Positions 1 to 64,000 of a stretch of DNA of 64,000 nucleotides are shown piece by piece. Position 1 is the first letter of the stretch, and every line of letters starts with the position of its first letter. Source of the DNA: Leucosporidium creatinivorum. Its lineage: Eukaryota; Basidiomycota; Microbotryomycetes; Leucosporidiales; Leucosporidiaceae. The notes below the pieces were generated by a model. It searched no databases. It was not told where the DNA came from and saw nothing but the letters and a program-made list of their open reading frames with translations. Where the stretch lies: assembly GCA_001600635.1 (NCBI GenBank), contig BCKL01000001.1, positions 1,034,808 to 1,098,807 of the forward strand. Reading direction: 5' to 3'. Position numbers and translations under genes: made by a program.

Positions 1-783
1 GCCGTCTCGCCCATCGCTTCGGCAGGCAAGACGTCGCCGCTCACCTGCACCATGACGAGGTCGCCCTCGACTCAATCGGCTGCTATCGCACACCCTACCT
101 CTCCTCTCTCCATCCCTATCACGGCGACTATCGTCGAACGCGGTGTTGCGTGAGTTTGCTCGCCGTCTCGCTGCTCGAGTTCGCCGAAGCTGACCTTTCT
201 CTCACACAGCGTCTACGCCACCAACATTGTCGATCACGACACGGCTACCTCCTTCCCCCTCCTCCGCCGCATCGACGTCGACTACGTCAACGGCACCACC
301 CTTCTCCGTCCGACCTTCACCTCCCCTTCCGAGCGCACGTCTACCCTTCGCGGCATCTCCAACACCTTTAATGTCGCCTCGGGAGGCGACTCGGTCGAAG
401 GCACTTGGATTCCCCTCTCTTCCGCGCGGGATCTCGCCTCTCGCTTCACCCCTTCTCTCGGCCACCTCGCCCCCTTCCTCGAGGACAGCCTCGGCGAATC
501 CTTCCCCTCTCCCATCCCCGAGCTCAAGCTCACTCTCCACTCCCTCTTCGCCAGCGCTAGCTCGAACGCTAGCGATGGACAACAAAATTGGGGTCACCCT
601 CTCTTCGCAGGGACGGTCGACGCCGAAAAGGCCCTTGCGCCCGACTCGGTCGATGGAGGCGCAAAGGCAGCAGCGACGGCGGCTGCGGCGGTGGGGAAGG
701 GTGCGAGGGCGGGGAGGAGTAGCTTGGACGGCGCAGAGGAGGAGGGCGCCGTCAGTGGTAGTGGTGGGCGAAGGCGAGGTTGA
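1..783 (+). CDS. APSES/KilA-N (Bqt4/Xbp1-like) DNA-binding protein, 3' part
   Basis: The gene enters from the left edge, so its 5' end is missing. Exons are 1-149 and 210-783, joined in phase across a 60-nt GTGAGT..CAG intron. The protein shows the end of an APSES-type domain: the strand GVAVYATNIVDHD, a basic LLRRIDVDYVNGTTLLR segment, then the hallmark GTWIPLSSARDLASRF. After the domain comes an Ala/Gly/Ser-rich low-complexity tail ending SGGRRRG. APSES proteins bind DNA (Xbp1, Swi4/Mbp1 kin) or, in the Bqt4 branch, tether telomeres to the inner nuclear membrane. Bqt4 proteins usually end in a membrane helix and none is obvious here. A possible 3' intron (about 811-866) could lead to a further exon, but I could not keep the frame open. 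Which branch it belongs to is undecided. Confidence 0.7.
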
Positions 784-1204
784 TGAGGGTTTGCTTGCTT
801 CTTGTATCTAGTGAGTTCTGCTCTCGGCTTGCTTCCCTTACCTCGCGCTGACGGGCTCCTTCTACAGGGACGTGCTTGCTTGCATCTCGTCGTCGTTGAC
901 AGTCTGTGTCGGACACTCCCCTCTCTCCCCTCTCTTCGCAAACCAATCCGTGGTGTACCCGATTCCCCCTTTTGTAGTCTTGATGGAGCGCCAGAAAATG
1001 AAGCGCGTCCGAGGAAATGAATAGATACACATCTCTAATCACCCAATGCGCAGCCTCGAACGAGCGAGCGCTGAGAAGTGACATTTCGAGGCTGGCTGAA
1101 GCTGCTGCCTCTTCGCTGCTCGCTGTCTAGAGATCTCGGACTCGTGATGGGGTAAAGGGGCTCGTTATTATTAGACCACTCGGTCTCAAGCGTTCGACTT
1201 CGAC
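784..1204. other. Convergent intergenic/3' UTR region
   Basis: Downstream of the APSES gene and of the minus-strand F-box gene. It holds an intron-like segment on the plus strand (about 811-866, GTGAGT, CTGAC, CTACAG), probably a 3' UTR intron. Nothing else is recognised. Confidence 0.4.
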
Positions 1205-2383
1205 TCAAGCTGCTCCCCCGCCTTCGGCACCGCTTTCCTCACCGTCGCTCTCGAAGTACGCCGACTCGTCACGCGCCAGCAGGAAGTCCACCTCGATCCC
1301 TCGCTTCGCACCAGCTTCGACGACTGCGTCCAACTCCCCCAGCGGGCGAGGACGAGCTTCCCTGCCGTCGCTGCCCTGCTCCCAAACGCGATGGTCGAGG
1401 CCGAGCTTCTTGATCTGAGGCAAACAGCGAGTGTCTGAGAGTATGTCGATGAGGTAGGTGGTGCTGAAGCGAAAGAACGCCATGCAGACGTCTTCGAGTG
1501 AGGAAGGGAGGAGACGGAGCAAGTCGATGCTCTCGAAGTCGGCGTCGTCGTCGTGGTCCCTAGAGTCGAGATCCAGAGTGCGGAGAGTCGGACAGCTTCT
1601 AATGAGAGCTAGCATACGCTGAACCGCCTCCACGTCCTCGAAAGTGCACCTGATCTCCAGCGAGCGGAGAACACCGAAGTGCTCCAACCTCAGATCATCG
1701 AACGAAGGGGGTTCCATTGTCTCGAGCTTCAGCGTGTCGAGCGTAGGACGCGAGGTCTTGAGGAGCCTCCTGATGGCTTTCCATTCGATAGACGAGTTAT
1801 ATCCTGACGAGTAACCGGAGAAGCTGTTGAGCTGGAAGGCTGGCCCGCCGAGCTGCTGCTTCGGCCAGTCCAAGTTCAAGCCAAGATCCTTCAACGCATG
1901 TTGCTCCTGAAGAACATGCCGCATTCCCGAGCTCCAGTATACTCCGAACGCGGTCAACTCGACGAGGTGGGTCCCGAGACCCTGAAGGGCGTGCTCGAGA
2001 GCGGCTGGCATAAGCGGGGGGGCATGTGTTCGCCGGAGAGAGAGGACGAGCTTGACAAGCCTTGTACAGCCTACGAGAGCTGCTCCCAGCATTTGGTCGA
2101 TGGTAGGTTGAAGCTCGTCCGGGGGCGAAATGTAAAGTGTGCGGACGAGCTCGGCGAGGTGATGATTTGAAGCAAGGGTGGCGAGCGGCTGAACGACGCT
2201 GGAGTCTGTCGGCCTCGATCCTCCCCGCCACGACATAAGCGATAGATCACGGTACAGCTCCTTCCTTGCGAAGGGAAGGAAGGCCTTGGAGACGAGGCAG
2301 CATCTGGCCAGGTCGTCGTTTCGAAGCAAGCTGTGCTTGAGGATGGCGCCGATGATTTCGAGAGGGAGCGAGGGAAGCGCCAT
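1205..2383 (-). CDS. F-box protein with leucine-rich-type C-terminal region (paralogue 1)
   Basis: Single-exon coding region of 392 codons. The ATG at 2383 is chosen because the F-box starts at once: MALPSLPLEIIGAILKHSL, then DLARCCLVSKAFLPFARKELYRDL (residues about 5-48), the usual Skp1-binding motif. The rest holds irregular leucine-rich strands (VRTLYISP, LVKLVLSL, LDTLKLETM, LRTLDLDS) typical of the substrate-binding part of fungal F-box proteins. The expected role is substrate receptor of an SCF ubiquitin ligase; the target is unknown. It is one of four paralogues in the window (others at 3102, 39270 and 51015). A longer in-frame reading starts at 2518, but it lies in the transcribed leader and breaks the family alignment. 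Confidence 0.75.
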   Translation of the reverse strand: MALPSLPLEIIGAILKHSLLRNDDLARCCLVSKAFLPFARKELYRDLSLMSWRGGSRPTDSSVVQPLATLASNHHLAELVRTLYISPPDELQPTIDQMLGAALVGCTRLVKLVLSLRRTHAPPLMPAALEHALQGLGTHLVELTAFGVYWSSGMRHVLQEQHALKDLGLNLDWPKQQLGGPAFQLNSFSGYSSGYNSSIEWKAIRRLLKTSRPTLDTLKLETMEPPSFDDLRLEHFGVLRSLEIRCTFEDVEAVQRMLALIRSCPTLRTLDLDSRDHDDDADFESIDLLRLLPSSLEDVCMAFFRFSTTYLIDILSDTRCLPQIKKLGLDHRVWEQGSDGREARPRPLGELDAVVEAGAKRGIEVDFLLARDESAYFESDGEESGAEGGGAA

Positions 2384-3101
2384 GGTGGTGGGGAGCGGGG
2401 ATGAGGGAGCAGGCGATGTAGAGGAAGCTCGGCGATAGTCGAATGATCGTCGAGAGCTGCAGGCGGGCGAGAGCAGGTCAGCTGGAGCTTCAACTGGGAT
2501 GATGTACCACTGTTGCAACGCACCTGCTGCAGCTGAAGCTGAGCGTATGCGAGAGCACCAGCCTTGTTGTGAGCGAGCGTCCGAAGTCTGCTCGAGTCGA
2601 GCTGGGAGCTGTAGGAGAGTAGTGGGTCAGCGGAGAGGCAGCAGAGCAGTTTTGAATACCTTGACTCACTCTTGAGCAATCGAAGCAACGCCCTTGAGCT
2701 TCCAATCCAGCGAGAGCGGCGAGCGAGTGACGGGAGCTTCGAGCGGAGGGAGCAGCAGCGACGAGAGATTTAGTCGCGTGAAGGGGGTGGTGAGAGCTTC
2801 CTCCAGTAGAGCCTACAAACAGCTCCCGATTCGTCTTGGTCCCTGCGAAGCGAGTCGAAGCGAGCGAGACGAGTGAAGCGTAGGAGAGAAAGCTGGTCGA
2901 GCGCTCTGAGTCGATGTGAGGAGGGGCGAGCTTGGTTGACGGCTTCGCAAAGCTGTAGAACAGCAAGAGCGAGGTTTCGTCGAGAGCTTGAACTGCACGC
3001 TGACCTCTGCTGTACAGCTACAGCTCGCTGCGCCTGCCTCTCGGCGCTCAAGTCTCGCAAGCGTCAACGCCGAGCTGGGCGTAAGGTCAGAGCATAAACA
3101 A
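2384..3101 (-). repeat. Conserved non-coding leader of F-box paralogue 1
   Basis: Promoter and 5' UTR of the F-box gene at 1205-2383. On the minus strand it contains at least one spliceable 5' UTR intron (about 2609-2669, GTGAGT..CTGACC..CTACAG). Blocks of it recur upstream of the other three F-box genes. The clearest is around 2846-2883 with the core gacgagtgaagcgta, also at 52681-52715, at 38758-38800 (inverted, as is the gene) and, shorter, at 4874-4892. The sequence similarity is visible by eye; its promoter role is inferred from position. Confidence 0.6.
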
Positions 3102-4415
3102 TTACATCACTACCTTGCGCTCATACGCGACGAATAACTCCTCCTCCCCATGGATGACCATCTCGTCCTCCTGTAACGACGCCCATTCGCCCGCCGACAT
3201 GTCCGAGTCGGACCACTCCTCGAACCACTCCTCCTCCGTATAGTTGACCAGTCTAATCCCACTCGTCCGTACCGCCACCTTGATCGCCGCCATATCCTCC
3301 TCGCTTCGCCGAGTCCTCCTCATGCGATTCCCTTGAACTTGGGTCTCGAGCTGGAGGTTTTCGAGGTTGGGAAGGCATTGCGAGTCGTTGAGGAACTTTA
3401 CGAGGTAGGGGGTGGAGATGGAGAGTAGGCCGAAGAAAGTGATGGTCAGAAGCGAGGAGGGAAGGCGGTGGAAGGGGCGAAGGTCTTCGATGGCGATGAC
3501 CGAGTCGCGGAATTGGAATCGCTCGTCGTGCGCGTCTTGATGGTCGGTGTGGAACTCGTGGAGGTTGGGGCAGCCTCCGACGGCGTCCAGCAGCTTTGCA
3601 GCTTGCTGTTGGTTGTCCCAGGGGATGTTGACGTAGAGGGTACGAAGGGCGACGAAGGGGCCGAAGTCGAAAGTCTGCTCGTGGAGGACCCACTCGAAGG
3701 TGAGCTCGGCGAGCGAGTCTTGCGAGGTGCGAAGAAGCCTCTCCAGGACGTTCGAATCCACCTCGCCGTCGATGGAGAACTTCTAGATCTAGAGGCGGAA
3801 CGTGGGAAGGGGAATTGCCAGGTCACGGTGGCCGAGGGCGATGTTGGGGACGTCGAGCGATGTGAGGGCGGAGAGAGATGATATGAGGGGGTAGACGTCT
3901 TCAGGGTAGAGGTAACGCTCCGGGAGATGGAGGTGACTGAGCGTAGGCGCGAATCGCCCTACAAGCTCCGCCAACGACTTCGACTGCGAGCGGTCGGCCC
4001 AACCCGCCAGCGTCGGATGGACGCGTACCAGGAAATTCATGTCGGTGAGGGCCCCAACCACACCGAGTACGGCCTCCAGCACCTTCTCGAACGTCGCCAG
4101 ATTTACCAGGTCGAAGCCGGTGAAGAAGAGTTGTCGGACGTGGGCGCCGACAGTGGGTGCGGCGACGAGCGTGTCGAAGAGCAGTTGGGACCTCGTATCG
4201 AGTGAGACCGTTCTGACGCGATGGTCTTCCTCCTCGGTCTGCTTGAGCTCGAACGAGAGGTTGCGGTAGAGAGCCTCTCGGGCGATGTGAAGGAAGGGCT
4301 TGGAGACGAGGGCACATTTGGCCCAGATGTGGTCGGTCCCTTGGCGTCCTGACGGGTCGCGGACCTGGTTGAATATAGCGCTGATAATCTCGGGTGGCAG
4401 TGAGCGAGTGGGCAT
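3102..4415 (-). pseudogene. F-box paralogue 2, reading frame interrupted by two adjacent amber codons
   Basis: An F-box protein of the same family as the gene at 1205-2383. ATG at 4415 opens MPTRSLPPEIISAIFNQ followed by CALVSKPFLHIAREALYRNLSF (the F-box). The frame runs to codon 208, meets TAG-ATC-TAG at 3787-3791 and just before, and then continues in the same frame to 3102. The second part (DSNVLERLLRTSQDSLAELTF onward) aligns with the other paralogues with no shift, so only these codons break it. The two stops are made by the 10-base palindrome ctagatctag. No intron with good GT/AG and correct phase removes them. Options are a young pseudogene, a shortened 208-aa protein that keeps the F-box, stop read-through, or a sequencing error. 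Confidence 0.6.
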
Positions 4416-5116
4416 CGTGATGGAGCCGGATGGGTGATGGGAGGGCGGAGGGGCGGTTCGGCGAAGGCGGCGCTTAGGCTTTGAGTGCTGTAGGGCAGAG
4501 AAGGCACGTCAACTCGCATCCATCATCAAGTCTGCTGGCCTATGCCGGTGCTCACCTGCTGCTGCTGCTGCTGCTGCAGAGGCGCTCTTGGAGCACAGGC
4601 TCTGTTGTGAGAGGGAGCAGAGCTGTAAACGAGCGCGGGGAGTCAGCCAAACGTAGCGAAGCATCCAGATACACCCAAGCTCACCCCTAGCAGTCGCGGC
4701 GGCGTCCTGTGGCCTCGTTTCAGCGAGAGCAGCGAGAGATAAGAGACGAGCTTGGGGAAGAGCAGCTGCCTGACGTGAGCTACAGTCTACTGAAGGCCGA
4801 AGGGAGCTTTCGTTCGACCTTGGAGCTACGATTCCAGTCGACCAAGTCCTGGCGCGGCGAGTTGAACAGAAGCAAACGAGTGAAGCGTAGGAGAGCAAGC
4901 TGAGTCGGAAGGCGAGCTGACCTGAAGCAGGGGCGAGCTTGGTCGGAGACTCCGGAGATTGCAGGCCGGGCAGAGCGGGTTACAGCCAGGAGGTCAATTA
5001 GACCTTCACCCTTTTGTACAGCTACAGCTCGCTGCTGCTCTCCTCTCGGCGCCCAGTCATCGCCGAGCTCCGCCCTCTCAAGGAATGGGCTAAGAAGCAT
5101 GACGGGAACGCTGCGA
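4416..5116 (-). repeat. Conserved leader of F-box paralogue 2, with CTG repeat
   Basis: 5' region of the F-box gene at 3102-4415, related to the leaders of its paralogues (shared core near 4874-4892, and a run near 5020-5060 like that near 3010-3050). A minus-strand 5' UTR intron is visible at about 4622-4684 (GTGAGC..CTGACT..TTTACAG). A short CTG/CAG triplet run (about 4557-4580) lies inside. The left part is promoter or UTR and the right end abuts the OGG1 stop. Confidence 0.5.
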
Positions 5117-6737
5117 CTACTTCTTGCTCTTCCCCACCTTCCCACGGCTCTTGACCGCCTTTGCCACCTCCCCCTCGCTCTCACTCCCACTCTCCTCCTT
5201 CAGCTCGACCTTGACGCTCACCCTCCTCCTCTTCCCCGGGTTCTCCATGATCTCCTTCAGCTCGTCCTCGAACTTATCCCGTACTACAATGGTCGTCGCT
5301 GCTGGCGTGATCGAACCGCTGCGCTTCTTGGGCGAGGGAGAAGGCGAAGCGGAGCCGGACGAGGGTTTCAGGTCGGCGAAGAAGAGGACTTGCTGAGCCC
5401 AACCGGCGTGTGAGCCCCAGAGGTTTTGTAGGCGAGCGCAGACGCGGTCGTGGAGTACAGGAGTGAGGGCGGTAGTCTTGGAGGAGGGGAAGGCGTAGTC
5501 GCGGATGGCGATCTGCGAAAGGGCAGACACGGTCAGCGACCTGCGAAGAGAGGGGGACGGCGAGGGCGCACCTGGAAGACATGAGTATCGACTGGCACCG
5601 TCTCCTTCCACCCGAGCGAGAAGAGCGCCACGCAGTCCGCCACTTTCCGGCCGACACCCTTGAACTCCATCAACTTCTCCCTCGCTCCTGCCAAATCACC
5701 GTCAAACTTGCCCTTCCGCAGGCTCTCCAAATACGCCGATGGAGTCGTCTTCTGCTCCTCGGCCAAGTCGACGAGGTAGTTGGCTGTCCATTCGATAAAG
5801 GGTGCGCGATAGCCGAAGCCGAGCTCGCGGAGGAGTGGGTCTGTCGAGGAGGGTGTGAGTGCTGAGGGAGGTGGGAAGGCGTACATGACCGGAGTCAAAG
5901 GTGGTGAGGGGAGAGGTGTGAGAGTGGAAAGAGAGGCGAGGGTGTGGATTGTCGAGGGGTGGAAGGAGGTCGGGTGAGGAAGAGCGGCGCCGAGAGACTC
6001 GCACACTCGATTGACCATCAGCGTGATGCGTGAGATATTGTTGTTGGCGGAACAGATGAACCTAATTGTAGTGAGAGAGGTGTAATGTTAGCTAGGCCCG
6101 CCGCCGAGAATCAACGCCGAGAGATATTGCACTTACGAGATGAGGTTCTCCCAGGGATCCTGGTTCAGCACCCTGATTCCCTCCAGTCGTTCTCCTTCGG
6201 TCTCAATCTTGTTTTTGAAGTGGGCGTCCTTAGCTGCCCATTCGGCGTACAGCGGCGCCAGCGGAGTGTCGAGTTGGAAGTAGCTCTTGAGCAGAGGGAG
6301 GGTGGTGTCGGACTTGAGGTCCGCGGCGTAGGCCGAGTAGGGAGGTATCGGAGGGTAGAGTGAACGGTAGTGGATTCCTTGCGCTGTGGCATGGGAGGCG
6401 AGGTCAGCGATCTGCGAGCGCGAGACCACTTTACGCGTCGGCTGCTGAACGCGTGCAGCTTGGGAAGCTACTCACCGTCTTGCCTGAGCACCACTGTCCT
6501 GTCACCCCATCCGAAAGCCCACTCCTCGCCCTGCTCCTGCTGCTCTTGACCTCCCACCGCTGGCTTGCGATCCTCTCCTGTCGCGCCCGCCGTCTCGGCA
6601 GCAACGTCCGGCTTGGTAGCATGTACAGTCTCGGAGCGCGCCCACCGAAACGATTGCCCGCTCTTGAGCACCGTAGCGAGTTGAAGCTCGCTTGGTAGGA
6701 GGGGGAGGAAGCGGAGGGGAGTCGAAAGGGGAATCAT
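5117..6737 (-). CDS. OGG1: 8-oxoguanine DNA glycosylase/AP lyase (OGG1)
   Basis: Exons, minus strand: 6476-6737, 6137-6383, 5572-6061 and 5117-5512; 464 aa, all phases close. It removes 8-oxoguanine opposite C in base-excision repair, in nucleus and mitochondria. The N-terminal OGG domain starts MIPLSTPLRFLPLLPSELQL with SGQSFRW. The central part reads KSYFQLDTPLAPLYAEWA, then RVLNQDPWENLISFICSANNNISRI. The helix-hairpin-helix motif is GVGRKVADC, with the catalytic lysine at about residue 309, followed by VPVDTHV with the catalytic aspartate at about 328. After the conserved IAIRDYAF the C-terminal tail is basic (KKRS, GKRRR, KVGKSKK), likely a nuclear signal. An extra Gly/Glu/Gln-rich loop of about 30 residues sits in the N-terminal domain. 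Length is above human OGG1 (345 aa) because of this loop and the tail. Confidence 0.95.
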
Positions 6738-7891
6738 GGCCAGCGCGAGCAGCTGTTGAGGTGTAGTCGAGTTCGACGGCGAGACGGAGAGCGTTGAGCT
6801 TTGTAGTGCGTCTGCTGAGCAGGTGAAGGGGTCGGGGTAAAGTCGAGGAGAGCGAAGGAGGCGAAGAGTTGAACCTCGCAACGCGCGAGTGCTGAATCGA
6901 GGAGAGCGTACAGTGTTGATTAGGAGAGGTGGCTGAGGTACGCCAGGCGTTGCACTCGAATGCTGCTGAGCTTGTTCGGGGCCTCTCCCAGCCCGCCCGT
7001 GCTCCACTGCTCTGCTTGCTCGGCGCCGAGCTCGTCTCCCCTACTCCGACGTTCTACTGCACACGGGTCGCTCTGTAGCATCTTCCGCTGCAAGCAACAC
7101 GAAATGAAAGAACTCAGAGCGATTAGTGAGTAGACAAGGTCGAGGATTGAGCAGGCAGAGCCGAGATGCTGAACCGGCCGAGCTGAGCGAGCGCGGAAGG
7201 ACTGCTCCCTCGTGTTGCTGTGCCCGACCAAGCGCCGCTCTAAAATGTCAGCAGAATTAGGGAATGTACACCAACGATGTACGGGACGCCCCAGCAGCGC
7301 GAGGGAGCCGCTGCGTGACAAAAAAGGGTTTCTCTCCGAGAGGCAATCGCCCGCTGCTTGAAGGCATAAATACCACCAACCTGCAACGGTCTTGAAAGTA
7401 AGAACTAATAGTTCGCACACCCAACTTGCTCGATTGCTCGACTAGTTGGAAAGCACAATTCAACAAAGCTCACACCTCGACTTGCGCCAGAGTGCTGCCT
7501 CGACTATTAGGTCGTCGCAAGATTGCAGGCCTTGAAATGGCGAGCAGACGATTGTTGGTCCTAATGGAAAACAAAGGTGAGATTCCTGAGGTTACCTCCA
7601 TTACAGAGGGAATTTTGTGCTCGAGAGCACGCATTGAAAGCCTAGGCCGTTTCTTTCAGGTGACGTTGGAAGCAAGCGCCGAGCTGGTGCGCTGGCTGTG
7701 GTAGGCAACTGGCTGCATCATATCAGTTCTTGACGGCTGTTCAAGACATCTCTAGAAGCTTGCATAGATCCAAAGAACAGCTTGTGACGCTCCGAGCATC
7801 CCCAGAGCCCGCCTGCTGCGCCTGACCCCAAGAAACGACTTGAGCTCGAAAGGCGGTCTCTCCCTCCCTCTTCCGCCGAATTGACCTCGAC
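6738..7891. other. Divergent intergenic region between OGG1 and NUP133
   Basis: About 1.15 kb holding the promoters of OGG1 (-) and NUP133 (+). Base composition drops to more AT-rich around 7240-7460. The open frames here are short, show no conserved motif and are not supported. No RNA gene is recognised. Confidence 0.4.
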
Positions 7892-10800
7892 ATGTTTTCG
7901 GGCACGAGCACACCACCAAAAGCGACTCGTACACCACGACGAGCGGGTACTCGAGCATCTCGAGCGGCCATCGCAGCCTCAGGCGAGACGACTCCTCGCG
8001 CTTCACCTCCTCCTTCAACCTCCGCCTCGTTGCACCCGACTCGCTCCCTGGGGCAGAACTTGCGTGCCGCTTCGAGGGCTCTTTCAGCTTCTCCTGCACC
8101 ATCACTGCACGGCAGTAGGAGGACGAGGAGCGTAGCAGCCACGAGCGAAGCAGGGAGCGCGATGGACCTCGACGACAGGGAGCGAGCGACCAAGGGCGAC
8201 GAGGACAAGGTGCTTGTAAGGGATGAAAGCTACGTCGTGCTGGAGAAGAAGGGATTGCCTGCAGAGGTGGAACAGGTCATCCAGGCTGCAGGTGAGTAGC
8301 ATTCGCCCGTGTTGTTACAGGGCAGAGAAGCTGACCTCGTCGCCCTGCGCCGCTGCAAGATCCCTACACCGACCCGTTCCGCGCTACGCTCGACAGTCAA
8401 ACCGGGTTCGCTCTGCTCGTTAGCAGGGAGCACTGCTTCGTCTGGAACTGGGCAAAGGTGCGGGCTCGTTCAGCTCAGCGCTTCAGCCTCGAGCTCACTG
8501 ACACTACTCTCCAACAGCGTTCCTCATCCGCGACCACCTACGTCTTTCCTCTTCCTGCGACACCTCCTCTCCCCACCAACATCACGGCCTTCGCCCCGCT
8601 CTCCTACGCCTCATTCGTACCCAGCAACTCCCCCTCGACCTCGCAACGCGAGCCGGGTCTCCTCAGCATCAGCACTCTCGGTTCCATCCGCTACTGGGAG
8701 TCCATCTCCATGGCTCTCTCCGGTGTCGAGCGTTTCAAGGCTCTCAACGCCCCTCTGAGCGAGGACGAACTCGTTCGAGGCCTCAAGATGCTCTCCCCCA
8801 CCTCCTACCTCGTCAGCACCTCCCAAGCTCGCCTCATCCTCGTCACCATCTCCTCCGTCGGAGGGCGAGTAGCCGTCAACGCCCGTCCACTCGAGCGCTC
8901 GACCGGCTGGGCAGGATCCGTCTGGTCTGCCGTCTTCGGCGGTCGTCAAGCCGACCCTCGTGCCGGAGTCCTGGCGCTTGCGCTCTCCCCTGCCAACTCT
9001 GCGGGAGAGGGCAAGAGCTGGGCCTACGCTCTCACCGAGAAGGATGTTCAGGTGTGGGAGATGCCTTCGAGGGACGATGGAGGCGAGCGGCTAGCCGTTG
9101 AGCAGGATGTCTTTGCCGGCGTGTTGGAGGCACTTAGCGGGGAGAAGGTCACAAACGAGGACTGGGCGATGAACAACGGCAAGGTCGAGATTGTGGATGC
9201 GGTCGTTGTCCCTTCGTGAGTCGATTGGCTTCCTTCGGCGCGTCGACTTGACCTGACACCGCTTTCTTCGCAGATCGGGCAACCTCGCCGTCCTCGTCTC
9301 GCACGTTACCCCTTGGACTGCTTTCAACTACACTTCCTACGCCATTGTGCTCCTCGAAGTCGGCTCTTCTCAGAACAGCGTCAAGCCTATCGGCGTTCGC
9401 AATCTCGCCTACCAGGTTGTGAGCCCCTTACCACTTTTGCTCGTCCGAAGACCTCACTGACCCCTCAGATCCACAGCGCCCCGATCCTCGCCCTCTTTCG
9501 AGCCCCAAGCTCAGCCTCGCGGGAGGAGAGACCGCCTTCGTGACCTTCGTCGACGCGGTGGTCATGCTCTCGCTCGCTGCTGGTGAGTTTGCTACAGCCG
9601 ATCATCGTTATTTATGCTGACTACGTCGAACAGAGTCATCATTCGAAGAGTCCTTCCCCCTCCGCTCCAACACCCACCGCTTCCTCGGCGTCTCCACCCC
9701 CTCGGCTCCCCTTCCCTCCGGTATCGAAACCCTCTCACTCCTCACCTCCACCTCCACCATCCTCGCCATCCAAGTTAGCCCACCTGCTCTCCTCGCCTCC
9801 TTCGCACCAGGCAGCGAGGGCTACAAGACTCGCAAGCTCAAGACCAAGATCGAGCAAGCCATCTTCTTCGGCGCGAGTGATGCCGAGAACCCTCTAGCGT
9901 TTGATTTGCAGCCCGACTTTGAGGGCGACTTGATCTCTGCTACCGAAGCGGTTAGTGCCGAGATCTTGGCGTCCAGTAAGCTTTCGCTCAGCTTCGTCGG
10001 CGAGGAGACACCCGCTGACCGACTCCCTCGCAGGCTCGACCAACATGCCCCTCATCCTCGACCTACGAGCACAACTCGCCGATCGCGTGCAGCGCGCTCA
10101 CGTCCTCATAGAGTACATCAACGGCAACGGACTGCTGCCAAAGGTACACTCTCGTTCGCCCGTCGCCTTCGACTCGCACTTAACACCTCTCCTCTGACAG
10201 CTTTCGCAGAGCTCGCGTCGTCAGCTCAGCTGGGATGCAGAGCGTCTCGCTGCTGCCGTCGCCGTCTGGCATCACCTCAACTCGCGACTCGGGTAAGCTG
10301 CCCCGCCCCTCCTTCGAAACGCCGAGCTAATCAATGCCCGGCGCAACAGCACCAACGAGTCCCTCCTTGCCGACTCCATCTCGACCTTCATGACCCACGC
10401 TGGGGAAGGATCGAACGAGGACCCTCTGCGCACCTTCTTCCGCACCAAGGTGGCTTCCCTCGGCGCCGTCGTCGAGCAGGTCAGCCGCTCGGCCAAGGCC
10501 TTCGTCTCCGACCCTACTCAGTCGAGCGAGTCGAGGTCTATCGTCTTGCAGGAGGCCAACCACGTCCTCGTCGTGAGTTTCTGCTTTCCTTCCGTGCGTA
10601 GGCTGGGAGCTGACCCGTCGCTGTCGCAGACCGTCTACACCGCCGTCGCCCGACACCGCCGCGACACTGCAACCCACTACGGTCTCGATCCCTCCGTCCT
10701 CCCGACCGAGCCCTGGTCCAGTCGCCCCATTGTCCTCGACGGTCTCCAATGGCACTTCGAGTCGACCGATGCGCTCCTCCGCGAGCGTGTGCGTGACTTC

Positions 10801-12838
10801 GGCACCTCCCTCGACGAGGAGCAGGCCAAATTTGGTGCGGTCGACCTTTCCAACCAGCAGACGATGCAGGGCGAGCTCAAGAAGCAGATGGCGAGCTTGG
10901 CGGAGTTTACCTTCTCGGCGTTCGAGGAGCGGATCCTCTACCTTCAGTCGTACGTCTTGAGCTCGGTCTTTATATGTGTCGACAATCAGCTGACTCTCAT
11001 CTATGCGCAGGACGAGTACCGAGGGCCTCAACTCCCCTGACACACGCTCACTCACCGAGCGCTACCTCACTCTTCGCTCCCGCTTCCTCAAGACGCTCGG
11101 TGAGTCGTCGACGGTCTCCTCCCTCCTCCTTCCAAAGCGTGACTGACCAACTCTAAATATCCGCAGTCACCGTCGGCAAAGTCAACCACGCCTACGAGCT
11201 CGCTGAGCGTCACCGCGACTTCCGCGCGCTCGTCGAGCTCTGCAACCACGCTCAGCACGGCTCGCGCCAGCGTATCCAGTTATTCATGGACAAGTACCGC
11301 GAGGAGTTTGCCTTTTCGCTGTATCAGTACTACATTGAGCAGAGTGAGCCGACTGAGCAGGTCGGACTCGACGCTCGCCTGCTGACCCCTTCGCCCACTC
11401 GCAGACCAACTTCGCGTACTGCTCGAGCAAGACGATGCCTACCGACCACTCCTCACCAGCTTCCTCGACTCGACCGACAACCCTCGTTCGTCCTCTCGCC
11501 TCCCTGCCCTGCCTCTCGATTGCCAGCTGACCTTCGTGTTCGCGGCGCAGACATCTCGTGGATCAACGACATCGCCATCGGCCGCTTTAGTAACGCCACC
11601 GATGCTCTCGTCGGCGAGGCACTCAAGGAGCAGAACTTGGCCCAGAAGAAGGTGAGCCTCGACCTGCTCGGCGGTCCCAAGATACTCGCTGACCGTCCCT
11701 CTCTCACCAGCTCATGCTGAGTCTCGGCAAGCTCTCGCAAGTCGCTCAATCGTCCAAGGAGACTTTGTTCACCGAGACTGTGCAGCGTGCGATTGAAGGT
11801 GCGTCTCCGTATCGCTATGCCTCGAGCACTCGCTGATTGAGATCCTCTCCCACAGTCGTCGACGACAAGCTGGATCTCGTCAACTCACAGGTGGAGCTCA
11901 AGGTCAAGTTCAACGACATCCTCTCGGGTAGTGAGAGTCGCCTCTCCCTCGAAGAGAAGAGCGAGGTCATCGCCGCTCGCGTCGCCCCCATCCTCGCCGA
12001 CCGACCAGCGTTCGCTCAGGTTCGTCCCGTCTCGGTTGAATCTACCTGTACGCTCTCGGCAGCGTCAGCTAACCTTTTCCTTCTCTACAGCTCTACGCCA
12101 AGCTCGTCAGCCAGCTGCTGCAAGGCCAGACGCTCACGCCCGAGGACCACATCGACCTCCTTACCCTCAAGGAGAATGTCGGCGAGCAATCAGGAGACTT
12201 CAGGTCGGCTCTGGAGATTCTTCAGCGCGCCAAGGTGAGTGTAGTGAGGCTTAGGTCTTGCCCGACCCGCTGCTGACCCTTCCCTCGCCCTCGCTTCTCA
12301 GGAGATCCCCGATGCGCGGAGACAGATCGAGTTGCAGGCGCTCTGGCGACGAGTCTACCTTCGCGACGAGTGAGCTTGCTCGTCTCTTCCGTTCAAGTGG
12401 GAGGCTGACCCTCTGCCTCGACAGCTGGGCTTCCCTTCGCGCGGCCGTCGGTCTCAAGGACGAGGAACTCGCTGGCACTCTGCGGAGTACGGCGCTATTC
12501 TCGACGCTCGCGGCTGCTTCCGTTGCTGGTACGTCGTCACAGTAGACGAGACTCTGCCGTAGGTCCACTCGCTGACATCTCCTCCCCTTCTCGCAGGCCT
12601 CCCCGACTCGCTCTACCTCGAACCGAGCCAGTCTCTCTTCAGCGGAACCGCCGAGGAGGTCGCCGCTCGCTTCCCCGAGCTGCCATCTCAGTCGATCGAG
12701 GCTCTGCTCGGAGACTTCGAGACGGAGAACCGCGAGCTGCTGGAGGCAATCCAGCAGCACGGGCTCGACTCATTCGCGACCGAGATCAACCGATTGCTGC
12801 AGGAGGGTGGCTCCGGTGATGTAGCGATGGCGGAGTAG
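7892..12838 (+). CDS. NUP133: Nucleoporin Nup133 (Y-complex scaffold)
   Basis: Twenty exons: 7892-8291, 8360-8457, 8518-9215, 9274-9418, 9477-9582, 9634-9975, 10034-10143, 10201-10292, 10350-10572, 10630-10949, 11011-11099, 11167-11343, 11405-11485, 11551-11651, 11711-11798, 11856-12019, 12091-12234, 12302-12369, 12425-12528 and 12597-12838. The product is 1097 aa, close to human and yeast Nup133 (about 1150). A disordered Ser/Thr/Pro/Arg N-tail is followed by a Nup133/Nup155-type beta-propeller (about residues 120-480; GFALLVSREHCFVWNW, GLLSISTLGSIRYWES, FVTFVDAVVMLSLAA) and an alpha-helical stack (YELAERHRDFRALVELCNH, EEFAFSLYQYYIEQ). It is the ring-anchoring tip of the Nup107-160 complex. 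The acceptor of exon 5 is the second AG (9476); the first would break the frame. Confidence 0.9.
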
Positions 12839-12842
12839 ATTT

Positions 12843-12886
12843 GTGCAAGCAGCGTGCAAGCAGCGTGCAAGCAGCGTGCAAGCAGC
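12843..12886 (+). repeat. Four perfect copies of an 11-bp unit in the NUP133 3' UTR
   Basis: The unit gtgcaagcagc is repeated four times without change, starting four bases after the NUP133 stop codon. It lies in the 3' UTR just before the convergent UFD1 gene. Perfect copies suggest recent slippage and likely variation between strains. Confidence 0.85.
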
Positions 12887-12990
12887 GATATCTCTTGCTC
12901 ACATCGAGTTGAGGATCTTATGCGAACGAGAGCAAAACGAAGTTACAAAGAGACACAAGCGAGCAGCGATCCGATATCCCCACGGCCTCC

Positions 12991-14837
12991 TCAATCATCG
13001 ATCTCAATCGTCTCGACCTTCTTCTTCCCCGACAAAGTGTTGCCAGCTCCCGAGAAGGCCACGTTGGGCTTCGCCTCCGCCGCCGCCGAGCTGGCCCTGG
13101 TCGAGGCCGAGCTGGTGGAAGGGGCTGCGCCCGCCGGGAGAGCTGCACCTGTCCTCGCGCGTCCAGAGAGAGTGTTGCCGGATCCAACGCCGGCAAAGGG
13201 GACGGGAGGGGCGTCCTCGGCGTCGGCTTTGGCAGCTTCCTCCTCTGCCGAGCCAGGGGGTGGGCGGACGTCGAAGCCGAAGAAGAGGTTGCCGAAGGGA
13301 ACGTTGAGTGCCGCAGGGACTTGACGACCACCGATTTGAGTGTCGGCGGTGATGATGCGAGGTTGGCTGCGAGGAGAAAACGTTCAGCGACGTTCGTAGC
13401 GAAGAAGGGCGCGAACTCACTCGGTCCTGATGATGCGACTACCCTCGTCGACGGCCTCGATCTTCTTGATCTTGACTCCCTTGCCCTTGATCCTCTTCCC
13501 ACTCAGACTGTTGCCGCTTCCCTTGAAAGCCTCCCAAGCCGCCTGCGCCGCCGAGCCATCCTTGCCTCCGGGCACGGGCGTCGCCGTTCCACTGCCCCTC
13601 GAGTCGACATCCTGAGTACCCGCCGTGTCGATCACAAACTTGTCCTTCATCGTCGGCGCAGCCTCACGAGGCTTGTACTCGGGTTCGACGTAGCCGAGCG
13701 GTGGGGCGAAGTCGACCTCGAGGTCGGTATCGATACAGGAGATGGCGGCTTCGGGCGGAGTGACTTCCATGATAAGAAGGCGGAAGGTGAGGGATTGGTA
13801 GCCGATCTCGATGATGTCGCCAGGACTGAGTACCGAGAAGTTGCGGAGCGCTTGCTCGAGACTGCGAAGGGCGAAGCGGAGTGAGCACACGCAGGCGGCG
13901 AGGCTCAGAGAAAGCCACATACACAGCCTTGGGATCGCTGACTTCGAGGAAATCGACACTCTGCGCCTGCAGCTTGATCATCTTTCCCTTCGGGAAGCGA
14001 GCTCCCCAGATGCGGATCGGGTCTCCCTCGTTGAGACGAAGCTGGTCCATGACCTGCGGAGGATGAGTTGGTGGTCAGTAGCCATACATACACTCGACCG
14101 AGCGATGTAGCTCACCCATTGCGGCAGGTTGACGGTTCCCTCTTGAGCGATGAACTCGAGGACTCCGACGTGAGTGTTGAGCTCGGGCATGGCAGGATTG
14201 GTGATCTCAAAGTCGAGAGGGAGCTCGATGTCGAGTTGAGCTGTAAGCAGATCGTCAGGTCAGCTCCTGCGTAGCTCCTTCGCGAGCGGAGCGACGCACT
14301 AATCTCGTCGAGCGCTGAGGGCGGCATCACGACTGTAGGAGAGTGAGGTCAGCTGGGAACGATGTACTATAGCACAGTAAGCTTTACGCACTCTTTCCTC
14401 CGTACATGAGGTTGGTCCTGCCTCCGCCCCAGCTCCTGCCCTCCTGCACCTCGAGAATCGCCGTCGAGTAAGCCTTGTACTGCCTCCTGAACGACTGTGC
14501 TGGTGCTCGAGCGAAAGCATGGCCTCCAAAGCCCGCCTGGAACGCTCCCGGGTGCATGCGACCTCCTCCCATTGCTCCAAAGATGTCGCCCAAGCCAGCT
14601 GCAGCGGCAGGCGGTTGCTGTACGGGAGGAGCGACGGCGCGGGGCACGGGAGGGTCATCGTCCACTATGAAGGCGTCGTCGTCGTACTCCTCGTATTCCT
14701 CGTCGCTCGGTAGGTCCTGGAACTCTTCGTCGCTGCTCTATTGTGGCGGGGAAGGTGAGAACGCGTCAGCGGGAGCTCTGCTGGCTTGTAGGGGCACAGC
14801 GGTGAGCTCTAGAGAGCTGCAGCGAGTAGCCTACCAT
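12991..14837 (-). CDS. UFD1: Ubiquitin fusion degradation protein 1 (Cdc48 cofactor)
   Basis: Exons, minus strand: 14835-14837 (only the ATG), 14392-14737, 14300-14332, 14116-14240, 13923-14053, 13421-13861 and 12991-13366; 484 aa, phases close. Ufd1 with Npl4 recruits ubiquitylated proteins to Cdc48/p97 in ER-associated and other degradation. Family landmarks are MYGGKIVMPPSALDEI, HVGVLEFIAQEGTVNLPQW, DFLEVSDPKAVLEQALRNFSVLSPGD and VDFAPPLGYVEPEY, then two SGNSLSG/SGNTLSG-type Cdc48-binding repeats plus a third near the C-terminus (SGAGNTLSGKK). The N-terminus differs from animals in having an acidic stretch (SSDEEFQDLPSDEEYEEYDDD) and a Pro/Ala/Gly region before the domain. The ATG-only first exon is read from an ATG directly followed by GTAGGC and a good CTGAC..AATAG end. 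Confidence 0.92.
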
Positions 14838-15184
14838 GTTGGTGGTGTGCTGTTGAGACGAGGCGAGGTTGTGGTCGGGGGGAGAGCTTGCTCACGGCGC
14901 TCGAGCTTCGGGGCGCCCTCTGGGTCCAGCTCGCTTGGACGACTGTTGACGAGTCCGCTCGAGGAGTCGCAAGCAGAGGAGCAGAGGCTCTGAGAGCTTG
15001 CATCGACCGCTTCTGCTTACTCTCGCTGGCCGCCCGACTGGACCCAGCCCCTAGCCAGCTTCGCCGAAGGCTGTCGGACGAGCAACGCCGAGCTGGTCTA
15101 TAACCAAGTCTTATGACCTTGCAACACTTTCTTGAGCTTATACTGACACTCTAGGACCTATAACAATCTCGTCTGCACCCGCAT
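14838..15184. other. UFD1 5' UTR/promoter and AACS 3' end
   Basis: 347 bp between two minus-strand genes: upstream leader of UFD1 and terminator side of the acetoacetyl-CoA synthetase gene. No conserved feature recognised. Confidence 0.35.
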
Positions 15185-18107
15185 CTACAGCTTGGCCTTG
15201 CCCGGCAGCTTGAGCTCGGGATGGTTGACGAAGAAGCGAAGAGACTGAGGGTCCTCGGCGGAGCTGAGGTTGAGCTTGTCGTATGGGATGCCGTTGATGA
15301 GCTTCTTGACGGGAATCTGAAGGGTGGCGCAGCGGGAGAGTCAGCGAGACGCTCATGATCGCTCCTCGGCGCTGACTTCAGCGAGCGAAATGCAGGGCGA
15401 CTCACCTCTAGACGCTTGCCGTTGGTCGTGTAAGGGATCTTATCACAGTTGATGATCTTGGCTGGGACGTGTCGGTTGCTCAACTTGCTGCGAATGGCGG
15501 CCTTGATCTCGCCGACGATGGTTTCGTTGAGGCGGCCCTCCATCGGCTTGACGAAGAGGATGCTATCGAAAGAGCAAGAGGTCAGCTCGCATCCACAGAG
15601 CTCGAGTCTTGGCGTGCACTCACACTCGCTCATCACCATCACCGAGCTTCTGCGCGACGGCGAGGCAGTCCTCAACCGACTTGATCTCCTCGACGACCGA
15701 GTAGATCTCGGCAGAGCCGAAGCGTACACCCTGAGGGTTGAGCACGCCGTCGGAGCTACAAAAAGATAGCCAAGTCAGCCGAGCTCAAGCAAACGGGGAT
15801 CAAGATGACAGAGCAGGCTCACCGACCGAACACGGTTACTCCTCCTGTCAGCGAGTGCACCTCGATCCAGTCTCCCTGCGTCCAAACGGGCTGTTTGAAC
15901 GCCTCAAAGTAGGCCTCGCGGTATCGGACGTTGCCCTCATCGCCCCAGAATCCGATGGGCATGTTGGGGAACGGCTTAACCTGCGAGAGCGAGCGGTCAG
16001 CGGGTCGTGGCGAAACCATAGCTCGGCGAGGGAACGTACGATAACCATCTCTCCTTGACCGTCTAGAATAGACTTGCCATCGTCGTCCCAGGCGTGCAGG
16101 TCCATGCCCTGCGCAGTAGAAGGTCAGCCGAGCTCGAGGGGCGGCGAACGATGTCGATGGGAACGTACGAGTCCCTTGCAGGTGATCTCGGCGTGGTGCG
16201 TGGTGAGAGAAGGGGCGCTGCCGATGAAGAGGTTGCAGATCTGGTGCGGCCGAGTGGTCAGCTCGCGGGTGAAGGCTCGGCGTTCGAATAGAAGCTCACG
16301 TCGGTTCCTCCAGTACCGTTATTGATCCACTATGATTGGAGAGAGTCAGTACAAATATAAAGATAAATCTCAGGCGCGACTCACCACTCGCTGGCCGACA
16401 TTGAGGTGGACCCAGTCGTACAGATCGCCCTTCTTATCTCGGAGCAAGAAGAAGGTCAGCTCGGAAGTCGAGGCGGCTCGGCGCTCGAGCGTAGAGAGAG
16501 GCTCACCAGCACGGAGCCAGCGGTTGCTATGGCCTTGAGCGACTTGAGGGAGTGGTGCTTGTTCGGCTCGTAACCAGCAGTCTCGAGTACTTGGAGGAAG
16601 CGAGGCGAGATGCCGAGGCAGGTGATCTTGTATTTGTCGACCAGCTGGAAGAGGATGGACTGAGGCGAGAGCGGCGAGCCGTCGTAGGCGACGACTGTAA
16701 CGCCGTTTGCGCCGGTGCCCAGACTGTAGTTCCACATCATCCAGCCGAGCGTCGAGAACTGAGCGAGATTCGGCGAAGAGAATGGATCAGCGAGGCTCGG
16801 ACGTCTCTTCTTCGGCTTGGAGGCCTCGACCTACCTGTAGGAAGATATCCCCCGGTCGGTAGTTGTTCTGGAAGGTGCTGTAGGCGGGTAAGATGTTCAG
16901 ATCGAGCTTCGAGAGGGATAGTCCTCGTTAGACTCACTTGGTCATCTTCTGCGATAGGACCATCCCACCAGCCGAGTGGACGATGCACTTGGGCTTTCCA
17001 GTCGTTCCACTGCTGAAGAGAATCCACAAAGGAGCCATCGCAGGTCCTCGCCAGAATTGTATCTCCTTCGGCGCTCCTTGTCCCGCGGCGACGACGTCCG
17101 TGTAGATGGACCAGTCGCGCCCTTTGCGGTCGGAAGGCAGTGGAATACGCGGCGTGCGATCCTTGCTGAGCTGTCCGACCACGATGACCTTCTGGACCGA
17201 GGGAAGGGCGTCGAGGATGGTGAGGAGCTTTTCGTAGATGGGGATGGTCTTGCCGGCGTAGCGATACTCGTCGGCGGTGAACAGGACCTTGGGCTGAATC
17301 TGGGTGAGGCGCTCGAGAACGGCGCTGGTGCCGAACTCGGAGGGCGTCGAGGACCAAATGGCGCCAATGGAGGCGGCAGCGAGAGAGGCGACGATCATCT
17401 CGGCGTTGGACGGAGCGAAAGCGCCAACTACGTCTCCAGGTCGAACTCCCATGGCCTTGAGCGAGTGTCCAAGAGTGCGAACCTCCTGGTAGAGCTCCTC
17501 GAACGAGAGCTTGCGGAGGAAAGTGGAGTCGAGGTACTCGGGCGAGGAAGGCGAGAAGGAAGGGTCAGGCTCGACGACGCTGATGATGGCGTCGGCGTTC
17601 GAGCGTGCGTTCTTGTGCGAGAGGAGCATGTTCTGTAGCAAGAGGTGAAGCTCAGTAGACGTCAAGGGGTGGTCGACGAAGGAGCTCACCTCGGCGAAGT
17701 TGAGCCTCGCCCGAATGAGCCTCGGGTTGACCTCATTCATCGGTACAGAGTCGTCGAAGAGGATGTCACTGATGTGTCGAGTCAGCTACGAGCTTCCTCG
17801 GGGGTCTCGACATTACTCACCCTTCCATCTCGCCGATGATGCCGGTGAACTCCCAAGTCGCCTTCCAGAACTCGTTCAACTGCAAGGAAAGGGTCAGCCG
17901 AGGTCTTGTAATCTTCTGAGGCTACAAACTCACATTCTTCACACTCCAAGCATGCAACTCCCAGTAATCGAGCAGGTTCAAGCCGTGCCTTTGGTTGACG
18001 AACCGCCTGAACTCGCTGTCCTGCGTTAGATCAGCTTCCGCTGCTGTAGGCTTGTAGAAGACGGTTCGCTTGCTGGGAAGCGGTGCGAGGATCTGCGGGG
18101 GTGCCAT
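15185..18107 (-). CDS. AACS: Acetoacetyl-CoA synthetase
   Basis: Fourteen exons, minus strand: 17934-18107, 17821-17879, 17690-17768, 16938-17632, 16835-16877, 16507-16758, 16385-16432, 16300-16329, 16169-16240, 16040-16108, 15823-15980, 15624-15755, 15406-15562 and 15185-15316; 699 aa. It activates acetoacetate to acetoacetyl-CoA with ATP in the cytosol, feeding sterol or fatty-acid synthesis. It belongs to the ANL adenylate-forming superfamily. Motif A3 is LFSSGTTGKPKCIVHSAGG. Other landmarks are GAIWSSTPSEFG, FSTLGWMMWNYSL, NNGTGGTD, MPIGFWGDEGN, GDGDERVILFVKP and the C-terminal lysine motif TTNGKRLEIPVKKLI. The order and spacing fit AACS rather than acetyl-CoA synthetase, which lacks this GGTD and PYTTNGK arrangement. 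The acceptor for exon 7 (KGDLYDWV) is chosen by frame and family alignment. Confidence 0.9.
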
Positions 18108-18460
18108 CGTGTCGAGGTCGAGGGCTGCTGGTGCTGCTTCGGCAAGAGCGGCGCGAGGGTGGGGGGAGGGGAAAGGAGGGCTGGTCTGTGAGGTACTGCA
18201 GGCGAAGGTCGATGTTCGGTCGAGTTGTATGCAAGTGCTCGGTCGTCGAGATGTCAAGCAGAACGCTGCAGTCGGAGTTCAACCCACCGGCAACGAAGTG
18301 TCGGCAGAAGAATCGCCCCCGGAGCTGAGGCTCTCGTTTCCGGGGCCTCGAGGGGTGTGATTCAAATGTACTTCGCTGCACAAGACCAAGAACAGGAAAG
18401 TGCTCGCCAGAAGGTAGCAGGCTTCCTGTGCGATGGGGGAGCGTTTCGAATTTCACTCCT
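18108..18460. other. AACS promoter/NDC1 3' end
   Basis: 353 bp between two minus-strand genes. It holds the AACS leader with CT/GA-rich stretches; nothing else recognised. Confidence 0.35.
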
Positions 18461-21139
18461 TTAACCCCAGTCTACGAGCAGCTGCAGCCGTGTTGCGATG
18501 GCAGTGGGGAAGCCTGCGAAGGAACAGAGTCAGTACTCGAACGAGGTCAAGTCTGAACCACAGCGACTCACGGAACTCGGACAGGAAGGGCTCAAACTCG
18601 GTGACGATCTCGCGAACACCGGTGCGAAGAGCTGTGAAACGAAGGCAGGGTCAGCGTCAGGCAGCGAAAGCATTGCTAGCACGCGAAACTTACCAAGCTG
18701 CACAGGTGCGACCTGCTCGGCAATCTCTTTGACCGTCTCGTCCTTCTCCCACCCGGGCAGCCTCTCCGCCGAAGCCGTGAGATCCTTGACGAGGTCGTCC
18801 AGAATATCGAGGTAGCGCACGAAGGCTTCGAGGATCTTGGGGATATCGTGCTGAGCTACGCCGTAGGGATCTTCCTTGAGCGAGGCGCAGAGGAGGTTGG
18901 CGAGAGCTGCGAATGAGAGCGCAAAGGTCAGCTCCGGACTGGCAAGTCAAAGTCGACGCTCACTCACCTCCAATAGCCCAGATAACTTCTCTCCTCCTCG
19001 CCACACATGCTCCCACAACCAACTCTGGCCGCTTGGTGAACAGCGAACCACGCCACGCAGTGGGGATCCAGCTCGCGAGCTTCTCCTCAAAGCCCACGAC
19101 CGCCTGAACTACCGCTGCCACCGGTGCTGTAGCAGCAGAGGCAGGCTGATCCGAAGCTCCCGTCTGGAAGATGGAGGGTACGCGAGAAGTCGCGGCCGAG
19201 ATGGAGGAGGAGATGGCCGAGGAGACGGCGGAGGGAGCTGCCAAGGTCGAGGGCGCTGAGCTAGCGGCGAGGGTGTCGAGGAAGGTCTTCCTCTTGGGGG
19301 CGAAAATATTCTCGTTGCGAATGGCGACGCTGGGCGAGTTGGAAGGGGACGAGGGGGCGCCCGCTGTAGGTGCGGCGGCGCTGGGTTGGGGAGCTGAGAG
19401 GAGGGTCAGCACGCGAAGTGAGTAAGCAAAGGCGATGTAGAGCGCACCAGCAATACGTCCACGGCCCTTGGCGCGCTGCAACTCCGTCCCAACGAGCTTC
19501 AGCGACTCGCGCGAGATCTCGGCCCAAGCTCCTCGTGCGCTGTCGGGCTTGATGTCGGTGAAGATGTTTTGGCGACGCGCGGGATTCGTGAGAGTGAGGG
19601 TTGAAAGCTCGAGGTAGGCGAAGTGCTGTCGATGGGCAGGTGATAGAGTCAGGAGGTGAGGACAGCGGCTGGGCGAGGAAGCGACTAACCTGGAAGTACG
19701 ACTCCTCCGAGCGAAGGCCCGAGATGAGGCAGTGGTTCGGGTTGGTCGAGAAGTGCGAGACCGATGCGGGCTGCAGAGAGGAATCGGTGAGCTCGAGCGG
19801 AGAGCGCGCGACCGAGGCGACGAACATGGGTAGCGTAGACCTCGAAGACGAGATGAGCGACCTCCCAGACCACGACGATCAAGAAGGAGCTAGCGAACGA
19901 CCTCGCGATGAGCGTGAACGAGTAGGCCGCGTTCGAGCGGAGCATGGTGTAGAGGTATGGCCTGCGGCGAAGGGGTAGGAGGTAAGCCGAGCGCTCGGAT
20001 CAGGCTCTGGAGATCAACGCACCGGGCCCAAGGTCCGACGAAGCTGGTGACGATGAGCTTGAGGATCGGTTGACGGACCAGAATGTAGGTCGAGAAGAAG
20101 AGGGCGTTGGCTACGAGCACTGAGCGAATGGCGAGAGGAGCTCGGAGCGCTGCCTTGGCCTTGAGACGAGCAGGGATGAGGGCCTGTAGGGATGAGAGCA
20201 AGGTCAGCTGTTGTAGTTCACCCCCGTAAGCTCGACGACTCACCGAAGCGTCCTCATCGAACTGGACTCGCGACCGAGCGCTTAGGACATGCTCGACCGT
20301 CGCGTAAACAGCAATGAAGCCATGCAAGAGGCTCAAGAACACTCTCCTCTCATTCAAGATATACAATCCTCGTCTGCGTAAGCCAAGGATCAGCCCCAAC
20401 GCTCCACAGCAGCGAGAAGCGACGAGCTCACCCTTCATGGTAGGTCAAGACGCCCAACTGAGGTGCCCTGGAGGTGTATCCCGCGCACCAGATATAAGAG
20501 GTCGATAGTGAGAGAGCTCCGAGGAAGTAGGCGAGGAAGATGGGGAGGGTAGAAGGGTTGCGGAGCGAGATGAGTTGAGAGAATCGAGTCGCGGTGGAGG
20601 GGAGAGAGGCTGTGGGCCAGAGGAGAGGTTAGAAAGCTTGAGAGCGGACAGAGGGGAAGATAGACGCACTGGTGATGGTCTGCTTGCGCAAGACGATGAT
20701 AGGCAGCGCGCCGAGGAAGGCGAGCGGCGAGAAGAGCAGCGCGGGCAGGATGTTGTAGAACGAGCCTGTTGGTGCATCGAGGTCAGCTAGGAGCTCACCG
20801 TGCTATGGAGCAGAACTAGAGAGCTCACCTGGCAGCTCCTTAGGGTCGAAACGAGCTACATGCAGGGCAAGAAGCGCAGCACCGGCTGTGAGGATGAACA
20901 TGTTCTTGAGGCGCTTCTGCAGGACGATCTGTGTATGTAGCGACTTGGCGTGAGCTCGACATTCATCGTAAACATTGCCTCGAGCTACTGACCTTGAAGA
21001 ACGGCACATAGCTCTGCGTGGAGGGGAGCACCGAAGGCGCTGACCGGACGCTGAGGAAGTCAGAGACGCTCGTCGTTGGAGGTGCACCTTGTGCGCTGCC
21101 AGACACTGGTGGCCGAGCAAAGGGACTATAAGTCGCCAT
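18461..21139 (-). CDS. NDC1: Nucleoporin Ndc1 (pore membrane and spindle pole body anchor)
   Basis: Thirteen exons, minus strand: 20993-21139, 20829-20928, 20670-20765, 20432-20609, 20244-20373, 20023-20183, 19826-19961, 19690-19770, 19448-19625, 18968-19393, 18694-18906, 18572-18631 and 18461-18513; 652 aa, the usual Ndc1 length. The N-terminal half has six hydrophobic segments (MFILTAGAALLALHVA, FYNILPALLFSPLAFLGALPIIV, LPIFLAYFLGALSLSTSYIW, FLSLLHGFIAVYAT, SVLVANALFFSTYILV, FLIVVVWEVAHLVFEVY). The soluble C-terminal half carries conserved blocks HFAYLEL, DIKPDSARGAWAEISRE and WIPTAWRGSLFTKRPELVVGAC. It inserts pores and spindle pole bodies into the nuclear envelope. The final exon is only 53 nt and rests on phase and a good acceptor. 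Confidence 0.88.
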
Positions 21140-21419
21140 ATTGCAGCTCAGAAGCTGCGAGAGGCGAGTCGAGCTGCAGAAGTCGAGGAGGCAGAGCTTG
21201 GGAATCGTTCAACTCTCGCGACCAAGTCCATTTCTCGGCTGGAGCTTCGAGGTTCGGAAGTCGTGAAATTGCTGTGTACAAGAGCTAAGCGAAGTGATGT
21301 AGGTAGAGGGGAATAAGAAGCTAGAGCGTGAATTGTGACACAAACAAAGGGAGCGAGATCTAGACAGAAGCGCGAACGACGAAACGAAAGGGAAGAGGGA
21401 GAGCGAGAGGAAGCTTTAA

Positions 21420-24400
21420 CTACACGGCGCCCGGCGCCGACTGGACCATCAAACCACCACCCACGCTCGCCTCGACCCCATCCTCCAACCTCAACCCCAA
21501 CATCGGGCTACTCCTCGCCCGTCCAAACCTCGACCCCCCGAGCGCCGAATTGGCCGACGGCACATTTTGAACGACCTCCCTCCTACTCTCCGCCTCCCTT
21601 CCTTCTGCGACGTACCCATCCTCTCGAACTAGCGGGGAGCCATACATCCTCGCTCCACCCCAGTAGGAATCGACCATCTCGACGTTGCCTGCTCCGGTCC
21701 ATGGCGGGAGATGCGAGATGGAGACTGGGTCGGCGCCGAGGGATTCGAGCATGGGCGAGTTGGAAGGGGAAGGGGACCAAGGGAAAGCGGTCGAATCGAC
21801 TCCTCCATCCCACATCCTATCGCGGCCGAGGAGGGCGAGCGCCGTCTCGTAGAACCACTCGTTGCGCTTGAGGTAGTGCACCGCGACTGTTCCGCCGTGT
21901 GGTAGGCCGAGCATGCGCTGCGAGCGGAGGAGGAGGGTCGAGGCGTCGTAGCGGTGGGTTGGCGGGGGCAGGAGACGGTCCGCCGAGGAGGGAGGGAGGA
22001 TGTAGTTGTGTTGAGGGCGGCGGAGGGCGCCGGTGGGGAGGTTGTCGGGCGCTGACTCGGAGGGGGAGGGGAGCTCGTCGGAGGAGGAGGAGGGTGCGTC
22101 GGAGGAGGATGGGGAGGAGTCGAGCGAGGAGGAGAAAGAGTTGTCGACCGAGGTCCATCCCGTCGCTCGCTCGTCGACCGAGGAGGAGGAGGAGGAGGAA
22201 AGATCGTCCTCCACCTCCTCCCACGGCGCCTTGACCGCATTGTAGATCTCGACAAGGTGGCCATCCCTCTCCTCCAACGCCCCCGCACTCCTCTTGACTT
22301 TGGTGCCCTCGACCTGGACCGCCTCGACGTCGGTCGGATCGCGGAACAAGTCCTTGCCGAACCTCGTCGTCCTCGCGCTCGGGATATTCTGCGACCGATC
22401 GGGCACTCCGGGCCTCACTCCCGTCGCCTCAGTATCGACGACAGCTCCCTCCCTTTTCCCCGCATCCACGACCCTGGCGTCCTCCTTCTCAAAAACGATC
22501 TGATCCCTCCTGACGGCCTCGGGACCCCTCCCGCCATCGCTCCTCCATCCTTGGGCACTCCACCTCCCACCTCCTTCAACGAGCGCCTCCACCTGCTCCT
22601 CAATCGTCAGCCCCTCGACGGGCACGCGATACTCCTTCTTCCAACTCGCCACCGTCGAATAACTCGGCGCCAACTCTCCCCCCCTCCTCTGCCTCTCCTC
22701 CTCACTGATTCCCCTCCTCCCCTCACTCTTGATCCGCTCCGCCTCGTCGGGGAACAAGAAGCCATGCGAGTACGTCGTCGAAGCCTTGGGATGGTCGTAG
22801 ATCCAGCAGCGCTCCGAAACCCAATGGATCGTCGAGTACTCGGGGTGGATGCGCATCCATTTGGCCGTGCGCTGGTCCTCCTTGCCGATCGTGTATTGGA
22901 GGAGGGGCTTGTAGGTCGCGACGTAGGAGACGAGGTCGGAGGAGAGGGCGTAGACTTCGCCGGCCATGAAGAGGTTGCGGACGAGGTCTGTTCGAGTATC
23001 GGTCGAGGGCAAAAGTCAGCGATCGTTCGAGGGGAAAGGAAAGAAAGGGAGAACACAAACTCACAGCCCCAATAAGTCCTCTCCCTCGGCGTAATCCTCA
23101 AATGCCGCTCCAACTCGCTCAAGACGATGAACGAGTCCTCATCCGCCTTGACGACATAATCGGCCTTCTTGAACCCCACTCCCACCTCTCCCCCCTCTCT
23201 CCGATAATACATCGGCACCGTCGCATTATCCGCCGCCCACCTAAAGTACTCGAACGTCTTGCCCTTGTTCATATTCTCCTCGGTATCGAGCACGACCAAA
23301 TCGTTGTGCATCTCCATCTCCAACGCCACCCTCTTGGCGTAGCTCTTCCTCGGTCGCCCGAGGACGAATTTGACCTGGATATCGGTCGTCGGTCGCCCCG
23401 TCCTCGGGTCGATAGGCTTGGAGTGTTTCGCCCAAGTCATGCGAATGAGGTTCCTCCTCTCGACCGAGGCGTCGACGGAGAAGACGCCGACAAAGACGGA
23501 GACGGGCTCGAGGGAATCGGCGAGGTCGTGAGGGAAGGGCCGCTGCTCGGAGCAGAATTGGCGCCAGAAGAGGGGTTGCCGGTCCGAGGAGAGGACGTGC
23601 ACGAGGAAGGTAGTGAGGGTCGCGGCGAAGCAGGCGAGGAGGAGGAAGGAGAAGAGGATGGTGAGGGGTTGGGTGGGGACCCAGGGCTGGCGGAGGAGGG
23701 CGGCGCCGAAGGTGGACAGGCAGGAGCGGTTGCGAGAGCGCGACGAGGACGACGAGGATGGGGTGGTGGTCGGCGTGCCGAGGGGAGTGGAAGGGTGAGG
23801 CTTGCGCCGTGTTTCTGCGCGGCGGGTCCACCAGCCTGGTCGGCGCTTCTTTTGGCCTAGGACGGGAGAGTTGTCGGGAGTGAGGGTGCCGCCTAGTTTG
23901 CGAAGGAGTGCCGAGGTTTGGTAGTGATGCGAGTGGTAGTCTGCTCCATACCAGAATAATCAGCTTCCCGCTCTGTATACTGAGCTACAGCAGGCCTCCC
24001 GGAAACGAGAGAGGACGAAGCACGCACAATCGGACGAGTACTGGCCTTCCTTGTCGACTCCCGAGGTCGGCGTGGTAGTGCCCGAGACGTTCCTACTCCT
24101 ATTGCGGGAGATGGATCTATACGCCAATGGTTCCGAGCGGTATCCATCCCAGAGCTGTTCGGCTGCCGGAGTAGCAGGAGGCGCGGGCGAGTTGGCGCGG
24201 CTCGAGACCCTCGAGTTGGAGTAGTAGGACCCTCCATCGTCTGTCCCTCCTGCTCCCCATTGAGCGTACTGGACAGCAGGAGTATGATCGTATGCTCCTG
24301 CTCTGAGGTTTACGCCTGTTGCCTCTCCTGCTGAGTCGTAGGAATCTGAAGTGTTTGAGGCAAAGTCACGCTCGGGGTCGAGGTCGTCGTCTGGTAGAGA

Positions 24401-24589
24401 GGAAGAAGAAGGTGGAGCACGGCCGAGCTCTGCTGCTCCATCCCGAGAAGAGCGAGGGGAACAAGTGGAAGAAGGAGGGAAAGAGGATGAAGAGGTACAG
24501 GAAGAGGGAGGTGCAGAGTAATCCAGCGTAGTAGTGGCAGTCGAGTGGTGAACGAGGTGATGAGAGGGAGTGAACGACTCGGGTGCCAT
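21420..24589 (-). CDS. GT31-type beta-1,3-galactosyltransferase-like protein
   Basis: Three exons, minus strand: 24028-24589, 23065-23940 and 21420-22987; 1001 aa. A long disordered cytoplasmic N-terminus is followed by one membrane helix (LTILFSFLLLACFAATLTTFL, about residues 278-301), giving a Golgi type II topology. The galactosyltransferase fold follows: VFVGVFSVDASVERRNLIRMTW, FVLGRP, DLVVLDTEENMNKGKTFEYFRWA and the metal-binding KADEDSFIVL (about residue 453). Then come YWGYLVRNLFMAGEVYALSSDLV and WVSERCWIYDHPK. After the fold there is an unusual tail of about 350 residues, Ser/Asp/Glu-rich. The donor sugar is likely UDP-galactose by family, but related enzymes use GlcNAc and the acceptor is unknown. 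Confidence 0.8.
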
Positions 24590-25757
24590 GGTTTGTAGGG
24601 TCTTACTCCCTTACTGCTGCTCCTTGTCGTCCTAGTCCTAGTCCTAGTCCTGTAGGCGAGTCGAGACGGCGAGAGAGACGAGAACGAGGTGGGAATTCAA
24701 CAGACGAACGCACTTCTCCGCAGCGCTCGAGCTCGACTAGAGCCCGTCACCTCATTTCCAACACCGAGGGCTATCGCTAGGGCAAGCTGTTCTACAGCAC
24801 TACAGACGCGTTCCCCCTACTCTAATACAATGCCCACTCTTCTGAACCCCCTTCTGCTCTCACCATCAACGCCCAAGCGGCATCGCCAACCGAATCTCGG
24901 CGCCCTGAGATCGTCAAGGGAGGGTCGCAAAGTGTGATGGAGGTGTTCTGCTACAGTACAGCCCTTGAGAAGGTACTTCTGACCCCCTCAAGTTCCAGCT
25001 CGACTTGCCTACAGCTTCCCGTTCCCTAAGCAGCACTCAGCGCCGAGCGCAGATCTCGGACTTTCCTTTCCTCCTGCTCCGAGTGCACGCCATCTCGGCT
25101 CAACTACAGCAAAGTCCCACTGCCTCACCAGCTGCAAGGCAGTGCTCCCCCTCGCTACTTAGCTTGTCCTAAGTCGCCACAGCCACTATGTACCATCGCC
25201 CGTCGCCCTCTCGGGTTCGCAGCTCGTTCTCGGCGCTTCGCAGTCGGATTCGAAGCCTCCCTCGCCAAGCCAATAATGGCCTGCATGGAGTCGCCAAGAG
25301 GCAGGTTGAGGCGGTTCGAGTACACGCTGCTGCTGCTGCTGCTGCTGTGCTCTTCTTGGCCCGTTAAAAGAGCGAGAGGGAAGCGGGGGAAAGAGAAGAG
25401 AGGGCTGTCGGGCTTCGCGCGCCGAGCAGCTTCAAGCTGGCGCGCGCGAGAGCAGTCGGTGATGAGAGGAGGAGTCCGAGGATGTCGTACAGCACATACA
25501 CGTCGGCGTGTGGCGCTGCTGCGAGCGATGAAGGAGGTGCCAGTTGAGCGAACGTAGGGAGGGGAAACGTCGACCGAGCCCCCGCCCACGCCTTCAACCT
25601 CTCTCGCCGAGCTCTCCCACCCTTGTCAGCTTAGTGTCGGCCTCGGGTCTGGCGCGTAAAACCTGCCTTCCATCTAATCTATCACTACAACAAACTCTCG
25701 CGCCTCGGCCCAATCCTCCTCCTCCTCTTCCTCCTCCTCCTCCTCGCCCTCCGCCCA
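24590..25757. other. Intergenic region with CTG triplet run
   Basis: About 1.17 kb between the GT31 start and the ERI1 stop (both minus strand): the GT31 promoter and leader. It contains a run of about eight CTG triplets (about 25326-25350) and pyrimidine-rich triplet runs (about 25710-25750). Open frames here have biased, non-conserved composition. No gene is supported. Confidence 0.4.
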
Positions 25758-27208
25758 CTACCCCTCCTCCACTTTCTCCTTTCTCCCCTTGGTCGAGGTG
25801 GGCACCCTCCTCAGCTCCTTCTGCACCTCCCTCTCCCACTCGACCTTGCCCACCCCTCTTCCCCACCCACTAGTCTTAGCACTGCCCATCCAACTCCACC
25901 TCTGTTCCCTCCCCTCCCTGCCCCCTTCTGGCACCTGTCGATTCCCCCGCAGGGGCATCCCCCGCCGAGCGAGCTCAATCAGGATGCGCGAAATGTTGCG
26001 TGCGTCGGAGATGCCCGAGTGCTCCCGACCTTGGAAGGGGGCGAGGGAGAGGGAGGAGAGGACGGAGGAGATGGAGAGGGAGGGGGGAGCTGGGGCTGCT
26101 GGTGGGTGTACTGGGGGAGTGTCGGACGAGGAGGGTGGTGATGGAGGAGGAGAAGGAGGAGGAGGAGGAAGGGCAGCGGCTTGTAGAGCAAAGTACTCGA
26201 CCGTCATTCGTCGCAGGTCAATGATGGTCCCTGCGAGCCAGGAGGGGCGAGGGACGTTGGAGAGGTAGGAGGCTTTTGCTATGAAGTCGCGGAGGTCTGC
26301 CAGCGCGTGAAAGGACGAGAGAGGGAGGGTCAGCGCAAACGCAACGCAACGCAACGCCGAGTGCCGAGCCGGGCAAGAGAGGGAAAGGGGAAGTACCCCA
26401 CGGTCCATCGGTCACCCATACTGTCCTATTGGTCTTGGTAAAGAGTTGATGCTTCTTAATGAACTCGGACCGAAAGAGGATAAGCACCTCAGGGTACGTC
26501 GGCGCTTGATCGACCTGATCCTGCTCTCGCCTTTGGCCATCAGTTCGGCTCGACTCCAAATCAAGCGAGAGAGCAGCAGCAGCTCACCTGAGTGATCCCA
26601 GTCAACTCAGTACAAAAGGCAGAGAGCGTGGGTCGCCAGGTCGGGCGCACGAAAGATTGGAACTCGTCGACGGGGGCGAGGGTCCATTCGGCTGCTGGGT
26701 CTCCGTCCTCGGTGCTGAGAGTGGACGGAGGGAGTTGCTTCCATTGTAGTAGGACCACGGGGAATTCAATAATCTCATTCGGGTAGCTGTAGCCGCACCA
26801 CAGGCTCGTCAGCTCGATCGGGCTGTTCCCTTCTCTCGCTCTGTAGCCCAACAAAACTCACTGGAATGACAACCTCTGCAACCTGCCCTCCATATTCTCA
26901 CACGTAGCCTCGACATCAAAGACGAGGAAAGAATCGTACTCCTCTCCTTGTGGTCGGGGTCTTGCGGGAGCTGCTTCTGGAGGAGGGGAGGGAGATGGAG
27001 ATGGGGAGGAGGAGAGGCGAGCGTTGGCAGTGCGGAGGCGTTTGGCGAGGACGTCTTTGTGCCCGCGGGTCTCGATGCCGAGGGCGGCGAGGGCTGTAGT
27101 GGGGAGCAGGGAGCAGGGAGCGTCAGCGAGGAGGAGAGCGGGAGCAAGGGAGCAACCGAGCAGGAGATGAGATGAACCTTGGCGGAGGGAATCGACTGTA
27201 GGGGCCAT
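25758..27208 (-). CDS. ERI1: ERI1-type 3'-5' exoribonuclease (DEDDh)
   Basis: Five exons, minus strand: 27178-27208, 26862-27093, 26588-26786, 26397-26520 and 25758-26296; 374 aa. The N-terminus resembles a SAP helix pair (LRQALAALGIETRGHKDVLAKRL). The nuclease domain has FLVFDVEAT (Asp70, Glu72), IIEFPVVLLQW, FCTELTGITQ, WVTDGPWDLRDF (Asp192) and the last pair in GREHSGISDARN (His288, Asp293), so the DEDDh set is complete. ERI1 family enzymes trim 5.8S rRNA and histone mRNA ends and degrade siRNA, limiting RNA interference. A Pro/Ser-rich loop of about 35 residues sits between strands near residues 237-270. It is divergent from SPC24 with 363 bp between the two start codons. Confidence 0.88.
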
Positions 27209-27571
27209 TTTACATCGATATTAGAATCCCTAGTAGCGATTAGAAAGTCGAAAGTAACGAGCTGCAACGAATTGGTGCGAGAGAGACGCTCGACGCGACT
27301 GAGCTTCTTGGCCTTGGCTTCAGCTTCGACCAACTCGCTGCTCGTCACATCGTCTCGCTTCTGACGCTCCTGGAGCACTCGCGGCTGTACCTCGTTACTC
27401 TTTGAAAACTACTTGTAAGCCAACAACTACCTACTCCTCCCTCCTCTGCTCCCTCTCGTGTTTGTTGATTCACCGCTCCTCCTCCCCTCCTCCCTTCCGC
27501 TCCTCGCTCTTCTTTGCTCCCGCTAACTCGCCCACCACTCCAATCATCTACAGCCTCTCCTCAACAGCACG
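27209..27571. promoter_or_regulatory. Divergent ERI1/SPC24 promoter region
   Basis: 363 bp between two divergent start codons. The SPC24 side is strongly pyrimidine-rich (about 27420-27540), as is common before fungal start sites. No specific motif is claimed. Confidence 0.45.
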
Positions 27572-28403
27572 ATGGCATCCAAAGAATCCTTCGAAGACCA
27601 ATTCGGCGGCCTCCTCAGCGGCACGCTCGACATGTTTCAATTCGCCGAAGTAAAGCACGAAGGTGGGCCCGAGACGGATGTGGATATCATTTATAAAGCG
27701 GAGCAGAAGTTGGAGGAGTTCAACAGGAGGGGGAGGGACGTCGTCGATGCGGCGAGGGAGGATGTGAGAGGTGAGCTTCTGGCGCGTCGGGTCGAGAAAG
27801 AAGGAAGGAAACTAATCCGTGGTCCCTGGTAGCCCTCGCGCGCCACTACCACCAAACCCAACTCTCCACCGCGCGTTCGACCGGCCTGCCCACAACAGAG
27901 GAGCACGAAGCGCAAATGGCGGCGGCGCAACAGGCCCTCCTCGCGGGGCTCAAGACCAACAAACAGATGGAGCAGGCGTTGTATCGGTATCAGGCGGATT
28001 TGGCGAGGTTGCAGCAGGAGAATAGGGAGGAGGAGGAGGAGGCGGTAGAGGTCGCCGAGTTGAATAGCGAGGTGTGAGTTGGCTTTCGGCGCCGGCGCCG
28101 AGCTCAGTCAGGGAGCCAGAGCTGACCAGCGTGGCGCGGTTGGATCAGACTACGAGTCAAGCTCTACCGGGATATGGGCTTCACCCCCGTAGAGGAGGAC
28201 GGCATCATCACCAAGGTTCTCGTTCGTGCGTTGCTCCTTCCACTCCCTCCCTCCTCCCTCTTCTCTCTCCTTCTCCTGCTGACCTCCACCCATGCTACCG
28301 AACAGGCTCCCAAGCCTCTCAAGACGCCCGCACGGTCCAAATGGACAACAACTCGTCCTCTTTCTTCTGGGCCAACTTCCTGTGGGATACGCTCTCGGCG
28401 TAA
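27572..28403 (+). CDS. SPC24: Kinetochore protein Spc24 (NDC80 complex)
   Basis: Four exons: 27572-27770, 27833-28073, 28149-28225 and 28306-28403; 204 aa, the normal size. Residues about 35-140 form a long heptad-rich coiled coil (QMAAAQQALLAGLKTNKQME, ADLARLQQENREEEEEAVEV). The C-terminal globular domain begins VLRVKLYRDMGFTPVEEDG and ends VQMDNNSSSFFWANFLWDTL, matching the Spc24 pattern of LRLKLYRSLG followed by a Phe-Phe/Trp-Ala-Asn end. It pairs with Spc25 and links the NDC80 complex to the inner kinetochore. Recognition rests on the C-terminal motifs; coiled coil alone would not be enough. Confidence 0.82.
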
Positions 28404-29055
28404 GGACTCGAGTTCGGCAAGGCCGGGTGGAAGGCGCCACAGGGAGAGGAAGGGGCCAGTGGGCGTCGGATCATGTTGTGTATTACCCTCTCTTCGAACT
28501 TTCTTCCTCTCTGTTTAGATGTCATTAGCACTCTGTATTTCGACTCGTGTGGAGGTTCGGCGACGAGTCAGCGAGTGAAGTCAGGCTGAGGGCCTCGCTT
28601 GCGAAGCGAGAGGTGTTCTGTAGAGGTTCGATTAACCGCTCGAAAGCTCGGTGTACTCCTGCACTCGACCCTTGGCGACGAACTGCAATTCCCGCTCGTT
28701 TCTAATCGACCAAGCCCCCGTCCTTACTCGAATTTCGACTTGCCCTCTCGCCGCGCCAGCTCCACTCCTTCGCTCCGTCCCCTCATTTCGTCGAGTTGCT
28801 CTACCCCCCAGCACTCGTTCTACACCTCGTTATTCGACTACAGCACCGCCAGTAGACACCCTTACTAGCGCTTGCTCGACTTCTCTCGTCCACTCGACTC
28901 GACTCGAATCGCCAGCTCGACCAGCTCATCAGCAGCAGCAGCCAGCAGCAAGTCACAGCTCCGCCTCTCGACCTAGCACCTCAGACTCTCCTACACGCCC
29001 CTCCCCTCTCCTTTCCTGTCCTCTCCCCAACAATCTCCTACAGCTCCCTCGAACG
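28404..29055. other. SPC24 3' UTR and RSE1 promoter/leader
   Basis: 652 bp. The right part (about 28680-29055) is a CT-rich, Ser-codon-like leader that stays open in the RSE1 direction from 28651. The RSE1 family alignment starts at 29056, so I treat the upstream stretch as 5' UTR. Confidence 0.4.
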
Positions 29056-32000
29056 ATGCATCTCCTCAACTACTCGCTCCTCCCCTCCACCTCCATCACC
29101 CTCGCCTGCGTCGGTCAATTCTCCGGTACCAAAGCCCAAGAAATCTGCATCTCGCGCGGAGGGACTCGCATCGAGCTCTTGAGGACAGATGCGCAGACGG
29201 GCAAGCTGGAGTCGGTCAAGGAGGCCGAAGTGTTTGGCACGGTGAGGAGTCTGGCTGCGTTCAAGTTGACGGGAGGGACTAAGGGTGAGTTTCTAGTATC
29301 TCTCGCTCGAGCTTCCTGCGGCTGTAGAAGAGCAGGAAGCGACCTCCCGATCAGCGATACTCACCCGCCTGTTTTCGCCCCCCCCCCCCTCCTCCCCTCC
29401 CCTCCTCGGTCGCCGAGCAGACTACATCATCATCGGTTCCGATTCGGGTCGGATAGTCGTCCTCGAGTACGAGCCCTCGACCAACGAATTCAAGAAGCTC
29501 CACCAAGAGACGTATGGCCGTTCTGGCTCGAGGAGGATCGTCCCCGGTCAATACCTCGCGGCGGACCCAAAAGGCAGGGCGGTGATGATTGGAGCGATGG
29601 AGAAGAGCAAGTTGGTTTATATTCTCAACAGGGTGAGTCTCTCTTCCCCGCCTCCCTCGAGCCGAGCCGAGATAGCTGATTGAGGGAACTGAGTGAACAG
29701 GACGCGGCGGCCAACCTCACCATCTCCTCCCCGCTCGAGGCGCACAAGCAACGCGCCATCATTCATTCGATGATTGGTGTGGACGTCGGATTCGAGAACC
29801 CGCTGTTTGCTGCTTTGGAGGTGGATTATGGGGAGAGCGATCAGGATCCTACGGGCGAGGCGTTCAACTCGGCGGAGAAGGTGCGTTGTTGCTGCTGTGC
29901 TGAAGAGCAGGACGATAGCTGATGATGGTGCTTGCGACAGATGCTCACCTACTACGAGCTCGACCTCGGACTCAACCACGTCGTGCGCAAGTGGAGCGAG
30001 GCGACGGATCCTCGCGCCAACCTTCTCGTTCAAGGTACCTTGTCCTTCCTCTCGCCTCCCTCCCCTCTTCCTTACTGACCTCTCTCACTACTCCAATAGT
30101 CCCCGGCGGCCAATCCGCCACCTCGGAGAAGTTCGACGGCCCCTCTGGCGTCCTCGTCTGCGCCGAAGACTACATCATCTACAAGCACCAAGGCGCCCGG
30201 GAGCACCGCGTTCCCATTCCCAAGAGGGCTCATCCTCTGGCCGACCCAGAGAGGGGGATCATCATCACTAGCGCCGTGATGCACAAGATGAGGGTGAGTT
30301 TTCGCCCGGTCGCCGAGATCGAGATGGCAGAAGGGAAAGCTGACGGATCATTGGAATGTGGTGACAGGGCGCCTTCTTCTTCCTCCTCCAATCCGAGGAG
30401 GGCGACCTGTACAAAGTCACGATCGAGCACGAAGAGGAAGAGGTCCAAGCGCTCAAGATCAAGTACTTTGACACCGTCCCCGTCGCCTCGTCGCTCTGCA
30501 TCCTCAAGTCAGGATTCCTCTTCGTCGCCGCCGAGTTTGGCAACCAGTACCTCTACCAGTTTGAGAAGCTCGGCGACGATGATGAGGAGAGGGAGTTCAG
30601 CAGTACCGATTATGACGATTTCGGAGCGGGGCAGGAGGCGCTCCCCGCTGCGTTCTTCCGGCCGAGGGGGTTGGAGAACTTGGTCCTCGCCGATGAGTTG
30701 GATTCCCTGGCGCCTATCCTCGACGCCAAGGTCGTCAACTACCTCGGAGAGGATACCCCTCAGATTTATACGGCGTGCGGGAGGGGAGCGAGGAGCTCGG
30801 TCAGGATCTTGAGGCAGGGTTTGGAGGTGGTCGAGGCGGTTAGCTCGGAGTTGCCGGGTGCGCCGATTGCGGTGTGGACGACGAAGCTGAAGCATGAGGG
30901 TGAGTTTGATCGTCTCTCGTCTCGGTCGAAGGAGGTTTCGCTGACCTTCGCCTTCTCCCTCGCGCTCACTCGCCACGCTACTGGACAACCAACAGACGAG
31001 TACGACGCCTACATCATCCTCTCTTTCGTGAACGGCACCCTCGTCCTCTCCATCGGCGACACGATCGAAGAAGTCAGCGACACGGGCTTCATCTCCTCAG
31101 CCCCCACCCTCGGCGTCCAACAACTCGGCGACGACGCCCTCCTGCAAATCTACCCCCGCGGCATCCGTCACATCCTCGCCGACAAGCGCGTCAACGAGTG
31201 GAAAGTCGGGCCCGGGCAGACGATCGTCGCCGCGACGACGAATAAGAGGCAGGTGGTCGCTGCGCTGAGTAATGGCGAGATTGTATACTTTGAGTTGGAT
31301 ATGGATGGGCAGTTGAACGAGTTCCAGGAGAGGAAGGAGATGGGCGCGGAGGTGTTGACGATGAGTATTGCCGAGGTGCCCGAGGGAAGGCAGAGGACGC
31401 CGTACTTGGTGAGTTGGGTTTTCGTGTCGTGAGCAGAGGTGATTGCTGATTCTGATTTGATGCTGCACAGGCCGTCGGATGCGCCGATTCGACCGTCCAG
31501 ATCGTCTCGCTCGACCCCGACACCACCCTCGAGACCCTCTCGCTTCAGGTGCGCTCTCTCTCTCTCTCCGCTTTCACCTTCTCCGAGTCTCAGTAACTCT
31601 TCGCCTATCCCATCGCAGGCCCTCACCGCCCCTCCATCCTCCATCGTCGTCGCCGAGATCCTCGACGCCAGCATTGACAAGCACCACCCCACCCTCTTCG
31701 TCAACATCGGTCTCCAGAACGGTGTCCTCCTCCGCACCGTCCTCGACTCAATCAGTGGCCAGCTGACCGATACTAGGACTCGGTGCGTTGCTCTCCCTCC
31801 TCCTTTTATCGCCGAGCTCGTCGCTGACCCTTCGGCGCAAACAGCTTCCTCGGCTCCCGCCCCGTCCAACTCACTCGCGTCCCCATCCACGGCTCGCCCG
31901 CCATCCTCGCCCTCTCGAGTCGCTCGTGGCTCAACTACACCCACCAGGACATGCTCCAATTCACGCCGCTCATCTTCGACACCCTCGACCACGCTTGGAG

Positions 32001-33680
32001 CTTCTCCGCCGAGCTGTGCCCCGAGGGTCTCATCGGTATCACTGGAAACAGCCTTCGGTGAGTGCTCTGCTCCCCTCTTTCACGTCACGTCGAGCAAAGA
32101 GCTAATGGCGTCGACTCTCTCGCAGCATCTTCACCTTCCCCAAGCTCGGCACAAAGGTCCAGCAAACCTCAATCCCCCTCTCCTACACTCCTCGCAAGCT
32201 CCTCACCTCCCCGACCCACAAGCTCCTCTACACCATCGAGTCGGATCACCGAACTCTTTCCCCCTCGGCGCAGGCCAAGTTGCTGGCGGATCAGCGGGCA
32301 GCGGGAATGGAGGTGGATGACGAGGTCGCAGAGCTGCCGGCGGAGGTGTTTGGATTGCCGAGGGCTGGGTCGGGCAACTGGGCGTCGTGTGTTAGGATTA
32401 TTGATCCGGTTGAGGTGAGTGATTGACCTTCCCCTCGTTCGGCGTGAGCCTGACCGACTCGGCTCGCTTCGCAGGCTACCACCATTTTCAAGCTCGATTT
32501 CGACAACAACGAGGCGGCCTTCTCGGTCGCTGTCGTCAACTTCCACGGCAGCAAGGACGAGCAGCACCTCGTTGTCGGAACGGGACAGGATACGACCCTG
32601 GCGCCGAGGACGTGCAAGTCGGGCTTCCTTACCACCTACAAGGTCCTCGAGGACGGACGATCGCTCGAGTTGCTGCACAAGGTGAGCTATTTCGGTTCTC
32701 CCAGTCCAGGCGAAAGCTGACCTCGCCCTTCTCTCGCAGACCGAGACCGACGACGTCCCAACAGCCCTGCTCGCTTTCCAGGGTCGCCTCGTCGCTGGTG
32801 TTGGAAAGGCGCTTCGCATCTACGATCTCGGAAAGAAGAAGCTGCTGCGCAAGGCTGAGAACAAGGTGCGTTTCGAGCCTACCAAGCAAGACGACGAGAC
32901 AGCTGACTCGCTCCCCTCCAGTCCTTCGCCACGATGGTCACCACTCTCAACACCCAAGGCTCGCGCATCATCGTCGGCGACGTCCAGGAGTCTATCCACT
33001 ACGCCGTCTACAAGGCCCCCGAGAACCGACTGATCGTCTTCGCCGACGACACCTCTCCTCGATGGACCACGGCGGCCTGCATGGTCGACTACGAGACGGT
33101 CGCTGCGGGAGATAAGTTCGGCAATCTCTTCATCAACCGGCTACCAAAGAACGTCAGCGAGGAGGTGGACGACGACCCGACGGGAGCGAGCATCATGCAT
33201 GAGAAGGGATACCTCATGGGCGCGCCGCATCGGACGGGATTGATCGCCCATTACCATGTGGGAGATATCATCACGTCGATTCAGAAGGTGTCGTTGGTCG
33301 CTGGAGGACGGGAGGTACTGCTGTACACGGGAGTGATGGGCACGGTCGGAGTGCTCGTGCCGTTCGTCTCGAACGAGGATGTCGACTTCTTCTCGACGCT
33401 GGAGATGCACCTTCGTACAGAAGCGCCTTCTCTCGTCGGTGAGTCTTCTTTCTCTTATCTTCATTTCGCGCGCCAGCTGACATGCTCGCATCTCGCAGGC
33501 CGGGATCACCTCGCCTACCGCTCGGCCTACGCCCCCGTCAAGTCGGTCGTCGACGGCGACCTCTGCAATCAGTTCGGCCTTCTCACGATGCAGAAGCAGG
33601 CAGGCATCGCCGGAGATACGGATCGCACCGTCGCCGAGGTCCTCAAGAAGTTGGAGCAGGCAGCAGGACATGCGTGGTAG
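29056..33680 (+). CDS. RSE1: Splicing factor 3b subunit 3 (Rse1/SF3B3/SAP130)
   Basis: Fifteen exons: 29056-29284, 29421-29632, 29701-29880, 29941-30034, 30100-30293, 30368-30899, 30996-31408, 31471-31548, 31619-31782, 31845-32057, 32126-32414, 32475-32681, 32740-32865, 32922-33438 and 33499-33680; 1209 aa versus 1217 in human SF3B3. It is a triple beta-propeller protein of the U2 snRNP SF3b complex. Landmarks are [66 protein letters not shown] and the C-terminal [20 protein letters not shown] with [19 protein letters not shown]1 and CPSF1 share the architecture, but these motifs and the length fit Rse1. Intron 1 contains a run of nine C. Confidence 0.93.
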
Positions 33681-33951
33681 AAGGAGAGCGGGCGCCGAGA
33701 AGTTTAGTTCAAAATTAACGAAAGGTGTATCGTTCCATTGGTCATGCGCCGCCGAGAGAGAGCTACACAAATGAGGAGAGGCCTCTATGAGCTTAAAGCA
33801 ACGTGTTGCTTGGTCGTAGTGTAGTCGTGGGGAGGGCGCGAAGTGATTGCGCTCGAGGCGCCGAGATGTCGAGAAGTACTGTAGACGTGCAGCCGTAGTC
33901 AGCTACCCGCTCGTGGCTCGTGAAAGATCCCATATACTCACCTACAGCGCT

Positions 33952-35860
33952 TCATCCCGCCTTCGGCGGCGTCCAGGTCGATTTTGCCCACTCCAACCCC
34001 CTCAGCACTCCCGCCAGCTTGCAATCGCGATCGTAAGGACCCTTGCTCAGCTCCACAATCTTGCCAAATGGGCTCTCCGTCTTCCACGTGTCGTCGTTCT
34101 TCCAAGCGAGCATGCTGTCGTAGTCCTCGCGTCCCTCGGCGCTGGCGAGGAACTTGAGTCGCTCGGCGAGACGAGCGAGGCCGGCCTTATCCTCGTCGGA
34201 GAGCTTCTCGGGCGCTTCCGAGTCGGTGTTGGAGAGTGCAGTGAGAGAGGGGGAGAGGTAGTCGGCGACGTTGATGGCGGCGTTGGGAGAGGGGAAGAAG
34301 CGCTTGGCGTAATCAGGGGCGCCGAAGACGATGGGGACGGAGCCGCGTTCGAGAGGTTGATAGTACTATAGTTAGTGAATATTAGCTTCGATGCTCAGCA
34401 AAGGTGCGAGAGCTCGGCGCACCTTCTCCGTCACGTAGTCTGCGAGTGAGAGAGGTCAGCGAAGACCGAGCCATGGAGCGAGCAAGCGAGAGCTCACCGA
34501 GATCATTCGAGTTCTCAAGCGCGATCGAGAACTTGTAGTAGGAAAGGGTGGTGATCTGCGGGATGCCATCGTGAGCGCTGCGAGCTCGTGCAGGCTAGAC
34601 AGGCGGAATGTCGTTCGCTCACCTTGATGTTCCAGCGAGTAGGAGAAGTTCCAGCCTGCTCCCAGTGCCCAATGTCGCGCAGAGTCTGCTCGGCTTCTGC
34701 GTTGTTCTTGCACGAGCCAAACGAGTCGACCTGGAGGCGATGGAGTGAGCAAGCCGAGCTACCGAGGAGAAGGGAAGTGAGACCTCGTGAAAACCTACTT
34801 GACCTGGCAACATTTCCAGTAGCGAGTCGAGGATGAGGTTCCGAGCGTTCCGTGGGTGACAGTTGGAGATGAAGCTGTTGTGGGTGTGAGGGAACGTCAG
34901 TCCGAGAAGCTGAAGAAAGCCGAGCGAGCGCGATCGCTGAAAAGCTCACGCCGCTGCAATCTTGTCCTGCCGCTTGTCGTCGTATGGCACGGGCATGTTA
35001 CTGAAGTCCATGTAGCCGTAAGCGTAGGTGCCCGGTACCGAGCCATTGAGGCGGTCTGCGAGGGAGGGGACAGGTCAGCGTGCGCCGAGATTGCTCAGGC
35101 CCTCAGTCAAAGACTTACAGGTCATGTCGGCGTCGTAGAGATCGCTCGTGCCATCCTCCTTGATACTCCTGAAGTACCTCTCCAACCCTGCTCGGTTCGG
35201 CGCACTCTCTGAGCCCCAGATGACCTGCTTCTGCCACGGCCGCTCTATCCGCCGCGAGTCTCGCTCGGCCTGGTTGATGCCCTCGTACGAATCGGAGTTG
35301 TACACGACTCCATCTGCTGCTGCCTCGTCCTGGATGTACTCGACGGTGATGGGGCAGTCGGCGGGCGAGGAGATGGGCTTCTGCTTGTTGATGCTCGGCT
35401 CGCCATGGAAGTGAAGGGTGAAGGGCTTTTCGCCTGCTGATGTTGCTGTTGGTGCTGCTGCTGAGCTGGCTGAGGTGCTCGTCGTCATGCTGTCGCCTTG
35501 ACGGTCCAGTGCGTCGCCCGCTCCGCCTGCCTTGCCTCCGACTGCTGCTCCCGTTCCGCTTCGTCCACTCAGCTGCCATAATCCGTAACATGCTGCCGAG
35601 AACAGCACGCCTAGCCCGAATGCGAAGGCCAAATGCCACCTCCGGGCGCGCTCCTCCCTCTGCTCGTCGCGACCGCTCGACGTAGCGGGTCCTGCTTCGA
35701 CATCCGAAGCCTCTGGGTCCGGTACGCGATTGTACGAGAAGTCCTGCAGCGCGATTGGTGCCATGCCGCCCCGTCGGAGTCGGGAGAGGTGAGACGAGGA
35801 GGTGGGCAGAGCCAAGCTGGCGGTGCTGGAGCGGAAGGAAGAGGTCGATTGATGCAGCAT
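33952..35860 (-). CDS. GT10 alpha-1,3-fucosyltransferase-like protein A
   Basis: Seven exons, minus strand: 35119-35860, 34950-35055, 34799-34874, 34623-34730, 34498-34555, 34423-34439 (17 nt) and 33952-34365; 506 aa. It is a type II membrane protein: helix WHLAFAFGLGVLFSAACYGLW (about 76-96), then a Ser/Thr/Ala-rich stem. The GT10 donor-site signature is clear: RQDKIAAAFISNC, a region ending QVDSFGSC, and YYKFSIALENSNDLDYVTEKYY followed by LERGSVPIVFGAPDY. By family it transfers fucose from GDP-fucose to a glycan in the Golgi. The upstream paralogue B ends only 14 nt before the ATG at 35860. A second in-frame ATG at 35764 has a better context (G at -3) and would shorten the protein by 32 residues. 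Confidence 0.83.
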
Positions 35861-35874
35861 TTACGAGTTGCAGT

Positions 35875-37438
35875 CTACGCTTTAAAATCTCTATGCGGGA
35901 TCCACGACGGCTTTGCCCACTCCTCGCCCCTCAGTAGCCCTGCAAGTCGACACTCGGTCGACCATCTCTCCCTCCCCAAGCCGACCACTTTGCCGAGAGG
36001 ACTACTCGTCCAAGCGTCGCTCAGCTTCCACGAAAGGGCGTCCTCGTACTCTGATCGACCTTCCTCGCTGCCAAGATACCTCAGTCGCTCTGCTAGCCGA
36101 GCCAAACCCTCCTTCGTCTCGGCGTTGAGCTCGGTCGGAGCAGTGCTGTTGGAAGACGAAGGCGCCGAGTAGGAAGAGGGAAGGTAGTCGGCGATGTTGA
36201 TGGTGGCGTTGGAGGTGGGCAGGAACTCCTGGAAGTTGGGAGCGCCGAGGACGAGCGGGACTGATCCGTGCTCGAGCGCTTGGAAGTACTCTGCGAGATG
36301 GAGGAAAGGTGAGTTCCTTGGGCGATTTCTCGAACTTCGCTCGGATCCACCCACTCTCCGTGACGTAGTCGAGCTCGTTGCTGTTCTCCATGGCGAAGCT
36401 GAGGGCGAGCAAATCAGCTCGGCGATGATGGGCGAGGGCGTAAGATCAAGCTTACGCGAACTTGTATGCTGAAGTAGCAGCCACCTTGATGTTCCACTCC
36501 GTCTTATCCATGCCATCCCACAGACCCATGTACTGAAGTTCCTCGACGACATCGGCGTTGTGCGAGCAGGCGCCGAAGCTGTCGATTTGACCTAAGAAGG
36601 AGCCGGATCAGCGTACCGGTCTGAGTGCAGGACTCTCGCAACATACCAGGTAGAAGACGTATCAGCTCCTCGAGGATGATATTACGAGCGTTCTTCGCCT
36701 CGCAGTTGGACATGAAGGCGCTGGCGAGCTTATCCTGTCGTTTGCGCTCCCACGGCACGGGCGGTCGCTCAAACTGCATGTACGAGTAGCTGCGCACCGT
36801 TCCAGGATTAGCAGCAGCTTGTCTGACAGCCTGGTGAAGACTCACGCGTAGACCTGCGGCACGTCCGAGGTGAGACGATAGCCGAGCTCAAAGTCGAACG
36901 TCTCGTGGCGCCGTCCTTCGGCGATGAGCCGATGGTGCTCTTCCAGTAAGGGCCGATTTGGTGCAGATTCCCAGGCGAGGATGGCCTGAGACTGCCACGG
37001 TCGAACTCGGCGCTGGCTTTCTCGGTCGACGAGCCGCTCGGTCGAGAATTGATCGCTGTCCATGATGAGACAGTCGGCAGCGTATTCGTCGTCCTGTGTG
37101 GGATGAAACAGATCAGTGAGGTCCCGGACCAAAGTGCTTGGAAGACTCACAGTGAAGATCACGGTCAATGGGCAGTCCTGAGGCGAGAAGAGTGGTCGCC
37201 GATCGTTCTTCTCGGGCGCGTTGAGGTGGTGCAGCCGCACAGGCGGTGGAGGTCGTAACGAGTGAAGTTCCGGTACTGGCGAAGCTTCCTGCGACCAGCT
37301 GTGAGAAGCGTAGCCTCCAGCGAAGACGGCAGCGAAGAGGAGAGCTCGTCTGACAGTGCGCGCGGGTCTTGAGCGATACCGTGGCTGCAAGGGAGCTGGT
37401 GGAGAGCCATAAAGCTCGTAGGAAGCGTTCGAGCTCAT
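35875..37438 (-). CDS. GT10 alpha-1,3-fucosyltransferase-like protein B
   Basis: Six exons, minus strand: 37151-37438, 36846-37093, 36647-36789, 36456-36591, 36355-36398 and 35875-36290; 424 aa. It is a tandem paralogue of protein A with the same order of motifs: CPLTVIFTDDEYAADCLIMD, RPWQSQAILAWESAPNRP, KRQDKLASAFMSNCEAKNAR, QIDSFGACSHN, then AYKFAFAMENSNELDYVTEK and LEHGSVPLVLGAPNFQEF. A short hydrophobic segment (ALLFAAVFAGGYA, about 32-44) follows a basic N-terminus and would be the membrane anchor. ATG at 37438 is chosen because the alignment with A begins soon after; a longer frame to 37639 reads through leader. Relative to A, one intron (after NIK) is absent. Confidence 0.83.
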
Positions 37439-37569
37439 GCCGACGATGTGGAACGAGATCAAGAGCGAAAGTCGGCTCAAAGGAGGGTCGACTTCCCTCA
37501 ACACCGCTCGTCGGGGGCCAGGCGACATCCTTGTCACTTCCTTGTATTCACAGCGCTTAGAAGGATGTT

Positions 37570-38220
37570 CTACTTCATCCCCAAGGTTTCCAACAGCTCG
37601 AGCAGCGCTTGCTGGCCGTTCTGCGGAGGCAGAGGACATGAGCTCGAGACGCGAAGCATCTCATGCGACTTACAGCAATCTTGACGGCTCCAAACAGCGC
37701 GCAAAGGCATTGTGCAATCATGTTGTCGGATGCGGTGGGGACGTTGGCCATCAGCAGCACCTGGTCGAGGCGGAGAGAGCGTCCGACGGTGGCCAGGCGA
37801 GTGGTGGCGAAGAGCTGGAGCTTGTCGTTGTAGTCGGCTGTCGAGCCGGTCAGCTGTTGGACAGTCTTCTCTTAGCTGGCTCGGCTCACCTCCTGTAGGC
37901 TTGCGATCCTTCTCGAGGAAGAGGCGCTCGGTGATGGCTGCCTTGCCCGCCTGCGAGATGATCAGCTGTCTTGCACGTCCATTCGGCTACAGCGGATACT
38001 CACCAGCTCGCCGACCCTCGCCAGGTCTGTATTGTTGAAGCTGCTGCTCAGAGAAGAGTGGGTGATGGCGCGCATCGCCAGTCGCTTCCCTTCGGGGGTC
38101 GTGAAGGCGAACGCCGCGCTCTGTAGGGCGAGAGTGAGCTGTTATGTAGCCGTCTAGCGACCGACAATCGCTCACTTGCTTCTCGAGCTGGGTGAGGTCG
38201 ACCTCCCAGGCGGCGGGCAT
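37570..38220 (-). CDS. Mitochondrial ribosomal protein mL57-like (RNase III fold)
   Basis: Five exons, minus strand: 38176-38220, 38004-38120, 37890-37950, 37674-37837 and 37570-37620; 145 aa, phases close. The sequence follows the RNase III helical fold (LAMRAITHSSLSSSFNNTDLARVGELAGKA, ATTRLATVGRSLRLDQVLLM, SDNMIAQCLCALFGAVKI). The catalytic acidic residues of true RNase III (ERLEFLGD, DxxEA) are replaced, which fits the structural mitochondrial large-subunit protein mL57/MrpL15. It is shorter than yeast MrpL15 (253 aa) and has no clear presequence. Another inactive RNase III relative such as mL44 is a less likely alternative. Confidence 0.6.
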
Positions 38221-39269
38221 GGCGTGTGACGGGAGGGAAAGAGCCAGAGGACAGGAGTGAGAGGAGCAGGCGAACGGAGAAGAGCTGCGAGGACGGGGTT
38301 GCGCTGTTCGGGACAGCTGTAGGCGAGTAGGATGGTGTTCTATTATTTACCGCTACTGATGCAATGCTACATCAAGTCGTCTCGCACGCGGGAAATCGAG
38401 CTCGGTGAAGATACCGACGAGCTCGGCGCTCGTGCTGCTCGCTTTTCAGGAGAATCAGGAAGTTAAGAGCTCAGGGAGCTGATACAGGAAGCTTGTTGGG
38501 GCTTCTGCCGAGTATTCAGCTGCCTCGAGGTCACTGTTGTGCAGCGGAAGCTCGAAAGTCACTTCGGCGATCTCAGGCGGGAAGGTGAAGCGCCGAGAGG
38601 GGACTTGGACAAGGTGTAGCTGTATCGCAGACATGCTCAGTCAGGTCAGCGTTCTCTCTTTCCCTCTGTCCCGTCTTGCACCTCATCCAGCTCACACCTA
38701 AGCTCGCTCCTCCCTCGACTTGACCTTCGCCTGCGCTCGAACTCGGGGTTGCCCTCTTACGCTTCACTCGTCTCGCTCGCTTCAACTCGCTTCGCAGGGA
38801 CTCGCAGGGACTTATAGGGATAGAAGAATAGCTGGAAGCTCGACTGGAAGCTCTCGCCACCTCCTCACTCGCCTACAGCCCTCGTCGCTGCTGCTCAACT
38901 CGAAGCTCTCGTCACTCGCTCGCCGCTCTCGCTGGACTGAAGCTCGAGGGCGATACTTGGACTCCTCAAGAGTGAGTTGAGGTACCCCTCCGTGCTCTGC
39001 GACCTCTCCGCTGACCCCTGATGCTCTCCTACAGCCCCAAGCCCGACCCGAGCAGACTCCGACGCTCGCTCGGTCACAGCAACTCGGGCTAGTCTACAGC
39101 GGTCAACTTGAGCTACAGCAGGTGAGTAGTAGCAGGAGCGGGAGATGGGTGCGAGCCAATCGAGCTGACTCGTTTCGCCAATCTACAGCTCCCTCACGCT
39201 CGGTCGACCATCGCCGAGCTTCCTCCCTCCTCCAAGTCGCCTGCCCCCTCGTGAACCCTCTTCACCACC
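38221..39269 (+). repeat. Conserved leader of F-box paralogue 3, with 5' UTR introns
   Basis: Promoter and 5' UTR of the F-box gene at 39270. From about 38640 to 39115 it matches, in the gene's own orientation, the leaders of the F-box genes at 1205 and 51015. Two introns can be read on the plus strand: 38972-39034 (GTGAGT..CTGACCC..CTACAG) and 39122-39188 (GTGAGT..CTGACT..CTACAG). The first corresponds to the intron at 2609-2669 in paralogue 1. The left 400 bp is intergenic with no recognised feature. Confidence 0.6.
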
Positions 39270-40445
39270 ATGCCCGTCCCCCAGCTCCCTCCCGAGATCG
39301 TCCTCACCATCCTCAGAGCCATCTGCGAAAATTTTCGGTCGCCGATGCGCGACTGGGCGATCTGCTGCCGCGTTTCGAAGTCGTTCTTGCCTTTGGCTCG
39401 AGGACTTCTTTATGAGGACGTACACTTCGCTTTGGGGGACAGGCCCGACGAGCGCTCGTCGCGCCTCCTGGCTTCTCTGCTGAGCAATCCCGCCCTCGCC
39501 GTCCTCGTCAAGGATCTCGCCGTCAGCGTCTGGACAGGCTATGAGCATGTTGAGGCCAGCACTCCTCAGACTCTCGTCGCGTGTCCGGCGGCGAGGCGTC
39601 TCGACCTCCAATTTCATCCCGCGAATGGCTTCTCCTCGTCGCCGATGCCGAGCGACATCGGATCCGCCATCGTTGCCTTGGGTCCTCAGCTCGTATCGCT
39701 TAACGTCCACGGAAGCTCTTGGCCACTCGTCAACGTCGACTGGCTTACCCACCTCCGCAGGCTCAAAAGCCTGCAGCTCGACTACTGCTCCCCCCCGCCC
39801 GAGCTTTCGCCACCCTCCTTCGAGTTGCGAAGCTACACCGGGATCTACCGTACGGCGCAGGGGAGCATCAGACACGTGCAGCAAATCCTCTCGAGCTCGC
39901 GAGACTCCCTCACCGACCTGTCCCTCTGTCTGACCTCCATTCCGCCTTCCCTCGACCTCTCGGCGTTCACCGCCCTCGACACCGTCCACTTCGAGGTCGA
40001 GTTCACCCCAGTCGACCGCACGCCAGCGGCTTCTCGGCACCTTGCCACAATCTTCAAGGCCCTCCCCAGCGTCAAAGCTTTCTCTATGATGGCCCCAAGC
40101 CCGCCCAGCCCCACGCCCGCCCTCGAGGACATCGACATCCTTCGGCTGCTCCCGCCAAACGTCCAGGAGATCGGCTTCGGACACATTCCCATGAGAACCG
40201 ACTACCTCCTCGACGCCCTCGCCGATGGACGCTGCCTTCCCTTTCTCAAGTCGCTCTCTCTCGACTATCACGTCCGAGCAGACGAGAACGACGACTTGAG
40301 TTTCAAGCCGCGCCCACGTGCTGAGTTAAAGGCGGTCACGGATGCAGCTGAGAGTCGAGGAATCGAGCTCGAGTGGCTCTTCTTGGGTGAGGACATCCTC
40401 TGCGGCGAGTTCGAGGATGCCGAATTTTCGGTTGAGGATGGCTGA
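39270..40445 (+). CDS. F-box protein with leucine-rich-type C-terminal region (paralogue 3)
   Basis: Uninterrupted 391-aa reading frame. The F-box is MPVPQLPPEIVLTILRAICE with WAICCRVSKSFLPLARGLLYED (residues 5-52). Family blocks follow: LLSNPALAVLVKDLAV, RRLDLQFHP, LVSLNVHGSSW, FELRSYTGIYR, LTDLSLCLTSI, DIDILRLLPPNVQEIGF and the diagnostic tail TDYLLDALADGRCLPFLKSLSLD, then KAVTDAAESRGIELEW. Identical landmarks occur in the other paralogues, for example YLIDILSDTRCLPQIKKLGLD in paralogue 1. Predicted role: SCF ubiquitin ligase substrate receptor. It is the only one of the four on the plus strand. Confidence 0.78.
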   Translation: MPVPQLPPEIVLTILRAICENFRSPMRDWAICCRVSKSFLPLARGLLYEDVHFALGDRPDERSSRLLASLLSNPALAVLVKDLAVSVWTGYEHVEASTPQTLVACPAARRLDLQFHPANGFSSSPMPSDIGSAIVALGPQLVSLNVHGSSWPLVNVDWLTHLRRLKSLQLDYCSPPPELSPPSFELRSYTGIYRTAQGSIRHVQQILSSSRDSLTDLSLCLTSIPPSLDLSAFTALDTVHFEVEFTPVDRTPAASRHLATIFKALPSVKAFSMMAPSPPSPTPALEDIDILRLLPPNVQEIGFGHIPMRTDYLLDALADGRCLPFLKSLSLDYHVRADENDDLSFKPRPRAELKAVTDAAESRGIELEWLFLGEDILCGEFEDAEFSVEDG

Positions 40446-40687
40446 GCCGGCGAGAGAGCCGAGCTCGAGTGGACGGGTGGCGATGTATAAAAGTGCTTGC
40501 TGTATTTGAAGCTCGTGTCGTGCTCATCGTCCGACGGGAGAGTCGTCAATGGAGAGCAAGCATGTTTCCGCAAGGGTTCGCTCGGCGCTCGCGCTCCACT
40601 GTGATCTCGGCTCGCAGCGTCAATTAGCTAGGCAGTTTCTCACTATCAGGTACTAGGATGAACCCGTGTTTTACTGTATGCCCATCC

Positions 40688-42315
40688 CAGCGCCTCGCCT
40701 CGCCTCCCTTCGGCTCACTTCGCACCCTCGGCGAGCCTCAGCACCTTGGCAAAGTCCCTCAACGCCTCGGATCCCTTCCCCAGCGGACAGGTCTCAAAAT
40801 GGTGCAGGACACGGTTCCTTCTCCGCAGCTTCGTGGGAGGGTCGTGGCGGCCTGTCCAGTCGCCATTGGAGGCCATCGGGTGCTGCTCGGCGCAGGATCA
40901 GTGAGCGCCGAGAGACGCCGAGAAGGTGAAATGGGGAGACGCACCAGTCCTCGACAGACTTGGTTCCTCCACCAGTGCCCCGATCCAAAGTCCGCCGTGG
41001 GAGTAGGAGTGAAGGAGCGAGGAGGGAAGTGGAAGATGAGGAGGGCCTGGCTCGGCGGGGAGAGTTGGAGGATGGGCGAGTGAGGTCGCTCGATGGCTTC
41101 GAAAGTGGTGAAGGAGGAGGGGAGTTGCTCTTCTAGAGTAGTAGGCTGAGCGAGTTGAAGCTTGAGGTGAGGTTCGAGACGACCTTGAGGCGACGACTTG
41201 AGCTCCTTGCCCGAGAGGGTGAGCTCCCGAATGCCTTGAGGAGCGTCGCGCCTGGAGGTAGAGTTGGCAGTGCGGTCAATGAGGATGTAGACGTCTCCTC
41301 CATTGAGCTCGGAGCTTTGAGCATCAGCAACCTCTGTAGGCAGGTCGTGGAGGGCGGGAGCGGCGCCGAGCTGCGAGCGACAAGGGCTGAACGGGTTCGG
41401 CGAGCCGGCGGAAAGGAAGTCACAGTCGATGGGTGTGGAAAGAGGGTTGTAGTGGAGCCAGCTCGAGCTGTCCGGTGCCTCTTGGATCGATATGGTGGGC
41501 TTGACGTCCTCTCCGAATCCTCCGATTGAAGCGCCGAGCTCGCTCTTCGTCGACACAGCCCCTTTCGTTGAGCTTGACGTCGAGCGAGCCGGCGCAGCGA
41601 CAGAGTTATCGTCTTGGTAGAAGCCGAAGCCTGGCGAATGCTGAGGCGGTGCAGGTCGAGCTTGAGGAGAGCGAGTGTCGGATCCACTCATCGCCGAGTT
41701 GAAGGAAGGGGGAGTGACGAGAGGGCGACGAGCGTACTCGGTAGGGGACGAGGTGAAGGCGAAGTCGTAATCCGGCGGTGTAGAAGGGTAGACGGCGAAC
41801 TGGTCGCTGTTCTTGAGCTGTGAGAGGCGGGAGTCGCGAAGGTCAGCTTGAGCTCGGATCGTCTCGAGGAGGTCCAGAGCAGATCCGACTCACCTTCTCC
41901 TGCTCCTCCATGTACCAAAGTAAGCTGTGGATGACGGCGAAGCGAGTCGACGAGTAGTAGCCCTGCTGGTTGAGGCTCGAGATGGTTGCCTCGCCGAGTG
42001 AGCGCTGCTGGGCGACCGCTGTATTGTAGTAAAGGGTCGTAGATCAGCTCTCAAGCTCATTACAGCTCCTGCATCTCTACCTGGACCCACCTCCACTCCA
42101 TTCGGTGACCAATCTCTCCAGCGGTACGAGCAGCTCGTGAAACCGACGAGCAAAGTGGGAACTGTGCGCCGAGATGGAGACGGGCGCAGGGTCGGGCGAG
42201 GGGAAGAAGGTCGCCATCACGATGTCGAACTGTTGCTGTAGTCGAACAAGTCGAAGGAGAAGAGCGAGAAGAGCGAAACCGAGTGACCAGCTCGAGTAGG
42301 ACCGACTGCGAAGGC
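40688..42315 (-). repeat. Inverted segmental duplication, left arm
   Basis: About 1.63 kb matching, in reverse complement, 48975-50618. The match includes the whole orphan gene with its introns, about 100 bp of leader (ending in a tract rich in ctcttctcg just before the ATG) and about 25 bp beyond the stop with a short ggcga repeat. Outside these limits the sequences stop agreeing. The edges are set by eye and may be off by tens of bases. Confidence 0.8.
40715..42217 (-). CDS. Orphan 430-aa protein, duplicate copy 1
   Basis: Four exons, minus strand: 42091-42217, 41894-42018, 40945-41817 and 40715-40882; 430 aa. Exon lengths (127, 125, 873, 168 nt) are identical to those of the inverted copy at 49077-50580. 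I do not recognise the family. Visible features: an N-terminal helical region (HFARRFHELLVPLERLVTEW; HSLLWYMEEQEKLKNSDQF), a long Ser/Pro/Ala-rich middle, a hydrophobic-acidic block GDVYILIDRTANST, and the segment FGSGHWWRNQVCRGL next to a basic C-terminal helix (TKLRRRNRVLHHF, ALRDFAKVLRLAEGGK). There is no signal peptide or membrane helix. The intact frame in both copies argues that it is a real protein. Confidence 0.7.
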
Positions 42316-42870
42316 TCGAGCAGGCGATTCATCTCGGTTGTACGTCGACATTGTAGCGAGAAGCCTGCCTCAAATGTGCTACACCGAGCAGCGAGAGCTG
42401 AGCGCAGCCTACAGCTTCATATCTCGACCGCTGCTCGGACTCAGGGGCTGTCCGGCTCGGTCTCGCTCTCCAGCATGCAGATCAGCTCGGGAAGGCTAGC
42501 CTCTGCACCAGACGATACAGACTCTCCTCAAGAAGTAATCGGCGCAGCCTGGCTCCTTCTCGCCCAGCAACAGTCGGCGAAGGCAGCAGTTGAAGATTGG
42601 AGGTCTGTGCGGCGATGAGGGGTCGAAGGGGGGATCATCGCCGAGTTGTTCGAGATCAGACAGGCCGAGCCCTGGACGAGTCATCCACAGCACTGCCGTC
42701 CACTCTGAAGGGGCGAGGTAGCTCGGCGAGAAGGCTGTGCATGACGAAATCCCTTGGGCGAAGCGCGAAGGGGGAAGGGCAGGGGAAGAAGCTCCGCACT
42801 TCGAGCTTTCCTTCCTTCGTCTCTCTGCTGCTCCTCTTTCGCTCTTTACAAGTACTCATCTACAGCAACC
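42316..42870. other. Divergent intergenic region left of the GPI-type gene
   Basis: About 550 bp between the duplicated orphan gene (-) and the secreted-protein gene (+). It holds both promoters; no gene recognised. Confidence 0.35.
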
Positions 42871-44155
42871 ATGCGCACCTCCTTCGTCCTCCTCCCTGCC
42901 TTCGCCGTCGCTGTTCTTGCTGCTCCCGCTCCGCTCGACATTGGGTGAGTTTAGACGCCTTTTCTCTGCTTGTGAGGACTGATAGGGTCACGGGAAGGGT
43001 ACAATCAGCCCAATGGGAAGCTTGACGAGCTCTCACTGCTCCTGGAGCTGTCGAGGTGCACCTGACGAGGTGCAGCAAGCCGAGAGCTCGGGCACCGCCT
43101 CCTTTGGGCAGCAGCTCGGCCAGGCTGGACTTCGCGCTGAAGGGCTACGCAGGGCTGTACGCTGACCAATCTTACACCATCCTACGCTACAGAGACATCA
43201 CCAGCCTCGCTGGAAGTCTGGCCGACGGCGCGACCAGTTTCGGCGCGTCCATCGCTGGAGAGGCTACCAGTCTCGGAGGATCCATCGCAGGCGACGCAAC
43301 GAGCTTCGCTGGGGGAGCGTTCGATACGGTGACCAGTGTCGGATATGGCGCATACACGTGAGTTCTATTCGGGACGAAGCCAGGCTTGCTGCTCGCAGAC
43401 CGAGCTCCCCCATCGCGTGAGAAGATTGCAGGCTGACTTCGCTGTTCAATCTCGATAGCCGTGTGACCAGTGTTGGAGGGAGTCTCGTCACGGAGGTCAC
43501 CGATGGAGCGCACACCGCCTTCGAGTGAGTTTTGACTTTGCTCGGTCGAGTTCTCACCGGCGCCGAACCCCCAGGGCTTCCGCTGACCTTCGCTCTCTCG
43601 TAGGTATATCACCTCAGGAGCCGATGGAGTCGTCGGAACCGTCACCTCCTTCGCTGGATCTGTAGCTACCGACGCCGCCTCGCTGGGAACCTCCCTCGCC
43701 TCAGCGGGGGAGTCTCGCGCAACGAGTCTTGCCTCGAAGGCTACGGGAGCCGGTGGGAGCGTCGTCTCGGGCGCTACAGCTGGAGCAACTTCAGCTCAGT
43801 CGGCTGCCACCGGCGCTGCTTCCTCTGCCGCCTCGGGCGCATCGTGAGTTCCCATTCCTCTCGGCTCGCTGCCTTCCTCGGTCGACGTCAGGCGCTATCC
43901 TCAAGCACGAGCGTCATGCGTAGGATCTCCTGCTCACGAGGAATGGGGCGCCAAAGGAGATCCCTTCCCGATAGGAGAGCTCAGCGCTGACGTCTTGCCT
44001 TTCTCTCCCTGCCTCCCTTCCCGCCGACGACCTTCCGCCTTCGCAGCGCCGCCGCCCCGACTTCTGGCGCCATGTCCCTCTCCGGCAGCTGGGCTCTCGC
44101 ATCCTGGGCCACCGTCATGCTGGCTGGAGTCGCCGGTGGAGCCCTCCTCGCCTAA
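42871..44155 (+). CDS. Small secreted Ala/Ser/Gly/Thr-rich protein, probably GPI-anchored
   Basis: Best model: exons 42871-42944, 43193-43357, 43459-43524, 43604-43843 and 44047-44155; 217 aa. MRTSFVLLPAFAVAVLAAPAP is a clear signal peptide. The body is a degenerate repeat of about 11 residues (ITSLAGSLADG, ATSFGASIAGE, ATSLGGSIAGD, ATSFAGGAFD), likely heavily O-glycosylated. The C-terminus SGSWALASWATVMLAGVAGG ends in a hydrophobic stretch suited to GPI attachment, so a wall or surface protein is expected. Intron 1 in this model is 248 nt, much longer than its neighbours, and contains an open stretch (about 43009-43156) whose inclusion I could not fit in phase. An alternative or missed exon is possible. 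Confidence 0.6.
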
Positions 44156-45267
44156 GCCGTCGCGTCGACGAGGTAAATGGCGTCTCGGCGCGCTGGTACC
44201 CCTGGCTTTTTCGCTCTCTTTATACACCGTCCGCAATACCAACCCCCGTAGTACATAACATAGATCGAATGCACGCGATGAGGGGGAGAGAGAACAAAAG
44301 ACGATTCAAAGCGATCGCTGCAGGTCGATACATAGAAAGAAAGGCGAGTCGCGTGGGTTGGGCTTGAGACCGAGAATTCAGGTCTTACGGAATGGGCGAT
44401 CTATTGGAATACGGGCATGCCAGCCAGCTCGCCTGCATGCATCTTCCGTCGATACATGGGAAGGAGGACGGGAGCGGCGAGGGAAGCTGGGAGGGGCGAG
44501 CGCCGAGGTTGGGTTCTTCCTCTTAACGACCCGGGAAGAACGAGAGCGCGGACTTAAGGCCTTGATGGGCATGATGCCGGGTTGAGAGCTTCTGGCGAAA
44601 ATGAATCCGAGAGTTGTGGGTCGAGGGCCCGAGGTCGAGAGCAAAGGGCGAGAGGTTCGGCGAAGGTGTTGAACGAGGGGAGAGCGGAAGCTGCTCCGGA
44701 ATAGGGAGGTTGCATGGCGGCCAGAGCTCGAGATACGGATGATGTGTACCAGACTGGTAGCTCTGGGCGCCTGACGCGTCAGGCGAGAACTGCCTGGCGA
44801 CAATGTTGAGTGAGAAGAGAGTTTAGAGACGGAGTGGGGGAGGACTCTCGGCGGAGGCCCTACAGACTTGTGCCGCCAATCGAATTGCCGTAGGAAGGCT
44901 CCTCTCTTCCCTCCCTCTCTTCACCTACAATACTTTGCTACAGCGCTCGCTGCAAGCAAGTTCAGAGTACTAGAGTCGCTTGCCCTCCCCGCTCCCTTCC
45001 CCCTTTGGCCGCCTCTCCGTCGCCTCTGTCGCTTGGGTTCGATCATTCGCCCTCTTCCTCTCTCCCGCCTTTGTCGTCTCTCTCGTGTGGCCCGCCCCTC
45101 CCCCTCCCTTTCATCAACCTACAGCACAGTTTACTAGTCGTTCAACACACCAGTCGCGTCCACCTCTCGCCCTTCCTTTCTCTCTTTACACCCCTTCGAC
45201 CTCCGCCCGAACACGACGTGCTCCTCGCTCTTTTCCTCGTTACGGCCAAGCTGTAGCTGCTCCTGCC
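44156..45267. other. Intergenic region upstream of CDC25
   Basis: About 1.1 kb. The right half (44880-45267) is a CT-rich CDC25 promoter/leader. On the minus strand 44378-44803 is an open frame of 141 codons, very rich in Arg and Ser, like a mitochondrial presequence but without a recognisable mature domain. I do not call it a gene. Confidence 0.35.
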
Positions 45268-48266
45268 ATGGCCCTCATCTCCTCCTCACCAGGGCCAGAG
45301 TACCACCCTCATCGGCACAACCTCTTCCTTCAACATCACCTCACAGCACCTTCCAGCCCGACCCTCTCTTACCAGGATGGGGAAATCTCGCCCTCCTTTG
45401 ACGCCTCGTTCGCCAGCTCCATGTGAGTACTATGCTACAGCTTACTGCTCTACAACACCTGAGCTGACCTCTCCCACCTCCCTACCAAGGTCCATCTCCG
45501 CGGATCCCTTGCCAGACCTGTCGCCGGGACAGCAAGGAGGAGGGCGTCATGGCCATCAGGAGATCGCTTCCTCATCGCCCGTGCAGATGGACATCTCGCC
45601 TGCACCACATCACACCCAACCCTCCATCTCGAGTCGATTGGCCGCCGCCAGCGCCGTACCTCCGCCGCCAGCGCCTAGCTTTGACCGGACGCAATCTCAG
45701 CCCGCGACGACGACCGAGTACCCCTTCCTGCGCAACCTGTTCCACCCTCGTCCACCTCTACCAGCATCTACCGTATCGACCAGCAGCCTCCCTACCGCCC
45801 TCGCCTGCGGTGGATCCGCTGCTTCCTCGACCGAGGCCGGAGACTTCCTCCTGCCCGCGACGGCTCCATTGTCGCTCAAGGCGCGCCGTCAAGGTCGTCC
45901 TTCGCTCCAGCATGCCGCTTCGACCGGCAGCTTGGGACTCAGGCCGCCTTTCGAGCTGCGCGGGACCCAGTCCAAGTCGAGCTTGAGGGAAGCCGAGACG
46001 TTCGCAGAGGAAGCCGTCGCCGAGGACGAGGCGTTGGACGAGGAGGAAGGGCCCATGGCACCTCCTCGCATCTCTTTGTGCGTTTCTCGTTCTTCCTGCA
46101 CCTCACCGACAAAGCTGACCTATTCGGTTCGACAGGAAATCGAGGAGCGCTCTCCCCGTCGGCTGGAACAAGCCGCCGAGTCGTTCGCGCCACACCGCTC
46201 CCAGCGGGGCGCTGTTCCTCCAGCCACCGCCTGTTCCTCTGCCCAAGCGACGAGTGAGTCGCTCGAATACGACCTCGTCGCTCGCAGCGCTGACCTCGCT
46301 CGTCCTGCAGTCGGAGCCCGCCGTTCCCACCTACACGGCCGAGCCGGAGTCGTCTCCCTACCGCATGGACGTCGACGGCGCTTCCCCTGGTGGACGCCTC
46401 TCCTCGCCCGTCTCCCTTCGTCCAGCTCAGCACCCCCGCTCCGTCTCCGACTCGCGTGCCGGCACCAGCAGCAACCCTTTCCTCTTCCCTCCCGGCTCTC
46501 CTCCCCGCGTCAACGCACCCGTCGAGAACCCCGAATCAGGCGCCTCAGATCGGCTGGCTGATCTGTTCGCCGACGACCTTTCGCCCATCCCTCAGTCGCG
46601 CAAGCGCTTCCTCGAGGAGCATCACTCACCTACGCCGGCCTCGCCTTCTCCCGCGACCGCTACGACCGCATCCCTCTTCCCCGCCAAGGGCAGTCGTCGC
46701 TCCCTCGAAAAGGCCATGTCGACCACCTCGATCCCCCTCCAAGGCCCCATCCGTCGCCAACGCTCGGCGCACTCGCTCGGCGTCAAGAAGCGCCCTTCCC
46801 TCTCCAACATCCCCGTTCCTCCCCTCCCCTCGGTCGAGTCGACCGCTCCCCTCGCCACGACCTTCAAGCGCCACGCCCCCGCCATCAACGGCAAGCCCAA
46901 GAGCATGCGCCGCGCCTTCTCGGTCGCCGATGCCTCGGTCCCTGGAGCCATCCTCCTCGGCGCTGGCAAGGAGAACCGCGCGAGCGTCGCTTCTGCGTGC
47001 GAGGTCGGAGGATACTTCTCGCCTTCGTCGAGACGAGCAGGAGTCGCTTCGATGGACCTTAGCTCGTCGTCGGAGAAGACGAGGATGCCTGCTCACGAGA
47101 CGGGCAGCCCCATCACGGGCTTCAGGAGTCAGGAGGCCAAGGGTAAGGCTCTTCCTTGCTTTGGCGTCAAGGAGGACGGTTTGATGAGGATCAGTGCTGC
47201 TACCGTGAGTCTCATGCCGTCGCTTCCAGTCGAGTCGCAAGAGCTGACCTCCTCGCCCTGCTCGCAGCTCAACGACGTCCAGAGCGGCATGTTCTCCTCT
47301 CGCATTAAGCGCTTCGTCATCATCGACTGTCGCTTCGACTACGAGTACGAGGGAGGACACATCGCCGAAGCCATCAACCTCTCCGAGATGGCCGCGGTTG
47401 ACAAGGCGCTGCTCAGCTCCACCGACCTGCCCGAGCCGAGCACGAGCGAGTTTGGACCTGCGGGCGGCAAGACGGTCCTCATCTTCCACTGCGAGTTCTC
47501 TGCCAAGAGGGCTCCGACGACGTGAGTTCGCGCCAGCTATTAAGGTTCCCGAGAAGGTCGAGGCTGACCCGACCGACTCGCCCACCTCGTGCAGCGCCAA
47601 ACACCTCCGCAACCAAGATCGCCTCAAGAATGTCGGAGCGTACCCCAACATCCACTACCCCGAGGTCTATGTACTTCAGGGCGGCTACGCCGAGTTCTTC
47701 AAGAGCTTCCCTGTACGTTGTCGCATTCCGCCGTCGGCTCAACTCGACGCTGACCCTCCTCCTTCTCGCGCGAACCATAGGAGCGATGCGTTGGCGGCTA
47801 CCTCGAGATGGACGATCCTGCCCGTCTCGCCGAGCGCGGCATCAAGCTCAACAACTTCCGCAACCAAGTCCAGAAGCGCCAGTTCCAACGCGCCAACACC
47901 TTCACCTTCGGCGAGGCTCAGCACGCCTCGACCCTCCTCCAAGCGGCGACCAACTCGCAACGACCTCCCATGCGCCCTCGTACCGGCGGCCTCGACAAGT
48001 CGTTCGCCTTCCCCGCCGTCAAGGAGGCCGTCAACGCCATGTCGGCGTGCCATGAGGACGAGCAGGAGGCCGACTCGTCGTTCGGCACCCAGGGCTCGAG
48101 TCCTGGAGGAGGAGATTCGCCTTGCCCTACGAGCAAGATGGGTCGCCATTCGCTCAAGATTGGCAAGGAGCTCGGCATGCTGTCCATGCATGGAGCGTCG
48201 GTAGCGGGCCCGCGCCGAGCACTCGAGAGGGCGCAGACGGCGGCGACTCTCATGTTCACTCGCTAG
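45268..48266 (+). CDS. CDC25: M-phase inducer phosphatase (Cdc25)
   Basis: Seven exons: 45268-45422, 45490-46077, 46136-46253, 46311-47204, 47268-47521, 47595-47712 and 47781-48266; 870 aa. It activates Cdk1 by removing inhibitory phosphates at mitotic entry. The rhodanese-type catalytic domain lies at about 565-730: FVIIDCRFDYEYEGGHIAEAINL, then the CX5R loop HCEFSAKRAP (Cys660, Arg666), LRNQDRLKN, YPEVYVLQGGYAEFF and GGYLEMDDP. The long N-terminus is disordered and rich in Ser-Pro and Thr-Pro sites with Arg-x-x-Ser motifs, as expected for checkpoint and Cdk control; it contains a KEN box (GAGKENRAS). It lies between the arms of the inverted duplication. Confidence 0.92.
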
Positions 48267-48974
48267 GAGCCGGATCCTGCCGCCTTCTCCCTCTCATCCC
48301 TCCCTCCGGCCTACTTCACCTCATCGCCCTCGCTACCTCTTCCCCTCCCCTACCCCTCCATCATCATCACGACCTTTCTGCATTCCTCTTCACGACTCGA
48401 CACGCCCACGCACCCTCATCATGCTCGTCACGAAGAAGTCCCCACCAATCTCGCAACACATAACGACCACACCACCGCCGCTTTACTCGCCGTACACTTT
48501 GACGCCCCACCGCCTACGAAACTCAGCAGTCAACTTTCACGCCTCTTCACGACCACCACAACCCCAAAAACCGTCTCACGACCCTTTACGATGACTCTTC
48601 GACCGACTCCCTACATCCACTTACTCGGAGCGCTCTACCTTCATCGACGACGACGAACCCCCGACGACACGAAGCTTACCCCCCCTCTTAGTTGCAACCC
48701 TCTCGGCCGTTATTCTTGCTTACATTCTTTACCTCCCTCGTACTCTATATATCTTTCACTTCCTCGTTTCCACCACATTTTCTCTCACGTACATACATAC
48801 TACATTTCGCAATCGTCGTTGACTTCCTTTTTCCCACATCTCGGCGCCGAGCGACTGGAGAGACAGGAGAGCCAAGACAACGGCGAGCGATTCGGGTAGC
48901 TGAGGTTCGTGGCTACTCGCCTACAGACTTCGGCGCAATCTCGGTCTTCTGCTGCTGCGGTACGGGATGACCGA
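48267..48974. other. CDC25 3' UTR and intergenic region
   Basis: About 700 bp. Pyrimidine- and CAC/ACG-rich sequence (48270-48660) is followed by a more T-rich part (48690-48840). No gene supported. Confidence 0.35.
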
Positions 48975-50618
48975 CTGAGCCTTCGCAGCCGGTCCTACTC
49001 GAGCTGGTCACTCGGTTTCGCTCTTCTCGCTCTTCTCCTTCGACTTGTTCGACTACAGCAACAGTTCGACATCGTGATGGCGACCTTCTTCCCCTTACCC
49101 GACCCTGCGCCCGTCTCCATCTCGGCGCACAGCTCGCACTTTGCTCGCCGGTTTCACGAGCTGCTCGTACCGCTCGAGAGTTTGGTCACCGAATGGAGTG
49201 GAGGTGAGTCCAAGTAGAGATGCAGGAGCTGTATCGAGCTTAAGAGCTGACCAACGACCCCCCTACCCCGATACAGCGGTCGCCCAGCAACGCTCGCTCG
49301 GCGAGGGTACCATCTCGAGCCTCAACCAGCAAGGCTACTACTCGTCGACTCGCTTCGCCGTCATTCACAGCTTACTTTGGTACATGGAGGAGCAGGAGAA
49401 GGTGAGTCGGATCTGCTCTGGACCTCCTCGAGACGACCCGAGCTCAAGCTGACCTTCGCGACTCCCGTCTCTCACAGCTGAAGAACAGCGACCAGTTCGC
49501 CGTCTACCCTACTACACCGCCGGGTCGAGACTTCGCCTTCACCTCATCGCCTACCGAGTACGCTCGTCGCCCTACCGTCACTCCCCCTTCCGTCAACTCG
49601 GCGATGATGGGATCCGACCCTCGCTCTCCTCAAGCTCGACCTGCACCGCCTCAGCATTCGCCAGGCTTCGGCTTCTACCAAGACGATGACTCTGTCGCTG
49701 CGCCGGCTCGCTCGACGTCAAGCTCGACGAAAGGGGCTGTGTCGACGAAGAGCGAGCTCGGCGCTTCAATCGGAGGATTCGGAGAGGACGTCAAGCCCAC
49801 CATACCGATCCAAGAGGCACCGGACAGCTCGAGCTGGCTCCACTACAACCCTCTTTCCACACCCATCGACTGTGACTTCCTTTCCGCCGGCTCGCCGAAC
49901 CCGTTCAGCCCTTGTCGCTCGCAGCTCGGCGCCGCTCCCGCCCTCCACGACCTGCCTACAGAGGTTGCTGATGCTCACAGCTCCGAGCTCAATGTAGGAG
50001 ACGTCTACATCCTCATCGACCGCACTGCCAACTCTACCTCCAAGCGCGACGCTGCTCAAGCCGTTCGCGAGCTCACCCTCTCGGGGAAGGAGCTCAAGTC
50101 GACACCTGAAGGACGCCTCGAGCCGCATCTCCAGCTCCAACTCGCTCAGCCTACTACTCTGGAAGAGCAACTCCCCTCCTCCTTCACCACTTTCGAAGCT
50201 ATCCAACGCCCTCACTCGCCCATCCTCCAACTCTCGCCGCCGAGCCAGCATCTCCTCGTCTTCCACTTTCCACCTTGCTCCTTCACTCCTACTCCCACGG
50301 CCGACTTTGGATCGGGGCACTGGTGGAGAAACCAAGTCTGTCGAGGACTGGTGCGTCTCCCCATACCACCTTCTCGTCGTCTCTCGGCGCTCGCTGACCC
50401 TTCGCCGAGCAGCACCCGATGGCCTCGAACGGCGACTGGACAGGCCGCCACGACCCTCCCACGAAGCTGCGGAGGAGGAACCGTGTTCTGCACCATTTTG
50501 AGACCTGTCAGCTGGGGAAGGGGTCCGAGGCGTTGAGGGACTTTGCCAAGGTGCTGAGGCTCGCCGAGGGTGGGAAGTGAGCCGAAGGGAGGCGAGGCGA
50601 GGCGAGGCGAGGCGCTTC
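48975..50618 (+). repeat. Inverted segmental duplication, right arm
   Basis: Reverse-complement partner of 40688-42315. The distance between the arms is about 6.7 kb. It ends in a longer ggcga pentamer run (about 50588-50612) than the left arm. Confidence 0.8.
49077..50580 (+). CDS. Orphan 430-aa protein, duplicate copy 2
   Basis: Four exons: 49077-49203, 49277-49401, 49478-50350 and 50413-50580; 430 aa, the same exon lengths as copy 1 at 40715-42217. By eye about 15 residues differ in the 250 compared in the large exon, for example a DDN to DDD change, TISIQ to TIPIQ, and PQGIRE to AQAVRE, so roughly 94 per cent identity there. No frame damage is seen in either copy. The function is unknown; the N-terminal block SSHFARRFHELLVPLESL and the conserved GHWWRNQVCRGL are the best handles for a search. 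Both copies keep about 100 bp of identical leader, so both may be expressed alike. Confidence 0.7.
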
Positions 50619-51014
50619 GATGAACAAGGAGGAGGGTGCATGCTTATCTGAGAGCTCGCGACTGTAATGGCGTGGACATCGACACCGAGCACGCCTCTTT
50701 GAAGGGGAGACCAAGAGCGTCGAAGAGCGGGCCGGCTTGCGAGACACGAGAGGAGGTGCCGAGCGGTGCTTTCTACGCATCTGATACGCTCCGACGAGAA
50801 GCATTAGCTCGACTCGAGCTCTTTCGGACAATCAGCAAGCCACACATTCTTCTTCGCTCGCGACGTTTGCTCGGTCTCTCATTCGCGAGGGGCTATGCGG
50901 TTGAAATGTACACCGAGCTATCGATCTAATAAGACACACAAATCTAGAACCTTTCGCCGCTCTTTGCGCTCCTTCCGCTCCCTCCTTCCCCATCCCTCAC
51001 GCAGTCAGAGCTCC
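50619..51014. other. Convergent intergenic region
   Basis: About 400 bp between the end of duplicate copy 2 (+) and the stop of F-box paralogue 4 (-). Nothing recognised. Confidence 0.35.
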
Positions 51015-52196
51015 CTACTCCTCCGACGAGCCCCAGCCATCGCTCTCCGAGTTGTCCCTCGACCAATCCGAATCGAGTTCAACCCCTCTGCGTTGAGCGG
51101 CGTCTACTATACACTTCTTCTCGTCGTAGGGCCGTGGGTTGATGCTCCCATGCACGAGGATGGTGGTGTCGATGAGGAGGTCGCGGAGAGAGGGAAGGCA
51201 GCGACGGTCATTCAGGGAGGTAAGAGGATAAGAGGTGTCGAGGGGCACTCCTGTGTACATGAGCCGAGTGACAGTCGAAGGTAGGCTGCCGAGGAAGTCC
51301 ATGGCTTCAAGATCGGAGGGGAAGACGTGCACGCTCGGGAGGGAGAGCTCGAGGACCTCGATGGACGGCAGGGCTCTGACGAAGGCATGCAGCCTTGAAG
51401 CTGATGTTGTCGAGTCCCTGAGCCAGTTGTGCTTACAGGACAGCCGAACCGTGCGAAGTGACGCGAACGCCGAGAGGTCGAGCGGAGAGGGCACGCCGGG
51501 CCAATTTAACTCCAGTGAAAGAAGGGAACCGCTCGACCTCGAGAGGAGTATGGTGAGATCTTGAGATGTGTTCAACTGGCGCCGCTCGCACTCGCCGCGG
51601 TAATGCTTGAGCTGGAAGGGCGGGCCGGTCGTGGGCGTCGCAGGCGGGTGAGGGTGGCTGTTCCATAAGTTGGTGAGGCGCGGCAGGCCTACGAGCAGGT
51701 TCATGCTCGGGGACCACTCCGTTCCGGACACCAAAAGATCTGTGAGATGGGGACCGTGGGAGAGGATGGCACGCTCGACAGAGGAGGGGATCGCCGAGCT
51801 GCTGCCGTCTGGTCCCGAGTACCCATATGTGAGGGCGAGATGGAGGATGTGGATGTTGGGACAGGGAATGAGAACGCTGCAGCAACCTTCGATGATGCTC
51901 GGGTTGTCTCTTGTCGCGCTGATGACGAGCTTCCTGACGAGGCTGGCGAGGTGGGTGTGTTCGATGAGGGTCGCGTGGAGCAGCGAGCTGACCGCGCGTG
52001 GCTCCCTACTCGGCGGTGCGCTGGCCCGTTTGAGAGGAGAAGTGCGCCACTCAACATATGCCGCTTTGTAGAGAAGTCCTCGGGCGAGCGGTAAGAACGA
52101 CTTGGAAACGAGGCAGCAGCTTGCCTGGTCGCTCGGAAGGGGGTTCTGCTCGAGGATGGCGGAGACGATCTCGGGAGGAAATGATGGGATAGCCAT
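51015..52196 (-). CDS. F-box protein with leucine-rich-type C-terminal region (paralogue 4)
   Basis: Uninterrupted 393-aa reading frame from ATG at 52196. The F-box is MAIPSFPPEIVSAILEQNPL with QASCCLVSKSFLPLARGLLYKA. Family blocks are LASLVRKLVISA, IHILHLALTYG, LTDLLVSGTEWS, FQLKHYRGECER, LLSLELNWPGV, AMDFLGSLPSTVTRLMYTGV and the tail SYPLTSLNDRRCLPSLRDLLID, then KKCIVDAAQRRGVELDSDW. The order is the same as in paralogues 1 to 3. Likely an SCF substrate receptor, partner unknown. Confidence 0.78.
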   Translation of the reverse strand: MAIPSFPPEIVSAILEQNPLPSDQASCCLVSKSFLPLARGLLYKAAYVEWRTSPLKRASAPPSREPRAVSSLLHATLIEHTHLASLVRKLVISATRDNPSIIEGCCSVLIPCPNIHILHLALTYGYSGPDGSSSAIPSSVERAILSHGPHLTDLLVSGTEWSPSMNLLVGLPRLTNLWNSHPHPPATPTTGPPFQLKHYRGECERRQLNTSQDLTILLSRSSGSLLSLELNWPGVPSPLDLSAFASLRTVRLSCKHNWLRDSTTSASRLHAFVRALPSIEVLELSLPSVHVFPSDLEAMDFLGSLPSTVTRLMYTGVPLDTSYPLTSLNDRRCLPSLRDLLIDTTILVHGSINPRPYDEKKCIVDAAQRRGVELDSDWSRDNSESDGWGSSEE

Positions 52197-52900
52197 GTCG
52201 AGGAGGTGTACGGTGAGGAGGGGGAGCGGGTGGGCGAAGAGGGCGAGGGAAGGAGGTTCGGCGATGGTCGATCGAGCTTCGGGGGAGCTGTAGGTCGGCG
52301 TAAGGAGTCAGCTCCGCCGTCGCAGCACGTTTGTATCACCCTTCTACCACTCAACTGCTGTAGCTGAAGGCGAGCGTAGGCGAGAGCACGAGCCTTGTTG
52401 TGGGCGACGAGGGGAGCGAGCGTCCGAACTCTGCTCGAGTTGAGCTGGGAGCTGTAGGAGAGGGTAGCGGGTTAGCGGAGAGGCAGCAGAGCAGTCAGAG
52501 ATACTCGAATTGCTCTTGAGCAGTCGAAGTCTCGCCCTCGAGCTTCCAGTCCAGCGAGAGCGGCGAGCGAGTGCTTCGAGTTGAGCAGCAGCGACGAAGA
52601 GAGGTGTAGTCGAGTGGGGAGGGTCTTCAGAGCTTCCAGTCGAGCTTCCAGCTAGCTTCGTAGCTGTCCTAGTCCCTGCGAGGCGAGTCGAAGCGAGCGA
52701 GACGAGTGAAGCGTATTAGAGCAAGCCGAGTTCGAGCGGACGGTCAAGTCGAGGGGAGGCGCGAGCTTAGGTGTGAGCTGGATGGGGCTGAAAAGTGGGA
52801 CAGAGGGAGTGGAAAAGGGCTGACTTGACTGGGTGCGTCTGCGATACAACTACACCTCGTCCTAACCCGCTGTCGGCGCTCCAGCTTCCCCTCTGAGATC
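52197..52900 (-). repeat. Conserved leader of F-box paralogue 4
   Basis: 5' region with strong similarity to the leader of paralogue 1. Shared stretches include the area 52380-52490 (against 2540-2640) and the block 52681-52715 with the core gacgagtgaagcgta (against 2846-2883). A minus-strand 5' UTR intron like that of paralogue 1 ends at about 52452 (CTCCTACAG). Confidence 0.6.
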
Positions 52901-53439
52901 GCCGAAGTGAGGTCGCTTGCGTGGAGCTAGCCGGCTGCAACTCGCACAGTGGCCCCGGGCAGTCTCAAGGACTGTACAACCATGCCTCAGCAAGTCTGAA
53001 ACCAGTCAAGCTCCTTCCACACACGCGCAACAGAGCGCCGAGCACAAACTTGAAAGGCCCTTCGCCAAGCAACGAGGAAAGCGTCGCAAGTGGCAGGGAA
53101 CGAGGCAAATAGCTGCGGCGTATGATTTAGAGGCGATAACACTATCCTTAGCCCAATCCCGAGAGTAGGCAGCTCGATGTACCACCTCGGCGGAACGAGT
53201 CCGAGCAAGAGCTTCGCTCCCTCACTGACTTCTCTCCCAGAGCATCAGGCGAGGTGCTCTTTGCAAGGGAAGCGAAGAGGAAGTCTACTCTGCCTCCCTC
53301 GCGAAGATCCGAGGCAATCCGACCTGTACGAAGCTCATTAGAAGCGGGAGGGGCCAAGTGAGAGGTGAACAAAGCTGGCTTTAAACCGTTTTGGATTTTA
53401 TATTGAACAAAATAGATTCGACAGCATAAAAAGCAACCA
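52901..53439. other. Intergenic region before the tRNA
   Basis: About 540 bp without a supported gene. The last 60 bp (53375-53435) are unusually AT-rich for this genome, including ttttatattgaac, as often seen just upstream of tRNA genes. Confidence 0.4.
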
Positions 53440-53526
53440 GCCTTCATAGCTCAGTGGTAGAGCGCATGCCTAGTACTTTCAACACGGTATAGCATGAGGT
53501 CCTCAGTTCGATCCTGGGTGAAGGCA
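53440..53526 (+). tRNA. tRNA-Thr (anticodon AGT) with a 15-nt intron
   Basis: The cloverleaf can be folded by hand. Acceptor stem GCCTTCA pairs with TGAAGGC, discriminator A. D stem GCTC/GAGC with loop AGTGGTA. Anticodon stem CATGC/GCATG. T stem CTCAG/CTGGG with loop TTCGATC. The anticodon loop CTAGTA..A carries AGT at 53472-53474, read as inosine-GU, threonine. A 15-nt intron (53476-53490) lies one base after the anticodon, the canonical position. Internal box A (TAGCTCAGTGG) and box B (GTTCGATCC) promoters are present. Confidence 0.9.
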
Positions 53527-53547
53527 TTCCTGGCGGAATTGTTCTCA

Positions 53548-53552
53548 TTTTT
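53548..53552 (+). terminator. Pol III terminator of the tRNA gene
   Basis: A run of five T, 22 nt after the end of the tRNA; the first T-run long enough to stop RNA polymerase III. Confidence 0.6.
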
Positions 53553-54033
53553 GCCAGTTTGCATGCCTGTAGGCTCATATCTGGTCTAATTCATCTTTTG
53601 CTGGGTCTAGAGCCCACCAGGCTACACCCCAGTGCGAGTCAGGGTGCAGCGAACCTCTTTTTGCTGCCGCCGAGCCGCCTTCGCTTCTGTCTTGCTCCTT
53701 GCCGGCTGTCACGGGCGAGGCGGTCCGGCTGCGCGCTCCCCTGCGGCTGAGAGCATCCCTCGTAGACATCACAGCCGAGGGACCGAGCGCTGGTAGGCAG
53801 ACTTTGGCCCAAGAGAGAGGAGCGGCGGTAGTCCTCGGCGAAGGCGTCGGTGGGCTTTCGTTCTTCTGCTCGCTCTGTAGCTTGTGTTCGCGCTCTCGCT
53901 TTTCGATACACGATGTTCGAGGTGAGCTAAGATGAGTGTCCATAGGAATTGACTGCACTACGAAGCAACTACAAGCAGACGGACTCGGCAACAAAGGAGG
54001 GAGAGGTCTAACAGCCACACCGCCAGTCTCAGC

Positions 54034-55189
54034 TCAATAATCCAGCCAGTGATGCTTCCCCCCACCTCCCATAGACCTCTCAGCCAGCTCCGGCGCACTC
54101 CGAGTCCTCGCAACAACTCCCCCGCGAAAGCTCGGCGCAGGCGGCTGCAGCAGGCTCGGCACGCTCCTTGCCCTCCACTGGGGTCCAACGCTCTGCTGCT
54201 TCCATTCTTCGACGCGCGATATTCCCGAGATACGCTTCGTCTCGTTGCGAAGGCGAACGCTGGAGATGGAGGGCGCGGGAGAGACGTCCGGCGAGGAGCG
54301 AGGAGAGGGCGGCTCTGCGGCTGCGCGGTGCTGAGGGAGGTAGGGGTGGTTGTTGGCCAGCTTGGACGATGGAGTCGAGTCGTGGCTCTTGCGTTTGAAG
54401 GGAGAAGAGCCAGCGAGACCGCAGGTTAGGACGGAGATGAGGCCGCCGAGGAAGCGACGATGACCTTGCTTGGCGCGAGCGGCGAGGAGGGCTTCCTGCT
54501 CCTTTGCCTCGCGCTGCTTCTGCTTTTCGAAGTGTCTCTTGGCTGCTTCCAGCTCGAGCTCGGTAGTCGCCGACTGCTGGATCCTGTCGGTGTAGCGAGA
54601 CGGGATCAGCTCTCGGCGATCATCTCGGCGGGGTCCAAAGAGGAGAAGGAGCGACTCACTCGGACAGACGTCGCTTGTGCTTGATAGCCAGATCCTCAAA
54701 GTCCATGATCCTAGTCGTAGTAGGTGCCTGCTCTCTCCTCTTCCTCTCCTTGGCGGCCTTCCCGAGCCACTCTCCGACTCCCGTCACCATCCTTTCCTCC
54801 GTCTGACTCCCTCGACGACCGCTGAAAGGTCGATCCTTGTGTCCCGTGATGGTGAAAGTGGAAGGAGCGCTGAGGTCGATCATGGTGCTGCTGCGGCGCT
54901 GCAGAAGAGTCTGAGGGCGGTGCTGGTGCGAGAAGGAGGCTGGACGGCGAGTCGGCTCGGGTCGTCGAGGGGTGTCCAGGATCGGAGAGAGGAAGGGTGC
55001 AGGCCTGCTTGAGAGACGCTGAGAGGATCTCTTACGCCTCAGGGCTTGCTGTGCGAGGTGAGCGTCGACGGAGAGGGAGCGAGGTGGCTGACGGCGAGGT
55101 GCGACGGGAAGCGGAGCTGAGAGGGGAGCTTTGTAGTCGAGCCAGTCTTCCTCCTCGTCCACAGCATCCAGAGGAGTGATCCGTGCCAT
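54034..55189 (-). CDS. Orphan basic protein with WLDY motif at both ends
   Basis: Two exons, minus strand: 54660-55189 and 54034-54583; 359 aa. I do not recognise a family. The ATG at 55189 is chosen because an acidic N-terminus (ITPLDAVDEEEDWLDYK) follows. The sequence is mostly disordered and basic with Ser-Arg-Pro clusters. A helical stretch spans the exon junction: EWLGKAAKERKRREQ, then ELELEAAKRHFEKQKQREAK EQEALLAARAKQ, a likely coiled coil. Next is a short hydrophobic patch GGLISVLTCGLAG. The very last residues are HHWLDY, repeating the N-terminal DWLDY. Several ARSVPSLL/RSAPEL-type motifs recur near the end. Confidence 0.6.
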
Positions 55190-55656
55190 CTCGTACTTGA
55201 GGGTTGAGACGGGAGCTCGAGACGAAGGGAAGAGGAAGAAGGACAAGAGGCGGGGCAAGCAGCTCGGCTGACCTTTTGGAGCTCCGAGCGAGACGATCTC
55301 AAGCCGCCTCAGTTCTGTAGCGGGTCTAAAGCAATGGCGGGAGATGAATAGAGAAGGTATCAACCCATGTCGACAGCCACCACCGAGCCCAGGCCTCACA
55401 GCAAGGAGTCTGGCAACTCAAACCTTTCGGAGCTCGGTCACCTCTCGCTGGCGTTGCTGCTCGAGGTGCAGCTTGTTGGGCGTGCAGAGGCGAGCATACT
55501 GCTGGTACGGGAGTGTAGCATAGACTCTACCTTCCCCCAACCTTCCCGAAGCCTCTGCAGCCTCTCCCGAGCTCGACCTCTGCCAAGCAAGATTGCCGAA
55601 GCCCTCGCAGCAAGTACAACAAGTTCCAGACCTGTTACAACACAGCTCTACACTAC
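55190..55656. other. Leader of the WLDY gene and 3' flank of the glycosyltransferase
   Basis: About 470 bp between two minus-strand genes. The plus-strand open frame here has no conserved motif. Nothing else seen. Confidence 0.35.
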
Positions 55657-57976
55657 TCAGCCCAGCGACCACTGATTCGCGAGTGTCTCGAACGATACGA
55701 GCCTGTCAAAGTCGGCGTCGGCGAGGGAGGATCAGCTCGGCGCTCAGTCCGGCGAGGCAACAAGGCGAGAACTCACGCGCTGTCTAAGCCGCAATCCAGG
55801 TTCTCCCTCCCTGGTTCTCGCCGCCAGGACTCTTGAATGTCCTTGTCGAACTCGGGGAAGATGGTGATGGTGCGATCAGGCTGACCGCGAAGGAAGGACG
55901 CTGCTCGGCGCCGAGGGAGGGGAGAGAGAGCGGGAGCGGGGTCAGCTCGTCGATCAGGAGGACCAAGAAAAGGAGATCACTCACCAATCTTCCCAAACCC
56001 ACTCTGCTCAGTAATGATCCTAAAATCCGTCTCGGCCAAACTCCAGCTCTCGACGACCGAATCCCAAGCCCCCTCCATTGTCTCCCTCTCCCTCTTCTCG
56101 ACCGTATCACTCTTCTTGACCCCCAACTTCAACAACGGATCCGTATGCTTGGCCCTCAACCCCGAGACTACGACCTTGTCCGGAAATTTGGCGAGGGCGT
56201 CGGCTTTGAGCGCCTCGGAGTCGCTGACGAGGTAGTAGATAATGCGTTGGGAGGGGAGAGCGTACCGTGCGGCTACTTGGGCGGCGCAGGTGAAGAAGAT
56301 GGAGTGGCGCTCGACGGTGTTGATCGAGTCGAGGCGGGCGTTCTTCATGCTTTCGTCGCCGGTGCGGATTTGTATGCCTGTGTTGAATCGGGTCTAGGTC
56401 AGCTCCCACTCACGACGCCGCGAAGACGAGAGAAGAGACAACGCACCAATGGAGAAGATGGTCGGCAGAGCAAACACGGAGGAGTACTCGGTGATCATCG
56501 CTAGCGCGGCGGGTTTCGGTCGAATGAGGTAGCTGATCATGCACGAAAAGGCGGTCTGTGGCTCGAGGCCAATGTTGTCGAGCGTGCGTTTAATGGACGG
56601 GTACCTGAAGGAGCGGATGATGAGACCTCGGTTGATGAGGAGCTGCAGAGGTGAAGGGGTTAGCGCTCGGCGGCGAGTGGAGGAAAGGGGAGAGCTGACC
56701 CGAATCCATCGTGCTGGCTTGTTGACCCAATCCGTCGTCGAGAAGAACTCATCCAACTTATCCCTCGTCCACTGCATCACATAAATCCTCTCCCTCCCCT
56801 CGACATTCTCCTTCCTCCCGTAAATCGGATGCTCCTCCTCGGCCTGCTTCACGAAGGGGTACGACCAGTCGATCCCATGGGGCGAGTCGAAGAGCAGGTC
56901 GAAGGGGATGGTGTTCTGCCAATTGATAGCGAGAACTCGACGGGTGACGAGCGCGTAGAGGAAGGTCGTGGCGATGCCGAGGAGGCGGTCGGCGATGCCT
57001 CCGCAGCGTTCGGTCGAGGGGATGAAGGCTTCGATGAGGTGTAGGCCGCGATGACCGAGCATGGTCTGTGAGGCATCAAGGTCAGCTCTGGGAGCGAAAG
57101 GAGACTCTTACGACTCACCTGACGATGCTGCAGCTCGTAGCCCGAGAAAGTCTTGGAGACGGCAGCGCAGCTGACCGAGCCTGCGATGACACCAGATTCC
57201 TTTTCATCCTTAAGCGCCAAGTACTTGTCATGCGATCCCGAGGCGTACCACGAGAGGACGACCTTGTCGGGATCAGGGAAGGCGAGGGCGGGATTGGGCG
57301 TGGAGCGAATGCCGAGGCCGACTCCTTGACCTGCTAGGCGGGCTGGTCGGGTCTTGAGTAGCCAGTTGCGGACCGAAGTGTCGTACTGTAAACGCGGAAG
57401 AGTCAGCGGAATGTAACAGGACGAGTAGAAAACGACTCACGGGGTTCAGCTCGGCGACGACCTTTGTCAAGCTCTCGTGCGGCTCAACCTGACCTCCCCT
57501 CCACTCCCAGCTACGTAGTACGAGCTCCTCCTTCGTCCACACCTTCGGCCTCTGCGGCACCTTGAGCCTATCTGCCATCCTGTTGCGGACGTCGGCCATT
57601 CGATCCTTGACGGGACCGAGCAGCTTGCCTTGCAGCTTGCTCGGGTTCGGGGGCGAGTTGAGAAGGATGATGGTGTTGCCTGCTTTATCTCTGCCTGCTG
57701 TGAGATGGTTGGCGACAGCAGCGCAGTCCGTCTAAGAGGGTGGACAATAGGACGCGGCTCAGCGTGAACTCCTCGCTTCTTCATATAGCTGCTGCCGAGA
57801 GAAGAGCTTACACCAGAGCAGGGAGCAGATTCTTCATTTTGTTTTACCGCCGAGGTATGCACGCCGTCCTGAGGTGCGCTGAGGCGAGACGAGGCCCAGC
57901 AAGCCAGAACGACGAGGGAAGCGAGCAGGACGATTCGGCGGACGAGCGAAGAAGAGAAGCGACTGGATAAGACCAT
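55657..57976 (-). CDS. Fucosyltransferase-like type II membrane glycosyltransferase
   Basis: Eight exons, minus strand: 57812-57976, 57441-57731, 57119-57385, 56700-57065, 56447-56642, 55985-56377, 55777-55900 and 55657-55702; 615 aa. It starts with a type II anchor (RRIVLLASLVVLACWASS, about 13-30). The fold resembles GT-B fucosyltransferases of the plant FUT1/GT37 and NodZ/O-FucT type. Near residue 262 CGGIADRLLGIATTFLYALVTRRVLAIN matches the pattern of a Gly-rich loop, Asn/Asp-Arg and Ala-Leu-Leu-Thr-Arg-Val-Leu. GIQIRTGDE at about 429-437 stands where the family has the GDP-fucose-binding H-x-R-x-x-D-like motif. The neighbouring divergent gene looks like a GDP-fucose transporter, which supports a fucose role. 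Donor and acceptor are inferred, not shown. Confidence 0.6.
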
Positions 57977-58306
57977 CCCTCCTGCTCCGTAGTCCTGTAG
58001 TCGATCCTGAGCGGGTCCCGATTGCTGGACCGAGATGTGATAACCTAGTCTAGTGTGAAGTCGGAAGCCAACCGTCGAGAGTCGCGTCCCGGATCCCTAG
58101 GCCTCCTCGTTTCCTCAACTTGCGCTCTCTTTCTCCTCCCCTTCACCTCGTCTTCCAACTTCGTCTCTCGGCTCGGCGTTCGCTTCGTCTTCTTCGGCTC
58201 CCCTTCGCTCGTACAGCACAGCACTCTACACGACTACACAACTCGGACCCTCTCGCGCGCTCGCTCCCTCTCCCTTCTCACAGCACAAAAGCAGCCAACG
58301 ACCAGC
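57977..58306. promoter_or_regulatory. Divergent promoter of the glycosyltransferase and transporter genes
   Basis: 330 bp between the two start codons, pyrimidine-rich on the transporter side (58100-58290). A shared promoter would allow joint control of transporter and transferase; no motif is claimed. Confidence 0.45.
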
Positions 58307-60142
58307 ATGTCCCGTCAGCCAGATTACCAGCGGGTGCCCAACGAGGAGACGATCGAGATGAAGGTTAGCAACTCTCGCAGTGGCAGCATCTCCAATGGCA
58401 GCCTTCACCCGCAGGAAGAGGCGCCCCCTTCGCAGCTCAAGGTCACTGGAGTCGTCGTCTTCTATCTCGTCGCCGCCATCGTCGTGAGTCTTGTTGTAAA
58501 GCTACAATACAGGATACAAACGAGTAGGAGCTGCTGGAACACTGCAGACCGCGTGCTGTAGCTGTACAGGCTATCAAGAGCGAGGGAGGGCGCGTGGAGG
58601 GTTTCGTGCGCGATAGAGGCTAACTCACGCGTTTCTGCTGCTCTTCTGCTGCTGTAGATGGTCATGGTGAACAAGGTAGGCTTTTCTTGTATCTTTTAGA
58701 CTTCTACACCTGCTCACAGCCGCTCTTCTCTCTTCTGCAGTGGGTGCTCAACGCCGTCAAGGTACGAACCTTTCGCTTCCCGTCTCTTTTGCCCATCACG
58801 ATTCTTACCCTTCGTTCTGCCCTACACCAGGTCCCACTATTCTTCCTCTTCTGCCAACTCGGCATCGCCGTCATCCTCCTGCATCTATGTGCTCTCTTCG
58901 GTGAGTCTCGGCTCCCCCAACTTCGCAACGCGCGACGATCTCAGCTCATCGGTTCCACTCTACAGGCTACATGAAGCTGCCTCACGTCAACATGACCGTT
59001 TCGAGGGGACTGGCTCCTCTCATTTCGTGCAATGTGCTCGGTCTCGCCTTCAACACCTACTGCCTTCGTACGTCGAGCTCACCCTGTCCAAGCTGCTCGT
59101 CCTCCGTAGCTAAACACCTGTGTGCTCTACAGAATATGTTGACGCGTCTTTCTACGTGTGTACTTCAGCTGCAAGCTCCTCAGCGCATCAGCTAATCCAC
59201 TCCCCCTTCGCAGCAAATCGCCCGAGGCCTCGTCCTCCCCTTCACCGTCTTCTTCTCCTGGTGGCTCCTCCGCACCAAGTCATCGGTCCCCACCCTCGCA
59301 GCCGTCGGACTCGTCTGCATTGGGTTCATGGCCGGAGTCTCGGCCGAGAACATGTCCACGTCCTTCATCGGCGTCGCCCTCGGAGTCGCTTCCTCCGTGA
59401 CGACCGCCGTACACGCCATTGTCGTCAAGCGCTCCCTCGCCGTCGTTAGTGGAACCCTCGACCTCGCTTACTACTCCAACTTGCTCTCGGCGCTCGTGAT
59501 CCTCCCCTTCGTTCTCGTTAGCGGGGAGGTCTTCACCGTTCTCGAGATGGTCGCGGGAGAGGGAGAGGAGGGACAGTTCGGCACGTTCCTCATTGGTGCT
59601 GCCGTCACTGTGAGTAGTGACATTTGCTCCAGCGCCGAGCCGAGCTGACCCATCGCGGTTGGAACAGGGTGTCTTCGGTTTCCTCATTTGCATCGCCGGA
59701 TTCCTCTCCATCAAGGTCACCTCGCCCATCTCGCACATGGTGTCTGCTGGTGAGTACTAATCGTATTGCTCGCTAGCGCCAGCGCTGACAAACAACCCCT
59801 ACAGCCGTTCGTGGTGTCCTCCAGACCTTCCTCGGCATCTGGTGCTTCGGCGATGTCGTTGGCAGCGGTCGCGCCTTCGGCATCGTGTTCATCCTCTCTG
59901 GATCCGTCTTCTACGTCTGTACGTGGCCTCTCCTTGCTCCCTCGCGTCCCCGCGAACCGAGCTGACCTCCCTTCGCACCCCTCGCAGACACCAAGTCGGT
60001 GGAGCAGAACGCCCCTCGCCCAGAGCAGCCTCCTTCGCGCGCTCCTAGCGTATCAGCGGGAGCAACCCCAGGAGCGCACTACGCACAGACGTTCCCTCCT
60101 GCCGAAGGGTCGCAGGCGGAGGAGAAGGAGAGGCGGTTTTAA
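58307..60142 (+). CDS. GDP-fucose transporter-like nucleotide-sugar transporter (SLC35C family)
   Basis: Ten exons: 58307-58483, 58658-58675 (18 nt), 58741-58761 (21 nt), 58831-58900, 58966-59067, 59133-59155, 59214-59609, 59668-59749, 59805-59918 and 59988-60142; 385 aa. About ten hydrophobic helices belong to the drug/metabolite transporter superfamily. Close to SLC35C1 are VVFYLVAAIVMVMVNKWVL, YVDASFYQIARGLVLPFTV, GFMAGVSAE, AIVVKRSLAVVSGTLDLAYY with SNLLSALVILPFVLVSGE, and FLSIKVTSPISHMVSAAVRG. Such carriers bring GDP-fucose into the Golgi lumen. The start is the first ATG after a CT-rich leader. Intron 1 is long (174 nt). Specificity for another nucleotide sugar cannot be excluded. Confidence 0.75.
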
Positions 60143-60365
60143 GGAGAGGAGGTGGGACTTGAAGTAGAGATGGCATTGGCGGCGATGAGGGGAGGGTCAA
60201 TGATTATGCTGCATCTTTTAGACACTTTTTCGAGTCTGTAGGACTGCGAGCAACGACGGCGACGAGGAGCTGTGCAATGCCGGCGAGTCGTCGACCTTCG
60301 GCGCGAGCTGGGCAGGGTTGCTTTCCTGCCTCACCCGCTCTTTGCTTCGACTGGCCACAGCAACG

Positions 60366-61918
60366 ATGCAACGAGCTCCCATAGGGCTCTCCAAGGCCGC
60401 CAAGGAGGTAAGTTCTACTCTGCTACATCCTCCTCAGCTTTCCCCCCCCACTGACTTTCGCCACTCGTCGTCGAGCAGGTCTGGCTCCGGGCGACGACTC
60501 CCGCCAATGTGCGAGGAGGCGCCAAAGTCCCCCACACTACACCACACCTCCATCACTCGCACCCTTACCCTCACCCACCCGCTGCACCTCAACCTCTCAG
60601 CGCCGCGTCTGCGAAGCACCCCGCAGGCGCTTTCATTCGCTCCATCGCGGACGGAGTGTTCAAGAGCATCAAGAGTAGCTCCTACGCTCATCCTCATGGT
60701 CCCTACTCGCCCTCCCGTCTCGGCCCTCGCCCGTCGACTTTCGCTCCCCGTCGTCCCCCTCCTCCTCGCTTTGGCGCCGGATCCGCTCGCCCCTCCTTCC
60801 AGCGACCTTCCACCACCCAAGTCGGATTGGGAGCGGCTCGCAACTTTTCGGCGGGGCAGGGCGTGTTCGCCAATGTGGTGAACAATGTGCCGTTGGGATT
60901 GAGGGCGTTGGGAGGGGTCGGAGTGGATGAGAGGAAGTGGAAGAAGGCTAGGAAGGGATTGAGGAAGGAGATGAAGAGGGAGGGGGAGCAGAAGGAGAAC
61001 TTGGGAGGGAGTAGGCTTTGGATGAGCAAGAAGGCCGAGATGGACCTCTACTTCACCGCTCCCGCCTCCGCCGTCGCCGAGGTCGCTTCCGAGAAGGCTC
61101 AGGAGGAGCTCACCACCCGTCTCCCCGTCGTCCTCATCATTGACGTCGAGCCCGAGCTCGCTTTCACCTCCGCCAACTCCTCTCCCTCCTCTTCCGCCCT
61201 CCTCGACCCCAGCTGGCGCCTCCTCACCCCCTCCGTCATCTCCCACTTCTCCACCATCACCACCTCGTACGAATCCCACGCGCACCGTATCCGAGCGCTA
61301 CACCACCGTCTCCTCGCCGCGGGGGTGTTCGACGACCCAACCACTCAGACGAGCTTGGAGATCTGGCGAGCGCATGATGGGAGGGAGGTCAAAGAGGTTC
61401 ATGTGACGTTCGGAGGGGGATGGGATGTCAGGGATGTGAGGAGCGTGGTTGGCTGGACTGGGGGAGAGAGGGCGGGGATGTGGTGCAGGGTCGTTGATTT
61501 GGAGGAGGAGAGGGAGAGCAGGATGAGGGAGAGCGAGGAGGTGGAGGGTTCGGAGATGACGGCGACGTCTTGCTCTGAGCATGAGCACGAGCGCGACTCG
61601 CAGGAGATCCACCAGGCCATTTCCTCGACTTTCATCCTCCCCGACCCCCTCTCCGACCACTCCCTCAGCGCCGACTCGCTCGGACTTTCCCCTCCTCTCT
61701 CCCCCACCGCTTCCTCCTGCGGCGACACGCTCTCGTGGAACGACTGGGATATGCAATCGGCGCCGGGCGTCGGAGTAGGAGGAGATTATGGCGAGGAGGC
61801 GTGCCCTTGGGATGATGCGAGGGAGACGGCGCAGGAGCAGGAGGAGCAGAGCTCGGCGTTGAGCAGGAGTTATGAGGAAGAAGTCAGGTCGTTCTTGGGT
61901 CAGTTGGATAGGTTTTAG
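60366..61918 (+). CDS. Conserved-looking orphan protein, possibly mitochondrial
   Basis: Two exons: 60366-60407 and 60479-61918; 493 aa. I do not recognise a named family. The N-terminus MQRAPIGLSKAAKEVVWLRA is basic and amphipathic, as in mitochondrial targeting. A well-ordered core follows a Pro/His-rich stretch: AFIRSIADGVFKSIKSSSYA, then GLGAARNFSAGQGVFANVVN, LGLRALGG, KARKGLRKEMKRE and LTTRLPVVLIIDVEPEL. A second folded part (HAHRIRALHHRLLAAGVFDD, KEVHVTFGGGWDVRDVRSVVG) precedes an acidic, disordered C-terminus ending FLGQLDRF. The single long second exon is unusual among the intron-rich neighbours. Confidence 0.65.
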
Positions 61919-62023
61919 TGGGGTCCGATTAGTTTGCTCTCTGTTCTGTCTCTCTCCACGCTCGTTTACTGCACTTCATGATATCGCGTCCACGTTCAAC
62001 TGCCCCGACGCGAGGCGAGCCTT

Positions 62024-63208
62024 TTATTCGAGAGTCGTTCTACTCAGCGCCGCGACCAGCTCGTTCTGTAACCGATCCATCTCCCTCTTCTTCTCGTCCT
62101 CCATCTTACTCTCCGCCTTCCCTACTTCCCGCTCCGCCTCACTCGCAGCCAGCGTCTCGTCCAACTCTGCCCAAAACGAAGCGGGCTTGTCGTCTATCCG
62201 CTCGGAGGGAGCCCATTGTAGCGCGAGGTCGTTGAATGCTTCGAGGTGCTCTTTTGTTGAGGGGAGGAAGAGGATTTTGAAGAGGGGAGCTGTGAAGCAG
62301 GGGAGTCAGCCGTGTGAAGGTTCGCCGAGGAATGAAGAGCTCACCAGCTTTCGAGATGTAAGGCGATTTGGCGGATGAGGTGGCGCTGGGATGTGTCCTG
62401 TTAGACGAGCGAGATCAGCATGAGTCTCTTAGCGGAGGTCGAGGCGACAGCACTCACGGATCGTCGTACATGTCTAGGCGGTTGCCGAGGATGACGAGTC
62501 GGCGGAGTTTTGCTGGATCCCAATTCTTGCGAAGCAGCTCGTTGAATAGCGGTCGAGGGCAGTGGGGCATGTACAGCAGGGTTACGGTCTCGAAGGTAAG
62601 GTCGTGCTAAGCGAGGAGAGAAGCTGCGAGTCAGCTCGGCGCTAGCAAAGGTCTGCGAAAGGGAAGCTCACCTCGGCCTTGAGGGCATCCAGACCCTCGT
62701 CCAGGAAGTATTCGTAATCCTCTTCAGCAAAGACAGGATCATAGATGGTCGTCTTAGCCTGCAGCTGTACACCGAAGGGAAAAAGTCTGAGCTTGCGGAG
62801 AGCTTAGCGACCGAGAGAAGCGACGTACAGCATCTCCGATCTCGGCAATGAGCTCTTGCAGAAGGATGAACTGCTCTTGAGATTTGCGAGAGTCGGCGAC
62901 GCTCCCCAGGCCGAGGCAGACGAGCGAGACGGGTGGAGGGCAGGGAGAAGGAGCGCCGGGCTGCGAGGAAGGTAGAAGGGCGTTCCGTAGGAGTTCTGTA
63001 CCATCAAGATCAGTCTCAGAGATGCTCTGAGACGTTCAGAACCGAACTCACCTCGACAGGCAGCGAGGTAGCCGCTCTCGACGAGAGCTGCTCGACGAGC
63101 TTCAACGCGTTCAGCGACGGATCTCTCCCTGGGCTTGTTGGATTTCCCCTTGCGATTCTTGGGGGTCCGGACTTTCTTGTGAGAAACGTGTGTGAAATCC
63201 TCGGGCAT
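62024..63208 (-). CDS. SRR1-domain protein
   Basis: Six exons, minus strand: 63052-63208, 62829-62995, 62672-62764, 62458-62606, 62345-62397 and 62024-62289; 294 aa. A basic N-terminus (KKVRTPKNRKGKSNKPRERS) is followed by the SRR1-like domain: PPVSLVCLGLGSVADSRKSQ EQFILLQELIAEIG, TTIYDPVFAEEDYEYFLDEG, FETVTLLYMPHCPRPLFNEL LRKNW and LVILGNRLDMYDD. SRR1 was named in Arabidopsis for light and clock responses; in fungi the relatives (Ber1) are linked to microtubule stability and haem metabolism, and the biochemical role is unsettled. A helical acidic/basic tail (SEAEREVGKAESKMEDEKKR) ends the protein. It is divergent from the gene at 63315. Confidence 0.82.
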
Positions 63209-63314
63209 GATTGAGAGCAGAACAGCTCAGAACAGGAAGACGTCGAAGGGCAAGAAGTTGAAAGAGAAGCTTGGCTCCTGCGTTATTGCTCGTCTACATA
63301 ATACTCGCTCTACG

Positions 63315-64000
63315 ATGGACCCGCAGTTCTACACACAGTTCAACAGTGCTCAGCCTGCTGCTCCCTCGACCAACACCTCGCTCGCTCAACTGCTGCATCG
63401 CGCCGACGTCCTTTCGACCGCTTTCAACAACCATCACTCGTCCTCTTTCAACAATGTCCAGTCCTGCCAGTCTGCCTTCACTCAGCTACAGAACCTGCTC
63501 GCTATGCCTTCGACGCCGGTGACTAGGTCGCGGCCAGAGGGCGGCATGAAGGAGCGAGGGATGATCAAGGTGCGTTTCGTTCAACTATGCGCGGGTCGCT
63601 GGGCTGCAGGGCTGACTCGTGCGGGTTGGCTACAGGTACAAGAAGTCATCGAAGAAGCGCTCGCTGGCGTACGAGAGGATCTCGGCAAGATGGAGCGAGA
63701 CGTCGAGCAGCTCAATGCCCTCCTCTTCGAAGCCGATCTCTTCCTCGCCACGCCTGGAACCGCTCTACAGCATGGACTGAACCCGAGGGAGGCGCTCACG
63801 CATGTCAGCGGACTGTTCGCTCAGTATCAGGCCGAGCTGATTAGGCTGAGGTAGGTTCGGCGCTCGGCGGAAGAGCTCGCCGAGTATGGAGCTGAATCTC
63901 TTTGTGACACATAGGGAGGTGCTCGCCGATTTCACGACCGAGGAGATTCAAGTGGACGAGTTTGTAGAGGAGTGGAGGGTCATGAAGGAGGTTGACAAGG
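63315..64000 (+). CDS. Helical protein of unknown function, 5' part
   Basis: Exons 63315-63569, 63636-63850 and 63915 to beyond the window end; phases agree. MDPQFYTQFNSAQPAAPSTN is followed by helical, heptad-like sequence (SLAQLLHRADVLSTAFNNHH; VQEVIEEALAGVREDLGKME RDVEQLNALLFEADLFL; LTHVSGLFAQYQAELIRLRE), so a coiled-coil or bundle protein is expected. I do not recognise a family. An upstream in-frame ATG exists at 63192, but it would overlap the start of the SRR1 gene on the other strand. Confidence 0.55.

What the first reader, a model, noticed from the sequence alone, without database searches (positions are those of the whole stretch)
40688..50618. Recent inverted duplication of an orphan gene flanking CDC25 and a surface protein gene
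Arms 40688-42315 and 48975-50618 are near-identical in opposite orientation. Both carry an intact four-exon gene with identical exon lengths (127, 125, 873, 168 nt) and about 94 per cent identical protein in the compared part, including matching leader DNA. The 6.7-kb interior holds a GPI-type secreted protein and CDC25. Inverted arms of this length can recombine and flip the interior, or keep each other similar by gene conversion. The protein family is not one I know.
Basis: partly seen in the sequence, partly recalled or inferred. Interest (0 to 1): 0.75.

Follow-up and report, generated by a model that had tools for sequence, protein, structure and literature searches.

The report
Inverted orphan gene pair exchanging sequence
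A yeast-like fungus carries two mirror-image copies of a little-known gene on either side of a cell-division gene, and their DNA suggests that the copies overwrite parts of each other, as a few inverted gene pairs in flies and baker's yeast do.

Summary
Arms 40691-42317 and 48977-50604 are inverted, 94.3% identical, and each carries an intact four-exon gene (403 of 430 residues identical). They are the only clear copies in the genome. The protein has no Pfam or PDB relative; its only named relatives are two Leucosporidium creatinivorum proteins, both listed with a contig of 156,621 bases, so probably linked. "Recent duplication" is too simple. A 358-bp tract has 3 differences (dS 0.011, against 0.191 elsewhere) although it encodes the part least conserved against L. 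creatinivorum: gene conversion, not constraint. Homology stops at the gene's edges, and of 286 columns 68 split by species, none by copy. Best reading: an inverted paralog pair homogenised by intrachromosomal gene conversion, working like Drosophila Amy/Hsp70 pairs and the Saccharomyces flip/flop repeats. Whether the duplication predates the species split, and whether the interior flips, could not be tested; independent duplication is a serious rival. New member of a known kind; moderate interest.

The parts
40691..42317 (-). left arm of the inverted repeat (ungapped extension reaches 40680)
48977..50604 (+). right arm of the inverted repeat (ungapped extension reaches 50615)
40715..42217 (-). 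left orphan gene, coding exons 42217-42091, 42018-41894, 41817-40945, 40882-40715; 430 aa
   Evidence: spliced model without internal stop; no transcript evidence
49077..50580 (+). right orphan gene, coding exons 49077-49203, 49277-49401, 49478-50350, 50413-50580; 430 aa
   Evidence: spliced model without internal stop; no transcript evidence
41318..41675 (-). near-identical tract in left exon 3 (3 differences in 358 bp), taken as a gene-conversion tract
49620..49977 (+). the same tract in the right copy (position computed from the ungapped exon 3)
42199..42317 (-). 5' end of the left arm, one difference to 48977-49095; possible second conversion tract (not tested on its own)
42871..43840 (+). 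interior gene: putative secreted Ala/Ser/Thr-rich protein; end and exons approximate
   Evidence: read by eye from translations
45500..48269 (+). interior gene: CDC25-type phosphatase; modelled exons 45500-46077 (5' end not modelled), 46136-47521, 47595-47712, 47781-48269
39270..40445 (+). left outer F-box-like ORF
   Evidence: 19.1 bits, below the 24.3 cut-off
51015..52196 (-). right outer F-box-like ORF
   Evidence: 15.5 bits, below the 24.3 cut-off
38559..39229 (+). leader of the left F-box gene
52245..52910 (-). leader of the right F-box gene

Best explanation
Two functional copies of an orphan gene of the Leucosporidium group lie in inverted orientation about 6.7 kb apart and exchange sequence by intrachromosomal gene conversion. 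When a break in one copy is repaired from the other, short stretches are copied across, so the genes stay alike while promoters and intergenic DNA diverge freely. Shown by computation: inverted arms, mosaic identity with one near-identical tract, purifying selection between the copies, homology limited to the gene, closer resemblance of copies within each of two species. Inferred: that the pair predates the split from L. creatinivorum, that conversion rather than re-duplication keeps it alike, and that a rare crossover would flip the CDC25 interval. The protein's biochemical role is not known; I infer from the homogenisation and purifying selection that dosage or interchangeability of the two products is selected.
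For: Differences cluster: 3 in 41318-41675, longest identical run 172 bp (0 of 2000 random placements reach it; 1 of 2000 has an equally clean 300-bp window). Tract dN 0.008 dS 0.011, rest dN 0.043 dS 0.191. Third positions 1 of 119 against 42 of 311, P 9e-6; fourfold sites 1 of 72 against 22 of 162, P 0.003; run test on all 234 fourfold sites 163 of 10,000. The tract is the part least conserved against L. creatinivorum P0001 (52 of 111 inside, 204 of 277 outside), so constraint does not explain it. Flanks beyond the gene show little or nothing. Copies within species 269 and 248 of 286 identical, between species 178-180 of 286; 68 columns split by species, 0 by copy, 164 invariant, 54 other. 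27 of 61 differing codons nonsynonymous where 75% is expected, P 5e-7.
Against: The species pattern is equally expected from independent duplications in each lineage; no DNA of L. creatinivorum could be read, and CDC25 of that species was not among the 120 proteins listed of 365. The tract was picked after seeing the data and its strictest test is modest (163 of 10,000). P0001 and P0002 show no such contrast between tract and rest (89 of 116 and 174 of 234). No strains or reads were available. One review passage reports that conversion in C. elegans may favour the same orientation (PMC3966223).
Confidence: 0.58

Rival explanations
1. One fairly recent inverted duplication in this lineage, and a separate duplication in L. 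creatinivorum, with breakpoints at the gene's edges; the near-identical tract is one later conversion event or chance.
For: dS of only 0.14 between copies; abrupt arm ends beside highly identical sequence; no copy-specific residue shared with L. creatinivorum (0 of 286 columns); a GAGGC array at one outer end could mark a breakpoint.
Against: It needs two duplications of the same gene in two species and breakpoints that fall at the gene's edges at both ends; it does not by itself explain the mosaic.
Confidence: 0.33
2. The identical tract reflects strong selection on that part of the protein or on DNA or RNA elements inside it, not conversion.
For: The tract lies in coding sequence, where constraint varies.
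Against: Silent sites are affected (third positions 1 of 119 against 42 of 311) and the tract is the least conserved part against L. creatinivorum.
Confidence: 0.05
3. The arms are copies of a mobile element or an assembly artefact.
For: A compact unit with sharp edges.
Against: Two copies only in the genome, introns retained, no Pfam match at E 10, 92 differences between arms and no ambiguous base.
Confidence: 0.04

Closest known systems
Saccharomyces chromosome XIV flip/flop inverted repeats with the Centroid genes YNL018C/YNL034W (PMC9731477; abstract and passages seen)
   Same: Fungal inverted repeat carrying a fast-evolving, lineage-restricted gene around a short interior; copies within a species more alike than orthologs (97% against 72% there; 94% against 63% here); homogenisation put down to gene conversion.
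   Different: There 4.2-kb, almost identical arms around 24 kb with 15 genes, the same site in all species of the genus, both orientations seen, gene essential for sporulation. Here 1.6-kb arms at 94% around 6.7 kb; position in relatives, orientation polymorphism and function unknown. Sequence relation to Centroid was not tested directly.
Drosophila Amy and Hsp70 palindromic gene pairs (review PMC3924832; passages seen)
   Same: Linked mirror-image paralogs, more alike within than between species; for Amy the homogenisation is confined to coding sequence with flanks evolving independently, as the edges here suggest.
   Different: Shared silent polymorphism and several species support conversion there; here one genome plus two proteins of one relative. 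The genes are unrelated and here have introns.

Membership tests
Inverted (palindromic) paralog pair under concerted evolution | Linked paralogs in opposite orientation | tested here: met
Inverted (palindromic) paralog pair under concerted evolution | Paralogs of one species more alike than orthologs, the duplication being older than the species | tested here: inconclusive
   First half met (269 and 248 of 286 against 178-180 of 286); age of the duplication not testable without L. creatinivorum DNA
Inverted (palindromic) paralog pair under concerted evolution | Mosaic identity with conversion tracts | tested here: met
Inverted (palindromic) paralog pair under concerted evolution | Flanks diverged beyond the homogenised part | tested here: met
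   16, 7 and 26 of 200 shuffles reach the scores of three flank pairs, (the interior flank, 7 of 200, is borderline)
Inverted (palindromic) paralog pair under concerted evolution | Shared silent polymorphism between copies | not testable with these tools
   no population data
Flip/flop-type recurrent inversion | Both orientations of the interior among strains or species | not testable with these tools
   one genome only
Flip/flop-type recurrent inversion | Same repeat boundaries at the same site in related species | not testable with these tools
   only equal contig lengths for the two L. creatinivorum proteins; its CDC25 not among the 120 listed of 365
Centroid gene family | Sequence homology to YNL018C/YNL034W | not tested
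   no Centroid sequence was fetched; no Pfam family matched at E 10
CDC25 / M-phase inducer phosphatase (interior gene) | Rhodanese-type catalytic domain and closest relatives annotated as such | tested here: met
   PF00581 29.3 bits, cut-off 22.2; best named hits M-phase inducer phosphatases
F-box proteins (outer genes) | F-box-like domain over the Pfam cut-off | tested here: inconclusive
   PF12937 19.1 and 15.5 bits against a cut-off of 24.3

The most novel reading that the evidence does not exclude
The locus is an independently evolved basidiomycete counterpart of the Saccharomyces flip/flop region: a fast-evolving, lineage-specific gene kept as a homogenised inverted pair across species, now and then flipping the CDC25 interval, inside a chromosomal domain where neighbouring inverted F-box genes also exchange their leaders but not their coding parts.
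Probability: 0.2. Interest if true: 0.65.

Novelty: new member of a known kind. Interest (0 to 1): 0.42.

Why it matters
For the known fungal case (flip/flop) the authors say that they could not identify what keeps its fast-evolving genes identical (PMC9731477, passages). A second, apparently unrelated fungal case would let one ask what the two have in common: dosage, sporulation, or drive. Flipping an interval with the mitotic inducer CDC25 would also be expected to suppress recombination there in heterozygotes. As it stands it is one genome, two proteins of a relative, and an inference.

Tried and rejected
Mating-type region: STE3 pieces lie on C25 and the one homeobox match on C24, so C1 is not an obvious MAT contig. 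Transposon: two copies only. Third paralog: a C9 hit of 39 residues, E 0.055, with one stop, is not convincing. Structure: the single-sequence model had mean pLDDT 36.6 (the query was an ORF that reads through intron 3), and the nine-row alignment model 45.1; both too poor, so no fold search was run. PDB: none for the single protein; for the profile only three hits at E 0.43-2.2. Synteny through CDC25: no L. creatinivorum entry among the 120 listed of 365. The outer F-box genes as part of one simple inverted block: the coding parts reject it, p-AU 4e-6. Literature: the listings of five searches showed no paper on this locus or gene family; most subscription journals are not held. No call identifies the organism.

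Full report
WHAT IS THERE. The window is G000:C1:1034808-1098807, in a genome of 27.7 Mb in 63 contigs. Microbotryomycete matches to CDC25 and Leucosporidium matches to the orphan gene suggest a basidiomycete yeast near Leucosporidium; no call names the organism. Self-blastn gives one strong inverted pair, 40691-42317 against 50604-48977, 94.3% over 1628 columns. The left arm as a DNA query finds these two places only. The right copy's 376-residue ORF around exon 3 finds the same two places plus one fragment on C9 at E 0.055.

THE GENE. Both copies splice into 430 aa with exons 127/125/873/168 and no internal stop; 404 of 431 codons including the stop encode the same residue. Differences by codon position are 16/12/43; NG86 dN 0.033, dS 0.136. 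Of 61 differing codons 27 are nonsynonymous, where 75% is expected from random single changes, P 5e-7: purifying selection between the copies. There is no Pfam match at E 10 for the spliced protein or for any of 9 family members, no PDB match for the single protein, and only three hits at E 0.43-2.2 for a profile. Two searches of 5.8 billion proteins, each scoring only the roughly 8000 candidates with most shared words, gave 5 and 7 proteins: two of L. creatinivorum and five from unnamed contigs. So it is an orphan restricted, as far as these searches see, to close kin.

HOMOGENISATION. The arms differ at 92 of 1627 aligned sites plus one gap. The differences are clustered: 41318-41675 has 3, and the longest identical run is 172 bp; 0 of 2000 random placements reach that run and 1 of 2000 has an equally clean 300-bp window. 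Inside the tract dN is 0.008 and dS 0.011; outside, 0.043 and 0.191. The tract encodes the part that differs most from L. creatinivorum (right copy against P0001: 52 of 111 identical inside, 204 of 277 outside), so constraint does not explain it. Third positions differ at 1 of 119 inside and 42 of 311 outside, P 9e-6; fourfold sites at 1 of 72 and 22 of 162, P 0.003. Because I chose the tract after seeing it, the fairest test is the longest identical run among all 234 fourfold sites: 163 of 10,000 shuffles reach it. The 5' end, 42199-42317, has one difference but was not tested on its own. Introns are 60 of 72-73, 74 of 76 and 56 of 62 identical. This mosaic is what gene conversion leaves. In L. 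creatinivorum the same stretch is not more alike than the rest between P0001 and P0002 (89 of 116 inside, 174 of 234 outside; the latter includes P0002's doubtful start).

EDGES. The 100 bp before the ATG are 99 of 100 identical and the 24 bp after the stop all identical. Beyond, the F-box-orphan gap, the interior flank and the outer side have alignment scores that 16, 7 and 26 of 200 shuffles reach; the interior value is borderline. At dS 0.14-0.19 a wider duplication of the same age should still be visible. Either the breakpoints lay at the gene's ends, or the duplication is older and only the gene has been kept alike.

THE RELATIVE. L. creatinivorum P0001 and P0002 are both listed with a contig of 156,621 bases, hence probably on one scaffold (inference). 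From the residues FAFTSS on, in 286 gap-free columns, they are 248 identical to each other and 178-180 to ours; ours are 269 identical to each other. 68 columns split by species, none by copy, 164 are invariant and 54 other. P0002's annotated start looks like an out-of-frame reading of exon 2 (against the frames, by eye), so whether that copy is intact is not known. The pattern fits concerted evolution and equally two independent duplications; DNA of L. creatinivorum would decide.

SURROUNDINGS. The left leader has 18 matching pieces in the genome, itself included, all on C1 between 0.80 and 1.43 Mb (lower bound). The left F-box protein has 70 matches on twelve contigs. For trees I took 13 of the 70, on C1 between 0.87 and 1.43 Mb, one of them a partial match of 233 residues, and left out the other 57, among them split or stop-bearing ones in the same region. 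Coding data reject the window's two F-box genes as sisters (p-AU 4e-6) and join the right one with the gene at 1021 kb (bootstrap 100); leader data reject that pairing (p-AU 0.005) and join the window's two (bootstrap 85). So leaders and coding parts have different histories. Leader identity falls with distance (Mantel, 17 of 5000) while coding identity does not clearly (670 of 5000). Of 11 pairs within 40 kb, the 8 inverted ones have a mean leader identity of 70% and the 3 direct ones 56%; 74 of 4991 orientation shuffles do as well. This is small and post hoc, only suggestive of leader exchange between inverted neighbours; constrained leaders with fast-evolving coding parts are the alternative. 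A further inverted pair on C1, 1241773-1246377 against 1267390-1262804, 98.2% over 4609 columns, includes an F-box gene. Both copies carry scattered N, in the F-box gene at matching residues, so its true identity is uncertain.

MECHANISM AND COMPARISON. The anatomy matches palindromic gene pairs homogenised by ectopic conversion: Drosophila Amy, where concerted evolution is confined to coding sequence, and Hsp70 (PMC3924832, passages). The nearest fungal case is the Saccharomyces flip/flop region, whose inverted repeats with the Centroid genes are homogenised while the interval between them flips over evolutionary time; no flip was seen in about 53,800 mitoses and 950 meioses (PMC9731477, abstract and passages). 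A Caenorhabditis review says that conversion occurs in either orientation, cites one study that suggests the same orientation is favoured, and gives an early tract estimate of over 191 bp (PMC3966223, passages). This locus works like these pairs; no tested feature of the kind failed, but the age of the pair and any flipping are untested.

VERDICT. 'Recent inverted duplication' is better read as an inverted pair being homogenised, with independent duplication as a rival at about one third. New member of a known kind; interest 0.42.

Noticed in passing
38559-39229, 52245-52910, 2518-2939; C1 0.80-1.43 Mb: F-box-like genes with a conserved leader, 18 leader matches all on one stretch of C1; leaders are more alike than coding parts and the two have conflicting trees.
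   Followed up: partly
G000:C1:1241773-1246377 and 1262804-1267390 (L027, L056; L026, L057): A second inverted pair on C1, 98.2% over 4609 columns, with an F-box gene; both copies carry scattered N, in the F-box gene at matching residues, so the assembly may have blended them.
   Followed up: partly
34248-34367 and 36175-36290: Two neighbouring similar genes, 75% identical in this piece; the motifs look to me like alpha-1,3-fucosyltransferases (recalled, not searched).
   Followed up: no
53440-53526: A tRNA-Leu gene just outside the mirrored region.
   Followed up: no
50589-50614: A GAGGC array of 5.2 units at the outer end of the right arm; the left arm end has a shorter version.
   Followed up: no
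P0002 (L. creatinivorum BCR35DRAFT_164296), first 70 residues: Its annotated N-terminus resembles an out-of-frame reading of exon 2 of this gene: a wrong gene model or a frameshifted copy (by eye).
   Followed up: no
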